The notes below the pieces were generated by a model. It did not search any database and was not told the DNA's origin. It was given only the letters and a program-made list of their open reading frames with translations. This document shows, in pieces, positions 1 to 64,000 of a stretch of 64,000 bases of DNA. Position numbers and translations under genes: made by a program. The stretch covers positions 1-64,000 of the forward strand of contig NZ_AULM01000011.1 of the NCBI RefSeq assembly GCF_000422285.1, read 5' to 3'. The DNA is from Desulfatiglans anilini DSM 4660. Lineage in GTDB: Bacteria > Desulfobacterota > DSM-4660 > Desulfatiglandales > Desulfatiglandaceae. Positions within the stretch are counted from its first letter, which is position 1; the number at the start of each line of letters is the position of its first letter.

Positions 1-472
1 AAAAATCGCGACCGTAAAATGAGTAGTGACCATAAAATCGACTAACATACTGAAATATCAGCTTTCGGTAAAAAAAATGGCAAACTTGGGTTAAGAGCCA
101 CCCTACCTTTGGAGACATAAAATCGGTCGAAGATCACAAGAGACTGTGCGCATCCTTCGAAAACCGGCCGGGGATTATTGGACCAGTTGCGCAATAAGTC
201 TCCGATTTATATGCGGATATCTGTTTTGCAGCGATCCTGTCAAGCAGTAGGCACACTCTTTGCTCATCTCTAGATTATCAGTGGAAGAGGCATTGAGCCC
301 GGGAGGATCCCATAGTGCAACTCCTTCTGCTTCAGCATTATTTAACCAGAGCAGATTATGTATTGGGACGCTCTGCCAACGAGCGGATGGGAAGTGCGTG
401 TCGTTCATAATGTGCGAATATAAGATCTATGGTTACCTATAATTATATTTAAAAAGTACAAGGAGGTCTGAC
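1..472. other. Gene-free left edge with repeated short motif
   Basis: No convincing gene is seen here. The first 130 bases hold three similar short motifs: GACCGTAAAAT at 10-20, GACCATAAAATCG at 28-40 and GACATAAAATCG at 113-124. Repeated motifs of this style occur at the ends of IS21-type insertion sequences, so this could be the tip of an element lying to the left, but no transposase is visible and this is only a guess. A TATAAT hexamer at 438-443 without a good -35 box lies about 30 bases before the pilin start and may be its -10 element. Confidence 0.3.
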
Positions 473-868
473 ATGCTGTGCAGAGTGGCAGAAAAGGTGC
501 GAGGCTTTACATTGCTGGAGTTGATGATTGTAGTGGCTATCATAGCAGTCATGGCAACGATCGCCATCCCAAATTATGTAAACTACCAGTGCAAGGCAAA
601 GCAAGCTGAGGCGAAAACTCTTCTGGGTAATATTGCCGTCGCTGAAGAGGCCTATTACACAGAAAATAATATTTACTCATATGATTTTGCCGAGATCGGA
701 TTTGCGAGCAAAGGCGATGCTAGATATGTCTATGCTATCTCGGAAGCGAATAACGTATCATTTATTGCGACAGCTTTTGCCGAAAGCCTCAAAGGGGACA
801 AGGACGATAAGTGGACTATCAACCATGAGCGCGTTTTGGAAAATCAAATAAACGCATGTGCGCCATAA
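473..868 (+). CDS. pilA: Type IV pilin, PilA-like major pilin
   Basis: This is a 131-residue prepilin. It has a short basic leader (residues 1-11) ending in glycine, followed by the class III signal GFTLLE, so PilD-type prepilin peptidase should cut after G11 and methylate F12. Mature E5 and the hydrophobic stretch [17 protein letters not shown] form the N-terminal helix that packs in the pilus core. AAGGAGG lies just upstream of the ATG, so the start is secure. Mature aromatics sit at 1, 24, 27, 50, 51, 57 and 59. Cysteines are at precursor positions 3, 40 and 129. The genes that follow resemble the M. xanthus pilA-pilGHI neighbourhood, which supports a pilus role. No pilus assembly ATPase or secretin gene is in the window. 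Confidence 0.93.
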
Positions 869-916
869 GAGTGAAATTAACCCATAACCTAGTGGCTACC
901 GATCACAGGGTCTGAA

Positions 917-1090
917 TCAAACGGTGGGCTGAACGATCCAGGCGAGGTCCGGCTCCTGACCCTGGAGGTATGCGCGCAGGGCATCGACAGGCACGGGGAA
1001 ATTAATTTCTATGAAGCCGGCAAGTCTGCCTGAGTGAGAGAATACGCACCAAGCCACGGTTGCCTTTTTCACGGGGTATACCCTGGCTGG
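917..1090 (-). pseudogene. Possible gene remnant between pilin and GT-C gene
   Basis: The 356-base gap between the pilin and the next gene holds a minus-strand open stretch of about 57 codons whose composition looks coding and which contains the peptide VAWCVFSHSGRLAGFIEIN. Its upstream part runs into AT-rich sequence with no plausible start or ribosome site, so it may be the 3' end of a decayed gene. I do not recognise the family and it may equally be chance. Confidence 0.2.
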
Positions 1091-1224
1091 AGTTTTTGGT
1101 GATAAATTTAACTTTGTAATTTTTAATAGATTTTTGATGCTTGAAAAGTAAAGAATATTTGGATGGTATACTTGCAGATAGATAATGATCGTTAAATTAA
1201 AGCTCAATAAATCTGGCAAAGAAG

Positions 1225-2982
1225 TTGTGCAGATTAAGCCGCAACCATTTCTGTGTGAAGTTCAGCGATAAAATATTCCACGCCGTATATATTCTTTTTT
1301 CTGCAATTTTTTTATTTGGAATATATTGTAATACGCTCTCAAGTCCATTTCTTTTTGATGATTTAATTAATATTGTCAATAACCAAAATTTGAAGATAGA
1401 CAGATTTGGATTAAAAGAAATAGGTAATATATTCGCAGAAGAAAATCCATGTCAAAACAGACCTCTGGCGTATGTATCGTTTGCTTGGAACTTCTCGCTT
1501 GGAAAACTGGATCCATGGGGTTATCACATCTTCAATATCGTGGTCCATGTTTTAAATTGTCTTTTGCTATATCTTTTCCTTCTGCAAACCATCCATTCAA
1601 GCTGGATGCAGGATGCCTATAGGCAACAAGGTCGCTGGCTGGCCTGTTTCGCCGCGCTAGCATGGGCGGCTCATCCGATTCAGACCAACGCTGTCACTTA
1701 TATTGTTCAGCGAATGACCAGCTTGGCCGCTTTTTTTGGGCTTTTGAGCCTCGTTCTATGGATGAAGGGACGTTCATGGTGGATCGAAGAACACCGGAAA
1801 GGGGCTGGCATTTTTTTCGGGTTGGCTATGACAAGCTGGGGAGCAGGCCTTTTATGCAAAGAAAATATCGCGATTTTACCCATCCTGATTGTCGTGCACG
1901 AGAACCTTCTGGTCAGAGATTCTGGCTGTGCTGTCCGATGGCGATGGGTGTGGACTGCCGTTCTATCAGCAGGCGCCATGTGCTTCCTGTATCTAGGAAA
2001 AGAGCCAGTTGGCTTTTTGGCTGCGGCTTACGGTCAGCGTGATTTTACCATCACTGAAAGGCTCATGACGGAATCCCGGGTTTTGTGGCATTATTTGTCC
2101 CTTTTCTTCCGGCCTGAAGCATCGCGATTTTGTCTGCTGTACGAATATGAAATTTCGCAGGGAATATTCAAACCAATCACGACAATGGCAAGCCTTTTAG
2201 GATGGCTTATTGTCTGTTGGCTCGCTCTTTTTTACAGAAGAAGAAAAATTATAGTGATTTGGTGCGTGTTATGGTTTTTTGTGGCACATTCTGTTGAATC
2301 ATCGTTTATTCCGCTAGAGGTTATCTATGAACACCGCATGTATGTTCCGAGCATCGCCATAACATTCGCCTCAGTCATCCTTGCATATGACCTTTGCATG
2401 CGGCTTCATATTCGAAGCCATATTTATGGGTTGATAGGCGGGTTTATTTTATGTTTATTGGCCAGCTCGACCTATATTCGCAATATGGATTACACCCATG
2501 CAGTCCATTTTTATACATCAGAACTATCAAAATCTCCCGGTTCAAAACGCGTCAGACTAAATCTTGCGATCTCATTGATACGATGCGGTGCTGTGAATGC
2601 CGGCGGATCCATGCTTCAGCGGCTTGAAAAAGATTATCCTGAAGATGTCCATGTCCTTCAGAGCCTGCACAATTATGTGGTCTATGAATTGGGAAATGAA
2701 GATAGAGCGGAAGAAATTTTTCGGCAGATTGAGCGGGTCCTGCGCCCTAAGGGATGTGTCTTGAAGAAAGACACTTTTGCACTGTGGAACCTGGCGGTCT
2801 ACTACCAGGAGAGGGGGCAATACGGGCGGACCCTTTTCCTTCTCGACCGGATGCCCTCCGAGCTTGATTGTGAAGGTGTGAGATTGCTTCGTGAACGATG
2901 CCTTTTCGTTGGCAATCGAGTGAATGAAGCTGCGGGTGGCATTCGGACGGATCCTCCGGAAAAGGCTTTGAAGATCCCATGA
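1225..2982 (+). CDS. GT-C-type multispanning membrane protein with TPR tail
   Basis: This is a 585-residue inner-membrane protein. About ten hydrophobic segments fill residues 15-400. The first loop carries FDDLINIV followed later by NRPLAYVSFAWN and HPIQTNAVTYIVQRMTSL, which are typical of the DUF1736/O-mannosyltransferase-like GT-C proteins with C-terminal TPRs. Residues 430-575 look like tetratricopeptide repeats. GT-C enzymes transfer sugars from lipid carriers on the outer face of the membrane. Its place directly after the pilin gene suggests pilin or surface glycosylation, which is inference. The start is uncertain: TTG at 1225 is used here and GTG at 1255 is an alternative, neither with a strong ribosome site. 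The 5' part is AT-rich. Confidence 0.7.
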   Translation: MCRLSRNHFCVKFSDKIFHAVYILFSAIFLFGIYCNTLSSPFLFDDLINIVNNQNLKIDRFGLKEIGNIFAEENPCQNRPLAYVSFAWNFSLGKLDPWGYHIFNIVVHVLNCLLLYLFLLQTIHSSWMQDAYRQQGRWLACFAALAWAAHPIQTNAVTYIVQRMTSLAAFFGLLSLVLWMKGRSWWIEEHRKGAGIFFGLAMTSWGAGLLCKENIAILPILIVVHENLLVRDSGCAVRWRWVWTAVLSAGAMCFLYLGKEPVGFLAAAYGQRDFTITERLMTESRVLWHYLSLFFRPEASRFCLLYEYEISQGIFKPITTMASLLGWLIVCWLALFYRRRKIIVIWCVLWFFVAHSVESSFIPLEVIYEHRMYVPSIAITFASVILAYDLCMRLHIRSHIYGLIGGFILCLLASSTYIRNMDYTHAVHFYTSELSKSPGSKRVRLNLAISLIRCGAVNAGGSMLQRLEKDYPEDVHVLQSLHNYVVYELGNEDRAEEIFRQIERVLRPKGCVLKKDTFALWNLAVYYQERGQYGRTLFLLDRMPSELDCEGVRLLRERCLFVGNRVNEAAGGIRTDPPEKALKIP

Positions 2983-2992
2983 TCTTCACCCT

Positions 2993-3772
2993 ATGTATCG
3001 GCCGGCCTGCAGGGTGCTATCCGTGCTCCTGATCTTGAGGGAGGGTTTGAAACGTACAAAAAACCATGTCGTAATCCTCTATGTCTCTTCTATCTTTCTG
3101 ATGGTTTTTGCCTGGGGGATTCAATGGAAGCTTATCAGGCTAAGCCTTGCAGAAACCGGGGTCACCGTATCCGATTGCCCTTGGTGTGAGGGAGAGGGGG
3201 ATTTCGAGGACGTGGTTTTCCTGCCCTGCAATGCATCAACATTGCGCCTGCTTGCACCAGCCGATGTCGACCTTTTGGCAGACTTGCTATGGCTGCGCTG
3301 TGTCTACTATTTCGGCAGGCACGCTTTGACGGATAAAGAGTACCCATACCTATATCCTATATTGGATTTGATTACAGATCTGGCGCCGGCCTGGCGATGG
3401 CCGTTTTTGTTCGGAGCAACCGTCTTTGCAACAGAGATCCACGCCTATGAATCTGGAATTTCTCTGATCGAAAAAGGGCTGCAGTTCCATCGCGCCGACT
3501 GGCAGCTCTGGTTTTACAAAGGGTATTACCTGTGGAAGTGGGCAGAAGATGCGCCGGGAGCAGCCGATGCCTTGAGCGAGGCTGCTGATCTGCCAGGGGC
3601 GCCCTCCTTCTTGAAAGGATTAGCGGCCACCCTGGCGAATAGGGCAGGACAGCGGGGGTTGGCTGTCTCGCTCATCGAAAATGCCTTGAAGAAAACGATC
3701 GACCCTTTCCAGCAAGAGAGGCTGGTGCGAAAACGGGAGGAGATTCTTTCCAATGAGGGAGCCCGCCGTTGA
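2993..3772 (+). CDS. PilG-like membrane-anchored TPR protein
   Basis: This 259-residue protein has one hydrophobic segment near residues 28-45 (ILYVSSIFLMVFAWGIQW), then a probably periplasmic region rich in tryptophan and aromatic residues. The C-terminal half looks like TPR helices (around FYKGYYLWKWAEDAPGAADA). It lies between the GT-C gene and an ABC ATPase gene, with which it overlaps by 20 bases, so it is surely part of the operon. Position and architecture match PilG of the M. xanthus pilGHI locus, a protein needed for pilus biogenesis, but sequence similarity cannot be judged here. The start codon is not certain, since no good ribosome site precedes the ATG. Confidence 0.6.
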   Translation: MYRPACRVLSVLLILREGLKRTKNHVVILYVSSIFLMVFAWGIQWKLIRLSLAETGVTVSDCPWCEGEGDFEDVVFLPCNASTLRLLAPADVDLLADLLWLRCVYYFGRHALTDKEYPYLYPILDLITDLAPAWRWPFLFGATVFATEIHAYESGISLIEKGLQFHRADWQLWFYKGYYLWKWAEDAPGAADALSEAADLPGAPSFLKGLAATLANRAGQRGLAVSLIENALKKTIDPFQQERLVRKREEILSNEGARR

Positions 3773-4703
3773 ATGGCTGCATGCAACCTATTGCATCCGG
3801 CTGGGTTTTTGGCGCCGGAAAAAAGTGATTGTCCACGACCTGTTCCTGCGTGTGGCGCAGGGTATGACCCTGGGGCTGATCGGGCCGAACGGTGCAGGGA
3901 AGACCACCGCGATCATGCTTGGAACTGGATTGCTGAAGCCTGACTTGGGGAGGGTTCAGGTGGCAGGAAGAGACGCTGTCGAGGCGGCCTCCAAGCGGGG
4001 GATTGGGTGCTTGACGGAGAGGCCCTATTTCTACCCGCGTCTAACCCTTCTGGAATGGATGCAGATGCTCGTTGGGCTCAGTGGAATCGGCCACAGCGAA
4101 GGGCGACATGCCGTGGAAAAGCAGCTCGATCTTCTCGGTCTACGGGATCAGGGACCGCTGCAGATGGGAACTCTTTCCAAGGGACAACTGCAGCGGGCCG
4201 GGCTGGCACAAGCGCTGGTGCACAAGCCCTCGCTCCTTTTCCTGGACGAACCGATGAGTGGTTTGGATCCCTGTTGGCGCAACCGCTTACTGGAGATCAT
4301 GCTGGAGCTTAAACGTGCCGGGCGTACGATCGTCTTCAGCTCTCATATTCTGTCTGATGTGGAAACGATATGCGATGAAGTCGTCTTGATGGATCAAGGA
4401 AAATTGAGGTGGAACGGTGATATGTCCGCGATCGAAAAGGGCGTTAGGGTGTTCGATATCCGGATGAAAGCGGCAGGGCAGGCGTTTTTGTCCGAACTAC
4501 CGGAGAAAGGCGTGCTTGTGATCCATAAACGCCGCGACAATTACCACCTGCGCGTGCAAGGGCCTTGGTTGGACAAGATCCTCGCGCTGGCCGCAAGCCG
4601 CAATATCCGCCTCGAATCTTTGAATCCTGTCTATGCGGATTTTAATGAGTTGCTGACCCGGTTCGGCCAGGAGAACGCTGGGAATTCAGGATGGCGGGTT
4701 TGA
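3753..4703 (+). CDS. ABC transporter ATPase, PilH-like
   Basis: This is a 316-residue ABC ATPase with Walker A GPNGAGKTT, signature LSKGQLQRAG, Walker B LLFLDEP and the switch histidine in VFSSHILSD. The C-terminal 90 residues are an accessory domain as in ABC-2-type exporters of the CcmA/NatA class. It overlaps the genes on both sides (20 and 13 bases), indicating translational coupling. Together with the following permease it forms a single-ATPase, single-permease pair. In M. xanthus the equivalent pair PilH/PilI sits next to pilA and is required for pili, and Geobacter has a similar arrangement. The transported substrate is unknown. Confidence 0.85.
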   Translation: MREPAVEWLHATYCIRLGFWRRKKVIVHDLFLRVAQGMTLGLIGPNGAGKTTAIMLGTGLLKPDLGRVQVAGRDAVEAASKRGIGCLTERPYFYPRLTLLEWMQMLVGLSGIGHSEGRHAVEKQLDLLGLRDQGPLQMGTLSKGQLQRAGLAQALVHKPSLLFLDEPMSGLDPCWRNRLLEIMLELKRAGRTIVFSSHILSDVETICDEVVLMDQGKLRWNGDMSAIEKGVRVFDIRMKAAGQAFLSELPEKGVLVIHKRRDNYHLRVQGPWLDKILALAASRNIRLESLNPVYADFNELLTRFGQENAGNSGWRV

Positions 4704-5482
4704 GAGCTGGCTGGGGTCTTCAAATTTGGGCCCTGGCCAGGCATGTCTGGATCGAGGCGCTGCGCGAACGGTTCACTCAAGCTTTGTGCCTGATCGGAGT
4801 GATGCTCCTGGCCTCTTCGATGGTTTTAAGTCGTATGGCGATGGGAAATCGTGAGAGAGTGATACAGGATATGGGATTCTGGGTCATCTGGGTCTCGGGC
4901 TTTCTCGGTGTCTTGTATCTGGGATCGAGCCTCGTTCGCCATGAGATACAGCAGCGGACGATTTTTCTGATATTGTCGAGACCTCTCGGCCGCAGCTCGT
5001 TCCTGCTGGGAAAATATTGCGGCATGATCCTGGTTTTGGCCACGATCTTTCTCATTCTGTCCACGAGCTTTGGAAGTGTGATGCTGCTTTCGGGAATACG
5101 GGTGAACGCTCAGCACGTCGTGGCGGGGCTTTTCATCTTTTCCGAGTGGATCATTCTGGCAGCGTTCAGCGTCTTTTTCGCAGGTTTTACGAGTCCACCG
5201 CTGCACAATTTTTTTCTAGCCGGCGTCGCTTTTCTGGGCCATTGGTGCAACGATCTGCGCCTATTCGCTCAAAACACCGAGTCGCACATGATGGAGATCG
5301 TCCTGAGGGTGTTGCTTTTCATCCTGCCAAATCTTGAGTGCATCAACTTCAGAGGAGCGGCCTTATATGAAGAACCCATTCCGGGCGCCATGATCGCCGG
5401 GGCCCTGTTGTTCACCGCCGCCTGGATCGGGACGCTGATTTGCGCAGCCGCAGCGATCTTCTCATCCAGAAAGATTTTCTGA
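4691..5482 (+). CDS. ABC-2-type permease, PilI-like
   Basis: This 263-residue integral membrane protein has six predicted membrane segments and the ABC-2/NatB-like layout, including the cytosolic loop IQQRTIFLILSRPLGRSSF that typically follows the second helix in this family. It starts inside the ATPase gene (13-base overlap) and is its obvious partner. Together they probably act in the inner membrane in support of the pilus or its glycan, by analogy with M. xanthus PilI. The analogy rests on gene order, not on a sequence match I could compute. Confidence 0.8.
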   Translation: MAGLRAGWGLQIWALARHVWIEALRERFTQALCLIGVMLLASSMVLSRMAMGNRERVIQDMGFWVIWVSGFLGVLYLGSSLVRHEIQQRTIFLILSRPLGRSSFLLGKYCGMILVLATIFLILSTSFGSVMLLSGIRVNAQHVVAGLFIFSEWIILAAFSVFFAGFTSPPLHNFFLAGVAFLGHWCNDLRLFAQNTESHMMEIVLRVLLFILPNLECINFRGAALYEEPIPGAMIAGALLFTAAWIGTLICAAAAIFSSRKIF

Positions 5483-5485
5483 GCG

Positions 5486-5674
5486 ATGAACAGGGGCCTT
5501 TGCAGCCGTTCTGACAACGAGAGGGCCGGACGTTGCCGCGGCCGGGCTTATGTTAAAAACATCGTCAGACACGGGCTCTCTATGAAGAAGGTAAGGGACT
5601 CCTCCGATAAAAACGGATGCGCGGAACCGGTCACGCTGCCTGATGGAGAACCGTTGCAGGAGGCGGCGAAGTGA
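5486..5674 (+). CDS. Doubtful small ORF between permease and GT2
   Basis: A 62-codon open frame fills the gap between the permease and glycosyltransferase genes and overlaps the latter by four bases (GTGA). It is charged, has no hydrophobic or metal-binding motif, and no clear ribosome site precedes its ATG. Its only support is the tight fit to the operon. It may be a leader or not translated at all. I do not recognise it. Confidence 0.2.
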   Translation: MNRGLCSRSDNERAGRCRGRAYVKNIVRHGLSMKKVRDSSDKNGCAEPVTLPDGEPLQEAAK

Positions 5675-6591
5675 AACCGCCAGCCTGCCAATCAGAAAGA
5701 AGAGCGCCTGGGATGGGCTGCCAAGTGGTCCCATGCAGTGTGTCGGTCATCATTTCTGCTCTGAACGAATCAGCGGTCATCGGTAGTCTTGTCGCGCGCA
5801 TCAGAGAGCTTTATCCGGATTTCGAGATCATTGTGGTCAATGATGGATCTGAAGATGAAACGGCCCGGGTTGCGCTTGAGGCGGGGGCCTTCGTATACAG
5901 CCATCCCTATACGATAGGCAATGGCGCAGCCGTGAAAAGCGGTATCCGGATCGCGTCGGGGGAAATCCTGGTGCTCATGGATGGTGATGGACAGCACCGG
6001 CCTGAAGACATCCCCCGATTGCTTCAATATTTGCCTGAATTCGACATGGTTGTCGGCGCGCGCTGCAGGTGCCAGCAGACGAATTGGTGGAGGGCCGCAG
6101 GCAATCGAGTATTCAACTGTCTGGCATCTTATGTCACCCGGTTCGAGGTTCAGGATCTCACCTCAGGCTTCAGGGCGGTCAAATCGGAAACAGCCAAAGA
6201 TTTCCTGAATCTGTTGCCGAACACCTACTCTTATCCGACGACGATTACCCTCGCGGCCTTGCACAGTGGCCGATCGCTGAAATATGAGCCGATAAATGTA
6301 TTGAAAAGGCGGACGGGTAAAAGCGGCATTCGCTGTGTGGAAGACGGGATTCGGTTCCTGCTGATCTTGATGAAGGTCTGCACTCTCTTCGCTCCGTTGC
6401 GTGTATTCCTGCCGACTTCCATCGCGATGTTTCTGACCGGCCTAGGCTGTAATCTATGGACGTTTTTAACAGCCGGCCGATTCAACAACATGGGTGCTCT
6501 CTTTCTGACAACATCGGTTCTCATATTTATGCTTGGTCTAATCTCTGAGCAGATCAGCCAAATGCGGTTCGATAGGTCCGCCCGTCCGTAG
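5671..6591 (+). CDS. Family 2 glycosyltransferase, DPM/DPG synthase type
   Basis: This is a 306-residue GT-A glycosyltransferase. The catalytic domain begins SVIISALNES and contains VVNDGSEDET and the metal-binding MDGDGQH, as in polyprenyl-phosphate mannose/glucose synthases. Two membrane helices follow near the C terminus (residues about 235-300). Such enzymes load a sugar onto a lipid phosphate, which a GT-C enzyme then transfers, so it fits as the partner of the GT-C protein encoded upstream. The GTG start at 5671 has AGGAGG seven bases upstream. It is the last gene of the pilin operon. Confidence 0.85.
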   Translation: MKPPACQSERRAPGMGCQVVPCSVSVIISALNESAVIGSLVARIRELYPDFEIIVVNDGSEDETARVALEAGAFVYSHPYTIGNGAAVKSGIRIASGEILVLMDGDGQHRPEDIPRLLQYLPEFDMVVGARCRCQQTNWWRAAGNRVFNCLASYVTRFEVQDLTSGFRAVKSETAKDFLNLLPNTYSYPTTITLAALHSGRSLKYEPINVLKRRTGKSGIRCVEDGIRFLLILMKVCTLFAPLRVFLPTSIAMFLTGLGCNLWTFLTAGRFNNMGALFLTTSVLIFMLGLISEQISQMRFDRSARP

Positions 6592-6905
6592 GTCGCCTGA
6601 CCGGGTATGAAGGGTCAGGGATAGATGTAATCAGATGTAGGACGGTTCCAGGCAAAAACGTTTTTGAGGGATCGAGGATTTGAACGGTGCATTTGCCGAA
6701 TTATTTTGATAGTGCATAAGAAAGGCTGAAACCGGCTTTTACCTGGTTATGAAAGAAAAGCTGAAACTGTAGATTATTGATGATATTTATATTTGGATAA
6801 GATTAGGATAAAATAAGCGACGGTTGGTTGCTTGACTTTAAAGCTGCCAACTGGTATCTACAAAAGAAGATCTTTTCTGGCATAACCTCTTTGGGTGAAT
6901 ATTTT
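6592..6905. other. Intergenic region without a gene
   Basis: This gap of about 310 bases separates the pilin operon from the sensor kinase gene. It becomes AT-rich towards its right end, where a promoter for the kinase is expected, but no hexamer pair is convincing. No terminator hairpin, repeat of the dispersed family or small gene was seen. Confidence 0.5.
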
Positions 6906-8729
6906 ATGCTGACAAATCCTGACGATTTGATCAAGGCACTGCGGCAGGAACCCTGGGCCGCGGAGGTCTCTGCCGACGAGTCGTTTTGGCGGTTGTTGAT
7001 AGAATGGGTCGAGGAACATGTCCTCTCCGAATTCCTGAGACGGGTGACAGGGCTGATCGATGAGCTTGTAGAGATCGACCCTGATCTAACCCAAAAAGAG
7101 ATATTCCAGAAGGCCACCCAGTTCATGGTGGAATTCCTCGGGGCCCATTCCGCTTCTATCCGCATCTACGACCCTATTACGAAGCAGATGCTTTCATACG
7201 GGTCCTACCCGCTTGGGGAGGAGCACCACCGCTCAGAATTCATTCCCCTTGAAGGGAGCATTGCAGGAGAAGTCGTCCGGACCCGTCAGCCATGCCTCGT
7301 TCCTGATCTGGTGAACGATGACCGGTATCTCGACAAGCATACGATCGACCGGAAAGGCGTTCGTTCCATGATGGGGATTCCGCTCGAGATCACCCGGTTT
7401 TTCCCGCACGAACGCGATACCATCGGCGTCATTCAAATCTATTTCGTGGAGCGGAATCGGGTGTTTCATCCCCTGGAGATTCAGATGGCGACGCTGATGG
7501 CACGGCGTCTGAGTTTTGTCATGGCGAAGAAAAAAATCCTCTTTCTCCAGCGGACAAACGAGAAAAAGGCGTTTGTAACGGAGCACATCTTTCGTGCTCT
7601 GGGAGCGCGGGGAGGGATTAAGCTGAAAGAAATATTCAACCGGGTGGTCCCTGAACTTGCGGATATGGTCAACCTCCAGAGCTGTGCGCTTTTTTCTGTC
7701 ACGGAGGATCTGACAAGGGTTGTGCTCGAGGCGGGTTATCCGGAGAGCGGCGGGTATCACAGTATCGGGAGGAGCTTTGCCGTGAGCAGTGAGCCGGCCT
7801 TCGAGATTTTGTTGAATCTGCGCGGCTACGATGGAGATTCGGTCTACGAGACCCTGAGCCCTTCTTACCTGCTGGTGGTCGACCCGGAGCACAGCACATT
7901 GATATCGGACAACCTCAAGCGGTTCGCCCAGATTTACAATATCAATTCCATCCTTTACATACCGCTCAGGGTGAACGGCAATGTCACCCATTTCATGACC
8001 TTCGATGCACTGGAGCAGCGTCAACGGTATCGTGAGGATGAAATCGATCTGCTCATCTTCATGGGGCGCGAACTGATGAAGGCCCAGAAAATGGAGCGGC
8101 TGGACGATGCCCTCCATGATTTCAAGAACCCGGCTATTGCAACGGCAGGTTTTGCGCGCCGCCTGAAAAAGATGGTCGAGGAGGACCCGGTCGGCTGCCG
8201 CGATCAGATCCTCAAGTACGCCGACATCCTGCTTGAAGAGACCAGCCGTCTGCAGGAATTGGCGCTCAGCATCTACCATGTCGGGCAGGAACAGGTAGTC
8301 AACCTGACCGAAGTCCTAAGAAGGCGCTTCGAGATTAATCGGGAGGCGATCCGGGAGCAGCTGAGGCAGAATATCACCTTGAAAGAAGGCCCCTTCGATC
8401 CTAACTTGTATGTGAAGTGTTTTTCGATAAATCTCGAAAGGGTGTTCGACAATATTCTCAACAATGCGACCAAGGCCATTCCTTTGAAAGGGGGAACCCT
8501 AGCGATTCGCACCCACTCGAAAGGAGATTGGGTCTGTGCAGAAGTCAGCAATACAGGCGAGATGTCCGATGAGGATCGTGTTTTGATGGTCGAGGGTGGC
8601 GCCCAGGGTCGCGGCCTTTATATTACAAACAGGATAGTGAAGCTTTTGGGTGGAAAGGTGGAAGTGGTCAGAGGCAACGGCATGACCACCTTTGTTGTTT
8701 GTCTGCCTGCTAATGATGGAACCAATTGA
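6906..8729 (+). CDS. GAF-domain sensor histidine kinase
   Basis: This is a 607-residue soluble histidine kinase with no membrane helix. Two GAF-type sensor regions (about residues 60-200 and 225-385) are followed by a dimerisation helix with the phospho-acceptor box LHDFKNP (H404), then an ATPase domain with N-box NILNNATKAI and glycine-rich loop GGAQGRGLYITNRIV. The H-box resembles the HisKA_2-like short form rather than the canonical HExxNP. No response regulator is adjacent, so it is an orphan kinase here. I chose the ATG at 6906; a TTG at 6828 would add 26 residues without a ribosome site. Confidence 0.85.
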   Translation: MLTNPDDLIKALRQEPWAAEVSADESFWRLLIEWVEEHVLSEFLRRVTGLIDELVEIDPDLTQKEIFQKATQFMVEFLGAHSASIRIYDPITKQMLSYGSYPLGEEHHRSEFIPLEGSIAGEVVRTRQPCLVPDLVNDDRYLDKHTIDRKGVRSMMGIPLEITRFFPHERDTIGVIQIYFVERNRVFHPLEIQMATLMARRLSFVMAKKKILFLQRTNEKKAFVTEHIFRALGARGGIKLKEIFNRVVPELADMVNLQSCALFSVTEDLTRVVLEAGYPESGGYHSIGRSFAVSSEPAFEILLNLRGYDGDSVYETLSPSYLLVVDPEHSTLISDNLKRFAQIYNINSILYIPLRVNGNVTHFMTFDALEQRQRYREDEIDLLIFMGRELMKAQKMERLDDALHDFKNPAIATAGFARRLKKMVEEDPVGCRDQILKYADILLEETSRLQELALSIYHVGQEQVVNLTEVLRRRFEINREAIREQLRQNITLKEGPFDPNLYVKCFSINLERVFDNILNNATKAIPLKGGTLAIRTHSKGDWVCAEVSNTGEMSDEDRVLMVEGGAQGRGLYITNRIVKLLGGKVEVVRGNGMTTFVVCLPANDGTN

Positions 8730-8755
8730 AAAAGGAGGAATCCGGGAGAGGAACG

Positions 8756-9118
8756 ATGACGAATTGCAAACGTTGCGGCAGCTCGATCGAGCCGGGCGAA
8801 GAACGTATTATGAATCAAGAGGTGATGTGCGAGGACTGCTATATGGATGCCTTGTCTCCGGCTCGCACCTGTGATCCCTGGGCGGTCCACAGTGCAAAGT
8901 CCCTGGAGCGGAACATGGGACACGCCCCTGAACTGACGGAAAGGCAGTCTCGAATCCTTTCGATTCTGGAAGAGACTGGCGGAGTTGAGCCGCAGGCGCT
9001 ATGCGAGGCGTTGGACCTCAAGCCTTCAGACCTCGAAAAGGAGATCGCCGCCCTGAGGCACATGGAGAAGGTGCGGGGCGAGCTACGCGAGGGGAGAAAA
9101 TTCATCCGCTTGTGGTAG
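8756..9118 (+). CDS. Zinc-ribbon / winged-helix small protein
   Basis: This protein of about 120 residues has an N-terminal CKRCG...CEDC pair (two CxxC motifs about 23 residues apart) that should bind one zinc. A C-terminal region from ELTERQSRILSILEE to the end has the pattern of a winged helix-turn-helix. It could be a small DNA-binding regulator. It directly follows the sensor kinase gene by 26 bases and may be co-transcribed. The ATG at 8756 has GGGAGAGG four to five bases upstream and is preferred over a TTG at 8726. I do not recognise a named family. Confidence 0.65.
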   Translation: MTNCKRCGSSIEPGEERIMNQEVMCEDCYMDALSPARTCDPWAVHSAKSLERNMGHAPELTERQSRILSILEETGGVEPQALCEALDLKPSDLEKEIAALRHMEKVRGELREGRKFIRLW

Positions 9119-9238
9119 CATGGAAGAAAGTCCGCTTGTTGGTCGTGATCGTGCCGGTCCCGCCGAGAAAAAAGATCGCCTGGGAGAGTCGGCGTTCGGT
9201 TTGACAATCGGGGTGTCTTGAGGGATGGAGGGATTGAA

Positions 9239-9403
9239 TTGCCGTCATATGATTATCTCTGCGAGAAGTGCGGGAGCACATTCACTTTGATGATGACGCT
9301 CGTTGAACACGAAAAGACCAAGGTGCGGTGCCCGAAGTGCAAGAGTGCACGCGTGAAGCAGCAGATAGGGTCTTTTCAGGCGATCACGTCCAAGAAGAGC
9401 TGA
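9239..9403 (+). CDS. FmdB-family zinc-ribbon protein
   Basis: This is a 54-residue protein with the standard FmdB/CxxC_CxxC_SSSS layout: start MPSYDYLCEKCG, then VRCPKCKSARVKQQI. Four cysteines in two CxxC pairs should hold a zinc ion. FmdB proteins were first described as regulators of formamidase genes, but most have no known role. The TTG at 9239 is chosen because it aligns with the family start (M-P-x-Y-x-Y) and has GGAGGG six bases upstream; the longer GTG/ATG forms do not fit the family length. Confidence 0.85.
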   Translation: MPSYDYLCEKCGSTFTLMMTLVEHEKTKVRCPKCKSARVKQQIGSFQAITSKKS

Positions 9404-9869
9404 CGGAAACCGAAGGCGGGGGCTGTGATCGAAAGGGGATGCGGACTGCCGGGTTCATCGTTGATATAGACAACACTATTTTGGTGTTGAATCAGCAGGA
9501 GCGAGATTGACAGCGGGGCCGTAATTGGCTAGGAATATAGGCGCGGGTTTTCTAGAATGATGGTGGCGCCAGGTCCTGTCTGGCGGTGTTTACCTGTAAA
9601 TGATTTTCCGGTTCAATCCAGTTTCCAATCCGGAAAAGGAGTTTTTTCCACACTCCTCGGGTGCGAAGTCCTGCCCCTGCGAGGCGGGTTCTGGTTTGTC
9701 CATATGAAGGAAATCAAGCGTTGGCGCAGAGGCAGCCTATTTGGCACTGCACAAGCACATGTGCAGATTGACGCCGAGATCGGCAAAATGGACCATTTCC
9801 GGATGGAAACCAGACGGGACTTACCGGTGAGAGTTGAGTCCGGCCTATGGATGACGAGAGGAAGATAGT
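9404..9869. other. Intergenic region holding repeat copy R1
   Basis: No gene is supported in this gap of about 465 bases. Its central part is repeat copy R1 (9621-9810), described separately. The remaining flanks show no recognisable site apart from the ribosome-binding sequence GAGGAAG before the next gene. Confidence 0.6.
9621..9810 (-). repeat. Dispersed composite repeat, copy R1
   Basis: This 190-bp element is bounded by near-palindromes: GTTTCCAATCCGGAAA at 9621-9636 and TTTCCGGATGGAAAC at 9796-9810. Read on the minus strand it contains the block CGGCGTCAATCTGCAC, a CTTGATTTCCTT block, then a module with CCTCGCAGGGGCAGGAC followed by GTGTGGAAAAA. The same blocks in the same order occur at 20188-20480 and 33280-33495 on the plus strand. 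It lies between two small zinc-ribbon genes and disrupts nothing. Confidence 0.85.
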
Positions 9870-10154
9870 ATGAAATGCCCTTTGTGCGAGAAAGATATTC
9901 CCGGTCGTCCCTGCCCGAAATGCGGGGAGGAAAATCCAGAAGAGGCTCAGTACTGTATGCAGTGCGGCACTGCAATGGATGGCCGGGAAGAACCTGCGGT
10001 CTTGGTGGACGAGCGGGATGATGAATTCGATTTTGAAAATCGAGTGTTGTGCCCGGATGGGACCTGTACAGGGATCATTTTGAACGGGAAGTGCACCGAG
10101 TGCGGGAAGGTCTGGGAACCTGGCGCTGACCAGAGCCCTGCAGACGAAAAATAG
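9870..10154 (+). CDS. Double zinc-ribbon protein
   Basis: This 94-residue acidic protein has three paired-cysteine sites: CPLCEKDIPGRPCPKCG, CMQCG and a later CPDGTC...CTECG. This should give two zinc ribbons of the rubredoxin-like/DZR type. The middle is strongly acidic (DERDDEFDFE). GAGGAAG precedes the ATG by seven bases. It is followed after 14 bases by queD and may share its transcript. Its function is unknown. Confidence 0.75.
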   Translation: MKCPLCEKDIPGRPCPKCGEENPEEAQYCMQCGTAMDGREEPAVLVDERDDEFDFENRVLCPDGTCTGIILNGKCTECGKVWEPGADQSPADEK

Positions 10155-10168
10155 GGGGAGCCTGCTCA

Positions 10169-10540
10169 ATGTATGAATTAAAGATCGTTACACATTTTGC
10201 GGCAGCCCATCAGTTGCGGGAATACGAGGGTGGCTGCGAGAGGCTCCACGGGCACAACTGGACGGTCGAGGTCTTTATCGCAGGGGATACCCTTGGTGAC
10301 AACGGGTTGCTGGTCGACTTCAGGGTTGTTAAGGAGTCCACCCAGCAGGTGCTGGATGCGTTGGACCATCGCTTTTTGAATGACCTTGAACCCTTCCGGG
10401 CCGTGAATCCCTCTTCGGAAAACATTGCCCGTTACATCTTCGAGCGTCTTGCTGCGGAGCTTGACGACGGGCGGGTCCACGTCAGCAGGGTGACTGCCTG
10501 GGAGTCCGAAAACGCCTGCGCCACCTATTCCAAATCTTGA
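10169..10540 (+). CDS. queD: 6-carboxytetrahydropterin synthase QueD
   Basis: This is a 123-residue QueD/PTPS-family enzyme. It converts 7,8-dihydroneopterin triphosphate to 6-carboxy-5,6,7,8-tetrahydropterin, the second step of queuosine biosynthesis. It shows the N-terminal zinc histidine in FAAAHQL, the catalytic cysteine and two further zinc histidines in CERLHGHNW, the LDHRFLND segment and the C-terminal VTAWESENACATY that binds the pterin. Length and start (GGGGGAG upstream of ATG) fit the family. No other queuosine gene is nearby. Confidence 0.93.
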   Translation: MYELKIVTHFAAAHQLREYEGGCERLHGHNWTVEVFIAGDTLGDNGLLVDFRVVKESTQQVLDALDHRFLNDLEPFRAVNPSSENIARYIFERLAAELDDGRVHVSRVTAWESENACATYSKS

Positions 10541-10550
10541 TTTCCCATAT

Positions 10551-11300
10551 ATGGATATTTACGCTTTTATTCCCGCAAGGTATCAATCCACCCGTCTGCC
10601 CGGCAAGCCTCTGGTTTTGATCGCCGGCAAGCCGATGATTCAGCACGTGTATGAGAGGGCCCTGGGCTGCACGGAACTGGTGAATGTGTATGTTGCCACA
10701 GACGACTCGCGGATCGCGGATTGTGTGAGGTCCTTTGGGGGCCGGGTGATGATGACACGGGCGAATCATCTCTCCGGCACTGACCGGATTTGCGAGGCGG
10801 CAACCTCGCTCGGGGTGAAAGACGAGGACGTCATCGTCAATATCCAGGGTGATCAGCCGCTTTTCGACCCGTCTGTGGTGACGGATCTGGTCGGACCCTT
10901 CAAAGATGATCCAGCCCTTTCCATGTCCACTCTCAAATTCCGGATCAACGCGGATGAGGCCGGCAACCCGAACCATGTCAAGGTTGTGACGGACGCGGCG
11001 GGTTTCGCCCTATATTTTTCCAGGGCCGCTATCCCCTTTTACCGTGAGAAGGACACCCCGGCGGTGTATTACAAACACCTCGGCTTTTATGCGTATCGTA
11101 TGGAGTTTTTGCGGCGATTCAGCCGGATGCCGGAGGGATGCCTCGAAACCGCGGAGAAGCTCGAGCAGCTTCGTGTTCTCGAAAACGGTGTCCGGATGCG
11201 GGTTGTCGAGACCTCTTTCGATTCCATCGAAGTAGATGTAGCTGTGGATGCGCGCAGGGTGGAGGAACGCCTGCTCGCGATCACCCGGAAAGGCGCCTGA
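10551..11300 (+). CDS. kdsB: CMP-KDO synthetase KdsB
   Basis: This is a 249-residue 3-deoxy-manno-octulosonate cytidylyltransferase. It activates KDO with CTP for transfer to lipid A, so the cell makes LPS. The N-terminal nucleotide-binding motif is IPARYQSTRLPGKPL. The family-typical segments VYVATDD, SGTDRICEA, VNIQGDQPL and YKHLGFYAYR are all present. It starts ten bases after queD, and recJ begins 11 bases after its end. Confidence 0.95.
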   Translation: MDIYAFIPARYQSTRLPGKPLVLIAGKPMIQHVYERALGCTELVNVYVATDDSRIADCVRSFGGRVMMTRANHLSGTDRICEAATSLGVKDEDVIVNIQGDQPLFDPSVVTDLVGPFKDDPALSMSTLKFRINADEAGNPNHVKVVTDAAGFALYFSRAAIPFYREKDTPAVYYKHLGFYAYRMEFLRRFSRMPEGCLETAEKLEQLRVLENGVRMRVVETSFDSIEVDVAVDARRVEERLLAITRKGA

Positions 11301-11311
11301 GGTCTCGGGAG

Positions 11312-13093
11312 GTGTCGCGATACAACATCTGGAAACTGAAACCCGTTTTCCCCGAAGCCCGCGAGTTGAGCCGAACTGCAGGTCTCACCCTTTTGCAGGC
11401 CCATTTCCTGGTGCATCGCGGAATGAGAGATCCACAGACCGTAAAGGACTTTTTTGACCCCCGTTTGGCCTCCCTCCAAGATCCTCTGACGCTTCCCGAT
11501 ATGGGGGAAGCGGTCCGGATCGTCCAACACGCCATCGAACAGGATTGGAAGATCACCGTTTACGGCGATTACGACGCGGACGGTATTACGGCTACGGCTG
11601 TCCTGATCCATTTTTTCGACGCGATCGGCCTGAAGGCTTCCGCCTATATCCCCAACCGCCTGCGCGAAGGGTACGGGCTGAACCGGGAGGCCGTGCGCCG
11701 GATCGCCGCCGACGGCACGAAGCTTCTGATCACCGTGGATTGCGGCAGCTCGGATTACAGGGCCATCGCTGCAGCGCAGCGTGCGGGCTTGACGGTGGTC
11801 GTTACGGATCATCACCAGGTCCCTGAGAATTATCGGCCGCCCTGCGCGGTTGTCAACGCCCACAGAAGCGGCGGTCCCTCCGCTCTGAGGCCGCTGGCCG
11901 GCGTGGGGGTCGCCTTTTTTCTCGCCGTGGCCATTCGCACCGCCCTGCGGGAAAAGGGATGGTTCAAGACCCGCAAGGAGCCGGATCTCCGCGAATATCT
12001 TGACCTGGTGGCGCTGGGGACTGTGGCGGATCGTGTGCCGCTGCTCGGTCAGAACCGCATCCTGGTCAACAGCGGCCTCAGGATGATGGCCGAAAGCAGG
12101 TGGGAGGGGATTGGCGCGATGAAGGCCGCCGCCCAGATAGACAGACTGTCTGTGACGGCCGACGACCTTGCATTCAGGCTCGCCCCGCGGCTTAACGCCC
12201 CTGGCCGCCTCGGGGGGGCGGCATTGGCCCTTGAGATTTTGACGGTGCGTGATATAGCGAAAGCCGAGCGCGCGGCCCGTGAGTTGACGGCCTTGAATCA
12301 GGAAAGGCAAAGACTCGAAAGGGAGATCCTGAAGCAGATCGATGCCCAGGTCGCCTCCATGGGCGACGTAGACCGCCTTAGGACCCTCATGTTGTGCGGC
12401 GAGAACTGGCACACGGGCGTTCTGGGGATTGTAGCCTCGAAACTGGTGGACCGTTACCACAAACCGGCCGTCGTGCTGAGCCTTCAGGACGGGCTGGGAA
12501 TCGGATCCGGACGCAGCATCGATGGATTCAACCTGTTCGGGGCACTCACTGAAATGGCCCACCTCTTCGAGCGCTATGGGGGCCATGCCCACGCGGCCGG
12601 GTTTGCCCTCAAACGGGTCAATCTCGATACGTTCCGAAAGGATCTCGAACAGTTGGCCTGGGATCAGTTGGATGACGAAAGTTTGGTGCCGGGACTGGAT
12701 ATCGATGCAGTGGTCTCATTGGCAGATATCGATTTCCGCACACTGACCGAAATCGACGCGCTGGCACCCTTCGGGGAAGGGAATCCGGAGCCTTGTCTGT
12801 TGGTGCGGGATGTGACGGTTTTCGAATCGAGGTTAGTAGGGGACAATCATCTGAAGATGAGCGTTGCTCAAGATGGATGTGTTTTCGATGCGATCGGCTT
12901 CGGCTTGGGCGACCTTGCACCGGCAAAGGGTGAGCGGGTCAATCTGGCATTTGTTCCAGAAAAAAACACCTGGCAGGGGGTGGAAAGGATCCAGCTGAAG
13001 CTGCTCGATCTAGCCGGCTGGGATGAGCCCGTGCCGTCAATCCTTGAAGATGCGCGCAGCCAGCTCGATGTCCTCGGGGCAGAATACGAATAA
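11312..13093 (+). CDS. recJ: Single-stranded-DNA exonuclease RecJ
   Basis: This is a 593-residue 5'-3' exonuclease of the DHH superfamily used in recombination and mismatch repair. Motif I YGDYDADGITATAV is near residue 85, VDCGSSDY near 145 and the DHH motif VVTDHHQ near 166. LGTVADRVPL and RLNAPGRLG follow, and the DHHA1 motif GGHAHAAGFAL is near residue 430. No ATG lies near the family start; I chose GTG at 11312, which has TGAGGT eight bases upstream. Its last 57 bases overlap the 3' end of the oppositely oriented ACT-domain gene. Confidence 0.92.
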   Translation: MSRYNIWKLKPVFPEARELSRTAGLTLLQAHFLVHRGMRDPQTVKDFFDPRLASLQDPLTLPDMGEAVRIVQHAIEQDWKITVYGDYDADGITATAVLIHFFDAIGLKASAYIPNRLREGYGLNREAVRRIAADGTKLLITVDCGSSDYRAIAAAQRAGLTVVVTDHHQVPENYRPPCAVVNAHRSGGPSALRPLAGVGVAFFLAVAIRTALREKGWFKTRKEPDLREYLDLVALGTVADRVPLLGQNRILVNSGLRMMAESRWEGIGAMKAAAQIDRLSVTADDLAFRLAPRLNAPGRLGGAALALEILTVRDIAKAERAARELTALNQERQRLEREILKQIDAQVASMGDVDRLRTLMLCGENWHTGVLGIVASKLVDRYHKPAVVLSLQDGLGIGSGRSIDGFNLFGALTEMAHLFERYGGHAHAAGFALKRVNLDTFRKDLEQLAWDQLDDESLVPGLDIDAVVSLADIDFRTLTEIDALAPFGEGNPEPCLLVRDVTVFESRLVGDNHLKMSVAQDGCVFDAIGFGLGDLAPAKGERVNLAFVPEKNTWQGVERIQLKLLDLAGWDEPVPSILEDARSQLDVLGAEYE

Positions 13094-13519
13094 CGACTTC
13101 TTCCCGCGAGGGAGCGCGGACCCATACACATAGTTGATATTGACCCCCTCTTCCCCGAATTTTCGGGCCATCGCCGCCAGGTTTCCCGGCCGGTTCTCGA
13201 TTTCGAGGGCGATCACCGGCGCGATGTCGAAGACATACTCACCTTTTGTCAGAAGATCCATCGCCCTATCGGTTTTATCGACCAGCAGGCGGATGAGGGC
13301 GTAATCGGCCGAGTCTTTCTGCATCGAACCATAGCTGGCGGCCGGGGCGATGCGCTTGAGGGATTTCCCCCTGGCCTTGAAGATGCCCTGTACGTAGTCG
13401 GAGGCATCCTGAATAGTCAATGCGTCGATATTGATGCCAGCCTCCGCCAGTCGGCCGGCGAGTGTGCCCAGTTCACCCGGAGCGTTTTTCAGAAACAAGG
13501 AAATCTCGGTCCTGACCAT
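13037..13519 (-). CDS. Tandem ACT-domain protein
   Basis: This 160-residue protein is made of two ACT domains (residues about 3-70 and 85-150). The first begins EISLFLKNAPGELGTLAGRL and the second EIENRPGNLAAMARKF. ACT domains bind amino acids and regulate metabolic enzymes; stand-alone pairs of this kind are common near amino-acid and acetolactate-synthase genes. GAGGGAGG lies nine bases before the ATG at 13519, so the longer upstream start is rejected. The 3' end overlaps recJ for 57 bases on the opposite strand. Confidence 0.85.
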   Translation of the reverse strand: MVRTEISLFLKNAPGELGTLAGRLAEAGINIDALTIQDASDYVQGIFKARGKSLKRIAPAASYGSMQKDSADYALIRLLVDKTDRAMDLLTKGEYVFDIAPVIALEIENRPGNLAAMARKFGEEGVNINYVYGSALPRGKKSLFVFCPEDIELAARIFKD

Positions 13520-13600
13520 ACTCGCTACCCTCCCTCTTCCAGTGGGCAATGGTGAAAAACGATCCGACAGCCTGTGCACAGTGGATTTTTCATCACGCCG

Positions 13601-14560
13601 CTAATCCATCGTCGGCATCACGGCTTTTTCTTCGTAGCTCTTGAAAAACCTGAGCAGGTCGGAATCGGTCGAAAGGATCAAAGCGCTTTGCTTGTCCATT
13701 GCATTGCGGTAGAGGTCCAGAGATTTGAGAAAAGTGTAAAACTCCGGATCCTTATTGTAGGCCTTCGCATAAATGAGCGCAGCCTCTGCATCGGCCTTTC
13801 CCTTGATCTCTTGAGCCGCTCTGTACGCCTCTGAAGAGATGCGCTTCAGTTCTTTGTCGCGGTTACCCTCGATCTTGCGGGCCTCGCCCTGGCCCTCGGA
13901 GCGGAATTTTTCGGCGATCTGTTTCCGTTCGGCGATCATCCTTGCATACACCGATTTCTGGACTTCTTCGACGTAGTTGATCCGTTTGAGTTTGACATCG
14001 ACCAGTTGGATGCCGAAATCATCCAGCTTCGGCTGGGATTGCTCCAGGATGCCCTTGGTGATTTTCTGTCTGCCGAGTGTCACCTCTCCAAGATAGCGGG
14101 TGTCCAACAGATCGGAGATGCCGACCTCGAAGGTGTCGAGCTTCCGGTTGGTCTTCCGCACCGTTTCGATCAACGGATAAGAGGTGATAAAATTGCGGAC
14201 GGCGGAGTCGATGATATCGTCCAGACGGGCCATCGCCCCGGTGACGTTGTTGACGGTTTCGAAGAAAATTAGCGGATTGACGATTTTCCAACGGGCGAAG
14301 GTGTCGACCCAGATGAAGGTCTTGTCCAGGGTCGGGATCTGTCCCGGGTCTCCATCCCATTCGAGAAGGTTCTTGGGGAAGTAATTGGTTTGCTGAATCA
14401 TCGGCAGTTTGAAGTAAAGCCCAGGCTCGGCCTTCGGGCTGCCGATGGCTCTCCCGAACTGTGTGACGATAACCTGTTCGGTTTCGTCCACCACATAGAC
14501 TGAAGAATAGACTGCAATGGCAATGATGATCAAGGGGATCAGGATGAATTTCAGTTTCAT
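13601..14560 (-). CDS. hflC: Membrane protease regulator HflC
   Basis: This 319-residue SPFH/prohibitin protein has one N-terminal membrane anchor (FILIPLIIIAIAVYSSVYVV), then the band-7 domain beginning VDETEQVIVTQFGR and a coiled-coil-rich tail around RMIAERKQIAEKFRSEGQGE. HflC pairs with HflK in a large periplasmic-facing complex that modulates the FtsH protease. The start overlaps the hflK stop as TAATG, so the two are translationally coupled. Confidence 0.94.
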   Translation of the reverse strand: MKLKFILIPLIIIAIAVYSSVYVVDETEQVIVTQFGRAIGSPKAEPGLYFKLPMIQQTNYFPKNLLEWDGDPGQIPTLDKTFIWVDTFARWKIVNPLIFFETVNNVTGAMARLDDIIDSAVRNFITSYPLIETVRKTNRKLDTFEVGISDLLDTRYLGEVTLGRQKITKGILEQSQPKLDDFGIQLVDVKLKRINYVEEVQKSVYARMIAERKQIAEKFRSEGQGEARKIEGNRDKELKRISSEAYRAAQEIKGKADAEAALIYAKAYNKDPEFYTFLKSLDLYRNAMDKQSALILSTDSDLLRFFKSYEEKAVMPTMD

Positions 14561-15621
14561 TACTTGGTCCCTCCTTGCGGCCTGCCGAGGTTGAGGAGCG
14601 GGAGGAAATTTTTCTGCTCGGCGTCGACAATATATTTCTCACCCATCTTGGGCATGATATCCTGCATGGCCTCGAGGTAGAGCCGCCTCCGGGTGACATC
14701 CTCGGCCTTGGTGTACTCGTTGTACAATTCTTCGAATCGGGTGGCATCACCCTGCGCCCGGTTGACGCGATCGAGGGCGTAGCCCTCCGCGCCGCGGATG
14801 GTCTTTTCGGCGTCCCCCTTGGCTGCAGGGATGACCTTGTTGTACTGCTCGCGCGCTTCGTAGATCATACGCTCCTTTTCCTGAACAGCCTGGTTGACCT
14901 CGTTGAAAGACGGCTGCACGGGTTCGGGGACGTTGGTCTTTTTCATCTCGATGGTGACAACCTTGATGCCTGTTTCCGCCTCGTCGAGCTCTTTCTGAAG
15001 GAGTTCCTGTGCCTGATTGGCGATCTCTTCACGTTTGCTGATGACCTCGTTGATGCTCCTGTCGCCTACGACCAGGCGCATGGTCGATTCAGACAAGTCA
15101 CGCAGGGTGCCCCGGACGTTTCTGACCTTGAAGAGATAGTTGTAAGGATCGTTGATGCGGAACTGCACGATCCAGGGGACCACGGCGACATTCAGGTCGC
15201 CCGTCAGCATGAGGGATTCGTCCTCGTAAGGGGCGCTCGATGCGAATCGTGAGCGGGCAGCAGCCTCCACGGTCCGAAAACCGAATTCTTCCTTGAAAAC
15301 ATACCGCACCTTGACCTTGCTGACCTTCTCGATTCCGTTCGGCAGCTTGAAGTTGAGTCCGGGCTGTGTCATCCGGACATACTTGCCGAACCGCTGTACC
15401 ATGCCCACTTCATCGACGGCAACCGTATAAACGGAGGTCGATCCCAGGTAGAGAAGGATGATGAGAAGGATGATCAGGGTCGTCCCGCCCGGGAGTTTGC
15501 CCTTGAATCCCTTGAACCCTTTGAATTTCTGGAAGATTTCGTTGACGTTGGGAGGCGGTCCGGCATCTCCGCCCGATGCCTTTTTCCTCTGTTCCTGCAG
15601 CTTGTCCCAATCCCAGGCCAT
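14560..15621 (-). CDS. hflK: Membrane protease regulator HflK
   Basis: This 353-residue partner of HflC has a cytosolic N terminus with a short FKGFKGFKGK run, one membrane helix (TTLIILLIILLYLGSTSVYTV) and an SPFH domain starting VDEVGMVQRFGK. A coiled-coil region follows near residues 215-300. The N-terminal region is proline and glycine containing, as is usual for HflK. CAGGAGTTAC precedes the ATG. A good promoter lies upstream at 15799-15827. Confidence 0.94.
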   Translation of the reverse strand: MAWDWDKLQEQRKKASGGDAGPPPNVNEIFQKFKGFKGFKGKLPGGTTLIILLIILLYLGSTSVYTVAVDEVGMVQRFGKYVRMTQPGLNFKLPNGIEKVSKVKVRYVFKEEFGFRTVEAAARSRFASSAPYEDESLMLTGDLNVAVVPWIVQFRINDPYNYLFKVRNVRGTLRDLSESTMRLVVGDRSINEVISKREEIANQAQELLQKELDEAETGIKVVTIEMKKTNVPEPVQPSFNEVNQAVQEKERMIYEAREQYNKVIPAAKGDAEKTIRGAEGYALDRVNRAQGDATRFEELYNEYTKAEDVTRRRLYLEAMQDIMPKMGEKYIVDAEQKNFLPLLNLGRPQGGTK

Positions 15622-15798
15622 TTAGTAACTCCTGAATGGTTGATATGATGATGCATTTCCGGGTGAAAACGGGTGATGTCGGGGCGGGTTTCCGGGACGA
15701 TGAGGCTCTGTTTCCGGAAAGGTTGCGATGCCCGAAATCGTGTCTGGACGTGCACGATTTGTCTTTAAAAATGAATAATCTAAAACCATGTAGCTCAA

Positions 15799-15827
15799 AA
15801 GATAGCGATAAAAGGTGGTCACGTCAA
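15799..15827 (-). promoter_or_regulatory. Sigma-70-type promoter of hflKC
   Basis: Read on the minus strand, TTGACG (15822-15827) and TATCTT (15799-15804) are separated by exactly 17 bases. This places transcription start near 15791, about 170 bases before hflK. It is the best hexamer pair in the 235-base gap between the flavin dehydrogenase gene and hflK. Confidence 0.55.
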
Positions 15828-15856
15828 GAAAGAAAGGTCGGCGCGGGGAGGCGGCT

Positions 15857-17248
15857 TCAGGGCACGGGGAAGATCTTGCCCGGGTTGAGGATCCCGTTCG
15901 GGTCGAACAGGTCTTTGACCCGCTTCATCCAGGCGAGGCTGGTGCCGTGCTCCATTTCCATGAACTGCCGCTTTCCGATGCCGACGCCATGTTCACCGGT
16001 GGCGGTGCCACCGACCGAAATGGCCTTCAGGACAAGCCTCCGGTTCACCGCCTCGATGGCTTCCCAGTCGGCCGCATCACCGAGTCTGCCCATCATCGCC
16101 ATGTGGATGTTGCCATCCCCCGCATGGCCGAAGATGTAAAAGGGCAGGGTGAGGGTTTGGGATGCCGCCGCGGCGAAGTCCAGTACTTCAGGAAAGGTGG
16201 AGATCGGCACGGCCACGTCGGTTGTCAGAAAACCTCGGCCGGGATGGTTGCGGATAATCATTTCTCCCAGCTCGTGCCTGGCCTTGAAGAGGGTGTCCCA
16301 CTCCTCTTTCCCGAGCCCGGATCGAAACTCCTGACAATGGGTTTCATCTGCGATGGAGTGCACTATCTCGAGGATTTCGGCGAGCTGATTTTTCGAGGGG
16401 CCGCTGAACTCCATGAAAAGGGTGGGTCGTTCCTTCAGAGCGAGGGATTTTTCACGGTTGATCAGCCGGATGCATTCAGGGCTGAGCAATTCGAGCGCCG
16501 CCGGGTCGAGACCGCCGCGCATGATTTCGAAGACCGCCTTGCCGGCCGAGGCTGCCGAGTCGAAGGTGGCGATCACGGCCGAACGTTCCGCCGGGATTCC
16601 GACAAGGCGCACGGTTGCCTCCACGACCAAACCGAGGGTGCCTTCGGACCCGATGAACAGGTGCAGCAGGTCATAGCCCGAGGAACTCTTGGAGGCGCGG
16701 TTGCCGACCTCGATGATCTCCCCGCCGGCCAGTGCGATCTTCAGTCGCAGTACGTAGTCCTTGGTAGAGCCGTACCGCACGGTGCGTGTTCCACTGGCAT
16801 TGTTGGCGATCATGCCCCCGAGGGTCGCCCGGGCGCCGGGGTCCGGTGGGAAAAAGATTCCGCAGTGCCGCAGTTTTTGATTGAGGTCCTGGTAAATGAC
16901 CCCGGGTTCGACATCCGCCTGAAAGTCCTGCGCCCGGATGTTCAGGATCCGGTTCATCCGGCTGAAGTCGATGACGATGCCCTTCGAGACGGGAATAGGG
17001 TTTCCTTCGAGGCTCGACCCGGACCCCCAGCCTGTGACCGGTATCTGGTGCTCATGGGCGTAGCGAAGGATCTTCGAGACCTCCTCGGCCCGGTTCGGCC
17101 AAACCACGGCTTCGGGCCGGCAACGCAGGTGATGGGATTGGTCGCAGGCGTGGAGGTCCAGATTGGACTCCCCGGTGGAGAGCGACCCGGGCTCCAGAAG
17201 GGCGCCCAGCGCCTCGAGATGTCGGGCATCAAGCGGTGTGAAGATCAT
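15857..17248 (-). CDS. FAD-linked 2-hydroxyacid dehydrogenase, GlcD family
   Basis: This is a 463-residue flavoprotein of the GlcD/D-lactate dehydrogenase family. The FAD-binding PCMH domain spans about residues 35-215, with VTGWGSGSSLEGN, PDPGARATLGGMIANNASG and GSEGTLGLVVEATVRL. The FAD-oxidase C-terminal domain includes FGHAGDGNIH and GGTATGEHGVG, with the histidines typical of the active site. Such enzymes oxidise D-lactate, glycolate or related acids and pass electrons to quinones or an iron-sulfur partner. No GlcF-type iron-sulfur gene is adjacent. It lies 93 bases after tupC on the same strand. Confidence 0.9.
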   Translation of the reverse strand: MIFTPLDARHLEALGALLEPGSLSTGESNLDLHACDQSHHLRCRPEAVVWPNRAEEVSKILRYAHEHQIPVTGWGSGSSLEGNPIPVSKGIVIDFSRMNRILNIRAQDFQADVEPGVIYQDLNQKLRHCGIFFPPDPGARATLGGMIANNASGTRTVRYGSTKDYVLRLKIALAGGEIIEVGNRASKSSSGYDLLHLFIGSEGTLGLVVEATVRLVGIPAERSAVIATFDSAASAGKAVFEIMRGGLDPAALELLSPECIRLINREKSLALKERPTLFMEFSGPSKNQLAEILEIVHSIADETHCQEFRSGLGKEEWDTLFKARHELGEMIIRNHPGRGFLTTDVAVPISTFPEVLDFAAAASQTLTLPFYIFGHAGDGNIHMAMMGRLGDAADWEAIEAVNRRLVLKAISVGGTATGEHGVGIGKRQFMEMEHGTSLAWMKRVKDLFDPNGILNPGKIFPVP

Positions 17249-17341
17249 GGTTTGTGGACCTCGCTGTTTCTGAGGGTGTCTGTGCGGAAACGCCGCCTCC
17301 GGGTGGAAACCAGGTCGAGCAGAAGGGTCTGCGGCGGACCG

Positions 17342-18355
17342 CTAAAGCCATTCGATCCCGGACGGTGCGAGGACGACCGAAACGGCGCCCCCGATGTGAA
17401 TGTTCGATTGTCGAAACGCACTCTCGTCCATCCATACCGTCAGCAGGAGACCGGCGTCCACCAGGGCGCTTACCCTGCCCTTCTCGAGGCGCAGCTCCAC
17501 CACCTTGCCTTGTAATTCGGTGTGGGACGTTGCGTCAGGTGTGTGATCCGCGATCTTCAGGGCGCGGGGATCGATGGCGATATAGCGGGAGCCGGGAGAG
17601 GATTGTCCGGGCAGGTGCATAGCGATGCGCCTGCCCGATTCCCCGATAAGCGCGGCCTTGCCCTCGGGCGTTGTCTCCGCGCGAAAAACGTTTTCATAGG
17701 CGGCATGGATCACCCGGCCCTGGTGGAGAAAAACCGTTCGATCAGCGAGCCGCGCACTTTGATCGAGATTGTGGCTCGCAAAGACCACCGTAATCCCTCT
17801 GGTGTGATTGATGGTTTCAATCAGGCCCTCGATCTGTCCTTCGTGTTCCCGGTCGACGTTGGCGGTCGGCTCGTCCAGAAGGATCACCTCCGGATTGCAC
17901 GCGAGCGCCCGGGCAATGGCGACGCGCTGGGTTTCCCCTCCTGAAAGACGGTGGGCTTTGGAGGACCGGAAGGGTTTCATGTCGACGATGTCGAGGAGTT
18001 CTTCAACCCGTTTATGGCGTATGGAAGCCGGGGTCTTCCTTACAGCCAGGGGGTATTCGATATTCTTGAAGACCGTTGTCGTAAAGAGGATGGGATGCTG
18101 TTGAACCAGCACCACCTTGCGGCGCAGACGCCTCAAGGCCCTGGAGGACCACCATGGAACGGGTGCGCTGTCGAACAGCATATCCCCGCTGGATGGGGTT
18201 TCCAGAAAGGCCAGGGTCTCGAGGAGGGTGGTCTTACCTGCGCCGTTTGGCCCCATAATGGCGGTGATGCGCCCTTTTTCGAGCATGAGATCGGAAATAT
18301 CCAGGATCTTCCGCGGACCTGCTCTCCTGATCAAGCCGGAGATCTGGTATGGCAT
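17342..18355 (-). CDS. tupC: Tungstate ABC transporter ATPase
   Basis: This is a 337-residue ABC ATPase. Walker A is GPNGAGKTT, the signature LSGGETQRVAIARAL and Walker B VILLDEP. The C-terminal 70 residues (ELQGKVVELRLEKGRVSAL onward) look like a TOBE/Mop-type oxyanion-sensing domain as in ModC. Its neighbours tupB and tupA make it the tungstate importer ATPase. It begins four bases after tupB. Tungstate supply points to tungsten enzymes such as formate dehydrogenase or aldehyde:ferredoxin oxidoreductase. Confidence 0.88.
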   Translation of the reverse strand: MPYQISGLIRRAGPRKILDISDLMLEKGRITAIMGPNGAGKTTLLETLAFLETPSSGDMLFDSAPVPWWSSRALRRLRRKVVLVQQHPILFTTTVFKNIEYPLAVRKTPASIRHKRVEELLDIVDMKPFRSSKAHRLSGGETQRVAIARALACNPEVILLDEPTANVDREHEGQIEGLIETINHTRGITVVFASHNLDQSARLADRTVFLHQGRVIHAAYENVFRAETTPEGKAALIGESGRRIAMHLPGQSSPGSRYIAIDPRALKIADHTPDATSHTELQGKVVELRLEKGRVSALVDAGLLLTVWMDESAFRQSNIHIGGAVSVVLAPSGIEWL

Positions 18356-18359
18356 GTGC

Positions 18360-19055
18360 TCAGACCCTCGATCTGCCCTGGATGGCGTGAAAAAGGATAT
18401 TGACGGAAAAGCTCACGGCCAGAAGCACCATCCCCAGGGCCACGCTCAGGGTGAATTCGCCCTTGTCGTATTCCAGGGCCATGGCCGTAGTGATGGTCCG
18501 GGTGTAGCCTTTCACGTTCCCACCGAGCATCATGCTGATGCCGACCTCGGCAATGACGCGGCCGAAGGCCAGAATGAAGGCCGCCATGATGCCGAAACGG
18601 CTTTCGCGTATGATGGTGCCGGCGAGGCGCACGGGGCCGGCACCCAAGGTCAGGGCGGTCTTGCGGTACCGGTCGTCGAGCCGCGCCACCGCCGACAGAA
18701 CGAAGGTGGTGATCACGGGGAAAAGGAGGATGGTCTGGCCGATGACGATCGCGGCAGGCGTATAGAGCAGATCATACGCACCCAATACCCCTTTCCTCGA
18801 AATGAAGGCATAGGCGAAGAGCCCCACGACGACCGTCGGGAGGGCCAGAAGGGTATTGCAGATCGTGATGCAGAGCCGTTTCCCCGGAAAGTCGTTCAAG
18901 GCGATGAGGATTCCCGCCGGGACGCCCGCAATACCGGCCAATGCCGTGGAAAGACAGCTGACTTCCAGAGAGAGCACCACGATGGCAAGGAGTTCCGGGT
19001 CCAGATCCCAGATGAGCCGGCAGGCCGACGCGATGCTGTCGCTCAGAAACTCCAT
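18360..19055 (-). CDS. tupB: Tungstate ABC transporter permease
   Basis: This 231-residue permease has five to six membrane segments and the BPD_transp_1 EAA-like loop TALTLGAGPVRLAGTIIRES, which contacts the ATPase. RVIAEVGISMMLGGNVKGYTRT near the end is characteristic of the TupB/WtpB type. It sits between tupA (44 bases upstream) and tupC (4 bases downstream) in the same operon. Confidence 0.9.
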   Translation of the reverse strand: MEFLSDSIASACRLIWDLDPELLAIVVLSLEVSCLSTALAGIAGVPAGILIALNDFPGKRLCITICNTLLALPTVVVGLFAYAFISRKGVLGAYDLLYTPAAIVIGQTILLFPVITTFVLSAVARLDDRYRKTALTLGAGPVRLAGTIIRESRFGIMAAFILAFGRVIAEVGISMMLGGNVKGYTRTITTAMALEYDKGEFTLSVALGMVLLAVSFSVNILFHAIQGRSRV

Positions 19056-19099
19056 GGAAGGCGATGCTCCGAAGGGGGAAACGGCCGTTCAACAAGATC

Positions 19100-20008
19100 T
19101 TACGGCTTGGAGGCGACGGCATCCGGGAAAAAGGCCTGGCGGCCCTGGATCCGGTATTCTCCGATCAACTGCTGCCCGCGCGGGGAGACCAGCCATTTCG
19201 CCAGGCGTTCCGCGGATTCGAATCGAACATGGGGGTGTTTCACCGGGCTGACGGGGATGATCCCGTAAGGGTTGAAGAGCGCCGGGTCTCCTTCGCACAG
19301 GATTTCTAAATCCAGCCCCTGATCCCGGCCGTATTTGTATTGGAGAAAGGTCCCGCGATCCGTCAGGGTGTAAGCCTGCTTTTCTTCAGTGAAGGTCAGC
19401 GTCTTGCCCATCCCTTGACCGATGGAGATGTACCAGCCTGCGGGTGAGGCCGGTTCGGCCTGAGTGATCGTCCTGCTTTTTCCAGAAAGGTCGACATCCC
19501 GTTTAGCAGTGGTCAGGGGAATGCCTGCCGCCTTCCAAAGGAGCTGTTCTTTTGCATGGGTGCCGCTGTCATCTCCTCTTGAAATCCACTTTGAACGGCT
19601 CTCATAGATCTTTTTCATGGCGGCTGAGGCCTCGGTGATGCCCTTGATTCCGGCAGGATCGTTTGCCGGACCCAGGATGACGAAGTCGTTGTGCATCACC
19701 GCCAACCGGTAGGCCCCGAAGCCATCGGCTACAAACTGCTCCTCGCGCGGTTTGTCATGCACGAAGACGATGTCCACGTTTCCGTCCATCCCGTCCCGCA
19801 GCGCGGCGCCGGTTCCTTTGGCGAGAACTCTGACCTCGATGCCCGTTTCGCGTGTGAATTCCGGCAGCAGCAAATCCAGCAAGCCGCTGTTTTCCGTACT
19901 GGTGGTCGTGCTCATTTTCAGGGTGTCCTGCGCATAAACCCCTTGGATGAACGTCATGGTCAGGAGAACTGTTCCGATGAGAGAAAGCAAACATGCCCGT
20001 TTTGTCAT
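19100..20008 (-). CDS. tupA: Tungstate-binding periplasmic protein
   Basis: This is a 302-residue substrate-binding protein with a Sec signal peptide (residues 1-26, ending GVYAQ). The mature protein begins with the TupA hallmark MSTTTSTENSGLLDLLLP, which binds the oxyanion, and also has VFVHDKPREE and LGPANDPAGIKG. It captures tungstate in the periplasm for TupBC. A strong ribosome site (GGAGGC) lies six bases before the ATG. It is the first gene of the tupABC transcript. Confidence 0.93.
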   Translation of the reverse strand: MTKRACLLSLIGTVLLTMTFIQGVYAQDTLKMSTTTSTENSGLLDLLLPEFTRETGIEVRVLAKGTGAALRDGMDGNVDIVFVHDKPREEQFVADGFGAYRLAVMHNDFVILGPANDPAGIKGITEASAAMKKIYESRSKWISRGDDSGTHAKEQLLWKAAGIPLTTAKRDVDLSGKSRTITQAEPASPAGWYISIGQGMGKTLTFTEEKQAYTLTDRGTFLQYKYGRDQGLDLEILCEGDPALFNPYGIIPVSPVKHPHVRFESAERLAKWLVSPRGQQLIGEYRIQGRQAFFPDAVASKP

Positions 20009-20187
20009 TGGATGCCTCCGAAAACAAAAAAATGGTCATTGGGAATGGAAAATTGCAGTGCGCTTCGGCATCGATCCACAACGCCGTCCTTCCTCTTGAA
20101 GAGTTTCCGGTTCAAGGCAATCTATCAGAGACGCTCTTCTCTGTAAAGAAGGGGCGTCACCGGACCGATATTTCCTCCGATAACCTG

Positions 20188-20480
20188 GTTTCCACCCGGA
20201 AATGGTCTTTTTGGCCAATCTCGGCGTCAATCTGCATGTATGCTTGTGCGCGGCGACCACCAGGTCGCCGCCGCACGCTAGATTTCCTTGATATCGGCCG
20301 AACTGGTACCCGTCCCGGCGGGGGAACCGAGCACACGCAGCGTGTAAAAAAACCGGGAACCGCGGTGAAGCGGTGGGACTGAGCACCAGAGAGGTGTGAT
20401 GAAACCGGGACCCGCCCCGCAGGGGTGGGACTGAGCACGCGCAGGGTGTAAAGAAAAATCCTCATTTCCGGCCTGGAAAC
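20188..20480 (+). repeat. Dispersed composite repeat, copy R2
   Basis: This 293-bp element is the largest copy of the family. It starts with GTTTCCACCCGGAAA (20188-20202) and ends with TTTCCGGCCTGGAAAC (20465-20480). Inside are GGCCAATCTCGGCGTCAATC, a hairpin-forming GGCGACCACCAGGTCGCC, GATTTCCTTGATAT, and then three tandem units of a G-rich module. It is on the opposite strand to R1 and has the same block order as R3. Confidence 0.85.
20301..20456 (+). repeat. Three tandem ~52-bp units inside R2
   Basis: Units at 20301-20350, 20351-20402 and 20403-20456 share the pattern CCGGGAACCG or CCGGGACCCG, a short GC hairpin, GGTGGGACTGAGCAC and GTGTAAA or GTGTGAT. The third unit can fold as CCCGCCCC-GCA-GGGGTGGG (with one G-U pair if transcribed). 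R1 and R3 each have one such unit, so the copy number varies between elements. Confidence 0.75.
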
Positions 20481-20818
20481 TGAATTCTACCGGGAAATCT
20501 ATTTTGGATGGACACCAGCCTATAAATGATCGGAGCCGTTTTCTTCCTCCTGCGAAACCGAATAGGGACCAAAACAATCAAGTGGGTTCCCATGTTTCTG
20601 GAATCGGAATTACATCTTGCTGGCGGTTGTGAAATCAGATATCTTAAAAGGGAATGCCCCGATGGTGGAAGGCCTTTCCGGAATCCTGCTCATGCCTCGG
20701 AGGCATCCATGATTCCAGGACCCCGAAGGGGTTTTATTTTTTTCGCCCCTGGAGGAAATAGGGCGCTCCAACGCAACGATGGGGAATGATTTACAAACTG
20801 ACGAAGGAGAATAAGTGC

Positions 20819-21853
20819 ATGCGAACGTGGCGAGTGAAACAATGGGTGTTGGGTCTGCTGGTGGGTTTTTTGCTGTCGGCCGGAGGCGTATGTTCATGGG
20901 CGGCCGAGGAGGCATCGAAAGGAAACGGAGATGCGGCCGACAAGGGCAAGGAGATCGTGGCCAAGGTCAACGGCGTGGCCATCACGGAGAAGGAACTTGA
21001 GCAGGAAATGACCATCGTAAGCGATCGTCTCACGCAGATGGGAAGACCCGTAGGCAAGGATCAGATGGATGCGCTCAGAAAGAACATGCTCGAGCAACTG
21101 ATCGCGTGGGAACTCTTTTTTCAGGAGGCCCAGAGGCAGAAACTCGAGGTTTCCGATGAGGCCGCTGCTGAGAGTCTGAGCAGTTTCAAAAAGCAGTTCG
21201 CCGATGAAAAAGAGGCTGAGGCGCAGATGAGTAAAATGGGGTTTTCCGAGGAAGAGATGACCCGCATGACGAAACGGAAAATGACCATTCAGGCCTTGCT
21301 GGAGAAAGAAGTGGTGCAGAAAATAGAGGTTACGGATGCCGAGGCCAAGGCCTATTATGATGAGAATCCTCAGTATTTTGAAAAACCTGAAATGGTCCGG
21401 GCGAGTCATATCCTGATTAAAGTTCCTGCCGATGCCGATGAGGAAACCAAGGCCGCCGCCCGCAAGAAGCTCGAGGCAGTCCAGGAGAGGCTGAAAAAGG
21501 GCGAGGATTTCGGGGCGCTGGCCAAAGAGGTCTCCGAATGCCCCAGCGCGGCGAATGGCGGCGATCTTGGCCCCTTCCCTGCGGACAAGATGGTGAAGCC
21601 CTTTTCCGAAGCGGCGTTTGCCCTCGAGCCCGGCAACGTGAGCGGGATTGTCGAAACGCAGTTTGGCTATCATCTCATTCGCTCTGCCGAGAAGATTCCT
21701 GCCTCCAAGGTTTCTTTCGATGAGGTCAAGGATCGGATCAAGGAATTTTTGAAAGAGGAAAAGATTCAGAAGGCCCTGGTAGCCTATGCCGGGGAGTTGA
21801 CCGCCAAGGCGGACATCGAACGGGCTGGCGAGAAGCCGGACCGGGCCGAATAG
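20819..21853 (+). CDS. PpiC/SurA-type periplasmic peptidyl-prolyl isomerase
   Basis: This 344-residue protein has a signal peptide (residues 1-26, LGLLVGFLLSAGGVCSWAAE), a SurA-N-like helical chaperone region (about 45-190) and one parvulin domain (about 190-300) with MVRASHILIKV, GGDLGPFPADKMVKPF and FGYHLIRSAEK. It should catalyse proline isomerisation and hold outer-membrane proteins in the periplasm. Having a single parvulin domain, it is closer to PrsA/PpiD-like foldases than to E. coli SurA. GAAGGAGA lies eight bases before the ATG at 20819. Confidence 0.9.
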   Translation: MRTWRVKQWVLGLLVGFLLSAGGVCSWAAEEASKGNGDAADKGKEIVAKVNGVAITEKELEQEMTIVSDRLTQMGRPVGKDQMDALRKNMLEQLIAWELFFQEAQRQKLEVSDEAAAESLSSFKKQFADEKEAEAQMSKMGFSEEEMTRMTKRKMTIQALLEKEVVQKIEVTDAEAKAYYDENPQYFEKPEMVRASHILIKVPADADEETKAAARKKLEAVQERLKKGEDFGALAKEVSECPSAANGGDLGPFPADKMVKPFSEAAFALEPGNVSGIVETQFGYHLIRSAEKIPASKVSFDEVKDRIKEFLKEEKIQKALVAYAGELTAKADIERAGEKPDRAE

Positions 21854-21993
21854 TCGTGTTGTGCAGCGGCCCGCAAGGTTGGAAAACTGAGCAGGCTGCG
21901 AGACCTGCCGTCACCGGCCAGTTAGGGAGCCTCGTTCCGGGAAAAATTTTTGACTATTGCCTGATCAGATGTTATAAAAAAAACTTGTTGGCC

Positions 21994-22081
21994 GGAGGGA
22001 TGGCCGAGTGGTTTAAGGCGGCGGTCTTGAAAACCGCTGTCCCGAAAGGGGCCGTGGGTTCGAATCCTACTCCCTCCGCCA
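21994..22081 (+). tRNA. tRNA-Ser (anticodon TGA)
   Basis: The cloverleaf has acceptor stem GGAGGGA/TCCCTCC, a D-arm with GGCCGAGTGG, the anticodon stem GCGGT-CTTGAAA-ACCGC with anticodon TGA, a long class II variable arm and the T-loop GTTCGAATCC. The discriminator base is G and the 3' CCA (22079-22081) is encoded. The long variable arm and TGA anticodon identify serine UCA decoding. Confidence 0.96.
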
Positions 22082-22136
22082 CTCCTTCCTGGCAGCGTTC
22101 GGTGCGGCCTTGACTGTCGAGGCGGCACAGGCACAC

Positions 22137-22230
22137 GGAGAGATGGCCGAGTCGGCTGAAGGCGCTCGCCTGCTAAGCGAGTGTGGGGTGTCAAGCCCCA
22201 CCGAGGGTTCGAATCCCTCTCTCTCCGCCA
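22137..22230 (+). tRNA. tRNA-Ser (anticodon GCT)
   Basis: The acceptor stem GGAGAGA/TCTCTCC, the anticodon stem CTCGC-CTGCTAA-GCGAG with anticodon GCT, a long variable arm (TGTGGGGTGTCAAGCCCCA) and the T-loop GTTCGAATCC are all present. CCA is encoded at 22228-22230. It decodes AGC/AGU serine codons. It lies 55 bases after the other tRNA-Ser gene, and both probably come from one transcript ending at the terminator below. Confidence 0.96.
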
Positions 22231-22245
22231 TATTTCAAGCACTTA

Positions 22246-22271
22246 CGGGACCTTGACAGGTCCCGTTTTTT
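22246..22271 (+). terminator. Terminator of the tRNA-Ser pair
   Basis: The hairpin CGGGACC-TTGACA-GGTCCCG is followed directly by TTTTTT, a classic intrinsic terminator 15 bases after the second tRNA. Confidence 0.9.
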
Positions 22272-22296
22272 GTGGTGTGTAAATAAAAAGCCCTTC

Positions 22297-22312
22297 TTTC
22301 CGGATTGGAAAC
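22297..22312 (+). repeat. Solitary GTTTCC/GGAAAC-type palindrome
   Basis: TTTCCGGATTGGAAAC matches the terminal palindromes of the composite repeats R1-R3 but stands alone between the tRNA terminator and the cysteine fusion gene. Confidence 0.7.
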
Positions 22313-22404
22313 GGATTCGCCTGATTGTGCAGAATTGAGCGGGGACCCGATGGCCCCCGCTTTGTGATGGCGCTAGAGCACCAGGCCTCTCGGGCGAGTA
22401 TTTC

Positions 22405-24741
22405 TCAGGCCTTGCCGGGGCCTGTTGTCGAGGTGCGCTGCCAGATCGTCCCTTCGGGGGTGTCCAGGAGCTCGATGCCACGCTCTTTGAGCCGGTCGCG
22501 GATGCGGTCGGCTGTTTCCCAGTCCTTTCTTCGGCGCGCCTCCTCTCTGGCGTGGATCGATGCTTCGATTTCGCCTTCGAGTGCGGCGGGTTCGAGGTTT
22601 AATACGCCGAGGACGCCGTTGACGGCCGTGAGGATTTCCAGAAATTTCTGTTTGTCCGCTTTGGCGAGCATGTTGCGGTCCAGGAGTCCGTTGACGCGGC
22701 GGATGAATTGAAAAAGGGCCGCAAGGGCGGCTGCGACATTCAGATCGTCGTCCAGGGCTTCGGTAAAACCGTGGCGCAGGTCGTACACGATCTGGTCCGC
22801 TTCGGGCTCGCTGCGGCCGTCGGGGCACTTGTGGAGCCGCTGGACGAATCCGTCGAGCCGCGCGATGGTGCTGCGGGCCGCATTCAGCTTCATCCAGGAG
22901 AAGACGATGGGCTTCCGGTGGTGCCGGCTGAGGATCAGGTATCGGATGTCCCTGCCGCTGTACCCCCGTTCGAAGATCTCCCGCAGTGTGAGCCCCTCCG
23001 CATCGGCGGCCTTGGAGGTGCGCCTGCCGTTGACCAGGACGTTTTCATGGTGCACCCAGTAGTTGGCCGGCGGCTGGTTGGTCAGGGCCTGGCTGATGGC
23101 GATGGCGTTTTCGTGGTGCGGGAAGATCAGTTCGATGCCGCTCGTGTGGATGTCGTAGGTGGGCCCGAGGTACTTCATGGCCATAGCGGAGCACTCGAGG
23201 TGCCAGCTCGGCAGGACGTTCCCCCACTGGGTCTGGTAGAAGATCCCCCGTTTGAGGGCGCTCAGGGTGGCGCGCTTGAGAAGGGTGAAATCCCGTGGGT
23301 TGTCTTTCTCGTAATTGTCGAGATCCACGGTCTTGCCCACCCGGATCTTCGTCAGGTCGATGTGCGAGAGGTTCCCGTAAGGCTTGAAGCGGGAGATGTC
23401 GAAGTAGATCGAGCGGAACTTTTCGTAGGCATAGCCTTTCTGAAGCAGTCTCCGCGCAAGGTCGATCATCTCCTCGACGTGCTCGCTGGCCTTGGGGTAA
23501 ACCGTGGCGGGCTCGATGCCGAGGCGTTCGATATCCTCCATAAAAGCGCGATTGAAACCCTCGGTAAAGTCCTTCAAGGGTACGCCGGCCTTCTCGGCGC
23601 CCTGGATCGTGCGGTCGTCGAGGTCCGTCAGGTTCGTCACCAGGGTGACACGGTACCCCTTGAAGCCCAGGTAACGCCGCAGGAGATCTGCGAAAAGAAA
23701 GCGCCGGGCGTGTCCGAGGTGGATGTACTGGCAGAGCGTCGGGCCGCAGCAGTACATCTTGACGTGGTTTTCCTCGATAGGGATCAGCTCTTCCTTGCGG
23801 CGGCTGAAGGTGTTGTAGATGTGGAGCCCCGAGCGCTTCTTGGCGGTGAAAAGCGCGGTGCTGAGATACCGTTCGCCGCCGTCCGGCAGGAGGACCACGA
23901 TCTTTCCTTCGGTCATTTCACGGGCGATGCGCAGGGCGACCGCCATGGCGGCGCCGGAACTCATGCCGACGAGCATGCCTTCTTTACGGGCAAGCTGCCG
24001 TGCGGTCTCGAAGGCCTCCTCATCGTCCACGTTTTCGATGCGGCTCAGAATCCGTTTGTCGAAGATTCCAGGCTGGTAGGACTCCTTCATATTCTTGAGG
24101 CCCTGAATCTTGTGCCCCATGTAAGGCTCCACCCCTACGATGGAGACATGGGGCGCCATCTCTGCGTAACGTTTTGCAAGCCCCATCAGCGTTCCGCTGG
24201 TACCCATGGTCGCGACGATCGCGCTCACCTGCCCTCCGGTCTGCTCCCAGATTTCGAGGGCGGTCCCCACGTAGTGTGCCTTCCAGTTGTTTTCGTTGTT
24301 GAACTGGTCCGCCAGCCAATATTTGTCAGGGGCCTCGCGCATGAGGTTGTAGACGTATTCGATCGCCCCGTCGGTTCCCATGTGGGCCGGCGTGAATTTG
24401 ATTTCCGCCCCGAAGGCCTTGAGGATCTTGACCCGCTCTTCGCTGACGGACTCCGACATGCTCAGAAGAATGCGGTAGCCTTTGACGGCGGCGACCATGG
24501 CGAGGCCGATTCCCGTATTGCCGCTGGTCGCCTCCAGGATGATTTTGTCCCGGGTAAGGTCCCCGCTCCTCTCGGCCTCTTCGATCATGTACAAGGCCGG
24601 CCGGTCCTTGATGGACCCGCCGGGGTTGAAGTACTCGAGTTTGGCCAGGACTTCGACGGATCTGCTGGGATTCAGGCGGTGGACCGGGATGAGGGGCGTT
24701 TGTCCAACATGATCCAGGATATTGTTTCGTTTTGTCTGCAT
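22405..24741 (-). CDS. Fused cysteine synthase / cysteinyl-tRNA synthetase
   Basis: This is one 778-residue reading frame with two enzymes. Residues 1-300 are a PLP-dependent O-acetylserine sulfhydrylase: the lysine is in NPGGSIKDRP (K45), the phosphate/substrate loop is EATSGNTGIG, and GTSGTLMG and DGGERYLST follow. Residues about 315-770 are a class I CysRS: CGPTLCQYIHLGHAR (HIGH box 341-344, zinc C332), NLTDLDD, SWHLECSAM (zinc C517), IFPHHENAIA and a DALR-like helical end. The usual KMSKSLGN loop reads RTSKAADAEG (574-583), keeping the second lysine only. ATG 24741 (CGGAG nine bases upstream) is chosen since the longer frame has no ribosome site. The two halves would make cysteine and charge it to tRNA-Cys. 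Confidence 0.9.
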   Translation of the reverse strand: MQTKRNNILDHVGQTPLIPVHRLNPSRSVEVLAKLEYFNPGGSIKDRPALYMIEEAERSGDLTRDKIILEATSGNTGIGLAMVAAVKGYRILLSMSESVSEERVKILKAFGAEIKFTPAHMGTDGAIEYVYNLMREAPDKYWLADQFNNENNWKAHYVGTALEIWEQTGGQVSAIVATMGTSGTLMGLAKRYAEMAPHVSIVGVEPYMGHKIQGLKNMKESYQPGIFDKRILSRIENVDDEEAFETARQLARKEGMLVGMSSGAAMAVALRIAREMTEGKIVVLLPDGGERYLSTALFTAKKRSGLHIYNTFSRRKEELIPIEENHVKMYCCGPTLCQYIHLGHARRFLFADLLRRYLGFKGYRVTLVTNLTDLDDRTIQGAEKAGVPLKDFTEGFNRAFMEDIERLGIEPATVYPKASEHVEEMIDLARRLLQKGYAYEKFRSIYFDISRFKPYGNLSHIDLTKIRVGKTVDLDNYEKDNPRDFTLLKRATLSALKRGIFYQTQWGNVLPSWHLECSAMAMKYLGPTYDIHTSGIELIFPHHENAIAISQALTNQPPANYWVHHENVLVNGRRTSKAADAEGLTLREIFERGYSGRDIRYLILSRHHRKPIVFSWMKLNAARSTIARLDGFVQRLHKCPDGRSEPEADQIVYDLRHGFTEALDDDLNVAAALAALFQFIRRVNGLLDRNMLAKADKQKFLEILTAVNGVLGVLNLEPAALEGEIEASIHAREEARRRKDWETADRIRDRLKERGIELLDTPEGTIWQRTSTTGPGKA

Positions 24742-24788
24742 CGGTGATTGCTCCGCCGGGATCATCCTGTCAACCGAAAAGCAACCCT

Positions 24789-24805
24789 GTTTCCGGACTG
24801 GAAAC
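24789..24805 (+). repeat. Solitary GTTTCC-GGACT-GGAAAC palindrome
   Basis: This is a perfect 6-bp inverted repeat with a 5-bp centre, of the same family as the ends of R1-R3. A second, half-kept version (CATTTCCGGATGGATG) is at 24825-24840. Both lie between the fusion gene and its promoter, so they fall in its untranslated leader. Confidence 0.75.
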
Positions 24806-24865
24806 GGGCTGGTGCCGGATGAACCATTTCCGGATGGATGAGGTCTAACTTCAAAATAAACTAAA

Positions 24866-24894
24866 ATGATATAAAAATAACATGGCTTTTGCAA
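24866..24894 (-). promoter_or_regulatory. Promoter of the cysteine fusion gene
   Basis: On the minus strand TTGCAA (24889-24894) and TATCAT (24866-24871) are spaced by 17 bases in an AT-rich stretch. This would give a 5' leader of about 115 bases that includes the palindromes at 24789-24840. Confidence 0.5.
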
Positions 24895-24916
24895 TCGGCA
24901 ATTTTCTTCTATGACC

Positions 24917-24944
24917 TTGAATCCTTTGGCGGATCGTTTATACT
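24917..24944 (+). promoter_or_regulatory. Promoter of the MFS gene
   Basis: TTGAAT (24917-24922) and TATACT (24939-24944) are spaced by 16 bases. The start would be near 24951, giving a leader of about 140 bases. It is back to back with the fusion-gene promoter. Confidence 0.5.
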
Positions 24945-25092
24945 GCAAGGATTCCGGCAGGCAGGAGGCGCGGTTCACCCCGTGTGCTTTCCGGCAAGCA
25001 GCCCTGTTTCCCCCGGAGAGTGCTTCGTACGGTCCAATTCGTGGACGATCCCATGACTGGTTTTTATCCTTTCAAAGAAACGCTGTGGGTGG

Positions 25093-26274
25093 ATGGTCTT
25101 CCCTTTCAGAATATTCCTGACCCTGTTTTCCGCTGTTTTCGTGACCACCATGGGGGCGGGTCTAGTGGCGCCGCTCCTGCCGGTTTACGCCCACGAACTC
25201 GGTGCCGAAGCACTCGAGATCGGCTTGATTTTCGGCTCTTTTTCCCTGACGCGGAGCCTGTTCGTCCCTTATTTCGGCAAGTGGTCGGATCGCCGGGGAC
25301 GCAAGCCCTTCATTGTAATCGGTTTGTTCGGATATTTCCTCGTCTCGCTCGCATTTACGGCTACGGAGGGGGTCTGGTCGCTGATCGCGATCCGGCTTGC
25401 ACAGGGGTTTGCTTCAGCCATGGTGCTGCCGGTGGCCCAGGCCTATGTAGGCGACATGACCCCTTCGGGCTGGGAAGGCCGGATGATGGGCGTGTTCAAT
25501 ATCGCCCTCTACTTCGGTTTGAGCGCAGGCCCGGTGCTCGGCGGAGTGCTGAGGGATTGGGCGGGTATCGATGTGTCTTTTCTCAGCATGGGGGCCCTTG
25601 CCCTGTTCGGGTTCCTGTTGAGCCTGATTCTCCTGCCGCGCGAGAAGAGCAGCCGGACGAAGGAAGCTGCCGCAGCGAAATCAGGGTCCGAGCGTCCGGT
25701 CGGACACGGGTATTCGACCCTTTTGAAGCGTCCGGCGGTGCGCGCGCTTTTCCTGTTCAGGGCGACCTTTACGACCGCGATCGGGATCACCTGGACCTTT
25801 CTGCCGCTCGGCGCCGGGACCCGCCTCGGGCTTTCGAGCTCCGCCATCGGTTTCGTCGTCATGGTGAACGTGCTGGTCGCTGCCCTTTGCCAGGCCCCTA
25901 TGGGATATCTTGCGGACCGGATCAGCAAAGGGCTTATGGTCGGCATAGGCGGGGTCATGGGCGCCGGCGCGATGCTTTTCCTGAGCGAGGCCTCGACTTT
26001 CTGGGGGCTTGTGTTGGCCAACAGCCTCTTCGGTCTGGCCGGCGGGATCGCCTTCCCGCCGGTGATGGCCCTGGGGGTGATCGAAGGCCGTGCGGCCCGG
26101 GCGATGGGGAGCCTGATGGGGCTCCTGGCGTTGGCGCACAGCCTCGGCATGCTTGCGGGGCCCGTATTGGGGGGATTCTTCATCGACTGGTTTTCTTTCG
26201 ATTGGATTTTCAGGGTGGGGGCTGGCATCATCGCCCTTGGAACCCTGATTTTCTGGATGCAATACAAAAGGTGA
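25093..26274 (+). CDS. Major facilitator superfamily transporter
   Basis: This 393-residue protein has twelve predicted helices. The MFS signature between helices 2 and 3 is FGKWSDRRGRKPFIV, and a related motif (GYLADRISKG) follows helix 8. Helix 5 carries GLSAGPVLGG, the antiporter motif C of drug/proton antiporters, so export of a small molecule is likely. The substrate cannot be told. It is followed four bases later by a small conserved-looking gene. Confidence 0.88.
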   Translation: MVFPFRIFLTLFSAVFVTTMGAGLVAPLLPVYAHELGAEALEIGLIFGSFSLTRSLFVPYFGKWSDRRGRKPFIVIGLFGYFLVSLAFTATEGVWSLIAIRLAQGFASAMVLPVAQAYVGDMTPSGWEGRMMGVFNIALYFGLSAGPVLGGVLRDWAGIDVSFLSMGALALFGFLLSLILLPREKSSRTKEAAAAKSGSERPVGHGYSTLLKRPAVRALFLFRATFTTAIGITWTFLPLGAGTRLGLSSSAIGFVVMVNVLVAALCQAPMGYLADRISKGLMVGIGGVMGAGAMLFLSEASTFWGLVLANSLFGLAGGIAFPPVMALGVIEGRAARAMGSLMGLLALAHSLGMLAGPVLGGFFIDWFSFDWIFRVGAGIIALGTLIFWMQYKR

Positions 26275-26278
26275 GCCT

Positions 26279-26512
26279 ATGGAGTCTTATGGCGTCATTG
26301 AGGTCGATCTGTTTTCGGAGGAGGTCGACGACGCGGATCACCCCGAAGCGGTCCGCTTCAGGTTGATGCTGGAGGATGTGGCGGCCGAACACGGCTGTTT
26401 TCTGATCTACTTCGAGGTGGAGAAGGGGACCGTCGAGTTCGCCTTCGACAGCGATGAACTGATGGCCAAGATCTTGAGGATTCTTGAGGATGGCGGACCG
26501 CGTAAGGCTTGA
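26279..26512 (+). CDS. Small acidic protein of unknown function
   Basis: This 77-residue acidic protein has an N-terminal SYGVIEVDLFSEE and a central HGCFLIYFEVEKGTVEFAF that predicts beta strands. It starts four bases after the MFS gene and overlaps the methyltransferase gene by 23 bases, so it is clearly translated within the operon. I do not recognise a family. Confidence 0.7.
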   Translation: MESYGVIEVDLFSEEVDDADHPEAVRFRLMLEDVAAEHGCFLIYFEVEKGTVEFAFDSDELMAKILRILEDGGPRKA

Positions 26513-27248
26513 TCGAGTCGGGATCGTTCTGGTAGAGCCCCACATCCCGGAAAATATCGGTTCGGTCGCCCGCGCCATGCACAATATGGGCCTGTCACGG
26601 TTGACGGTGGTCAACCCCAAGAACTGCGACTTGTCAAGGGTCCTCAAGACCGCCACCGGCCCTTCGATCGATGTGATCGAGGAGATGGACGTCCTGGAGG
26701 ATTTCGGCGAAGCGGTGGGGCCTTTCGAGTTTGTTGTGGGTACGACCGCCCGCACCGGCACGCTGCGTCCGGCTTTGATGGAGCCGCGGGGACTCGCGCA
26801 GTCGCTGATCCCGATTACCTGCGAGAACCGGGTCGCCATTCTGTTTGGGCCCGAGGACAGAGGCCTTTCGAATGAACATCTGCGGCAGTGCCACACCATC
26901 GTCACCATCCCGACCGCCTCGTTTTCCTCGTTGAATCTGGCTCAGGCCGTGATGGTGATCTGCTATGAACTATTCCTGGCTTCCGCCGAGGCCCCGCATG
27001 AGGCTTTGCCCCGCCTGGCCGACCGCTTCGAACTCGAGGGGATGTACGATCACCTCAAGACGGTGTTGACCAAGATCGGCTTCATTGACCGCCAGAATCC
27101 GGAGCACTGGATGATCAATATCCGCCGCTTTCTTTCGCGGATGCCGCTGCGTGCGCGGGATGTCCGGATCATCCGCGGGATCTGCCGCCAGGTGGATTGG
27201 TACACAGGCCAGCACAAGCGGAAGACCGAACGGGCTGATACCGATTGA
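26490..27248 (+). CDS. TrmJ-like SPOUT RNA methyltransferase
   Basis: This is a 252-residue SpoU/TrmH-family (SPOUT) methyltransferase of the TrmJ group, which 2'-O-methylates tRNA position 32. Motif 1 is VEPHIPENIGSVARAMHNMG, motif 2 VAILFGPEDRGLSN and motif 3 IPTASFSSLNLAQAV, which together form the trefoil knot that binds AdoMet. The C-terminal helical extension (residues about 165-245) matches TrmJ. ATG 26490 is preceded by TTGAGG. The exact target nucleotide is inferred. Confidence 0.87.
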   Translation: MADRVRLDRVGIVLVEPHIPENIGSVARAMHNMGLSRLTVVNPKNCDLSRVLKTATGPSIDVIEEMDVLEDFGEAVGPFEFVVGTTARTGTLRPALMEPRGLAQSLIPITCENRVAILFGPEDRGLSNEHLRQCHTIVTIPTASFSSLNLAQAVMVICYELFLASAEAPHEALPRLADRFELEGMYDHLKTVLTKIGFIDRQNPEHWMINIRRFLSRMPLRARDVRIIRGICRQVDWYTGQHKRKTERADTD

Positions 27249-27371
27249 CAAAACGGCGCGGGTCCACTAAATCTCGGTGAGGCGGGTTCTTTCCTGTGCA
27301 AAAGCCTTCTCCAAACCGCCGCAACGCCGCCTGTCTTCGACTTGAACGTGATTCAGCGAAAAGGTGATGGT

Positions 27372-28751
27372 ATGACCTTTGAGAAGAGCATCCTCTGTAT
27401 CGGCGCCGGCTATGTGGGCGGGCCCACCATGGCCGTGATCGCAAATCGCTGCCCCGGCTACCGCGTGACCGTGGTGGACATCGATGCCGAGAAGATTGCG
27501 CAGTGGAATGCGGCCGAGCTGCCCATCTATGAGCCCGGGCTCGATGAGGTGGTCAAAGCGGCGCGGGGCCGCAACCTGTTCTTCAGCACCGATATGCCGA
27601 ACGGCATCCGGGAAGCGGATATCATCTTTGTAAGCGTCAACACACCCACCAAACAGTTCGGGGCGGGTGCGGGCATGGCGGCGGATCTGCAGTACTGGGA
27701 AAAGACGGCGCGCGAGATCATGCGCTATGCGGAATCGCCGAAGATCATCGTCGAAAAAAGCACCCTCCCCGTCAAGACCGCCAAGGCCATGGAGCGGATC
27801 CTCAATACGACTCGGCACCCCGTCCGATTCGATGTCCTTTCGAACCCTGAATTTCTGGCCGAAGGGACGGCGATCAAGGACCTGGAGGACCCGGACAGGG
27901 TTCTCATCGGATCTGCCGAAACGCCGGAGGGGGTCCGAGCCCGGGATGAACTGGTAAGGCTTTATGCCCACTGGGTGCCGCGGGAGCGCATACTCACCTC
28001 CAACGTCTGGAGCAGCGAACTGTCGAAGCTTGTGGCGAATGCCTTTCTGGCCCAGCGGATTTCCTCGATCAACGCCATCAGCGCGCTGTGCGAACGTACC
28101 GATGCGGATGTGGTCGAGGTGGCCGAGGCCGTTGGGATGGACCGGCGCATCGGTCCGAAGTTTTTGAATGCGAGCGTGGGATTCGGCGGCTCCTGCTTCA
28201 AGAAGGACATCCTCAATCTGGTGTATCTGTGCCGTTCATACGGTCTGGAGGAGGTGGCGGATTACTGGCTGGGGGTGCTGCGCATCAATGATTATCAGAA
28301 GGACCGGTTCGTGCTGAATATGCTCAGGGCCATGTTCAACACGCTGGCGGGCAAGCAGGTCACCCTGTTCGGCTTCGCCTTCAAGGCCAACACCGGTGAC
28401 ACCCGGGAAAGCCCCGCCATATTCGTGGCCCGCAAGCTGCTGGAGGAACGCGCGAGACTGGTGATTTCCGACCCGAAGGCGATCCGGCAGGCGCGGCTCG
28501 ATCTGCGGGATGTCGACGGTGATGTCCGATACGAAGAGGATCCCTACGCGGCCGCAGCAGGTTCGGATGCCATCGCGGTCCTGACGGAGTGGGGTCTTTA
28601 TGCGGACCTCGATTACGATCGGATCTTTCGTTCCATGGGAAAGCCCGCGTTCATCTTTGACGGAAGGAATATCCTGGACCATTGCCGCCTTTTCGAGATG
28701 GGCTTCAATGTGTACGCGATCGGCAAGCCGCCGCTCACCCATTTTATCTGA
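27372..28751 (+). CDS. ugd: UDP-glucose 6-dehydrogenase
   Basis: This 459-residue enzyme oxidises UDP-glucose to UDP-glucuronate with two NAD+. The Rossmann start is CIGAGYVGGPTMAVIA, followed by SVNTPTKQFGAGAGMAADL and VEKSTLPVKTA. The catalytic cysteine is C275 in GFGGSCFKKD. The GAGMAADL segment and the length resemble the eukaryotic-type UGDH group rather than the shorter bacterial Ugd. The ATG at 27372 (AAGGTG upstream) is preferred over a TTG ten codons earlier. Its product feeds the UDP-xylose synthase encoded downstream. Confidence 0.94.
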   Translation: MTFEKSILCIGAGYVGGPTMAVIANRCPGYRVTVVDIDAEKIAQWNAAELPIYEPGLDEVVKAARGRNLFFSTDMPNGIREADIIFVSVNTPTKQFGAGAGMAADLQYWEKTAREIMRYAESPKIIVEKSTLPVKTAKAMERILNTTRHPVRFDVLSNPEFLAEGTAIKDLEDPDRVLIGSAETPEGVRARDELVRLYAHWVPRERILTSNVWSSELSKLVANAFLAQRISSINAISALCERTDADVVEVAEAVGMDRRIGPKFLNASVGFGGSCFKKDILNLVYLCRSYGLEEVADYWLGVLRINDYQKDRFVLNMLRAMFNTLAGKQVTLFGFAFKANTGDTRESPAIFVARKLLEERARLVISDPKAIRQARLDLRDVDGDVRYEEDPYAAAAGSDAIAVLTEWGLYADLDYDRIFRSMGKPAFIFDGRNILDHCRLFEMGFNVYAIGKPPLTHFI

Positions 28752-28965
28752 GGTTTTTGCCGGGCAAAGGTCTTTCGGCATCGTACCGGCGTCAGTTCGT
28801 TTCCAAGCCTATGGGGGGCTTTGCCTGTTTTTGAGTGACGCTTTGCGAGAATTCGAACGCCTTTCGTGAAGGGCGGAGACCGGCGGGAAAACACGCGGAA
28901 GAGGATTTTAGCAGGGAAGACCTCTAGAGGCGGGGCCTCAGGCTTGCAGTTGACAGGGAGAATGG

Positions 28966-29925
28966 ATGCGCCACTCGCAGAAAAGAATACTGATTACGGG
29001 CGGGGCCGGTTTCCTGGGTTCCCATCTTTGCGAGCGTCTGATGGCGGAGGGCCATGATGTCCTCTGCCTCGACAATTTTTTCACGGGCTCCAAACGGAAC
29101 GTCGCGCACTTGCTCGGCAGGCCCAATTTCGAACTGCTCCGCCACGATCTCGTGCAGCCCATCCTGCTCGAAGTGGACGAGATCTACAACCTCGCCTGTC
29201 CGGCTTCCCCGGTTCACTATCAGTACAATCCTGTCAAAACGGTCAAGACAAGCGTGATGGGCGCTATCAACATGCTCGGATTGGCCAAGCGCGTCAAGGC
29301 GAAGATCCTGCAGGCATCCACGAGCGAGGTGTACGGAGACCCGCAGGAGCATCCGCAGCACGAGACGTATTGGGGGCATGTGAATCCCATCGGGCGGCGG
29401 GCCTGTTACGACGAGGGCAAGCGGTGCGCCGAAACCCTCTTTTTCGACTACCATCGGCAGAACGGCGTCAACATACGTGTGGCAAGGATCTTCAATACCT
29501 ACGGCCCTCGAATGCACCCCAACGACGGCCGCGTCGTCAGCAATTTCATCGTCCAGGCCTTGAGCGGGAAGCCTATCACCCTGTATGGAGATGGACTGCA
29601 GACCCGTTCGTTCTGCTTCGTGGACGATCTGATCGAGGGGTTGATGCGCCTGATGGCCGCGCCCGATGATCTGACCGGGCCGGTGAACCTCGGGAATCCA
29701 GACGAGTTTTCGATCAGGGAACTCGCCGAGCAAATCGTCCGCCTGACCGGAAGTTCGTCAACGTTCGTTTACGAACCGCGGCCCTCCGATGACCCTTTGC
29801 AGCGGCGGCCGGACATCAGACTGGCGATGGAACGCCTTGGATGGCGCCCGAGGACCCAACTCGGGGAAGGTTTGTCCAGGACCATCCGCTATTTCAGGGA
29901 GACCGTATCGGAATCGAATGGATGA
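28966..29925 (+). CDS. UDP-glucuronate decarboxylase (UDP-xylose synthase)
   Basis: This is a 319-residue extended short-chain dehydrogenase. The NAD motif is [23 protein letters not shown] follows, and the catalytic triad includes S of ASTSEVYGD and YDEGK. Family-typical [27 protein letters not shown] and [13 protein letters not shown] mark it as UXS, which decarboxylates UDP-glucuronate to UDP-xylose. It follows ugd after about 215 bases on the same strand, so the two genes give a two-step route from UDP-glucose to UDP-xylose for surface polysaccharide. Confidence 0.93.
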
Positions 29926-29986
29926 ACCTTCTGATTTCTCTGCAAAAGTAACGGTAAACGCCGCGGGTTGATCATGCCCGAAAAAA

Positions 29987-30014
29987 ACCAGCCGCTCAAA
30001 GAGCGGCTGGTTTT
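29987..30014. terminator. Bidirectional terminator after uxs
   Basis: A perfect 12-bp stem AACCAGCCGCTC-AAA-GAGCGGCTGGTT has a run of A on its left and TTTT on its right. It can end uxs transcripts from the left and the NtrC-type regulator transcript from the right. The rest of the gap to 30258 is AT-rich and shows nothing else. Confidence 0.88.
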
Positions 30015-30258
30015 CAGGAGGAAAGAGTGATTTTTGATATTTATAATCTGCAATATGCTTGCCAAACTATCCCCGAGATCCGAAAAAATTAGCAATATAT
30101 TGAAATTATTATATTATTCTGTTGCGCACCTTGTCCCCTCGCCCTCAGCAAAAGGCGTGAAAGGTACAAAATTTTGTACTCGGTTTTGGGCTTCTGGAGT
30201 TTTTGTCGCGTAATGGATCAATAATACAAGATAAATTTCAGTACAAGATTTTGAACTG

Positions 30259-31623
30259 TTATAGGGATATCTGGTATTTCTTCATCTTGTGCTGGATCAG
30301 ACTCTTGGTAATCCCGAGCATTTTTGCGGCGTGGGACTGAACGTTTCCGCACCGCTCCAGTGCACGCCGGATCATTTTTTCTTCAATGGTTTCGAGGGCC
30401 TCCGTAAGAGAGGTGTTTGGTGGTATGAAGCGGTCTATATCGAGTTCGGTCTCGGCCTCCACCATCTCCTGCGGCAGGTCGTCCAAGATGATCAACCGTC
30501 CCGGGTTCAGGATCACCGCCCGTTCGATCACGTTTTCGAGCTGCCGGACATTCCCGGGCCATGAGTACGTGTAAAAGATCTTCCAGACCTCCGGGCTCAG
30601 CTCCACGGGTTTCTCGGATGCGTTTTCGCGATATTTTTCAATAAAATGCTTTACCAGCAGCGGGATGTCGTCAAGCCTTTCTCTGAGCGGGGGCACCTCG
30701 ATGTTGATGACATTCAGCCGGTAGAAAAGATCTTCCCTGAAGATGCCCTCCGCAACGTCGTCTTTGATATTCCGGTTCGAGGCGGAAATCACCCGCACAT
30801 CCACCTTGATGGTTTTGGTTCCGCCGACCCGTTCGAATTCCATCTCCTGCAGGACCCGCAGGAGCTTTACCTGAAGGGAGGCCGGCATATCACCCACCTC
30901 GTCGAGGAAGAGGGTCCCGCCGTCGGCAACCTCGAACCGTCCTTTGCGCATGGCGACGGCCCCGGTAAAGGCGCCTTTTTCATGGCCGAACAGTTCGCTT
31001 TCAAGCAGCGTTTCCGTTAGGGCGCCGCAGTTGATCGAGACGAAAGGGAGATCTTTTCGCGGGCTTCCATAGTGAATGGCCTTGGCGATCAACTCCTTGC
31101 CGGTTCCGGAGGGTCCGCTGATCAACACGGATGCCCTGGAATGCGAGACCTTTTCGATCAGGTCATAGACCTTGAGCATAACCTTGCTCTTGCCGATGAT
31201 ATTTCCGTAGCGGAAGCGGTCTGACAGGGCTTTCGTGAGAAACCGGTTCTGCTTGATGAGCCGATGGTTTTCGAGGGCCTTCTTGACGGTCAGTTTGAGC
31301 TGTTCGTTCTCGAATGGCTTCGTGATATAATCATAAGCTTGTTTTTTCATGGCCTCCACGGCCATTTCGATCGTCCCGTAGGCCGTCATCATGATCACGG
31401 GGAGGTCAGGCTGAATCTTTTTGGCCGCTTCGAGGAGTTCCATGCCGCTCATCCCCGGCATCTTCATGTCGGTGACCAGGAGATCCAGATCGGATTCCTC
31501 GATCAGCCGGACGGCATCGAATCCATTTTGGGCCGTGATGATTTCGTAGCCTTCGGAGGCCAGCAAGGCCTCCATGACGACCAGATAATTCTTTTCGTCA
31601 TCGACGATCAGAATGGTTTGCAT
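30259..31623 (-). CDS. Sigma-54-dependent response regulator, NtrC family
   Basis: This 454-residue regulator has a receiver domain (1-120, phospho-acceptor D52 in VTDMKMP), an AAA+ domain (about 140-380) with Walker [10 protein letters not shown], an intact sigma-54 contact loop GAFTGA near residue 215 and Walker [12 protein letters not shown], and a Fis-type helix-turn-helix at the end ([20 protein letters not shown]). It acts on sigma-54 promoters when phosphorylated. The kinase gene 34 bases upstream is its partner. The layout resembles ZraR/HydG-type pairs; target genes are not evident nearby. Confidence 0.93.
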
Positions 31624-31657
31624 GAGAATAAACCCTTTCGCTTTTTCCCGTTCATGT

Positions 31658-33244
31658 TCACAGGGGCTCCCTGGGCAGTCTGATGGTTACGCGGGTGCCG
31701 CTCCCCTCCTTGCTTTCGATCGCGATGGTTCCCTGGTGCCCCTCGATGATGTTTCGCACAATGGAGAGTCCGAGCCCGGAGCCCCGGTCCTTGCAGGTGA
31801 AAAACGGGTCGAAGATGCGGGCCAGGTTCTCTTCGCTGATCCCGCAGCCGGTGTCCTCGATGTCGAGGCGGTAGTAGCCGTCTTCGACGCCAGCATGGAC
31901 CCGCATCTCCCCCCCTTGTTCCATGGCCTGGACGGCATTGATGAAGATGTTCAAAAAGGCCCTGTAGAGCAGGTCAGAGTCGGCCTTGAGCGGCAAGGCC
32001 CGGCCGTCCAGATCGTGTTGCACACGGATGCCGTGTTTCTCGAATTCGGGCGACAGGAAGACCAGGTTTTTGCGGAGGATGTCTTCGAGTTGAATTTCAC
32101 GGAGCCTGGGGGTCTGGGGGCGTGCAAAATCCAAGAACTCCGTGACGATATTGTTGAGACGGCTGGACTCCTCCACGATGACACCGCAAAGCATCTTTTG
32201 ATGCTCACGGATCTCGGGCATGCCGCCCAGAAACTCCGCTGTGCTGCGGATGATGCCCAGGGGATTTCGGATCTCGTGGGAGACCCCCGCGACCATCTGG
32301 CCGAGGGCGGCCAACCGTTCGGCCTGGTTCAACTGGGACTCCAGTTCACGCTGCTGGCGCGTCCGCTCCTGGAGGATGTTCTCCGCCTTGCGTACGATCA
32401 GCAGCAGCACGACGAAGATCAACCCCATAATCAGGATCGAGAGACCGAACACCAGGTACTGAAACCGCACGATAGACTCGTATTCCTCCGACAGGTCCTG
32501 GATCAGCTCGAAAACGCCGAGAACGTACCCCTTGTCGCCGGTGAACGGGTCCGCGCCCCGGAAAGGGATGTAGGTTCGAAGCTTTTTTTCTCCACCGAAG
32601 ATCTCGATTCCGAGACCCCACAGGTCGTCTCCTTCTGAAATCAGCCCCGATGTGGTTTCACCGAGGACGGCCCTTTGGTAGCCGAGGCTTTCATGGGCCT
32701 TTTTCCCCAGGAGGCGTGTGTCGGTGCTGTAGGCGATCACCCCTTTGCCTATGTCGTAGATGTTGACGAGATCGATCTTGAAGCTGTGGATGGTATTGCG
32801 GACGATCCGGTCCATCCACTCATTCTGTTTTTGCTCCCTGAGCCGAATCATCCCATAGCGGCCTGTCACCGGGAGAACGAAATTCTGGAATACCTGGTGA
32901 TCCAGATTCTGCCCCAACAGCCGTGCGTAGTTCTCGTAGCTTTGCATCAAAATGTCCTTGGCCTGCCGCGAGATGACCACCGATAAGGGGAAGCTGAAAA
33001 GCATCAGGACGACGAAGCTGGCGTAGGCGAAGAATTTGACGAGCCTGAACTGCTGCCCGGCGGCCGGGGCACCGGGACGGTCGGGCGCTGATTTTTCTTG
33101 ACGGGCGTCCGGTGTGCCCGAGGCGTGGTTCGTGGCGTCGTGTGTGTTTCGTGGCTTCAGAGAGGGCGCTCCTGCTGAGAGATGGTTTTTACAAACGCAT
33201 AAATAAAATATATTAAAAGGAAAAATGGGGCGGGTCAACCGCAT
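31658..33244 (-). CDS. Membrane sensor histidine kinase
   Basis: This is a kinase of up to 528 residues. Two membrane helices (around residues 68-90 and 260-285) frame a periplasmic sensor of about 170 residues. A coiled coil, the H-box GVSHEIRNPLG and an ATPase domain with N-box IFINAVQAM and GSGLGLSIVRNI follow. The architecture matches ZraS/HydH-type partners of sigma-54 regulators. The start is unclear: ATG 33244 has no ribosome site, whereas AGCAGGAGC precedes a CTG codon about 28 codons in. The first 60 residues look poorly ordered, so a shorter protein is likely. Confidence 0.88.
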   Translation of the reverse strand: MRLTRPIFPFNIFYLCVCKNHLSAGAPSLKPRNTHDATNHASGTPDARQEKSAPDRPGAPAAGQQFRLVKFFAYASFVVLMLFSFPLSVVISRQAKDILMQSYENYARLLGQNLDHQVFQNFVLPVTGRYGMIRLREQKQNEWMDRIVRNTIHSFKIDLVNIYDIGKGVIAYSTDTRLLGKKAHESLGYQRAVLGETTSGLISEGDDLWGLGIEIFGGEKKLRTYIPFRGADPFTGDKGYVLGVFELIQDLSEEYESIVRFQYLVFGLSILIMGLIFVVLLLIVRKAENILQERTRQQRELESQLNQAERLAALGQMVAGVSHEIRNPLGIIRSTAEFLGGMPEIREHQKMLCGVIVEESSRLNNIVTEFLDFARPQTPRLREIQLEDILRKNLVFLSPEFEKHGIRVQHDLDGRALPLKADSDLLYRAFLNIFINAVQAMEQGGEMRVHAGVEDGYYRLDIEDTGCGISEENLARIFDPFFTCKDRGSGLGLSIVRNIIEGHQGTIAIESKEGSGTRVTIRLPREPL

Positions 33245-33279
33245 ATGATTTGAGATCCAGTGGGATCGATGCTAGACTT

Positions 33280-33495
33280 GTTTCCATCCGGAAAGGGTCT
33301 TATTGGTCAATCTCGGGGTTGATCCGCACGGTTGCTTTTCCGGCGACGTGCAGGTCGCCTCTGCGGAAACGATTGACCTCCTTGATATTGTAAAAATAGG
33401 GACCCACTCCGCAGGGGTGGGACTGAGCACCCGGAGGGTGTGAAGAAATGTCCTCGTTCCCGGATCGACAGGAGAGCCGTGTCCATCCGGGAACG
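33280..33495 (+). repeat. Dispersed composite repeat, copy R3
   Basis: It begins with GTTTCCATCCGGAAA (33280-33294), then shows GGTCAATCTCGGGGTTGATC, GGCGACGTGCAGGTCGCC, CTCCTTGATAT and a single G-rich module (CCGCAGGGGTGGGACTGAGC). The right end has diverged into an 11-bp perfect inverted repeat, CGTTCCCGGAT at 33455-33465 and ATCCGGGAACG at 33485-33495. The 590-base gap from 33245 to 33835 holds no other supported feature. Confidence 0.83.
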
Positions 33496-33835
33496 ATCCA
33501 TTTATCAGCGGATGCGCCGGTTCGGTGTGATCTCTTCGGGCGGATTCAATGGGGGCCGATTTTTGTGGGTTGCCGCTGTGTCGCTCCAGCGGGACTTTAT
33601 GAGATCGCGGCGTTGATCAAATGAACGTCGAGATGCGCACACGGTTCACAGGCCTGGGTGTTGGACCCGTTGCCCTGGCGGAGGCTTGAAAAGGCGACGG
33701 GAGGCGCGCCCTGCGGGAACCGGAGCAGATCGTTCAATAGGCGGGTGCAGCAGATGGTTCAGGTGGGGGTCGAGATTGGGGGTATTTGAGAAGAGTGCAA
33801 CGGGGTCGCATGAAAGGCTTCAGGACCTGCCTTTC

Positions 33836-35092
33836 ATGCTTTACGCGGATGCATCGGGCAATATCTACGAACACCCTTATCTCCGGATGGTCGGCTTCTC
33901 AGGCCAAGGCCCCTACCCGCTCGAGGCGGAAGCCCTTACCGAAATGCCCGAATTCAGCAAATTGTTCTTTATCCCGGGCTGCCCTCCCATAGGGCTCGAC
34001 CCGGAGACAGGCCGAACGGAACTCGTTCTGGAGGAGGAAACAGCCATGGGCCTGGAGCCCGTCTGCGCCGTGGCCGTTTTTCTGGAACCGGGCTGGGTCC
34101 GCAGCCACCTGCCTGCGGCGGACTATCGCAGCAAGGATTACACCCTGCCGATGTGGGCCTATACGGCGGTGGGCTCTCTGGAGGACCGGTACTGGGCGGC
34201 CGGTTTCCAGATCGAGTACAATCACAAATGGGATCCCCGCTACTACGACGATGACGATCTGCTGCCGGCTGTCAAGACGTACCGCCGGGAGCACGGCCTA
34301 GGGCCTCTCGCGCGGCATCTCGTCCAGTGCGCCACCAAGAATCACTGTTTTGCCGCCAAGAACCTCTTCCTCGGCCGATGGGAGGCCCCGCTGCCGGTGA
34401 GCCGCTCATGCAATGCCGCCTGCCTCGGGTGTCTTTCTTTTCAGCCGGAGGGGTTTACCGAGGCCTCGCACGAGCGGCTTTCCTTCAGGCCGGATCCGGC
34501 CGAAGTCGTCGCGCTCGCTGTGCGGCACCTGCAGGCGGCGCGCGAGGCGATCATGAGTTTTGGGCAGGGGTGCGAAGGGGAGCCCTTGACGGAATACCGC
34601 CTGATGGGTGAGAGCATCGTTCAAATCCGCCGGCTGACGGGGAAGGGGACGATCAACCTGAATACGAACGGGAGCTGGCCTGAGCGGGTGCGTCACGTGA
34701 TCGGCTGCGGCCTGGATTCGATTCGCATCAGCCTGAACAGCGCGCGGGCGGATTTCTACGAGGCCTATTACCGCCCGAAGGGCTACAGGTTCGCCGACGT
34801 GGTTGAAAGCATCCGCCTCTCCCGCGCCGCCGGGCTCTACACGATGATCAACTATCTGGTCTTTCCGGGCATCACCGATCAGGAGGCGGAGTTGGAGGCC
34901 TTGGAGGAAATGGTGCGGGCGACGGATCTGAACTTCATCCACCTGAAGAACCTCTGCATCGATCCGCAGCAATACCTCGCGCACATGCCCCTTTCGTCTT
35001 CCCCCGCCATGGGGATGCGCGTGTTTGTCGGCCGCCTGCGGCAGGATCTGCCGCAGGTCCAGCTCGGTTACTTCAACCAGCCCGTCCGGTGA
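33836..35092 (+). CDS. Radical SAM protein of unknown function
   Basis: This protein of about 418 residues has the radical SAM cluster motif CNAACLGC in its middle, after an N-terminal region of about 200 residues that is not part of the core barrel. FGQGCEGEPL matches the GGE-like AdoMet motif, and INLNTNGSW and SIRISLNSARADFY are typical of the barrel. No SPASM cysteines are seen. The substrate is unknown. The start is uncertain; ATG 33836 is the first that gives a well-folded-looking N terminus, with no strong ribosome site. Its stop is one base from the stop of the convergent purD gene. Confidence 0.8.
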   Translation: MLYADASGNIYEHPYLRMVGFSGQGPYPLEAEALTEMPEFSKLFFIPGCPPIGLDPETGRTELVLEEETAMGLEPVCAVAVFLEPGWVRSHLPAADYRSKDYTLPMWAYTAVGSLEDRYWAAGFQIEYNHKWDPRYYDDDDLLPAVKTYRREHGLGPLARHLVQCATKNHCFAAKNLFLGRWEAPLPVSRSCNAACLGCLSFQPEGFTEASHERLSFRPDPAEVVALAVRHLQAAREAIMSFGQGCEGEPLTEYRLMGESIVQIRRLTGKGTINLNTNGSWPERVRHVIGCGLDSIRISLNSARADFYEAYYRPKGYRFADVVESIRLSRAAGLYTMINYLVFPGITDQEAELEALEEMVRATDLNFIHLKNLCIDPQQYLAHMPLSSSPAMGMRVFVGRLRQDLPQVQLGYFNQPVR

Positions 35093-35093
35093 T

Positions 35094-36389
35094 TCAATTC
35101 CCTGCCGCCTGCTCGCGTTCTACGGCCCGGTACCCGATGTCCTTTCGGTAATAAGCGCCGTCCCAATGGATGCGCTCGATGCGTGCGTAAGCCTTGGCCT
35201 GGGCCTCGCGCACGGTTCGCCCCAGAGCGGTCACACACAGGACACGCCCTCCGGCTGTGACCACCGCATCGTTCCGGAAGGCGGTGCCGCTGTGAAAGAC
35301 CTTCACATCGTCCGGGGCCTTCTCGTCGAGCCCGCTGATGGGGTCGCCCTTGCGGTAGGAGATCGGATACCCGCCGGCCGCCATTACGACCCCCAGGGCG
35401 GCGCGTTGGTCCCACTGGATGGACGCGCCGTCCAGGCGGTTTTCCAGGGAGGCGAGGCACAGGTCCGCCAGATCGGACTGAAGGCGCATCACGATCGGCT
35501 GCGTTTCGGGATCGCCGAAGCGGCAGTTGTACTCGAGGACCTTCGGGCTTCCATCCGGGCCGATCATCAGGCCGGCATACAAAAAACCGGTGTAAGGGGT
35601 CCCTTCGAGGGCCATGCCGCGAACGGTCGGCTGGATCACCTCGCGCATAACCCGCTGGTAGACATAGTCCGAAACGACGGGAGCGGGGGAGTAGGCTCCC
35701 ATCCCCCCGGTGTTGGGTCCCTGGTCGCTGTCATCCCTTGCCTTGTGGTCCTGGCTGGTGGCGAGCGGCAGGATCGATTCGCCGCCCACCATCACCGTGA
35801 AGCTGGCCTCTTCGCCTACGAGAAATTCTTCGATCACGACCGTTTTTCCCGCATCACCGAAAGCGGCGCCGGAAAGCATTTCCTCGGCTGTACGGACAGC
35901 CTCTTCCGGGGTGTTTACGATGACGACCCCTTTCCCGGCCGCCAGGCCGTCCGCCTTGATCACCAGGGGGAGGGCGGCCTTTTCGATGAAGGACCTGGCG
36001 GCTGTGAGTTCGGTGAAGGCGCCGTAGGCGGCGGTCGGAATGTTGTGACGCGCCATGAAGTCCTTGGCGAACCGCTTCGAGCCCTCGAGGCGGGCGGCCT
36101 GTGCGCTTGGGCCGAAGCAAGCCAGCCCGCGGGCCCTGAAATGATCCGTGATACCGGCGACCAGGGGGGCCTCGGGGCCTACCAGTGTCAAGCCGATCTT
36201 TTCCCGGGCGGCGAAAGACGCCAGGGCGTCGATGTCATCCGATGGGATCGGAAGGTTTTCCATCCCCCGTTCCATGGCGGTTCCGGCATTCCCGGGGGCG
36301 ACGAAGACCTTTCGTACGGTTCCGGATTGGGCCAATTTCCAGGCCAAGGCATGTTCACGGCCACCTCCGCCGACGACCAATACGTCCAT
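35094..36389 (-). CDS. purD: Phosphoribosylamine-glycine ligase PurD
   Basis: This 431-residue ATP-grasp enzyme makes glycinamide ribonucleotide in purine synthesis. It starts DVLVVGGGGREHALAWKL, with VIKADGLAAGKGVV at the ATP site, GPNTGGMGAYSPAP and VLEYNCRFGDPETQ, all diagnostic. Length is normal. It is convergent with the radical SAM gene with a single base between stops. Confidence 0.96.
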   Translation of the reverse strand: MDVLVVGGGGREHALAWKLAQSGTVRKVFVAPGNAGTAMERGMENLPIPSDDIDALASFAAREKIGLTLVGPEAPLVAGITDHFRARGLACFGPSAQAARLEGSKRFAKDFMARHNIPTAAYGAFTELTAARSFIEKAALPLVIKADGLAAGKGVVIVNTPEEAVRTAEEMLSGAAFGDAGKTVVIEEFLVGEEASFTVMVGGESILPLATSQDHKARDDSDQGPNTGGMGAYSPAPVVSDYVYQRVMREVIQPTVRGMALEGTPYTGFLYAGLMIGPDGSPKVLEYNCRFGDPETQPIVMRLQSDLADLCLASLENRLDGASIQWDQRAALGVVMAAGGYPISYRKGDPISGLDEKAPDDVKVFHSGTAFRNDAVVTAGGRVLCVTALGRTVREAQAKAYARIERIHWDGAYYRKDIGYRAVEREQAAGN

Positions 36390-36543
36390 TTTGCTTTTCC
36401 TTTCGAACAGTTGATTGATTGACCGGGCGAGTATATCAGGATGTGCGGTGGTGTCAAGGCGCAGTTGAGCGAGATCTGTACCCGAAGTCGCAAAGGTTCA
36501 TCGATCAGAAGCCGGGCCTTCGCCGCGTGACCCTGCGGAAGAT

Positions 36544-37356
36544 TCATCTTGCCGCTGCAGGGCCTTCCCCTTGAGCATGCCTTCGAAGAAACTGGCGGAC
36601 GAATTTGAGCGTTCGAAGCAGCGCCGCTTCTTCATGCAGTTCCAGGACCCACCAGGTGCAAAGCTGGAGCCGGCTCAGTAGCGCCAGGCGACCTTCGAGG
36701 TCATCTGTTCTCGAGGGTGGCAGATGCCCCTGGCTGGTTTCCTTGTGGTAAACGTGGGCGTTCAGGAACCGCTCGGGGTGGGGGCTGACGAAGTCTTCAA
36801 TTTCAAAGATTTGGGATTTGATCGAAGGGCTCACCTGGGCATGCCCGATGTCGAGTGTGCCCCAGGCGCCTGACTTGCGGATCAGCTTTTCGTAAAGGTC
36901 AGGCCTGCTGGTCCATCCCCAGCCCAGGTTTTCAAGGCAGATCTTCACGTTCATGGCGCTGGCGATCTGAACCAGCTTGGTGAGGCGGCGGATGGTCCGG
37001 TCCCAGGATAGGTGGTGGGTGGTGTTGCGTCCAAGCCCTATATGAAGAGTCAAGAAATGGCCGTTCATTTTGGATACGATTCGGGACAAGTGTTGAAAGA
37101 GGATCATGGCGTTTTTGGCCCTTTCCTCATCGACATCACCCAGATCGGTCTTGTGAAATGCACAGTGGTAACGCACTTCCAGAGGGGCCAGCCCTTCGAT
37201 CGAGCGGAACAGCGCCGATTCTTCCGCTGGGGTTTGCGGCAGGTTTTCGGGGGTGAAGCTCCAATCGATGCCGCCGAAACCGTGTTCGAGGGCGAACGTC
37301 TTCAGGCGGGGGATATCCGCAATCAGATTGCAGCAGGCCAGTTTTGGTGAAAACAT
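36544..37356 (-). CDS. Xylose-isomerase-like TIM-barrel protein
   Basis: This 270-residue protein of the AP-endonuclease family 2/sugar isomerase superfamily has a TIM barrel with metal-ligand-like positions in LTLHIGLG, CLENLGWG, GTLDIGHAQ and NAHVYHKE. Members are sugar-phosphate isomerases, epimerases or endonucleases; which one applies cannot be told. It lies upstream of purD on the same strand, 154 bases away. Confidence 0.78.
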   Translation of the reverse strand: MFSPKLACCNLIADIPRLKTFALEHGFGGIDWSFTPENLPQTPAEESALFRSIEGLAPLEVRYHCAFHKTDLGDVDEERAKNAMILFQHLSRIVSKMNGHFLTLHIGLGRNTTHHLSWDRTIRRLTKLVQIASAMNVKICLENLGWGWTSRPDLYEKLIRKSGAWGTLDIGHAQVSPSIKSQIFEIEDFVSPHPERFLNAHVYHKETSQGHLPPSRTDDLEGRLALLSRLQLCTWWVLELHEEAALLRTLKFVRQFLRRHAQGEGPAAAR

Positions 37357-37444
37357 AGAAAAAACCTTTTGTCGATTCAGTTCGCGGCCGGGAAAAAAGC
37401 AAGAGACTGTTCGAACACGCCGCTCGGTTTCAATATCCGATCTC

Positions 37445-37461
37445 GTTTCCGGATTGGAAAC
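37445..37461 (+). repeat. Solitary GTTTCC-GGATT-GGAAAC palindrome
   Basis: This perfect 6-bp inverted repeat with a 5-bp centre is of the dispersed family, followed by CCGGGATATCCTTCCCGG at 37472-37489, another inverted pair. It lies between two minus-strand genes. Confidence 0.72.
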
Positions 37462-37563
37462 GGGGTTCTGCCGGGATATCCTTCCCGGATGGTCACGATC
37501 TAGGCAATGGATTTGGCAGCAGTCGCAGATTGGATCGACCGCCTGCCTTCTTGATCCATAATC

Positions 37564-37806
37564 CTATTCGATACATTCTGAGTCTTCCGAGGCCGCCGCT
37601 GCCGTGAGATCGGCCAGAAGCGCATCCAAGTCGAGACGGTACTTCTCCGCCATGCCTTGGATCGTTTCGAAAAGAGCCTCGCAACAGAGGCAGACGCCGG
37701 CCTTACGATCATAACGTCTGAAAACAGCCTCCGTCTCGCGATGCCTGGAGATGACATCCAGGACAACCATGTCGGAGCGGATCGGATCATGCATCGCATT
37801 CACCAT
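37564..37806 (-). CDS. DUF1858-like small protein
   Basis: This 80-residue protein matches the DUF1858 pattern: SDMVVLDVISRHRETEAVF, then a cysteine-bearing centre GVCLCCEALFET and the helical end AEKYRLDLDALLADL. DUF1858 domains occur alone or fused to hybrid-cluster and redox proteins in anaerobes. The first cysteines (CLCC) sit where the family has CVGC-type residues. The start may be 37806 or the ATG four codons in (37794). Confidence 0.75.
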   Translation of the reverse strand: MVNAMHDPIRSDMVVLDVISRHRETEAVFRRYDRKAGVCLCCEALFETIQGMAEKYRLDLDALLADLTAAAASEDSECIE

Positions 37807-37969
37807 GTATTCGTTGCCGCGGACCTGGAATTTGAGCCTCCCACCCGTGCGAGCGTTGATGTTAAGGTGACTGGACCCATACTATTAGAAGGGAGATTAC
37901 CGTTTTCAGCCCGTTATATAAAGCGCCATTCGCCTGGCAGTTCCGTTTTCCAGGGGAAATATTTTTTGC

Positions 37970-38149
37970 TCAGTTGGCCGGCGCCAACGAGCAGATTTGC
38001 TCCTCGAAGGCCGCCGGGAACCGCTCATGCGCAGCCTTCTGATCATCCTGCTCCACTGTGGCATCCTTCAGCGCAGAGTTGTTCCAAGGATTTCGCAGGT
38101 TTTCTTCAGGAGATTTTTCCTTGGCCTGTACAAAAAGGTCTCTTAACAC
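37970..38149 (-). CDS. Possible 59-residue protein, intact copy of a repeated element
   Basis: A minus-strand frame starting with GTG at 38149 (GGAAGGGG about ten bases upstream) encodes 59 residues, hydrophilic and protein-like in composition, containing KEKSPEENLRNPWNN, VEQDDQKAAHERF and AFEEQICS. A related sequence about 460 bases away is broken by a stop and a one-base deletion, which suggests this copy may have been kept as coding. I do not recognise a family, and translation is unproven. A one-base slip at its 3' end would extend it by about 25 residues. Confidence 0.35.
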   Translation of the reverse strand: MLRDLFVQAKEKSPEENLRNPWNNSALKDATVEQDDQKAAHERFPAAFEEQICSLAPAN

Positions 38150-38429
38150 GCCAACAGGGTGCCCCTTCCGGCCCGCATTTACTGAAAGGCTTGATTTTCT
38201 TGCGATTGGTCAACAAGCCCCTTCTCAGATTCGAGAAGATGCCGCGGTCGGCCATCTGGTTTCGGTTGGGCAGGAGTCGGAAGGCGGGGTTGCAGAAACT
38301 TGCCACTATCCCTAACATTAAAAATAAGCCGATTGGAAAAAGGTTTCAATGAGCGGTTTTACCTCGCGTCTAAACATGCTCAATCGGTCAATAGCCTTTT
38401 CCTTGTTTCTTGATCTCCGCATGGGGAGA

Positions 38430-38645
38430 AATGGATCTCCGGTATTCCCACCCCTGGAGCATGCCCTGCCAGGTGATGAAAACCGCTCGTGTGCACCTTC
38501 CGACCATCCTTCTCCACTGCGGTGCGCTTCCATGCAGGGTCGTTCCCGGAATTTCGCAGGTCTTCACCAGGTGATTATTCCTCAGCCTGTGAAGGACAGG
38601 GGGTTTTTCAAGGCGCCGGCATGGGAAAGCCTCTTGATTTTTCAT
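38430..38645 (-). pseudogene. Decayed second copy of the 59-residue element
   Basis: Bases 38483-38590 align with 38021-38129 at roughly three-quarters identity by manual comparison, with one single-base gap. In the frame matching the intact copy it reads EE-stop-SPGEDLRN and later loses frame before the HERF segment. It therefore looks like a degraded paralogue. Weaker similarity continues to a TTGATTTT block near 38633-38642. Confidence 0.45.
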
Positions 38646-38802
38646 TTTTGGGGACACATGGGTTTGTTTTCGGAAAACGATCGCTTATGCGCGCGCAGAT
38701 CCGGATCGACGAAAAGGAGCAGCGTTTGCTTGTAAGAGGCACGGGGACTTCCACTGACGATCGAGGGCTTGTTGATCGACGGGCAAAGGAGAGGAGACAC
38801 GC

Positions 38803-39492
38803 ATGAGGGCGGTCATTCTTTACGACAACGCGGCGGCGGTCCCTGGTGTGGAAGCGGATTGGGGCTTTGCATGTTTTCTGGAAACCGGCGGGAAAAAGAT
38901 CCTGTTCGACACCGGAGCGGATGGGCGTATTCTGATGAACAACATGCGTCTGTGTGGTGTCGAGCCCGCCGATGTGGACATGGTGTTCATATCGCACGCC
39001 CACTGGGATCACGCCGGCGGTCTGGAGCCATTCATGTCGATCCGGCGATGCCCTGTGTTTGCGCCTGCTTCGGCGCTGCATCCGAGGGCGCCACGGGATT
39101 TCTTTCCGGTCCGCGATGCGTTGTGGATCGACGGGCATCTCTGCTCGACCGGGGAACTTGCCGGGATCGAGCAAAGCCTCGTCCTCCAAGAGGATGGGTG
39201 GTTCTATGTGGTAGTCGGGTGCTCCCATCCCGGGGTGTCTCTGATCCTAGACGAGGCCTTGCGGCGAGGCCCTGTATGCGGAATCCTCGGGGGGCTGCAT
39301 GACTGCAGGGATTTCGACCGGCTGGCTGCGCTCGATTGGATTTGTGGTACGCATTGCACCTTTTATCAAGACGAGATGAGGGCGATTCTAGGTTCAAAGT
39401 TCATTCCCGGCGGGGTGGGCAGAGAGTTGATGATATCGGGGGCGCGTTGCAGGTCCGGCACCGTCTCGCCCGCGGCGGCCCCGGCGGACTGA
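38803..39492 (+). CDS. Metallo-beta-lactamase-fold hydrolase
   Basis: This 229-residue MBL-fold protein has the metal motif SHAHWDHAGG (HxHxDH), FDTGAD at the first strand, GCSHPGV with a third histidine and GGLHDCRDF near the end. The GCSHPG and GG(L/F)H segments match the subfamily annotated as 7,8-dihydropterin-6-yl-methyl-aminobenzene-5'-phosphate synthase-like, common in archaea and anaerobic bacteria. The substrate is unknown. AGGAGAGGAG precedes the ATG. Confidence 0.85.
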   Translation: MRAVILYDNAAAVPGVEADWGFACFLETGGKKILFDTGADGRILMNNMRLCGVEPADVDMVFISHAHWDHAGGLEPFMSIRRCPVFAPASALHPRAPRDFFPVRDALWIDGHLCSTGELAGIEQSLVLQEDGWFYVVVGCSHPGVSLILDEALRRGPVCGILGGLHDCRDFDRLAALDWICGTHCTFYQDEMRAILGSKFIPGGVGRELMISGARCRSGTVSPAAAPAD

Positions 39493-39533
39493 GGCAGGCA
39501 AGCAAACAGAAACGTAGAAAAAAGGAGCACTTA

Positions 39534-40559
39534 TTGTATCTCAGACGCACGTATCGCCAGGGGGCCTTCGAATATGCGATCGCAGAATCCTTCGAGGCCG
39601 GCGGGGTTTGGCAGCACCGGGAACTCTGCCACCTGGGAGAGGACCCGGGCGTGTTCATCGAGTATCCGGGAGGCAACAGCTTCTATATCAACGAAGATCT
39701 CGAGAGGGATCTCGAGCGGGCGGATGTGAGCTTTACGGCCGATGAACTCGAAAGGCTCTTCCTGCCTTTTCTGGACCCGGATATCCGGCGGGTGGTCGAT
39801 CTTTTCGACCGGGGAGGCCGCGGCTCCCGAAGCGGGCGTACGTATTCGTCCCAGGAGATGGATACGCTTCAAAAAGAGCTGCACTCGTTCGACAAACGCA
39901 GACTCCACTATCTGCGCTGCGGCCGTGTGGACATTGGCAACCTCGAGGGAAGAAGCTGGAAATTTTTGAATGTTCTGCTCGAGAAAAGCCGGGACGAGAT
40001 CGAGCATATCTTCGAGGATATGGAAAGGCAGCTGCCGGAACGCGAGATACGTGCCTATCTGTTTACGGCTCTGCATCTCCAGACCCATTTCAGCCATCTC
40101 ATCAGCCGCAATTATCCCGGAATGCTGGACCCCGAACGGGTGGATCACTTTTTCCTCGAGGACCTTTGCCGGCTCAACCGGGATGAAGGCTTCTTCCGCG
40201 GGGTGCGGCACGATGACCGAAACGTCCTCCATCCCTACCTGGCACGCTATGTCGCGCTCTATTTCGACCAGGGATGGGATCCTCACAGCGTATGGGACGA
40301 GGATATCCAGGATTTCATCAGCCGTCACCGGCTGGTCCGCTCTCAGTCCTCGAGTGCGCATGGCTTGAGCCCGGAAGAGGTAAGGGCGTGCCGGGAGCTT
40401 GAATTGGAGCCTCAGGGCTTCCGGACCATGGGCAGAGCAGAGGTGGTGCAAACTTATCGAAGGAAGGCCATTCAGGCCCATCCGGATACCGGCGGAGACC
40501 ACGAGACGTTCGTCCGGATCAAGGAGGCCTACGAATGCCTGATCCGTTTGAAACATTGA
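39534..40559 (+). CDS. Protein with C-terminal J domain
   Basis: This 341-residue protein has a C-terminal J domain in its last 50 residues: VVQTYRRKAIQAHPDTGG with the HPD tripeptide, then FVRIKEAYECL. The first 285 residues are helical, highly charged and not recognised. J domains stimulate DnaK, so this is probably a specialised co-chaperone whose N-terminal part binds a client. TTG 39534 is chosen for its ribosome site AAGGAG six bases upstream; an ATG in the previous gene would add 66 unlikely residues. Confidence 0.8.
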   Translation: MYLRRTYRQGAFEYAIAESFEAGGVWQHRELCHLGEDPGVFIEYPGGNSFYINEDLERDLERADVSFTADELERLFLPFLDPDIRRVVDLFDRGGRGSRSGRTYSSQEMDTLQKELHSFDKRRLHYLRCGRVDIGNLEGRSWKFLNVLLEKSRDEIEHIFEDMERQLPEREIRAYLFTALHLQTHFSHLISRNYPGMLDPERVDHFFLEDLCRLNRDEGFFRGVRHDDRNVLHPYLARYVALYFDQGWDPHSVWDEDIQDFISRHRLVRSQSSSAHGLSPEEVRACRELELEPQGFRTMGRAEVVQTYRRKAIQAHPDTGGDHETFVRIKEAYECLIRLKH

Positions 40560-40776
40560 TGGGTTGCCATCCGGAAATGTCATTCGAGCGTGGCCGGATG
40601 ACCGATCCGGGAAAAGGGTTTTGGCTGAAGCACCAAAAGGCGATCCTTTGTGTTGAGGCGGCTTGCTGATTTACGCAGAAAATTCGTTGCAGTTGAAGGC
40701 TGAAGCCGACAACAAGGACTAAACTCGGGATGGTAAAAAATGAATGCCCAGCGTGTAACAAAGAAAGAGCCGGAAG

Positions 40777-42165
40777 ATGAGCAGCCGCACCCATGAGAAA
40801 CAGACCGAGATCATCCTGGACAGCATCGCAGATGGGGTCTTTACCGTGGATGCCCAATGGCGGATTACCTCCTTCAACCGCAGCGCCGAAAAGGTAACGG
40901 GCATCCCCAGGGAAGAGGCCCTCGGGAGGCATTGCTGGGATGTATTCAGGGCCAGCATCTGTGAAAGCGAGTGTTCGCTGCGTCGCACCATGGAGACCGG
41001 GCGGCCGGTGCTGAACCAGACGATCTTCATCGTGAATTCCGCCGGAGATCGGATCCCGGTCAGCATCTCGACGGCCTTGCTCCGGGAGGAGGATGGACAG
41101 GTCATCGGCGGAGTGGAAAGCTTCAGAGACTTGAGCGTGGTCGAGGAACTCCGCAAGGAGCTCAAGGGCCGGCAGTCCTTTTTCGACATCATCAGCAAGA
41201 ACAAGGAGATGCAGCGCCTCTTCGGGGTGCTGGAGCAGGTCTCGGAGAGTGATGCCACGGTCCTTCTCGTGGGCGAGAGCGGAACGGGCAAGGAGTTGTT
41301 CGCCAAGGCCATCCACTCGTTGAGTTCGCGGAGAAACGGTCCGATGATCGCCCTGAATTGTGCGGCTTTGCCGGACAGCCTGCTCGAGTCGGAGTTGTTT
41401 GGTTATGAGGCCGGTGCCTTTACGGATGCGAAGAAGGATAAGCCCGGGCGGCTGGCGCTGGCAGAGGGGGGAACCCTGTTTCTGGACGAGATCGGGGATG
41501 TGTCGCCCGCCCTTCAAGTGCGCCTGCTGCGTGTCCTGCAGGAAAAAACCTATGAACCTCTTGGGGCCATCACCTCCCGCAGGGCTGATGTGCGGATCGT
41601 TGCAGCGACGAACCGGGAACTGGAGGAACTGGTGCGTGAGGGCCGGTTCCGGCAGGATCTCTATTACCGCATCAACGTGGTAAAGCTGCGTCTGCCGCCG
41701 CTGCGAAGCCGCAAAGAGGACATCCCCCTGCTGGTCGATTTCTTCATCAAGAAGTTCAACCGGCTTTCCGGCAAGGAGATCCAAGGCCTTTCGCCGGAGG
41801 TGCTGCCCATCCTGATGGCACACCATTTCCCTGGTAACATCAGAGAATTGGAGAATATCATCGAGTATGCCACCGTTGTGTGCAAGTCTGGTTTGATAGG
41901 GCTCGAGCATCTGCCGGAATATCTGTTCCCGCGCAAGTGGCGGGCTCGGGACACTGCTTCACAGAAGACCTTCGATCCGGATATGTCGCTCGAGGACATG
42001 GAGCGGAGCTTCATCCTGACGGCCCTCCGCGAGAAGAACTGGAGCCGGAAGGAGACGGCACTAAGGCTCGGCATGCATCCTTCCACCCTTTGGCGCAAAA
42101 TGAACAAGCTGAAGATCGATGCACCCCGTCAACGAGGGAAACGGGACTTCCTCAAGGTGGAGTAG
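40777..42165 (+). CDS. PAS-domain sigma-54 activator
   Basis: This 462-residue regulator has an N-terminal PAS domain (about 8-120, ILDSIADGVFTVDAQWRITS), an AAA+ domain with Walker A GESGTGKE and Walker [12 protein letters not shown], and a Fis-type helix-turn-helix (RKETALRLGMHPSTLWRKM). The sigma-54 loop reads GAFTDA rather than GAFTGA. There is no receiver domain, so the PAS domain should sense a ligand or redox state directly. It precedes the beta-oxidation genes and may control them, but I found no convincing -24/-12 site before them. Confidence 0.92.
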   Translation: MSSRTHEKQTEIILDSIADGVFTVDAQWRITSFNRSAEKVTGIPREEALGRHCWDVFRASICESECSLRRTMETGRPVLNQTIFIVNSAGDRIPVSISTALLREEDGQVIGGVESFRDLSVVEELRKELKGRQSFFDIISKNKEMQRLFGVLEQVSESDATVLLVGESGTGKELFAKAIHSLSSRRNGPMIALNCAALPDSLLESELFGYEAGAFTDAKKDKPGRLALAEGGTLFLDEIGDVSPALQVRLLRVLQEKTYEPLGAITSRRADVRIVAATNRELEELVREGRFRQDLYYRINVVKLRLPPLRSRKEDIPLLVDFFIKKFNRLSGKEIQGLSPEVLPILMAHHFPGNIRELENIIEYATVVCKSGLIGLEHLPEYLFPRKWRARDTASQKTFDPDMSLEDMERSFILTALREKNWSRKETALRLGMHPSTLWRKMNKLKIDAPRQRGKRDFLKVE

Positions 42166-42325
42166 GTTCGAAAATCCGTCTACATTTTCTGCAATCCCAT
42201 TTCGGGATGGTCTTCCTGATCAGATGATCTCTTTGATCTTTCATTAAAAATCCTCCCCTCCGCTTCTTGCGGGATGTTCGGATCTGTTTTCAGCCGGGCG
42301 CCGGCATCGTCGAGCCAGAAAAAAC

Positions 42326-42352
42326 TTGACATTCGTGAAAAAACCCTATAAG
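42326..42352 (+). promoter_or_regulatory. Putative promoter of the beta-oxidation operon
   Basis: A perfect -35 TTGACA (42326-42331) precedes TATAAG (42347-42352) with a short 15-base spacer, or TAAGGA with 17. It lies about 145 bases before the acyl-CoA dehydrogenase start in the 330-base gap after the PAS regulator gene. Confidence 0.4.
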
Positions 42353-42353
42353 G

Positions 42354-42371
42354 ATACTGACCGTTTAGTAT
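42354..42371. promoter_or_regulatory. 18-bp palindrome over the putative start site
   Basis: ATACTGACCGTTTAGTAT is an inverted repeat matching at seven of nine positions per arm. It lies directly after the putative -10 box, where a repressor would block transcription. Length and symmetry would suit a TetR-family operator, and a TetR gene ends this gene cluster, but it is not seen upstream of that gene. Confidence 0.4.
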
Positions 42372-42495
42372 TTATATTGGCCGGGGGGTGGGTGCGTTGT
42401 TTGCCCCCGTGCGGCCGGTTTTTACACCCTTTTATTCATTTCTCAGGATGCGGTTGTGCTGCCGCTGATCAAGATTCGCGTCGAAAGGAGCAGGT

Positions 42496-43644
42496 ATGAA
42501 TTTCGAACTGAGCAAGGAGCAGAAGGATATTAAAAGAGCTGCACGCGAGTTCGCAGAAGGCGAGATCCGTGAGGTGGCCAAGGAATATGACCGCCGTGAA
42601 GAGTTTCCGAAGGATCTTTGGCGGAAGGCCTGCGAGTTGGGCTTTGTGGGTGTTTACATCAAGGAGGAGCACGGGGGCGCGGATCTCGGGTTGCTGGAGT
42701 GCTGCCTGATCACCGAGGAGTTCTGGCGGGTCGATCCCGGCTGCGGTTGTGTCCTCCTGTCCTCCTTTGGCGCGGAGACCCTGCAAAACCACGGGACAAA
42801 GGAGCAGAAGGAGAAATATCTTCCTCCGATCCCTGCGGGGGAAGCCATCATGGGGACGGCGGTCACGGAGCCGGATGCGGGCAGCGATATCTTCGGTGTG
42901 AGGACGACAGCCTTCAAGGATGGTGAGGATTACCTCATCAACGGATCGAAGATTTTCATCACGAACGGCACCATCGCCGATTATCTGGCGGTTTTCTGCC
43001 TGACGGATCCGGATGCCAAAAACCGGTATGGCCGTTACTCCATGATCATGATGGAGACCGATCGCGCGGGGTTCGAGGCCTCGAAGATCAAAGGCAAGCT
43101 CGGTATCCGCGCTTCCGATACAGCCGAACTGTCCTTCAGCGATGTCCGGGTTCCGGCCGGCAATCTCATCGGGGGTAAAGAGGGGAACGGCTTCGAGCAG
43201 ATCATGGAACTCTTCAACATGAATCGTGTCGTTGCAGCCTCTCAAGGGGTGGGCGTAGGGCAGGGCGCGCTGGATCAGACCATCGCCCATGTCAAGAAGC
43301 GGCAGGCCTTCGGCAGCGCCATCGGAAAATTTCAGGCCGTCCAGTTCAAATTGGCTGAAATGGCAACCATGGTGGAGGCGGCGCGCGTGTTGACCTACCA
43401 GGCCGCCTGGCTCTTGGACAACGGCAAAACGGATCCGAAGCTCATCGCGATGGCTAAGTGGTTATCCGGCGAGACAGGCGTCCGTGTGACCGATGACGCC
43501 CTTCAGCTGCACGGCGGCTATGGCTACATCAATGAATATGACATTGAGCGCTTTTACCGGGATGCCAAGATCGTTGAAATTTACGAGGCGACCAAGGAAA
43601 TGGAGAAAAACACGATCGCCCGGCAGCTTTTGGGAAGATTTTAA
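42496..43644 (+). CDS. Acyl-CoA dehydrogenase
   Basis: This is a 382-residue flavoprotein of the short/medium-chain acyl-CoA dehydrogenase family. It contains GTAVTEPDAGSD at the flavin site, FITNGTIADYLAVF, KRQAFGSAIGKFQAVQFK and LQLHGGYGYI, and ends RFYRDAKIVEIYEATKEME, where the glutamate of IYEAT is at the usual catalytic-base position. It oxidises an acyl-CoA to the enoyl-CoA and passes electrons to ETF, which is not encoded here. It is the first gene of the acd-hbd-ech-thl run. Confidence 0.93.
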   Translation: MNFELSKEQKDIKRAAREFAEGEIREVAKEYDRREEFPKDLWRKACELGFVGVYIKEEHGGADLGLLECCLITEEFWRVDPGCGCVLLSSFGAETLQNHGTKEQKEKYLPPIPAGEAIMGTAVTEPDAGSDIFGVRTTAFKDGEDYLINGSKIFITNGTIADYLAVFCLTDPDAKNRYGRYSMIMMETDRAGFEASKIKGKLGIRASDTAELSFSDVRVPAGNLIGGKEGNGFEQIMELFNMNRVVAASQGVGVGQGALDQTIAHVKKRQAFGSAIGKFQAVQFKLAEMATMVEAARVLTYQAAWLLDNGKTDPKLIAMAKWLSGETGVRVTDDALQLHGGYGYINEYDIERFYRDAKIVEIYEATKEMEKNTIARQLLGRF

Positions 43645-43654
43645 GGAGGGGACA

Positions 43655-44542
43655 ATGGCGCTTAAAAAAGTCGGGATCCTTGGATGCGGAGCCATGGGGT
43701 CAGGCATTGTGCAGGTGGTGCTTCAAGGCGGATATGAGGTTGTCGTCAGGGAAATGGATCAGGAAGCCTTGGCGAGGGGGATAAGCCATGTCAACGCTTC
43801 CCTTGAAAAGTTGGTTAAAAAGGAGCGCTTGACGCAGGAGCAGAAGGCTGGCCTGATCAAGCATCTCAAAGGTACAGTGGAGTTGGAGGATTTGGCGGAT
43901 TGCGATCTGATTATCGAGGCGGTTTTCGAAGACCTCGAGACCAAGAACGCCCTTTTCAAGGTGCTGGATGGGTGCTGCAGGGCGGACACGATATTCGCCA
44001 CCAATACGTCGTCGTTGTCTGTCACCAGGATGGCGGCGGAGACGAACAGAAAGGAGCGCTTTGCAGGACTCCATTTTTTTTATCCAGCCCCGGTGATGCC
44101 CCTCGTCGAGATCATCAAGACCATTTCTCTGGCCCCGGAAGTGCTTGAGGAGCTTCAGGCGTTCGCGAAAAACCTGAAGAAGTTCCCCATTGTGGCCAAG
44201 GATAACGCTGGATTCATCGTCAACCTCCTGCTGACCCCTTTTCTGCTGGATGCGATTCGCGCTGTAGGGAACTCGGTTGCCGGCGTGACGGACATCGATG
44301 CAGGGATAAAGCTTGGCCTTGGCCATCCAGTCGGACCGTTGATGCTCGCGGATATGATCGGCCTGAATCTGATAGGCAAGGCGGCCGATACGATGTTCGA
44401 AGAGTACAAGGACCTTCGTTACGCGCCGCCGCCGCTTCTCAGAAAAATGGTGATTATGGGATACCATGGCATGAAAACTGGCAAGGGATTTTATGACTGG
44501 TCCGATCCGAAGAATCCCGTGCCGGTCCAATTGGATTTCTAA
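43655..44542 (+). CDS. 3-Hydroxyacyl-CoA dehydrogenase
   Basis: This is a 295-residue monofunctional enzyme of the 3-hydroxybutyryl-CoA dehydrogenase type. The NAD site is LGCGAMGSG, IIEAVFEDLETK and FATNTSSLSV follow, and the C-terminal domain has GHPVGPLMLADMIGLN. The active-site block reads LHFFYPAPVMPLVEI; the family usually has HFFNP, so tyrosine replaces the conserved asparagine. It starts ten bases after the dehydrogenase with GGAGGGG upstream of ATG. Confidence 0.92.
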   Translation: MALKKVGILGCGAMGSGIVQVVLQGGYEVVVREMDQEALARGISHVNASLEKLVKKERLTQEQKAGLIKHLKGTVELEDLADCDLIIEAVFEDLETKNALFKVLDGCCRADTIFATNTSSLSVTRMAAETNRKERFAGLHFFYPAPVMPLVEIIKTISLAPEVLEELQAFAKNLKKFPIVAKDNAGFIVNLLLTPFLLDAIRAVGNSVAGVTDIDAGIKLGLGHPVGPLMLADMIGLNLIGKAADTMFEEYKDLRYAPPPLLRKMVIMGYHGMKTGKGFYDWSDPKNPVPVQLDF

Positions 44543-44591
44543 TCCCTCCAATAACTTATCGGATCATCTTTTCATTCCGAAGGGGATTCAC

Positions 44592-45377
44592 ATGAATGAA
44601 GCGGAAATACTGCTCGGCAAGGATCAAGGCATTTGGACGATTACCTTAAATCGTCCTTCGTATATGAACAGCTTCAATAAGACTGCGCTCCAAAGTTTGG
44701 CTGAGTATCTCCGCCTTGCAAAAGAGAGCACGGACTGTTCTGTCGTCGTTATTACGGGGCAGGGGCCGAAGGCTTTCAGCAGCGGCGCTGATGTCCATAC
44801 CTTCCTCGAGGAGAAAAAAAAGGCGCTCGGGATAGACTGGTCCAAGTTGGGACAGAATGTCTTCGCCATGCTCGACGAGATCGGCAAACCCTCGATAGCG
44901 GCGATCAACGGGATTGCTTTTGGTGGGGCGTTCGAACTCGCCTTGGCCTGCACCTTCCGCATCGCCTCGGAAGAGGCCCGGTTTAGTTTTCCGGAAATCA
45001 ATCTGGGTTTTATCCCCGGCTGGGGAGGGACCCAGCGGGCCACGCGGCTTCTCGGGCCTGCGGTCGCATTGGAATTGATCCTCACCGGCTCCGTGATCGA
45101 TGCCTCCAGGGCCTTGGCCTTGGGGATTGTCAGTCAGGTCGTTCCAGGTGACCGCCTCATGGAAACGGCCCGTGAGCTTGCGCTGAAAATGGTGGGTAAG
45201 CCTCCGCTGGCGATCCGTTTCGCATTGGAAGCGGTGCACGCGGGGCTGGATGTGTCATTGAAAGAGGGTTTGAAACTGGAGGGGGGCCTCGCGGCCATGG
45301 CCGTTCTCAGCGAGGATGCCCAGGAAGGCATCAAGGCGTTTTTTGAAAAGAGAAAACCTGTATTCCGAGGGTGTTGA
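44592..45377 (+). CDS. Enoyl-CoA hydratase
   Basis: This 261-residue crotonase-family protein has the oxyanion-hole segments GPKAFSSGADV and AINGIAFGGAFELALAC. Both catalytic glutamates expected for hydratase activity are present: one in GGAFELAL and one in FPEINLGFIPGWGGTQR. It hydrates the 2-enoyl-CoA made by the acyl-CoA dehydrogenase. It is spaced 49 bases from the previous gene. Confidence 0.92.
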   Translation: MNEAEILLGKDQGIWTITLNRPSYMNSFNKTALQSLAEYLRLAKESTDCSVVVITGQGPKAFSSGADVHTFLEEKKKALGIDWSKLGQNVFAMLDEIGKPSIAAINGIAFGGAFELALACTFRIASEEARFSFPEINLGFIPGWGGTQRATRLLGPAVALELILTGSVIDASRALALGIVSQVVPGDRLMETARELALKMVGKPPLAIRFALEAVHAGLDVSLKEGLKLEGGLAAMAVLSEDAQEGIKAFFEKRKPVFRGC

Positions 45378-45388
45378 AGGAGGAAAAC

Positions 45389-46564
45389 GTGAAAAAAGAC
45401 GTTTATATCGTCGGTGCGACAAGAACCCCGATCGGCTCATTCGGTGGCTCACTGAAATCATTTTCTGCAACGGATCTGGCGGTAGCGGTGATCGAGTCCG
45501 TGATTCAAAGGACCGGCATCGAAAAGTCGGCGGTGGACAAGGTGTATTTCGGCAATTGTTTCGATCCGTTGGCGAATAACATCGCACGCATCGCCGCGGT
45601 GAAGGCCGGTCTGCCCCTGCAGACGGCGGGGATTTCCATTTCATCCACCTGCGGGTCCGGAATGCAGGCGGCGGCGACCGCCTTGCAAGCCATCCGGGAT
45701 GGCGAGGGCGATGTTGTCGTGGCGGGCGGCGTCGAAAGCATGTCGAATGCGCCCTACATCTCCAACAGCAATCGCTGGGGGCAGCGGCTCCGGCACACCG
45801 AACTCTATGACCTTGTCTGGAAGGCGATGCAGGAGTATCCGCTGGGAGCCGGCATGGGTGTCACGGCGGAGAATGTAGCGGCCAGGGACAAGATTTCCAG
45901 GGAGGATCAGGATGAGCTGGCCTACACCAGTCAGTCGAGGGCATTGGCGGCGATTGGGTCCGGAAAATTCAAGGAGGAAATCACCTCGCTGCTGATCCCG
46001 CAGCGTAAAGGGGATGCGAAGGTCGTCGATACGGATGAACACCCCAGGGAGGTGACGCTTGAGCAACTGGCCAAACTTCCTCCTGCCTTCAAGCCGGGAG
46101 GATGTGTTACGGCTGGGAATTCCTCCGGAATCAACGATGGGGCTGCCGCCATGGTCCTGATGAGTCAAACCAAACTCGAGCAAACCGGCCTCAAGCCTTT
46201 GGGACGTATTCTGGATACGACCGTGGTCGGGGTCGACCCGGACTACATGGGTGATGGACCGGTGCCGGCTATTAGGAAGCTGCTCGAAAGAAACGGTCTC
46301 GAGCTGCCGGATATCGGGTTGATTGAGGTCAATGAGGCGTTTGCAGCCCAGTATTTGTCTTGTGAGCGGGCGCTGGGGCTCGATCGTGAAATCACCAACG
46401 TCAACGGGAGCGGTATCGCACTTGGACACCCGGTGGGGTGCACCGGCTGCCGGATCATGGTTACCCTTCTGCACGAGATGCGGCGGCGGAGCCTGAGATT
46501 GGGGTTGGCTGCACTGTGTGCTGGAGGAGGGCAGGGTTTTGCGACCTTGATCGAGGCGGTGTAG
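45389..46564 (+). CDS. Acetyl-CoA acetyltransferase / 3-ketoacyl-CoA thiolase
   Basis: This 391-residue thiolase has the nucleophilic cysteine in [34 protein letters not shown], the general-base region [10 protein letters not shown] and the second catalytic cysteine in [10 protein letters not shown]. It cleaves 3-ketoacyl-CoA with CoA, the last step of a beta-oxidation cycle. GTG 45389 is chosen for its AAGGAGG; it lies 11 bases after the hydratase gene. Confidence 0.93.
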
Positions 46565-47018
46565 TGGGCTGTTCGCCAAAAAAATTAAGGTCTTTCATCG
46601 GCTTTGCTCAGGGAGCGTAGCGTTCTTTTAGAAGGATCCGGGGATACAGCCTGGAGCTTGGGCGGCGGTTGCCGCTTCGAGCGTTTATATTAAATATCAT
46701 ATATTTAAGTGAAGGAACTCTCTGGAGCCCAGCCGGGCTGGACAGGCAGGCGGGGCCGGGGATGGCTGGGAAGCCCCTGTTGGGGGTATTTCCGGGGGCG
46801 TTTATAGGTATCACACGTAATCGCGCTTCCGGTTGGTGAATGGCTTGATGTGTGCTGCGTGCCCTTCGGAATCGGTATCCGCCGGTTTTTTGGAAGCAAG
46901 GTGCGAAAGGAGGTGATGTTGTCAGGTTCAAAAGAGGATTTTCTATCGTTGAATGAAGATCGACCCTCAACTTAAAGCCCATGGAGCTGGCCTCCAGCCT
47001 TGTCAGAAGGAGGAACTT
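46565..47018. other. Intergenic region between thiolase and CoA ligase
   Basis: This gap of about 450 bases has no supported gene. A minus-strand open frame around 46705-46899 has some protein-like composition but no ribosome site, and I leave it out. AAAGGAGGTGATG at 46906-46918 is a ribosome-like sequence not followed by a usable frame. No terminator is visible, so the CoA ligase may be transcribed separately from here. Confidence 0.4.
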
Positions 47019-48560
47019 ATGAGAGGAATCAACCTGGCAACCTATCTTGAACATACTACCACTGCTCACCCCGACAAAATCGGCCTAATATTCGACGACC
47101 GGAAATGGACCTTCCATCAAATCAACGAAAATGCGAGCCGTATCGCCTCAGGTCTTGTCGAACTCGGCATAAAAAAAGGTGAACGTGTCACGCTCTTTCT
47201 ACCCAATGTGCCAGAATTCTTTTTCTGGTTTTTCGGCGTGGTAAAAGCCGGAGCGGTAGTCAATCCTTTGAATGTCATGTTGAAACAGAGGGAGTTGGAC
47301 TACATTGTCAATGACTGCACACCTCGATTGATTGTAACGACTGCGGACCTCGTTTCAGAGCCCTTGAAGATCATCGAGAAGGTCGGCGACAAGGCCCCGA
47401 AGATGATTGTCATTGGGAGGGGGCAGGAAGAAAAAGCGATCAGCTATGAGAAGTGGATCGAGGGTGCGAAGCGTGATTTCGATTCCGTTCCTGTGGAGCA
47501 GGAAGACCTGGCAGCAATCCTGTACACTTCGGGTACGACAGGCAAACCAAAGGGCGTGATGTTGACCCACAACAATCTTTGGACCAACGGCCGGCATTGC
47601 GCCGACTGGGCCGAAACCACCTACAGAGATACGACCGTTTGTGCGTTGCCTCTCTTCCATTCCTACGCCTTGACCCATGTCATGGCGGAACTCTGGTTTG
47701 TCGGCGGAACGCTCGTCTGGTTGGGCCGGTTCGATCCGGAGGCTTGCCTGCAGGCGCTCGCCAAACACGAGGCCACGGCGTTTCATGGGGTGGCCACCAT
47801 GTATTACGCGATTATCAGCCATCCAAAGGTGGACGAGTACGCTGCCAAAATCCACTTGCGCTACTGCGTCACAGGCGCCGCGGTCACCCCGGAGCCCATA
47901 CTGATGGCTTGGAACCAGAAATTTACTCCGCTGAGTGAAGGATACGGAACCACCGAGGCGGCCCCCGTCGTTCTGATGAACCCCCTCAGTGGGAAGGGGG
48001 TCCAGAAGGCCAATTCTTGCGGCATCCCCATCGTACCGGAGATCGAGATAGCGATCGTAGATGAAAACGGCAAGCGCGTGGGTCCTCATGAGGTCGGTGA
48101 ATTGGCTATCAGGGGCCCCAATATTATGAAGGGTTACTGGAATAAGCCAGAGGCAACCGCCGCTGTCATAAAGAATGGCTGGTTCCACAGCGGTGACATG
48201 GGGTATCTGGACGAGGATGGGTATTGTTATATCAAAGACCGGAAAAACGATATGATCATTACTGGAGGATTTAACATTTACCCGAAGGAGATCGAGGATC
48301 TGCTCTATACCCATCCGGTCATAGCTGAGGCACAGGTCGTAGGGCTCCCTGATCTAGCTAAAGGGGAGATTGCTGTGGCATGTGTTGCCCTGAAAGCGGG
48401 GCAATCTGCTACGGAAGAAGAAATCATTCAGTTCTGCCGCAACAACATTGCTAATTATAAAGTCCCGAAACGAGTGCATTTTATGAAAGAACTCCCCAAG
48501 ACTGTCACTGGAAAACTTGAAAAGGTAAGTCTAAGGGTATTGCTGAAAGACAATGTATAG
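47019..48560 (+). CDS. Acyl-CoA synthetase (AMP-forming)
   Basis: This 513-residue adenylate-forming ligase has the AMP signature YTSGTTGKPKGVMLTH, A5 EGYGTTEAAPV, A8 KDRKNDMIITGGFNIYPKEIE and the C-terminal lysine in KTVTGKLEK. It is FadD/long-chain-ligase-like and should activate an imported carboxylic acid to its CoA ester. Position between the beta-oxidation genes and the TRAP transporter genes suggests the acid comes in by TRAP. ATG 47019 has AAGGAGG; an upstream ATG at 46953 is less likely. Confidence 0.92.
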   Translation: MRGINLATYLEHTTTAHPDKIGLIFDDRKWTFHQINENASRIASGLVELGIKKGERVTLFLPNVPEFFFWFFGVVKAGAVVNPLNVMLKQRELDYIVNDCTPRLIVTTADLVSEPLKIIEKVGDKAPKMIVIGRGQEEKAISYEKWIEGAKRDFDSVPVEQEDLAAILYTSGTTGKPKGVMLTHNNLWTNGRHCADWAETTYRDTTVCALPLFHSYALTHVMAELWFVGGTLVWLGRFDPEACLQALAKHEATAFHGVATMYYAIISHPKVDEYAAKIHLRYCVTGAAVTPEPILMAWNQKFTPLSEGYGTTEAAPVVLMNPLSGKGVQKANSCGIPIVPEIEIAIVDENGKRVGPHEVGELAIRGPNIMKGYWNKPEATAAVIKNGWFHSGDMGYLDEDGYCYIKDRKNDMIITGGFNIYPKEIEDLLYTHPVIAEAQVVGLPDLAKGEIAVACVALKAGQSATEEEIIQFCRNNIANYKVPKRVHFMKELPKTVTGKLEKVSLRVLLKDNV

Positions 48561-48639
48561 ATCATTTATGCGCTAGAAATCCAGCGTATCAAACAGTTTT
48601 ACTGCAACTACAATTTTCTTTTTAAAAAGGAGATGTAAA

Positions 48640-49647
48640 ATGAAAAAATCCTTTTGGTTGGTGTCTGTGATGATGTTGGCGCTGATTTCTTTTATCGGAA
48701 TTCAGAGTGCCGTTGCCGGCGATAAGATTCAAATGGGACTGTACAGCATTGCTCCTCCGTTCTCTCCGATCAATAAAGCTATGGAGAAGATGAATACGTT
48801 CTTGCAGGAGGAGGGCAAAGGGGCCATCGAAGTTCAATTGTATCCGTCCGGCCAGTTGGGGGCTGAAAGTGCCGGTCTCAACAAACTTCAGATTGGAGCG
48901 GTTCAGGCCGGTGCCATTACGGGCGTGGCTATCTCGACCATTGAACCCAAAGCGAATATTTTAATGATGCCTTTTGTAGTCCAGAATTGGGACGATGTGG
49001 AAAAACTTGCAAACAGTGAGATGATGAAAGAAATCGGACTTTCTCTCGAAAAGAAAGGTCTGAAGTTGATGGGAATAGGAAGCTATGGATTTTTCAATAT
49101 TTTATCTGTTAAGAAACCCTTGGTGAAACCGGAAGATTTTCCTGGTGTGAAGATCCGCGTGTTCCCTACACCGGTTTTGGTTGACCTGTATAAGATGCTG
49201 GGAGCATCGCCTACGCCGATAGCCTTCCCTGAAATATACACTGCATTGCAGCAGGGAGTTATCGAGGCAACTGACGGAACACTGGACAGTTCTCACGCCT
49301 CCAAACAGTATGAAGTGGCAAAACATCTTACAAAGACGGAGCATATCCACGGTTGGTTTTTGTACCTTGTAAATAAAGTATGGTTTGAAGGTCTGTCAGC
49401 GGACAATCAAAAATTGCTTCAGGATGCGTTTGCGAAATATTCCGCTGTAGCCAGAACCGAAAGCAAAAATTATGACGATAAAATTTTTAAAATCTACGAG
49501 GATGCCGGAGTTGAAATTATAACCTTGGATGAAGATCAAAGAAACGCTCTAAAAGAAATTGCGCTACCTATTCATGATAAGTATCGCAGTGTTATCGGAG
49601 AGGATTTCTTGGATCGCTTCTATAAGGAAATGAACTTCGAAAAATAG
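48640..49647 (+). CDS. dctP: TRAP transporter substrate-binding protein
   Basis: This is a 335-residue DctP-type periplasmic protein with a signal peptide (residues 1-27, ending SAVAG). The carboxylate-binding arginine is expected in GVKIRVFPTP, and AFPEIYTALQQGVIEATDG is the family signature. It binds an organic acid for the DctQM permease. AAAGGAG precedes the ATG. Base composition is more AT-rich than in the genes to the left. Confidence 0.93.
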   Translation: MKKSFWLVSVMMLALISFIGIQSAVAGDKIQMGLYSIAPPFSPINKAMEKMNTFLQEEGKGAIEVQLYPSGQLGAESAGLNKLQIGAVQAGAITGVAISTIEPKANILMMPFVVQNWDDVEKLANSEMMKEIGLSLEKKGLKLMGIGSYGFFNILSVKKPLVKPEDFPGVKIRVFPTPVLVDLYKMLGASPTPIAFPEIYTALQQGVIEATDGTLDSSHASKQYEVAKHLTKTEHIHGWFLYLVNKVWFEGLSADNQKLLQDAFAKYSAVARTESKNYDDKIFKIYEDAGVEIITLDEDQRNALKEIALPIHDKYRSVIGEDFLDRFYKEMNFEK

Positions 49648-49707
49648 CTACCCTATCGTTGAATGGAACATGGGGATTTCCCATGTTCCATATGAAGGGG
49701 AGGGTTT

Positions 49708-50181
49708 ATGCTGTCTGCGTTGATGAAATGGATATCCAGGTTAGAGGCTTCGGCAATTGTTCTGCTGTTTGCATTTAATTTGATTATTTTATTTGTGACA
49801 GTGGTCTATAGGTATGCTTTAAATAACTCTCCAACGTGGCCGGAAGAAGCGAGCAGGTATGTGATGATTTGGATCATTTATATCGGTGTATCGCAATCAA
49901 TAGAAAAAAACTCTGAGATTCGTATTGATGCGCTGCAACGCTTTTTCAATAAAAAATGGTTTATTTTCAGTACTGAGCTTTTTGCTGTTTCAGTATGCCT
50001 ATTCATTTCTGCGCTCCTTTGTTTTTATGCATATAATTTTACAATGATTTTATATCAAACCAGTTCTATTGCTGCTTCCTTTCCGATGCCAATGTATATA
50101 ATCTATGCTATTATTCCAGTAACGACAGGTCTCATGTTTTTAAAATACTTATCTCGATTGGTATCTGTTTTTAAAAATTGA
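49708..50181 (+). CDS. dctQ: TRAP transporter small permease
   Basis: This 157-residue protein has four membrane helices and the DctQ hallmark WPEEASRYVMIWIIYIGVS. It bridges the binding protein and the large permease. It is AT-rich, with GAAGGGGAGG upstream of the ATG. Confidence 0.92.
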   Translation: MLSALMKWISRLEASAIVLLFAFNLIILFVTVVYRYALNNSPTWPEEASRYVMIWIIYIGVSQSIEKNSEIRIDALQRFFNKKWFIFSTELFAVSVCLFISALLCFYAYNFTMILYQTSSIAASFPMPMYIIYAIIPVTTGLMFLKYLSRLVSVFKN

Positions 50182-50260
50182 TACAAAAGTGCGGTGACAG
50201 TTGTTTAGGCTTTATTGAGCGGATGACAGTATTTTTAAATTTTGTCCCGAAGGTTATGAT

Positions 50261-51553
50261 ATGGATATAATAGCTTTAGTTGTTGTACTTTTGGCCAGTT
50301 TTTTGTTGACTGTTCCGATTGGCTTTGCATTCATTGCAACAACTATTCTTTTAATGTTGTTGTTTACAAACTTGCCATATCTTATGGTAGCTGAGGGTTT
50401 GTTTTCCAAGCTGGATTCCTTCCCGCTTGAAGCCGTGCTGTTCTTTATCCTCTTGGGTAACATCATGAAAGAGGGAAAATCCTCCCGCTATCTGATTGAT
50501 TTTACCAAGGCGCTCATGTACAGGGTCCCTGGAGGGCTGGGCATCGCTGGCGTTATGGCGTGTGCGATTTTCGGTGCGATTTCCGGTTCTGCTACGGCAA
50601 CGGTTGTAGCGATCGGGGCGATCATGGTTCCTGCAATGGCCATGGCCAGATATGAAAAGGCCTTTGCCGTAGGATTGCTGACGACAGCCAGCATTCTAGG
50701 TGTTATTATCCCGCCGAGCATTTTGATGATCCTCTATTCGGTGGTGGCGAATGTGTCCATGGCCAAGCTTTTTTTGGGAGGGTTCATTCCTGGGCTGATC
50801 TTGGCAGCAGGACTTTCCATTTATACGGCGATTGTCTGCAAAAGACACGGATACGGGGTACAGCCCGGGGCGAACGACACCCTTTTCGGGCCGGATGGTC
50901 TCGTTGGGCCTTTCAAGAAGGCGTTTTGGGCTTTGATCCTTCCGTTTTTGATTTTAGGCGGGATTTACGGTGGGGTTTTTACTCCCACGGAAGCTGCTGT
51001 GGTGGGATGTGTTTATGCTATTATCATCGAGCTTTTTATTTATCGGACATTGCATCTCAAGTCGATTATCGGGGTGCTGAAGACATCTGGTATTACCACC
51101 GGAGCCTTGTTGATCACGCTTGCTGGAGCATGTATTTTTACGGATTATTTGACCTTGAAACAAATTCCTCAGGATCTGTCCGCATTTGTTGTTGAAAATA
51201 TCAGTTCTCAATATGTTTTCTTGCTGTTTATCAACGTGTTTTTTCTTTTTCTGGGCACGTTCATCGACCCGCTTTCCGCCATAATTGTGGTTACGCCACT
51301 GCTCATGCCGACTGTAACCGCATTGAATATCGATCCGATATTTTTAGGCGTTATTCTGACGATCAACTTGGGGATAGGCTATTGCACACCGCCATTAGGG
51401 GCCAATCTTTTTGTCGCGGCGCTAGTAATGGATGAAGCTTTCTCCAGAATAGCAATGGCTGTCATTCCGGCCATCTTAATATGTTTACTAGTGCTAGCCA
51501 TATTGAATGTATTCCCGGCAGTTGTGATGTTTTTGCCTAATCTTTTTATGTAA
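50261..51553 (+). CDS. dctM: TRAP transporter large permease
   Basis: This 430-residue protein has about twelve hydrophobic segments and family motifs including ILLGNIMKEGKSSRYL, AIFGAISGSATATVVAIGAI, LGVIIPPSILMILY, FTPTEAAVVG and LTINLGIGYCTPPLGANLF. It drives sodium- or proton-coupled uptake with DctP and DctQ. A gap of 79 bases separates it from dctQ. The substrate is presumably the acid activated by the adjacent CoA ligase. Confidence 0.94.
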   Translation: MDIIALVVVLLASFLLTVPIGFAFIATTILLMLLFTNLPYLMVAEGLFSKLDSFPLEAVLFFILLGNIMKEGKSSRYLIDFTKALMYRVPGGLGIAGVMACAIFGAISGSATATVVAIGAIMVPAMAMARYEKAFAVGLLTTASILGVIIPPSILMILYSVVANVSMAKLFLGGFIPGLILAAGLSIYTAIVCKRHGYGVQPGANDTLFGPDGLVGPFKKAFWALILPFLILGGIYGGVFTPTEAAVVGCVYAIIIELFIYRTLHLKSIIGVLKTSGITTGALLITLAGACIFTDYLTLKQIPQDLSAFVVENISSQYVFLLFINVFFLFLGTFIDPLSAIIVVTPLLMPTVTALNIDPIFLGVILTINLGIGYCTPPLGANLFVAALVMDEAFSRIAMAVIPAILICLLVLAILNVFPAVVMFLPNLFM

Positions 51554-51690
51554 ATTAATAAATTGCCGTTTGCACGATGGTTATTCCTTCGCTGTGTTTT
51601 TTGTTAAGATAATCCGCTGAACTGCTTTCGAGTTTTTTGGTATATGCATTAGGTTTCCATTAATTTACACAAAATCTGGATGATTGTGTT

Positions 51691-52182
51691 ATGGATGAGA
51701 AAAGTTTGCTAAAAGGTAAGAAGATCCTTCTTGTAGATGATGAAGTCGACATTCTGGAAACGTTGCTTGATATCCTCAGTATGTGCGAAGTCAAGACAGC
51801 TTCCGATTTTGAGACAGCAAAAACTTTACTGGAGAATGAGCATTTTGACATTGCTGTTTTGGATATAATGGGTGTCGATGGATATTCATTGTTGGAAATT
51901 GCAAAGGGGAAAGGCATTATCGCGGTCATGTTGACTGCTCATGCACTTAGTTTGGAAAATACATTTCAATCCTTTGAAAAAGGCGCCGATTTATATATTC
52001 CAAAGGAAAAATTGTTCAAAATAGTTGTTTATTTGGAGGATGTATTAGAAGGTCGTTCGAAAGGCCGCCATTCCTGGTGGAAGTGGATGGAGCGCTTCGG
52101 ACCGTTTTATGATAAACGTTTCGGTGAGGATTGGAAGAAAAAGAGTGAAAAGCTTCTCGAACGTCTAAAATATCGTGTTTAA
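51691..52182 (+). CDS. Stand-alone receiver-domain protein
   Basis: This 163-residue protein has a CheY-like receiver (about 10-125) with LLVDDEVD, the phospho-acceptor aspartate in VLDIMG, the switch threonine in MLTAHA and the lysine in YIPKEKL. The last 35 residues (HSWWKWMERFGPFYDKRF onward) are basic and aromatic with no known output domain. It could act by protein contact. No kinase gene is adjacent. It lies between dctM and a hydratase gene and is AT-rich like them. Confidence 0.85.
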   Translation: MDEKSLLKGKKILLVDDEVDILETLLDILSMCEVKTASDFETAKTLLENEHFDIAVLDIMGVDGYSLLEIAKGKGIIAVMLTAHALSLENTFQSFEKGADLYIPKEKLFKIVVYLEDVLEGRSKGRHSWWKWMERFGPFYDKRFGEDWKKKSEKLLERLKYRV

Positions 52183-52378
52183 TTGTTAAAAGCAGATTTG
52201 CGATAAAAATATGCGCAAAAGTTGCTGTTATGGTATCGGATAGCTTGTAATTGGCGGAAGATGCATGGAGGTTCATTGATTATTTAGTGATTTTTACAGC
52301 GTTTTAAGAATGATTCGTTTGCCCATTGTGTAGCATTATTTTCGCTGTTTAAATTTGATCATGGGGATAGAATAGCAC

Positions 52379-53143
52379 ATGAAGTCAGACTCGATCCTAT
52401 ATGAAGTCAGGCGAGGGGTAGGAGTCATTACGCTGAATCGTCCCGACCTTATGAATGCAATGGATGACCAAATGGTCGATGCATTGAGCGAAGCTGTCCG
52501 CCTTTCTGAATCCAGCCGTGATGTGAAAGCCCTCGTTTTGACCGGAAGAGGTCGTGCGTTTTGTGGTGGTGCAGATCTGGGGCGATTCCTCGAGGATTAT
52601 GAGACCTTCATTCGTGGAGGCAAAGCGTCCGAATTTTATAAGAGATCACTGCCGGAGCTTTTTTATCGTTTTTCAAAGCCGTTGATTGTTGGCGTGAATG
52701 GGCCTGCTGTCGGTGTAGGAATGACGCTGATGCTTGCATGCGATATCCGCATTGCGGCCCATAGTGCTTATTTCAGCGCTCCTTTCGTCCAGATCGGACT
52801 TACGCCGGAATTCGGCAGTACATTCTGCTTGCCTCGCTTGGTCGGGTATCCTAAAACAATGGAGTGGCTTCTTACGGGGAGGAAAATATCCTCTGAAGAA
52901 GCACTTGCGAATCGTCTCATCAATCAGGTGGTCGAGGATGATGTGCTTTTGGCGACGGTTTTAGGGCTTGCCGAGAAGATCGGATCGTTACCTGAAGAGG
53001 TCTGTGCGGCTGTCAAAAGGCTGGTGCGTGAGGGGCAGGAAAGCGGCTTAGCGGAGTGTATTGAAAAAGAGGAGACGGCTTTTCGCGAATCGCAGAAGAG
53101 GCCGGTTCATTATGAGTTGGTGCGGAGGATGCTGCGAAAATAA
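52379..53143 (+). CDS. Enoyl-CoA hydratase/isomerase family protein
   Basis: This is a 254-residue crotonase-fold protein with GRAFCGGADLGRF and GVNGPAVGVGMTLMLACD. The first hydratase glutamate is missing (MTL where GCEL is usual), while IGLTPEFGSTFCLPRLVG carries the glutamate used by delta3,delta2-enoyl-CoA isomerases. It is therefore more likely an isomerase than a hydratase and would process a double bond in the wrong position. A TTTGATCA site at 52354-52361 lies 17 bases before the start. Confidence 0.85.
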   Translation: MKSDSILYEVRRGVGVITLNRPDLMNAMDDQMVDALSEAVRLSESSRDVKALVLTGRGRAFCGGADLGRFLEDYETFIRGGKASEFYKRSLPELFYRFSKPLIVGVNGPAVGVGMTLMLACDIRIAAHSAYFSAPFVQIGLTPEFGSTFCLPRLVGYPKTMEWLLTGRKISSEEALANRLINQVVEDDVLLATVLGLAEKIGSLPEEVCAAVKRLVREGQESGLAECIEKEETAFRESQKRPVHYELVRRMLRK

Positions 53144-53191
53144 AGCTTAGTTTTTATGTGGCATGGGTTTACTTTTTCAGGTTAAGCTTTA
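53141..53191 (+). terminator. Long-loop inverted repeat at the isomerase gene end
   Basis: TAAAGCTTA (53141-53149, including the stop codon) and TAAGCTTTA (53183-53191) are perfect 9-bp arms around a 33-base loop, followed by TAGTTTTTAG. This may end the upstream transcript, although the loop is long for an intrinsic terminator. Confidence 0.35.
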
Positions 53192-53301
53192 TAGTTTTTA
53201 GAAAATTGTTACACGCTGCATCTCATGATTAAAGCGAAGGTTTTTTTAGCATTTTGAGCAATGAATTTATCTTATGTAGTATGAAATTTTAATAGTTTTA
53301 T

Positions 53302-53331
53302 TTTGATTAAAGGTGATCATTTTTGATCAAA
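53302..53331. promoter_or_regulatory. Clustered TGATCA palindromes before tetR
   Basis: TTTGATTAAA (53302-53311), TGATCA (53314-53319) and TTTGATCAAA (53322-53331) follow one another at about 10-base steps just before the TetR start at 53345. TTTGATCA also occurs before the isomerase gene (52354-52361). They may be the operator of the TetR protein. Confidence 0.4.
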
Positions 53332-53344
53332 GTGGAAATATCAG

Positions 53345-53965
53345 ATGAAACGAAGCGGATTAACTGAAAAACGTATTCTGCACGCTGCTTTAGCGTTGTT
53401 TGTTAAAAATGGTTATCATGGTACATCTATAAATGATATTACTAAAGAAGTGGGTTTAACTAAAGGGGCTTTATATGCACACTTTCAAAATAAAGGTGAA
53501 TTACTTCTGAAAATAATAGATGAATTCAGGATAGAATATATAGAAAAAATGATAAAGACGGTTGATGCGCATCCTGGAAATGCTATTGATAAGTTGAATT
53601 GTGCAATTAGTTTTAGTTCCAGGTTTGCTCTTGAAAACCCAGATTTGTGTCTCTTTCTGACTTTTCTTACTACGGAGTTGAATACGGATGTAGATTTTGA
53701 ACCTGCGCTGAAGTCTGTCTACAGAGATTACCAGAAGTTCATAAGCGAATTGATCAGGGATGGCATTCGCCAAGGACTGATCAACCCCGGTTTGGATCCT
53801 GAACTCGCTGCTTTGACCTTTATGGCCATTCATGACGGTGTGTTGCATCAATGGGCCTTGAACCGTGATCGGATTGACGGAGAAAAGTATGTCAAGACCT
53901 TCCGTTTTATCTTTGTCAAGGGGTTGATGGCGCAGGAGCAGGAGGAGGGGGGCGCCGCTTCTTAA
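53345..53965 (+). CDS. TetR-family transcriptional regulator
   Basis: This 206-residue repressor-type protein has a helix-turn-helix in residues about 8-55 (ILHAALALFVKNGYHGTSI then ITKEVGLTKGALYAHF). The C-terminal ligand domain resembles that of regulators of fatty-acid and acyl-CoA genes, with DGVLHQWALNRD near the end. It is the last gene of the catabolic cluster and is likely to sense an acyl-CoA or the free acid. Clustered TGATCA sites lie directly upstream and may be its own operator. Confidence 0.9.
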   Translation: MKRSGLTEKRILHAALALFVKNGYHGTSINDITKEVGLTKGALYAHFQNKGELLLKIIDEFRIEYIEKMIKTVDAHPGNAIDKLNCAISFSSRFALENPDLCLFLTFLTTELNTDVDFEPALKSVYRDYQKFISELIRDGIRQGLINPGLDPELAALTFMAIHDGVLHQWALNRDRIDGEKYVKTFRFIFVKGLMAQEQEEGGAAS

Positions 53966-54614
53966 AGCAGCCCCCCGGCGTGGACGGGCTTCGCACGGTT
54001 GTATGGCGGGTATCGCGGGTGTGCGCATTTAGGACCATCGATGGCCGCGATATGCACCCATGCGTTGATCAAAATCGTGCGGTGGCCGAGAGAGCTATTT
54101 GAAAATTGCATTTTTGCATTAATAATAGCCAGCGCTTTGCAAAATTGCATATTTTTAAGGCGCAACACTTGTATCAATTGACCGGTCCTCTGAGATAACA
54201 CCTCGTTTTTGCTTCAATTTACAATTTCACGTCGCCGTTTTAGGTTCTTTGGCACGAACGATGCTTCACATCTCCCCTGTAGAAGTGCCTGCATAGAAAA
54301 CAGCTTCGAGAGTGGACGGCTTTCGGTTCGAAAGAGGCACCCCTTTTCTGCTGGTGAGGCAGTCTGTCTTGCGGGGTGATTCGTATCCGGGAATGGATTC
54401 GTTGGCGATCTCGACGGAAACTGGGCGTTTGCGGGAAGGCGGCCTATAGGCCGGTGGATAAGCAAACGTGCAAATGGATGCCGAGATTTGTCAAAAGACC
54501 ATTTCCAGAGGGAAACTCAATGGGGATAATCATTTCCGGCGCAGCCGGATGAATGAGAATGTACATGATCAGTATGGTGAAATACTGGCTGAAACGAAAG
54601 GAGATGAACAGGGT
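53966..54614. other. Intergenic region with partial repeat R4
   Basis: This gap of about 650 bases between tetR and the NifX-like gene marks the change from AT-rich to GC-rich sequence. It includes repeat R4. GCATTTTTGCATTAATAA near 54109-54126 and similar TTGCATATTTTT sequence at 54144-54155 are AT-rich and may belong to a promoter, but no hexamer pair is clear. No gene is supported. Confidence 0.5.
54380..54516 (-). repeat. Partial composite repeat, copy R4
   Basis: The right end TTTCCAGAGGGAAAC (54502-54516) and the block GTGCAAATGGATGCCGAGAT (54468-54487) match the corresponding end of R1 in the same orientation, as does the GCGTTTGCGGGAAGGCGGCC stretch. The G-rich tandem module is missing. 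It lies 100 bases before the first gene of the metallocluster operon. Confidence 0.65.
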
Positions 54615-55226
54615 ATGAAAGTAGCTCTCAGTATCAGCGGCAATGATCTGGATGCGTCCATCGATCCGAGATTCGGGCGTTGTGCGCGGTTTATCGTTGT
54701 CGACCCGGAGACCATGGAATATGAGGTGTTTGACAACGGAAACGTCGCGCTCGGCGGTGGCGCAGGCATCAATGCTGCGCAATTCGTCGCCTCCAAGGGT
54801 GCCGACGTCGTGATCACCGGGAACTGCGGGCCGAATGCCATGCGGACCCTTTCCGCAGCGGGCGTCCGCGTCATCATTGGCCAGGGGGGAACGGTCCGGG
54901 AAGCCCTGGAGCGATTTCGGCGCGGAGAGCTGGAAAGCACGACCAACGCGAACGTCAAAGATCACTATGGTCTTGGAGGCAGTGCCGCCTGCGCGCAGGG
55001 TGTCTTTGCTGGAAGGCAGGGCGGCGGGGGTGGCCGTGGCGGAGGTATGGGGTGCCGAACCGGCGGGGGCGGCAAAGGCTGGTCAGGGGACGCACCGATG
55101 GAGCAAAACCGGCCTGCCGGCGGATCGAGTGCGGAGGACCTCCGGGAACTGGGAGATAGTGTGAAGGCCCTGCGAAAACAATTGGAGGCCCTCGAAGCCC
55201 GGATGAAGGAGATGGGAAAGAGTTGA
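54615..55226 (+). CDS. NifX-like protein with Gly-rich and coiled-coil tail
   Basis: This 203-residue protein begins with a dinitrogenase iron-molybdenum cofactor-binding (NifX/NifB C-terminal) domain (residues 1-110): DASIDPRFGRCARFIVVD, then GGGAGINAAQFVASKGADVVITG and CGPNAMRTL. Residues 135-155 are a glycine run with one cysteine (GGGGRGGGMGC). Residues 174-200 predict a coiled coil. The fold binds iron- or molybdenum-containing clusters in NifX, NafY and orange protein. ATG 54615 has AAAGGAG ten bases upstream. It heads the operon. Confidence 0.85.
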   Translation: MKVALSISGNDLDASIDPRFGRCARFIVVDPETMEYEVFDNGNVALGGGAGINAAQFVASKGADVVITGNCGPNAMRTLSAAGVRVIIGQGGTVREALERFRRGELESTTNANVKDHYGLGGSAACAQGVFAGRQGGGGGRGGGMGCRTGGGGKGWSGDAPMEQNRPAGGSSAEDLRELGDSVKALRKQLEALEARMKEMGKS

Positions 55227-55260
55227 CGCGACTGGCCGGATGTCTGGGGTGACGATTCCG

Positions 55261-55677
55261 ATGAAGGTTGCTATTCCGGTCTGGGAGGGCAAGGTTTCTC
55301 CCGTCTTTGACACAGCCTCGCGCGTGCTGGTGGTCGAGGTGAAGAATCGGTGCCAAATCAGTCGGTTCGAAGCGCTTCTCGAACCCGGCACGACCAATGG
55401 CCGCTGTTATTTTCTGCGGGGACTGGGTGTTGAAACGCTGATCTGCGGAGCTGTTACGAAAGCGGTTTCGCGTTTGCTCGCAGGCAGCGGGATCTCCGTC
55501 ATTGCCTGGGTTTCGGGACCGGTGGAGGACGTGCTGCAGGCCTATCTGGACGGGACGCTTTTTCAGCCGCGATTTCTCATGCCGGGTTGCCGCCATGAGC
55601 ATCATCGTGGACGGCACGACGGGAAAGGACGCGGATTTGCGAAGCGTACCCGGACGGTACAATCTGAGGACCGATAG
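55261..55677 (+). CDS. Second NifX-like protein with His-rich tail
   Basis: This 138-residue protein starts MKVAIPVWEGKVSPVFDTAS, a NifX-type domain that continues to about residue 105 with VETLICGAVTKAVSRLLA. The tail MPGCRHEHHRGRHDGKGRG has one cysteine and five histidines and could hold a metal. The domain is similar in kind to that of the gene 34 bases upstream. It probably carries or passes on a metallocluster, which is inference from family and context. Confidence 0.82.
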   Translation: MKVAIPVWEGKVSPVFDTASRVLVVEVKNRCQISRFEALLEPGTTNGRCYFLRGLGVETLICGAVTKAVSRLLAGSGISVIAWVSGPVEDVLQAYLDGTLFQPRFLMPGCRHEHHRGRHDGKGRGFAKRTRTVQSEDR

Positions 55678-56022
55678 AAGGCTGCGGATCTGGGAAGGCT
55701 CTCAAGCGGGGCCATCGTTCCCGGAAACGCCTCCGGTGGTTCGACACCATCCGGTAGCCACTCGAAGCGTATTTTTCGCTGGGCGGACGCGGCATGGAAG
55801 AGGAAGGCTTGTCTGCTGATGCTTTTCATACTAAAATTGATCGATTTGACTACGCGAACCAAAAGGGCCCCTTGATCGCCGGCGGCGCACACCGCATAAG
55901 ATGCTTTGCAGTCCGGCGGCCTAAAAGCCCAGGCGATCCATGCTCCGGTCGGCGTAACGAGTGAGATAAAAGGGGCGTTTGCGGACGTACATCACTATAG
56001 GGAAAAGGGAGGTTTTCGAAAT
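55678..56022. other. Intergenic region before the Mrp gene
   Basis: These 345 bases carry no supported gene. Open frames on either strand lack ribosome sites. AAGGGAGG near 56004-56013 is the ribosome site of the next gene. No terminator is seen, so transcription may continue through. Confidence 0.45.
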
Positions 56023-57276
56023 ATGAGCGCTCAACAGAAACGCGGTGCCGGTTCGATCCAACAGCAGGCCCATGAGATTCAGGATCTGGAGATCAAGGAG
56101 CGGCTGGCGCACATCAAGAACAAGATCCTTGTCATGAGCGGGAAGGGGGGGGTCGGCAAGAGCAGCGTCGCCGCTTATCTTGCCGTTGCCCTGGCGAGAC
56201 GCGGGTTCAAGGTTGGACTCATGGATGTGGATTTGCACGGCCCCAGCATCCCGAGGATGCTCGGGCTGCGGGGGACGATCGGTGAAGGCAGCCGTTCGGG
56301 AAAGGCCAAACCGGTCCAGTACATGCCGAACATGGAGGTGATATCCATTGAAACGCTGCTGGGGGACGACAAGGATGTCGCGACCATCTGGCGAGGCCCC
56401 CTGAAGATTGGGGTCATCAGGCAGTTCATCTCCGACCTGGAGTGGATGGATCTCGATTACATGGTGATCGATTCGCCCCCGGGAACCGGCGATGAACCGC
56501 TTACGGTGGCCCAGACGATTCCTGATTCGAAGGCGCTGATCGTGACCACCCCTCAGGAGGTCAGCCTTGCGGATGTACGGAAATCGATCCATTTCTGCCG
56601 GCAGGTCAAGATGGATATCCTTGGTCTGGTGGAGAACATGAGCGGGCTGAAATGCCCGCATTGCGGTGAAGTGATTCCCCTGTTCATGGAGCACGGCGGC
56701 ATGCTCACCGCGAAGCGCGAGGGCCTGCGTTTTCTGGCGAGCCTGCCGATCGAACCCCAGGTGGTGCTGAACGGTGATTCCGGAAAAATGGTGATTCTCG
56801 ACCAGCCTGAGCTGCCCTATGCCCAGGCGTTCAACAAGATGGTCGATCAGATCGTCGAGCTGATGCCTGCGGGCGGTGAGACATCCGCGGCGCAGCAGGC
56901 AGGGGTCGAGAGCGGTCGCGCGGCAGCGGCCGAGGATAACCGCAAAATGGTGGCCGTTCCGGTTATGGAAGGCAAACTGTCCGCTCATTTCGGTCATTCG
57001 GAACAGTTCGCCTTCGTTCTTACGGAGGGCGGCAAGATTGTAAACATGGACCTGCGCACCCCGCCTCCCCATCAGCCGGGCGTCATTCCGCAGTGGCTCC
57101 ACGATCAGGGTGCCAACGTCGTGATAGCAGGCGGGTTGGGCGAGATGGCTCAGCAGGCCTTGCGCGAAAAAAGTATCGAGGTGATTGTGGGCGCCCCCAT
57201 GGGGACCGCGGAATCTCTTGTCAATCAGTATCTGGCGGATGCGCTCGTGACAGGCGCCAATGTCTGCGATCATTAG
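56023..57276 (+). CDS. Mrp/NBP35-type ATPase fused to a NifX-like domain
   Basis: This is a 417-residue protein. Residues about 30-290 are an Mrp/ApbC iron-sulfur carrier ATPase: deviant Walker A SGKGGVGKSS, LMDVDLHGPSIPRMLG, IDSPPGTGDEPL and the cluster-holding CPHC in GLKCPHCGE. Residues about 308-415 form a second domain, VAVPVMEGKLSAHFGHSEQF followed by IAGGLGEMAQQAL, which is a NifX-type cofactor domain. Joining the two suggests direct hand-over of a cluster from scaffold to carrier. ATG 56023 has AAGGGAGG upstream; a longer frame from 55906 is less likely. Confidence 0.9.
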   Translation: MSAQQKRGAGSIQQQAHEIQDLEIKERLAHIKNKILVMSGKGGVGKSSVAAYLAVALARRGFKVGLMDVDLHGPSIPRMLGLRGTIGEGSRSGKAKPVQYMPNMEVISIETLLGDDKDVATIWRGPLKIGVIRQFISDLEWMDLDYMVIDSPPGTGDEPLTVAQTIPDSKALIVTTPQEVSLADVRKSIHFCRQVKMDILGLVENMSGLKCPHCGEVIPLFMEHGGMLTAKREGLRFLASLPIEPQVVLNGDSGKMVILDQPELPYAQAFNKMVDQIVELMPAGGETSAAQQAGVESGRAAAAEDNRKMVAVPVMEGKLSAHFGHSEQFAFVLTEGGKIVNMDLRTPPPHQPGVIPQWLHDQGANVVIAGGLGEMAQQALREKSIEVIVGAPMGTAESLVNQYLADALVTGANVCDH

Positions 57277-57309
57277 GCCGCAGCGCCCGGTATAGAAAGG
57301 AGGTACGAC

Positions 57310-57525
57310 ATGACACCACAAGGACAGGGCTCGGGAGAAGACCGGGGCAGGGGCAGAGGTCAGGAGCTATCGGGGAAAGGCCGGGGCGCCGGCGGCGGGC
57401 GTGGTCTCGGGCCGGGTGGTGAGTGTGCGTGCCCCCAGTGCGGGGAGCGGTTGCCGCATGAGCGGGGGGTGCCCTGCTTCGAGTTGAAGTGCCCGAAGTG
57501 CGGCACCCCGATGACACGTGTTTAG
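57310..57525 (+). CDS. Small Gly-rich zinc-ribbon protein
   Basis: This 71-residue protein has an N-terminal half rich in glycine and arginine ([18 protein letters not shown]) and a C-terminal ribbon with [21 protein letters not shown]. Strong AAAGGAGG precedes the ATG and the start lies 33 bases after the Mrp gene, so it is surely translated. Short cysteine-ribbon proteins commonly accompany MinD/NifX clusters in sulfate reducers. Its role may be metal or cluster binding. Confidence 0.75.
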
Positions 57526-57738
57526 CATGCCCGGCGCGCCTGAAGACGGCTTGCACTTCCGGCGTTGTTGAGACATAATGCCTCCAGGGTGTACCCATCC
57601 GGCTGATTTGCGGTGGACGGCCTCTTGACGGATTCTTTTGATGATGAGCAGGCTATCCGTCCGGCCGAAGCTGTTCCCGGGAGTCCGTTGTCCGGCGGGA
57701 GTGCCCTATTTTTTCTACAGAGGAGGATGGTTCGATCC

Positions 57739-58200
57739 ATGAAAGGTGATTTGGAGGATTTCGTTCAGGAACTTCAGGAAAAGATCTTCGAAGAGACTAA
57801 AGCGGCTTACGGCGAGGCTGCCTTCGAGCGGTGGCTCAACCCGAAATACCACGGGCGGATGGAGGATGCCGACGGATACGCGCGCGTACGAGGGTCATGC
57901 GGCGATACGATGGAAATCTTCCTGAAATTTGAAGGGGACATGGTGGGGACGGCCCTTTTCGATACGGATGGCTGCGGATCGAGCGCCGTCTGCGGATCGT
58001 TCGCGGCTGAGATGTCCTTGGGCAAGACCCCTGACGAACTGCTCGACCTGACCGGAGAAGCGATCCTTGAAAGATTGGGCGGTCTGCCGGAGGAAGAGCA
58101 GCACTGTGCGATGCTCGCGGGCGAGACCCTCCAGGAAGCCTTGAACGACTATATGCTGAAGCAGACGGGGAAGGCAGGCGGACCCTCGGAAAGAGGTTGA
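57739..58200 (+). CDS. IscU/NifU-type iron-sulfur scaffold protein
   Basis: This 153-residue protein of the IscU/NifU-N family has the three cluster cysteines at C54 (GSCGDTMEI, with the regulatory aspartate D56), C79 (TDGCGSS) and C123 (EEQHCAML). A fourth cysteine, C85, is extra. The N-terminal 45 residues differ from IscU. It should assemble [2Fe-2S] or other clusters. No cysteine desulfurase gene is nearby. The start is ATG 57739; ATG 57727 lies too close to AGGAGG. Its stop nearly touches the next gene. Confidence 0.87.
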   Translation: MKGDLEDFVQELQEKIFEETKAAYGEAAFERWLNPKYHGRMEDADGYARVRGSCGDTMEIFLKFEGDMVGTALFDTDGCGSSAVCGSFAAEMSLGKTPDELLDLTGEAILERLGGLPEEEQHCAMLAGETLQEALNDYMLKQTGKAGGPSERG

Positions 58201-58205
58201 AAGAC

Positions 58206-59060
58206 ATGATTATCAGTGTAGCCAGCGGTAAGGGGGGGACAGGCAAGACGACCATTGCGACCAATCTGGCCCTTTCTCTGGACGATCCCCTGGTATTTCT
58301 GGATTGTGATGTAGAGGAACCGAACGCACACCTTTTTCTGCAGGCGGACCTGGGAAGGCCCGAGATTGCGACAACTCCGGTCCCCCTGGTCGATGAGAAC
58401 AAGTGCACGCTGTGCGGGAAGTGCGGTGAGATCTGCCAGTTCAAGGCCATCATCGTAATCGGCGAGACGGTCTTGCCCTTCGAGGAGCTTTGCCATAGCT
58501 GCGGGGGGTGTATGGAGGTGTGTCCCGAGGACGCGATCAGCGAAAAGCCGCGCGAACTCGGTGTGATCGAAGAAGGCCGGCAGAACGGCATCCGCTTCAT
58601 TCACGGCCGGTTGCGGATAGGGGAGGCCATGGCGCCGCCGCTGATCAAGAAGGTTCGGGCCAAGGCCCCTGTGGACGGTTTGACTATCATCGATGCACCT
58701 CCTGGTACATCGTGTCCGGTGATCGCCGCCATGAAGGGGGCGGACTTCATCCTTCTGGTGACGGAGCCGACGCCTTTCGGTCTGCATGATTTGAAGCTCG
58801 CTGTCGGAGCCGTGCGCGTGCTGGGCATCCCGTGCGGCCTCGTGATCAACCGGTCGGACCTCGGCGATCGGAAGGTCTATGAATATGCCCAAGAAGAAGG
58901 CATTCCCATCCTGATGGAAATCCCGTTCGAGCGGAAAATCGCTGAGGCCTACTCCCGCGGGGTCCCTGTAGTGGAGGCGTTTCCCGAGTGGAAAGAGCGG
59001 TTTGTCAGACTCTATCAGGATATCCAGGATGCAGCAGTTGGGAAGGGGGTGCCGGCATGA
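58206..59060 (+). CDS. MinD-family ATPase with inserted 2x[4Fe-4S] ferredoxin, copy 1
   Basis: This 284-residue ParA/MinD-type ATPase has a deviant Walker A SGKGGTGKTT, switch LDCDVEEPNAH and TIIDAPPGTSCPV. A ferredoxin domain is inserted at about residues 60-115 with two four-cysteine motifs, CTLCGKCGEIC and CHSCGGCMEVC. Proteins of this type come in pairs in the orange-protein (ORP) and similar clusters of sulfate reducers and are thought to load metalloclusters with ATP. It starts five bases after the scaffold gene. Confidence 0.92.
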   Translation: MIISVASGKGGTGKTTIATNLALSLDDPLVFLDCDVEEPNAHLFLQADLGRPEIATTPVPLVDENKCTLCGKCGEICQFKAIIVIGETVLPFEELCHSCGGCMEVCPEDAISEKPRELGVIEEGRQNGIRFIHGRLRIGEAMAPPLIKKVRAKAPVDGLTIIDAPPGTSCPVIAAMKGADFILLVTEPTPFGLHDLKLAVGAVRVLGIPCGLVINRSDLGDRKVYEYAQEEGIPILMEIPFERKIAEAYSRGVPVVEAFPEWKERFVRLYQDIQDAAVGKGVPA

Positions 59061-59923
59061 AGGAACTCGTGGTTATCAGCGGTAAAGGGGGAACGGGTAA
59101 GACGAGCCTCGTCGCTGCCTTTGCCGCCCTGGCGAAGGACAAGGTCCTGGCCGATGCGGACGTGGATGCAGCCGACCTGCATTTGATTCTGGATCCGCAT
59201 GTCGAAGAGAGCCATGGCTTCGAAAGCGGCCGGACGGCGGTGATCGTTCCGGAGCGCTGCACGCAGTGCGGGCTGTGCCGTGACCTGTGCCGGTTCGACG
59301 CCATCAGTGAGACGTTCGAGGTGGACCCGATCGACTGCGAAGGCTGCGGGGTCTGCGTGTATTTCTGCCCGGAAAAGGCGGTGGATTTCCCCTTGAACCG
59401 GTGCGGGGACTGGTTTGTGTCCGACACCCGCTTCGGCCCATTGGTGCATGCGCGGCTGGGGATCGCCGAGGAGAATTCGGGGAAGCTGGTTACCCTGGTG
59501 AGGCAGGAGGCTAAAAAAATCGCCGAAGAGAAGAATCTCGGGCTGATCCTGACCGACGGGCCCCCGGGCGTCGGTTGCCCTGTTATCGCTGCAATCGGGG
59601 GGGCTGCGGGCCTCTTGATCGTCACCGAGCCGACCGTTTCGGGTCGGCATGACATGATGCGGGTGACGCAGTTAGCCGCGCACTTCGGTGTCCCCGCCAT
59701 GGTGTGTGTGAACAAATTCGATCTCAATGTGGAACAGGCGGAAGGCATCGAGGCCTTCGCGCGCGAGAACGGGATCAAGGTTCTTGACCGCGTACCCTTT
59801 GATCCGGTGTTCACCCGGTCTATGGTCGTCGGCCAGACCATTTTGGAATACGATGAGCGGTCGGAAGCGGTTGAAAGCGTGAGATCCATCTGGAACCAGT
59901 GCTCCGAGGTCCTGGGTCTTTGA
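59057..59923 (+). CDS. MinD-family ATPase with inserted 2x[4Fe-4S] ferredoxin, copy 2
   Basis: This 288-residue paralogue of the previous protein has Walker A SGKGGTGKTS, DADVDAADLHL and LTDGPPGVGCPVIAA. The inserted ferredoxin has CTQCGLCRDLC and CEGCGVCVYFC. Its start overlaps the stop of copy 1 as ATGA, so the two are coupled and probably form a heterodimer. It is the last gene of the operon and is followed by a hairpin at 60001-60026. Confidence 0.92.
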   Translation: MKELVVISGKGGTGKTSLVAAFAALAKDKVLADADVDAADLHLILDPHVEESHGFESGRTAVIVPERCTQCGLCRDLCRFDAISETFEVDPIDCEGCGVCVYFCPEKAVDFPLNRCGDWFVSDTRFGPLVHARLGIAEENSGKLVTLVRQEAKKIAEEKNLGLILTDGPPGVGCPVIAAIGGAAGLLIVTEPTVSGRHDMMRVTQLAAHFGVPAMVCVNKFDLNVEQAEGIEAFARENGIKVLDRVPFDPVFTRSMVVGQTILEYDERSEAVESVRSIWNQCSEVLGL

Positions 59924-60000
59924 TGCGGCCTCGGGCCCTGCCGGCTGTTGGGCCTGGCTCTCTAGCGTTGGTTGTTCTTCCTGCACGTCCCTCCTGAAGA

Positions 60001-60026
60001 CCGAGGGGCCTCTGAAGGCCCCTCGG
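60001..60026. terminator. Strong hairpin between convergent operons
   Basis: CCGAGGGGCC-TCTGAA-GGCCCCTCGG forms a perfect 10-bp GC-rich stem between the MinD gene and the convergent argC. No T-run follows on either strand, so it may be a factor-dependent or processing structure rather than a classic terminator. Confidence 0.6.
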
Positions 60027-60098
60027 CAGCATACCTTACAACGGACTTCTCTCGGTCGATCATCGAAACCCGTGCCGGTTCGCGAGTTTTACCAGGCA

Positions 60099-61160
60099 TC
60101 AGGGAAAGATGCCGGGGTTCATCAGTCCAGCCGTTTCATCCAGACCGAACATGATGTTCATGTTCTGTACGGCACTGCCTGCCTGCCCTTTGACGAGGTT
60201 GTCGATGTGGCTGACGACGATCAGCTTTCCGGTCCTGTCATCGATGTTGAGGCTCAGGTTGCAGAAATTGCTGCCGCGCACGTTGATGCTGCTTTGGGGC
60301 TTGTCCGGGCCGAAGACTCGGACGAAGACGTCCTTCCCGTAAAACGATCGATAGGCGTCGAGAACCTGCGGAAGGCCTTTTCCGGGCTTCAGGCTGCCAT
60401 AAATGGTGGAGAGGATCCCCCGGCAGAGGGGGACGACATGAGGTGTGAAGGTGAGGGTGACCGCTGAGCCGGCCAGAAGCCCCAACTCCCTTTCGATCTC
60501 ATAGACGTGCTGATGTCCGGATATCCTGTAGGCGTTCATGGCCTCATAGCGCGCCGGGTAATGGAAAGTGGGCGAGGGCTTTTTCCCCGCACCGGACACG
60601 CCCGTCTTGGCGTCGCAGATGATGCCCTCCAGATCGATCAGGCCCTCTTTGACGGCCGGCGCCAGGCCCAGGATGCAGCTGACCGCGAAACAGCCGGGGT
60701 TTCCCACCAGATCCGACCGGGAGATCCCCTCGCGGTGAAGCTCCGCCAGGCCGTATACGCTTCGGGGCAGCATATCCGGCGACGCATGGGGTTCGGTCCT
60801 TCCGATCCGGGCTGCATAACCCGCATACGTGTCCGGGTCGTTGAAGCGGAAATCCCCGCTGTAATCGACGACCTTGGTGCCCTTCCGGAGCCACTTCGGA
60901 CCTTCCTTCTGACCGACCCCGTCCGGCGTGGCGAAAAAGACCACATCGAAATTTTCGGGCAGCTCGGGGTCCTGAGGACTGCGCAGCGGGAGGTCGCAGA
61001 AGCCGGTCAAATGGGGGTAGAGGTCGCTGATGGCCTTGCCGATGTCCTGCTGGTCGATGAGGGCCGCGATTTCGGCTTCGGGGTGGCGGTTGAGAAGCTC
61101 CACGGCACCACAGCCGCCGTACCCGCCGGCGCCGATGATGCCTACCTTGATCTTTTTCAT
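60099..61160 (-). CDS. argC: N-acetyl-gamma-glutamyl-phosphate reductase ArgC
   Basis: This 353-residue enzyme of arginine biosynthesis reduces N-acetylglutamyl phosphate with NADPH. The NADP motif is IGAGGYGGCGAVELL, the catalytic cysteine is in VGNPGCFAVS, and DAKTGVSGAGKKPS and the C-terminal SHIDNLVKGQAGSAVQNMN are typical. ATG 61160 has GAGGT nine bases upstream and is preferred to the start five codons earlier. Confidence 0.95.
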   Translation of the reverse strand: MKKIKVGIIGAGGYGGCGAVELLNRHPEAEIAALIDQQDIGKAISDLYPHLTGFCDLPLRSPQDPELPENFDVVFFATPDGVGQKEGPKWLRKGTKVVDYSGDFRFNDPDTYAGYAARIGRTEPHASPDMLPRSVYGLAELHREGISRSDLVGNPGCFAVSCILGLAPAVKEGLIDLEGIICDAKTGVSGAGKKPSPTFHYPARYEAMNAYRISGHQHVYEIERELGLLAGSAVTLTFTPHVVPLCRGILSTIYGSLKPGKGLPQVLDAYRSFYGKDVFVRVFGPDKPQSSINVRGSNFCNLSLNIDDRTGKLIVVSHIDNLVKGQAGSAVQNMNIMFGLDETAGLMNPGIFP

Positions 61161-61262
61161 GGCAAAAGACCTCATAAAGGGTTCAATGGTTCAGACCGGC
61201 GAGGCCGGCCCTTGGGCCATCCTGATACCTCGGGGCTTTGCCGGAGCCGGCGCGGGTGATGA

Positions 61263-62306
61263 TCAGACATTGAAGCGGAACGTGATGATGTCGCCGTCCT
61301 TCACGCGATAATCTTTTCCTTCGAGACGCACGAGCCCCGCCTTCTTGCATTCGAGAAAAGTCCCTTTTTCTTCGAGGTCATCGAAATGAAAGACCTCGGC
61401 GCGGATGAAGCCGCGTTTGATGTCGGAATGGATGGCCCCGGCCGCTTCGAGTGCAGGTGTGCCGTCTGGGATCGGCCAGGCCTTGACCTCATCCGGCCCC
61501 ACCGTGAAAAAGGAGATGCGCTTCAGGAGTTCGAATGAGCGTCGGATCACGCGATCGAGTGCAGATTCTGCAATATCGTAGGCCTCGCGGAATTCTTGGG
61601 CCTCCTCTGAAGTCATGTGGGCGATGTCCTCTTCGAGACGGCCTCGCACCACCATCCGGTCGGCCCCGGTGGGGGGCGTCGACCATTCCGGCAGGGCCAC
61701 GTCTTCATCTTGGTTGTTGAGGATGATCAGCATCGGCTTGGCCGACAGGAGGGTGAAACCCCGTAGTTCCGGCGCTTCGGCGAGCTCCGGGTCGGAGCGG
61801 AGCGCGGCGCCTTTTTCGAGGATGGCCCGGCACGCCTCGAGCTGTTCCTGCTCTTTCCCCTCCGGCGGCTTGCCGCGGCGGCGGTCGAGTTCAAGCCGTT
61901 CGAGCCGCTTTTCCACCACGACCAGGTCGTTCAGGATCATCTCTTCCTCGACCTGCCGGAAGTCCTGCTCGCTTTCGGGTGGCCTTCCATCGAGCGACGG
62001 GAAGTTCCGGACGACGTGGAGCAGGGCGTCGCAGTTGCGGACCTGGGACCAGAGGGCCCTTTCAGCCTTGGACGCCTTGGCAGAGGGGATTTCCGAGGGC
62101 AGCAGGTATTCGATCCGTGCATAGGTGGTTTTTTTGGGCTGGTAGACGCCGCTCAGATAGTCGATGCGTTGATCCAAAACCGTGATGGTTGCGATTCTTG
62201 GATCCGAGGCGCCGGCCTGCCCGGGGGTTTCGCCCCTGGCGCCGGTCAATGCTGCAAAAACCGTCGCTTTGCCAGCTTCGGGAAGTCCAATGATACCGAG
62301 TTTCAT
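61263..62306 (-). CDS. Degenerate YchF/Obg-like GTPase paralogue
   Basis: This 347-residue protein is clearly related to YchF/OLA1: N-terminal MKLGIIGLPEAGKATVFAAL, a central coiled coil and the C-terminal TGS-like end with GAIHSDIKRGFIRAEVFHF and KDGDIITFRFNV. The P-loop reads GLPEAGKA, with alanine where serine or threonine binds magnesium. The switch II DxxG block is replaced by IEYLLPSE. It may bind nucleotides weakly or not at all. It is listed apart from true YchF, which must be elsewhere if present. Confidence 0.85.
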   Translation of the reverse strand: MKLGIIGLPEAGKATVFAALTGARGETPGQAGASDPRIATITVLDQRIDYLSGVYQPKKTTYARIEYLLPSEIPSAKASKAERALWSQVRNCDALLHVVRNFPSLDGRPPESEQDFRQVEEEMILNDLVVVEKRLERLELDRRRGKPPEGKEQEQLEACRAILEKGAALRSDPELAEAPELRGFTLLSAKPMLIILNNQDEDVALPEWSTPPTGADRMVVRGRLEEDIAHMTSEEAQEFREAYDIAESALDRVIRRSFELLKRISFFTVGPDEVKAWPIPDGTPALEAAGAIHSDIKRGFIRAEVFHFDDLEEKGTFLECKKAGLVRLEGKDYRVKDGDIITFRFNV

Positions 62307-62449
62307 AGGTCTGAAAGTGTCCTCAGGGCTGGGTCCGGGAGTTGTGGCTCCGGTTCCTGCCCGGTTGGGGATTCCGATTCGGCGGGGAGGAGCTGCACCG
62401 GACCCTTATAGCAAGTCGGCTATCGAAAAGCAATGCGCAGGTCGAGGCG

Positions 62450-63166
62450 TCAACGTCCGCTGCGCCACTTTCTCAGCAGGATATAGATGGCCCCCGTACC
62501 GCCGTCATAAGGCCTCGCGGTCGAAAAGGCAAGCACGATGCGTTTTATGCTGCCGCGGTTGAGCCAGACCGGCAGACGTTCCTTCAGCACCGGGATGTTG
62601 TTTTCCGAATTCAGGCCGCGTCCATGGACGACCAAAACGCAGCGAAGCCCCAACTGGTGGCTGCGTATCAGGAATCCCCGCAGCTGGGCTTCCGCTTCCT
62701 GCTTCGTCAGGCCGTGCAGATCGATGTAATCCTGAACGGGAAATTCGCCGCGCTTGAGGCGCAGCATCAGCTTGCGGCTGAACCCAGGCACGCACCCTTC
62801 GATATACTCGTCGCTGAAGGTGATATCGAGTTGCGCTGCGCCGCTGATCAGGTCGGACAGGTGCGCCATCACCTCCAGTTCGTCGTCCCTGGCGCTGTGC
62901 GGCGGCCGCAGGTGGGGATCTGGCTGGGATGTGACCATGCCTTTCCCGCGCACCAGGGGTTTGACATCCGTCATGGCGCGAAGGAAAACCTCCGTCTCGT
63001 CCGGGATTTCCTGCGGCTGCGGCGGAGGCGGCGCCTCCGCCGCGGGAAGGGCTTTCGGCCGCCGTTGTTTGCGGCGCATGCCCAGAACCGGGTTGAAAGG
63101 TCCCTCCATGGATTTTACCGCGCCCCGGCCGGGCGGCGTACGGTTTTTCTTTTTCCTGCGGGGCAT
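62450..63166 (-). CDS. Smr-domain protein
   Basis: This protein of about 238 residues has a proline-rich basic N-terminal half (RRKKKNRTPPGRG, PPPPQPQE) and a C-terminal Smr domain (about 155-238) with DLHGLTKQEAEAQL, VLVVHGRGLNS and GGTGAIYILLRK. Smr domains are nucleases or nucleic-acid binders, found alone and at the end of MutS2. Stand-alone forms have been tied to ribosome rescue, in E. coli SmrB. The start is ATG 63166 or 63226; neither has a strong ribosome site. Confidence 0.88.
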   Translation of the reverse strand: MPRRKKKNRTPPGRGAVKSMEGPFNPVLGMRRKQRRPKALPAAEAPPPPQPQEIPDETEVFLRAMTDVKPLVRGKGMVTSQPDPHLRPPHSARDDELEVMAHLSDLISGAAQLDITFSDEYIEGCVPGFSRKLMLRLKRGEFPVQDYIDLHGLTKQEAEAQLRGFLIRSHQLGLRCVLVVHGRGLNSENNIPVLKERLPVWLNRGSIKRIVLAFSTARPYDGGTGAIYILLRKWRSGR

Positions 63167-63433
63167 GATCGGGCACGAAGTATTACATCTCTCAGGTCTG
63201 CACAAAAGGGGCTTGAAATCATCCAATAAATAAAACTATAACACTTCCATCCTGACCTGTCAGGATCTAAAGCAGGGGGCGCCGATGGATTGCGCCGATC
63301 CTGCCGTGGTTTTTTTGCAGGCGGGCGGACCTTTTTTCGAGGGCTGTTCCGGGACAAAGGAATCGAAATAGGTTTCTTGCGGCGAGAAGACGGGAAGGAC
63401 CCACAAGGGAGGCAATCCCGGGAAAGGTTTGAT

Positions 63434-64000
63434 ATGGCACGCGTTGACGACTACAAGAAGGCGGCGGAAATCGCCAGAAGCGCCTTGAAAGAGGCCAACC
63501 CGAAGCGGGTGGCGGACAGGGCCGGAGGGCGGTTTGAAGGGGCGCAGGGCCAGGATCCCTGCCTGGTCATTCGTTTTTTGAACCGGCAGGTGAAGGTGTG
63601 TTGGCCGGAGGTGTTGCCGGTTTATGAACAGACCGGCGAAGAGCTTCCCATCCAGCAGCAGGTCCTGCTGCTGCATTTTCTGGAGGGAAGCGGGCCGGGC
63701 GCGCCGAGCGGAGAATGGGTCGCTTATCAGGAGATACCGGACGGCAAGTTCTATTTGGACCCTTTTTTGAGGAGGGCCAAAAATCCGATGGTGCAGACCT
63801 TTGGCGAGCAGCCGGAGCGCCTGGTGACCTTGGCCGCTAAGGTTTACGGCGGAAAACCGGCCGGTGAAGGGGATGCCTCCATCATTGTCGATGCCCTGCC
63901 GGGGGTGCCGGTGTTGCTCATCCTGTGGCAGGGAGACGACGAATTCCCGCCCGAAGGGAACATCCTCTTCGATCGGAGCATTATCGGCGCTCTTTCCGCT
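63434..64000 (+). CDS. DUF3786 domain protein, cut by the window end
   Basis: An open frame from ATG 63434 (GGAAAGG seven bases upstream) runs to the end of the window, giving 189 residues without a stop. LLHFLEGSGPGAPSGEWVAY and the end segment WQGDDEFPPEGNILFDRS are typical of DUF3786, a domain of anaerobic bacteria and archaea that often occurs with corrinoid or iron-sulfur proteins. The C terminus lies outside the window. Its function is unknown. Confidence 0.82.
   Translation, partial: MARVDDYKKAAEIARSALKEANPKRVADRAGGRFEGAQGQDPCLVIRFLNRQVKVCWPEVLPVYEQTGEELPIQQQVLLLHFLEGSGPGAPSGEWVAYQEIPDGKFYLDPFLRRAKNPMVQTFGEQPERLVTLAAKVYGGKPAGEGDASIIVDALPGVPVLLILWQGDDEFPPEGNILFDRSIIGALSA

Follow-up and report, generated by a model that had tools for sequence, protein, structure and literature searches.

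The BOX elements of Streptococcus pneumoniae follow the arrangement boxA-(boxB)n-boxC, carry TIRs that resemble those of a resident IS (ISSpn2), and vary in length between strains (PMC3049150). For type II MITEs the similarity to an IS is confined to the ends (PMC10969869), while GTAG/CGTC REPs, which are found with RAYT (REP-associated tyrosine transposase), are dispersed intergenic palindromes (PMC3733652). We analysed a window of 64,000 nucleotides, meaning the whole stretch of DNA presented above, and its dispersed repeats are closest to pneumococcal BOX in plan. As in BOX, fixed end modules enclose variable tandem inner modules that fold largely apart, and the TIRs are IS-like (PMC3049150); unlike BOX, the family lies in another phylum and combines a candidate ISNCY partner with a two-hairpin 52-nt unit and nested inner and outer right ends. 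It resembles the type II MITEs Chunjie, Nezha and QMITEs in being short and free of an ORF, in sharing TIRs with an IS by similarity of the ends only, and in its target duplications, strong secondary structure and REP-resembling truncated derivatives (PMC10969869, PMC3049150), and differs from them in its variable inner 52-nt array and its several hundred copies per genome. Dispersed intergenic palindromes, some of them solitary, are a feature in common with GTAG/CGTC REPs, from which target duplications, a TIR-bounded unit of 140-330 bp and the lack of consistent RAYT flanking separate it (PMC3733652).

We found no description of this repeat family in the open-access literature that was searched. 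Our analysis indicates that the repeats very probably represent a non-autonomous modular MITE, whose anatomy and 6-bp-duplicating insertions are observed directly and whose mobilisation in trans by the transposase of an ISNCY-family IS we infer. As mobile DNA the family is ordinary in kind, although its modular plan is uncommon and the evidence for its insertion is unusually direct.

Copies in the window and anatomy of the element

The window is positions 1-64000 of contig C9 of its own genome (G000, a 4.67-Mb draft), and was compared with a complete genome of the same genus (G001, one contig of 4.80 Mb). A sequence-only reading had placed four copies at 9621-9810, 20188-20480, 33280-33495 and 54380-54516, and all four are found at these positions with ordered blocks common to all. 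The ends given to them hold as the inner end of the element, but complete elements extend about 35 nt further to an outer end. The palindromes reported at 22297, 24789 and 37445 are also present in the window sequence, and a crude codon-usage gene call puts 4/4 long copies outside genes, in agreement with the claim that all are intergenic. The features are:

9586-9810, minus strand: one-unit MITE copy (outer end 9586, inner end 9621)
20188-20515, plus strand: three-unit MITE copy (units of 52 nt; inner end 20480, outer end 20515); three units also in G001
20188-20300, plus strand: left block of the 20188 copy, with left TIR and hairpin arm
About 20301-20405, plus strand: two more divergent units of the 20188 copy
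20406-20456, plus strand: best-matching 52-nt unit of the 20188 copy, with two hairpins
20460-20515, plus strand: inner right end, 35-nt extension and outer right end of the 20188 copy
33280-33495, plus strand: MITE copy with one unit and a damaged right end (about 33495)
54378-54516, minus strand: MITE copy without a unit, 139 bp, inner end only
22297-22312, plus strand: solitary end palindrome TTTCCGGATTGGAAAC; a larger element lies nearby in G001, where the alignment is not clean
24789-24840, plus strand: remnant, fused TIR palindrome and outer end
37445-37494, plus strand: remnant, fused TIR palindrome, 35-nt extension and outer end
9470-9472, unstranded: element-free site; two-unit element in G001, duplication decayed
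31647-31650, unstranded: element-free site; one-unit element in G001, duplication decayed
54095-54100, unstranded: empty target; three tandem elements separated by TGTTTA in G001
55963-55968, unstranded: empty target GAGATA; 140-bp element between GGGATA and GAGATA in G001

Aligned copies share one order: after the left TIR GTTTCCATCCGGAAATGG come a stretch rich in T and a long arm that is self-complementary (CGTTTGCTTGTGCGGCGACCTGCAGGTCGCCTCCGCGCAAACG), then zero to three 52-nt units in tandem, the inner right end TCCTCATTTCCGGATTGGAAAC, a 35-nt segment and the outer end, which is a third TIR copy closing the 35-nt right extension. The core of about 141 bp is bounded by GTTTCCATCCGGAAATG at both ends and forms one end-to-end hairpin; the 176-nt form folds as DNA with -49.2 kcal/mol (z -8.5). 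The tandem units sit in the right arm, immediately inside the inner end, and element lengths are quantised at about 140, 176, 228 and 280 bp, with 328 bp for the 20188 copy. Units that seemingly stand alone lie inside elements that have lost their 5' part, the right end being mostly recognisable. At 140-330 bp, non-coding and in high copy number, the elements have the general properties of MITEs, and the zero to three tandem modules between fixed end modules are those of a BOX-type plan. Unit number, the count of which depends on the profile threshold, differs at orthologous sites between G000 and G001, and at many sites common to the two genomes the number of elements or of units is not the same. 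The changes in unit number may come about by slippage, or by unequal exchange among the tandem units.

A 17-nt terminus (up to 2 mismatches) has 340 matches in G000 and 488 in G001, compared to 1 and 2 matches of the reversed pattern, and the family is therefore not a product of chance. Left blocks numbered 37 in G000 and 45 in G001 per 400-kb sample. The density in sampled DNA, about 9-11 copies per 100 kb, extrapolates to about 400-500 copies per genome, figures that rest on pattern searches and on sampled DNA amounting to 464 kb in G000 and 520 kb in G001. The genome search of G000 returned 45 matches among 363 first-look candidates, 40 of these being scored. The repeat load of G001 is similar, and the 20188 copy has an orthologue there with 87% identity. 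Several draft contigs of G000 start or end inside elements or units (C1:22, C7:1, C11:18, C36:3, C45:7), so that the family probably breaks the assembly and its copy number is underestimated. The genome-wide count and the search for conserved structure, suggested earlier as checks on the family, were both carried out and yielded many copies and conserved hairpins, where few copies or no such structure would have counted against it.

Across the order, 85 genomes from 47 genera were searched with the left-end pattern, which is present in 37 of these genomes and in 24 of the genera, with zero control matches. Two families of the order account for all matches, and the other four have none. One genome of the second family (G049) has 46 left-end pattern matches, compared to 40 in G000.

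Insertions, target duplications and remnants

We compared the G001 region orthologous to the window, as well as a 400-kb region pair with a mean identity of 93-94%. Each genome has insertions that the other lacks: the filled G001 site GAATTC[176]GAATTC (CCGAATTC[element]GAATTCGCC) corresponds to the empty G000 site CCGAATTCGCC, the filled G000 site TAAATC[228 bp]TGAATC to an uninterrupted site in G001, and TCCTTAG[228]TCCTTAG is a further filled/empty example. At the 33280 site G001 has two elements, one flanked by AGACTT/AGACTT. A flank-match test that took in all elements with both ends found gave a per-position match of 0.77-0.95 at k=6 and background values at 4, 5, 7, 8 and 9. Outer ends match at 5/6 or more positions in 15 of 55 cases (shuffled mean 1.4, maximum 6 in 2000 shuffles), while inner ends show a duplication in 1 of 63; two 140-bp G001 copies terminate at the inner end. 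Insertion duplicates 6 bp of the target, with a consensus of about TARYTA, and the outer end is normally the right terminus. A preference of insertion for AT-rich TARYTA sites, followed by survival of copies between genes, would complete the picture.

These filled and empty sites, together with the copy counts against the reversed control, bear out the earlier description of a dispersed, block-structured mobile family, and of its suggestions the MITE reading is the one that fits, given the TIRs, the 6-bp target duplications and the insertion of whole elements. With several hundred copies, a candidate partner with the same ends and filled/empty sites in both directions, insertion targeting, partner dependence, array growth and MITE decay become directly testable.

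Tandem insertions were also observed. At G001:C1:2312542-2313133, which is empty at 54095-54100 of the window, three tandem elements have single TGTTTA copies between them, and a similar tandem pair elsewhere has TAGGTC common to both elements. Such an arrangement reflects either several insertions at one target or the duplication in tandem of an element together with its 6-bp target copy. Some insertions in G001 of about 90-155 bp, seen against the window at about 25394-25452 and against G000 C1:361547-361606, contain inverted local repeats, are not MITEs and are possibly fold-back assembly artefacts.

By the same crude gene call, 104 of 110 elements lie outside called genes. The intergenic ones are found between divergent (43), tandem (45) and convergent (16) genes, which approximately follows the available intergenic bases (66, 110 and 29 kb), and no bias to convergent gene junctions was seen among the 104.

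Another suggestion of the sequence-only reading was a REP/BIME family. In such a family, short palindromes would be mobilised or maintained by a RAYT, and the long copies would be clusters of REPs. RAYT-like genes do exist in G000 and G001, one such locus (on contig C44 of G000) has an element about 370 bp away, and solitary palindromes are real. But neither a Y1_Tnp search nor a close look at the four RAYT-like loci revealed consistent flanking by elements: the other three loci have none within 1 kb, and the orthologue of the C44 locus in G001 has none. Y1 chemistry in REP/RAYT systems inserts without target duplication, whereas here whole elements insert with 6-bp duplications. Moreover, the moving unit is about 176+52n bp and not a hairpin of 20-40 nt tagged GTAG/CGTC; no such tag adjoins the end palindrome on inspection. 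Together with the lack of convergent bias, and with deletion as an explanation of the remnants, this makes a REP/BIME origin extremely improbable. A RAYT-like protein at L087:6777-7670 (minus strand; NF047646, 72 bits, below the 80-bit cut-off), with a counterpart in G001, has a C-terminal helix-turn-helix and has apparently lost its HUH motif (DDQYQIVAE).

Deletion best explains the solitary palindromes, which would be remnants of the MITE, the direction of change being deduced from comparison. In some copies a deletion between two short TTTCC direct repeats would have removed the hairpin body and left the palindrome GTTTCCGGATTGGAAAC, and this is the expected product of a deletion from the TTTCC of the left TIR to that of the inner right end. 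At the site orthologous to 37445, G001 has a full 227-bp element with flanks GATCTC/GATCTA; the junction at 24789 is the same as that at 37445, and the outer end is kept. REP-like solitary palindromes can thus be deletion scars of a larger element, which is a trap for repeat annotation. In the same part of the window, a single 857-aa frame (22405-24978, minus strand) matches cysteine synthase over residues 87-377 and cysteine--tRNA ligase over residues 385-848, an apparent CysM-CysS fusion.

The 52-nt units

Could the elements (or, failing that, their 52-nt units) be kept as functional structured RNAs or regulatory sites such as an attenuator or a processing site, their mobility being incidental? 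The unit contains two covarying hairpins: across 42 distinct units, standard pairs fill 92.7% of the paired cells, and covariation scores 0.189 compared to 0.096 in shuffles, a signal that collapses once the partners are shifted by one column. The double-compensatory changes and the 43 of 104 intergenic copies between divergent genes are in line with such a function. However, the double changes fall mainly at two pairs and are linked to loop variants, so that they may represent few events, DNA-level palindrome repair also maintains hairpins, and unit number varies freely across orthologous sites. Rfam 15 at gathering score detects only two tRNAs in the window, and at E<=1 there is no credible match on the 20188 copy. 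We therefore regard selection for an RNA or regulatory function as distinctly unlikely, and a DNA-hairpin or template-switch origin of the unit covariation is equally possible. Of the earlier idea of transcribed structured RNAs, the unit hairpins with compensatory changes stand, and the RNA role itself is putative. A variant in which the unit is a transcribed RNA module (e.g. a tandem protein-binding or processing site) that rides on the MITE, with unit number tuning many neighbouring genes, seems very unlikely.

A covariance model of the unit finds at least 155 units in G000, at least 159 in G001, 22 in a further genome (G018) and fewer elsewhere. A kink-turn or box C/D reading of CUGA...UGAUGA looked attractive in one copy (about 20391 of the window) but was rejected on inspection, since a second stem that could pair is missing and the sequence in most copies is UGAAGA.

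A candidate autonomous partner

Within a transposase screen that covered PF01609 and PF01797 types, the DDE_Tnp_1 loci of G000 and G001 were scanned for the MITE TIR. Three loci of G001 (L142, L145 and L146) are copies of an IS of about 1.69 kb with the TIRs GTTTCCATCCGGAAAACG and GTTTCCATCCGGAAATAGGG (the second also given as GTTTCCATCCGGAAATAGGGTTTTT), the same as those of the MITE. One of the three copies is flanked by a perfect 6-bp duplication, TAAATA; the other two are without a clean duplication. The 455-aa ORF encodes an ISNCY-family DDE transposase (NF033593, 439 bits; cut-off 325) that also matches PF01609 (41 bits) and DUF772; acidic positions are conserved among its relatives in other genomes, and no solved structure matching it by sequence was found. 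The IS is thus a member of the ISNCY family, with which the MITE shares TIRs but no transposase. The ISDol1 subgroup of ISNCY makes duplications of 6-7 bp. Judged from these sequences, the 1.69-kb IS is likely the autonomous partner of the MITE, and its transposase would recognise the MITE TIRs and move the element in trans. Mobilisation by a transposase, as proposed earlier, is upheld in this form, with an ISNCY enzyme as the likely agent.

The ends of the IS and of the MITE were also compared in other genera. Elsewhere in the order, relatives of the IS terminate in GTGCCCATCCATAAATG, several of them with ends of the form GTGYCCATCCAKAAATG adjoining TAATTA- or TAACTA-like flanks. MITE copies in four other genera of the family (genomes G063, G045, G011, G064 and G006) are 176-177 bp long with perfect 6-bp duplications (TAGCTA, TAACTG, TAGCTC, TAATCA, TCATTA), and several of their outer ends have the form GTGCCCATCC, like those of the IS relatives.

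An alternative is that the same MITE is driven by a different transposase, unfound or extinct in G000, and that the ISNCY ends are shared by common descent. The similarity of IS and MITE is limited to the ends, and their internal sequences differ, so that simple internal deletion from this IS does not account for the MITE. Furthermore, the IS that shares the TIRs belongs to the same genus but was not detected in G000, and no ISNCY partner was detected in G049, a copy-rich genome from another family of the same order. Draft assemblies often lose multi-copy ISs. Against a different driver stand the TIR and the 6-bp duplication length that IS and MITE have in common, the changes of their ends in step across genera, and the presence of the youngest copies where the IS is found; we consider such a driver unlikely. 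For the ISNCY transposase as driver, the age of the copies can be compared: 10 of 45 copies are at least 97% identical to the joint consensus in G001, which has the IS, and 0 of 22 in G000, where it was not found, with a consensus that leans towards G001 as the source of more copies. The younger G001 copies fit, but do not prove, recent activity where the IS persists.
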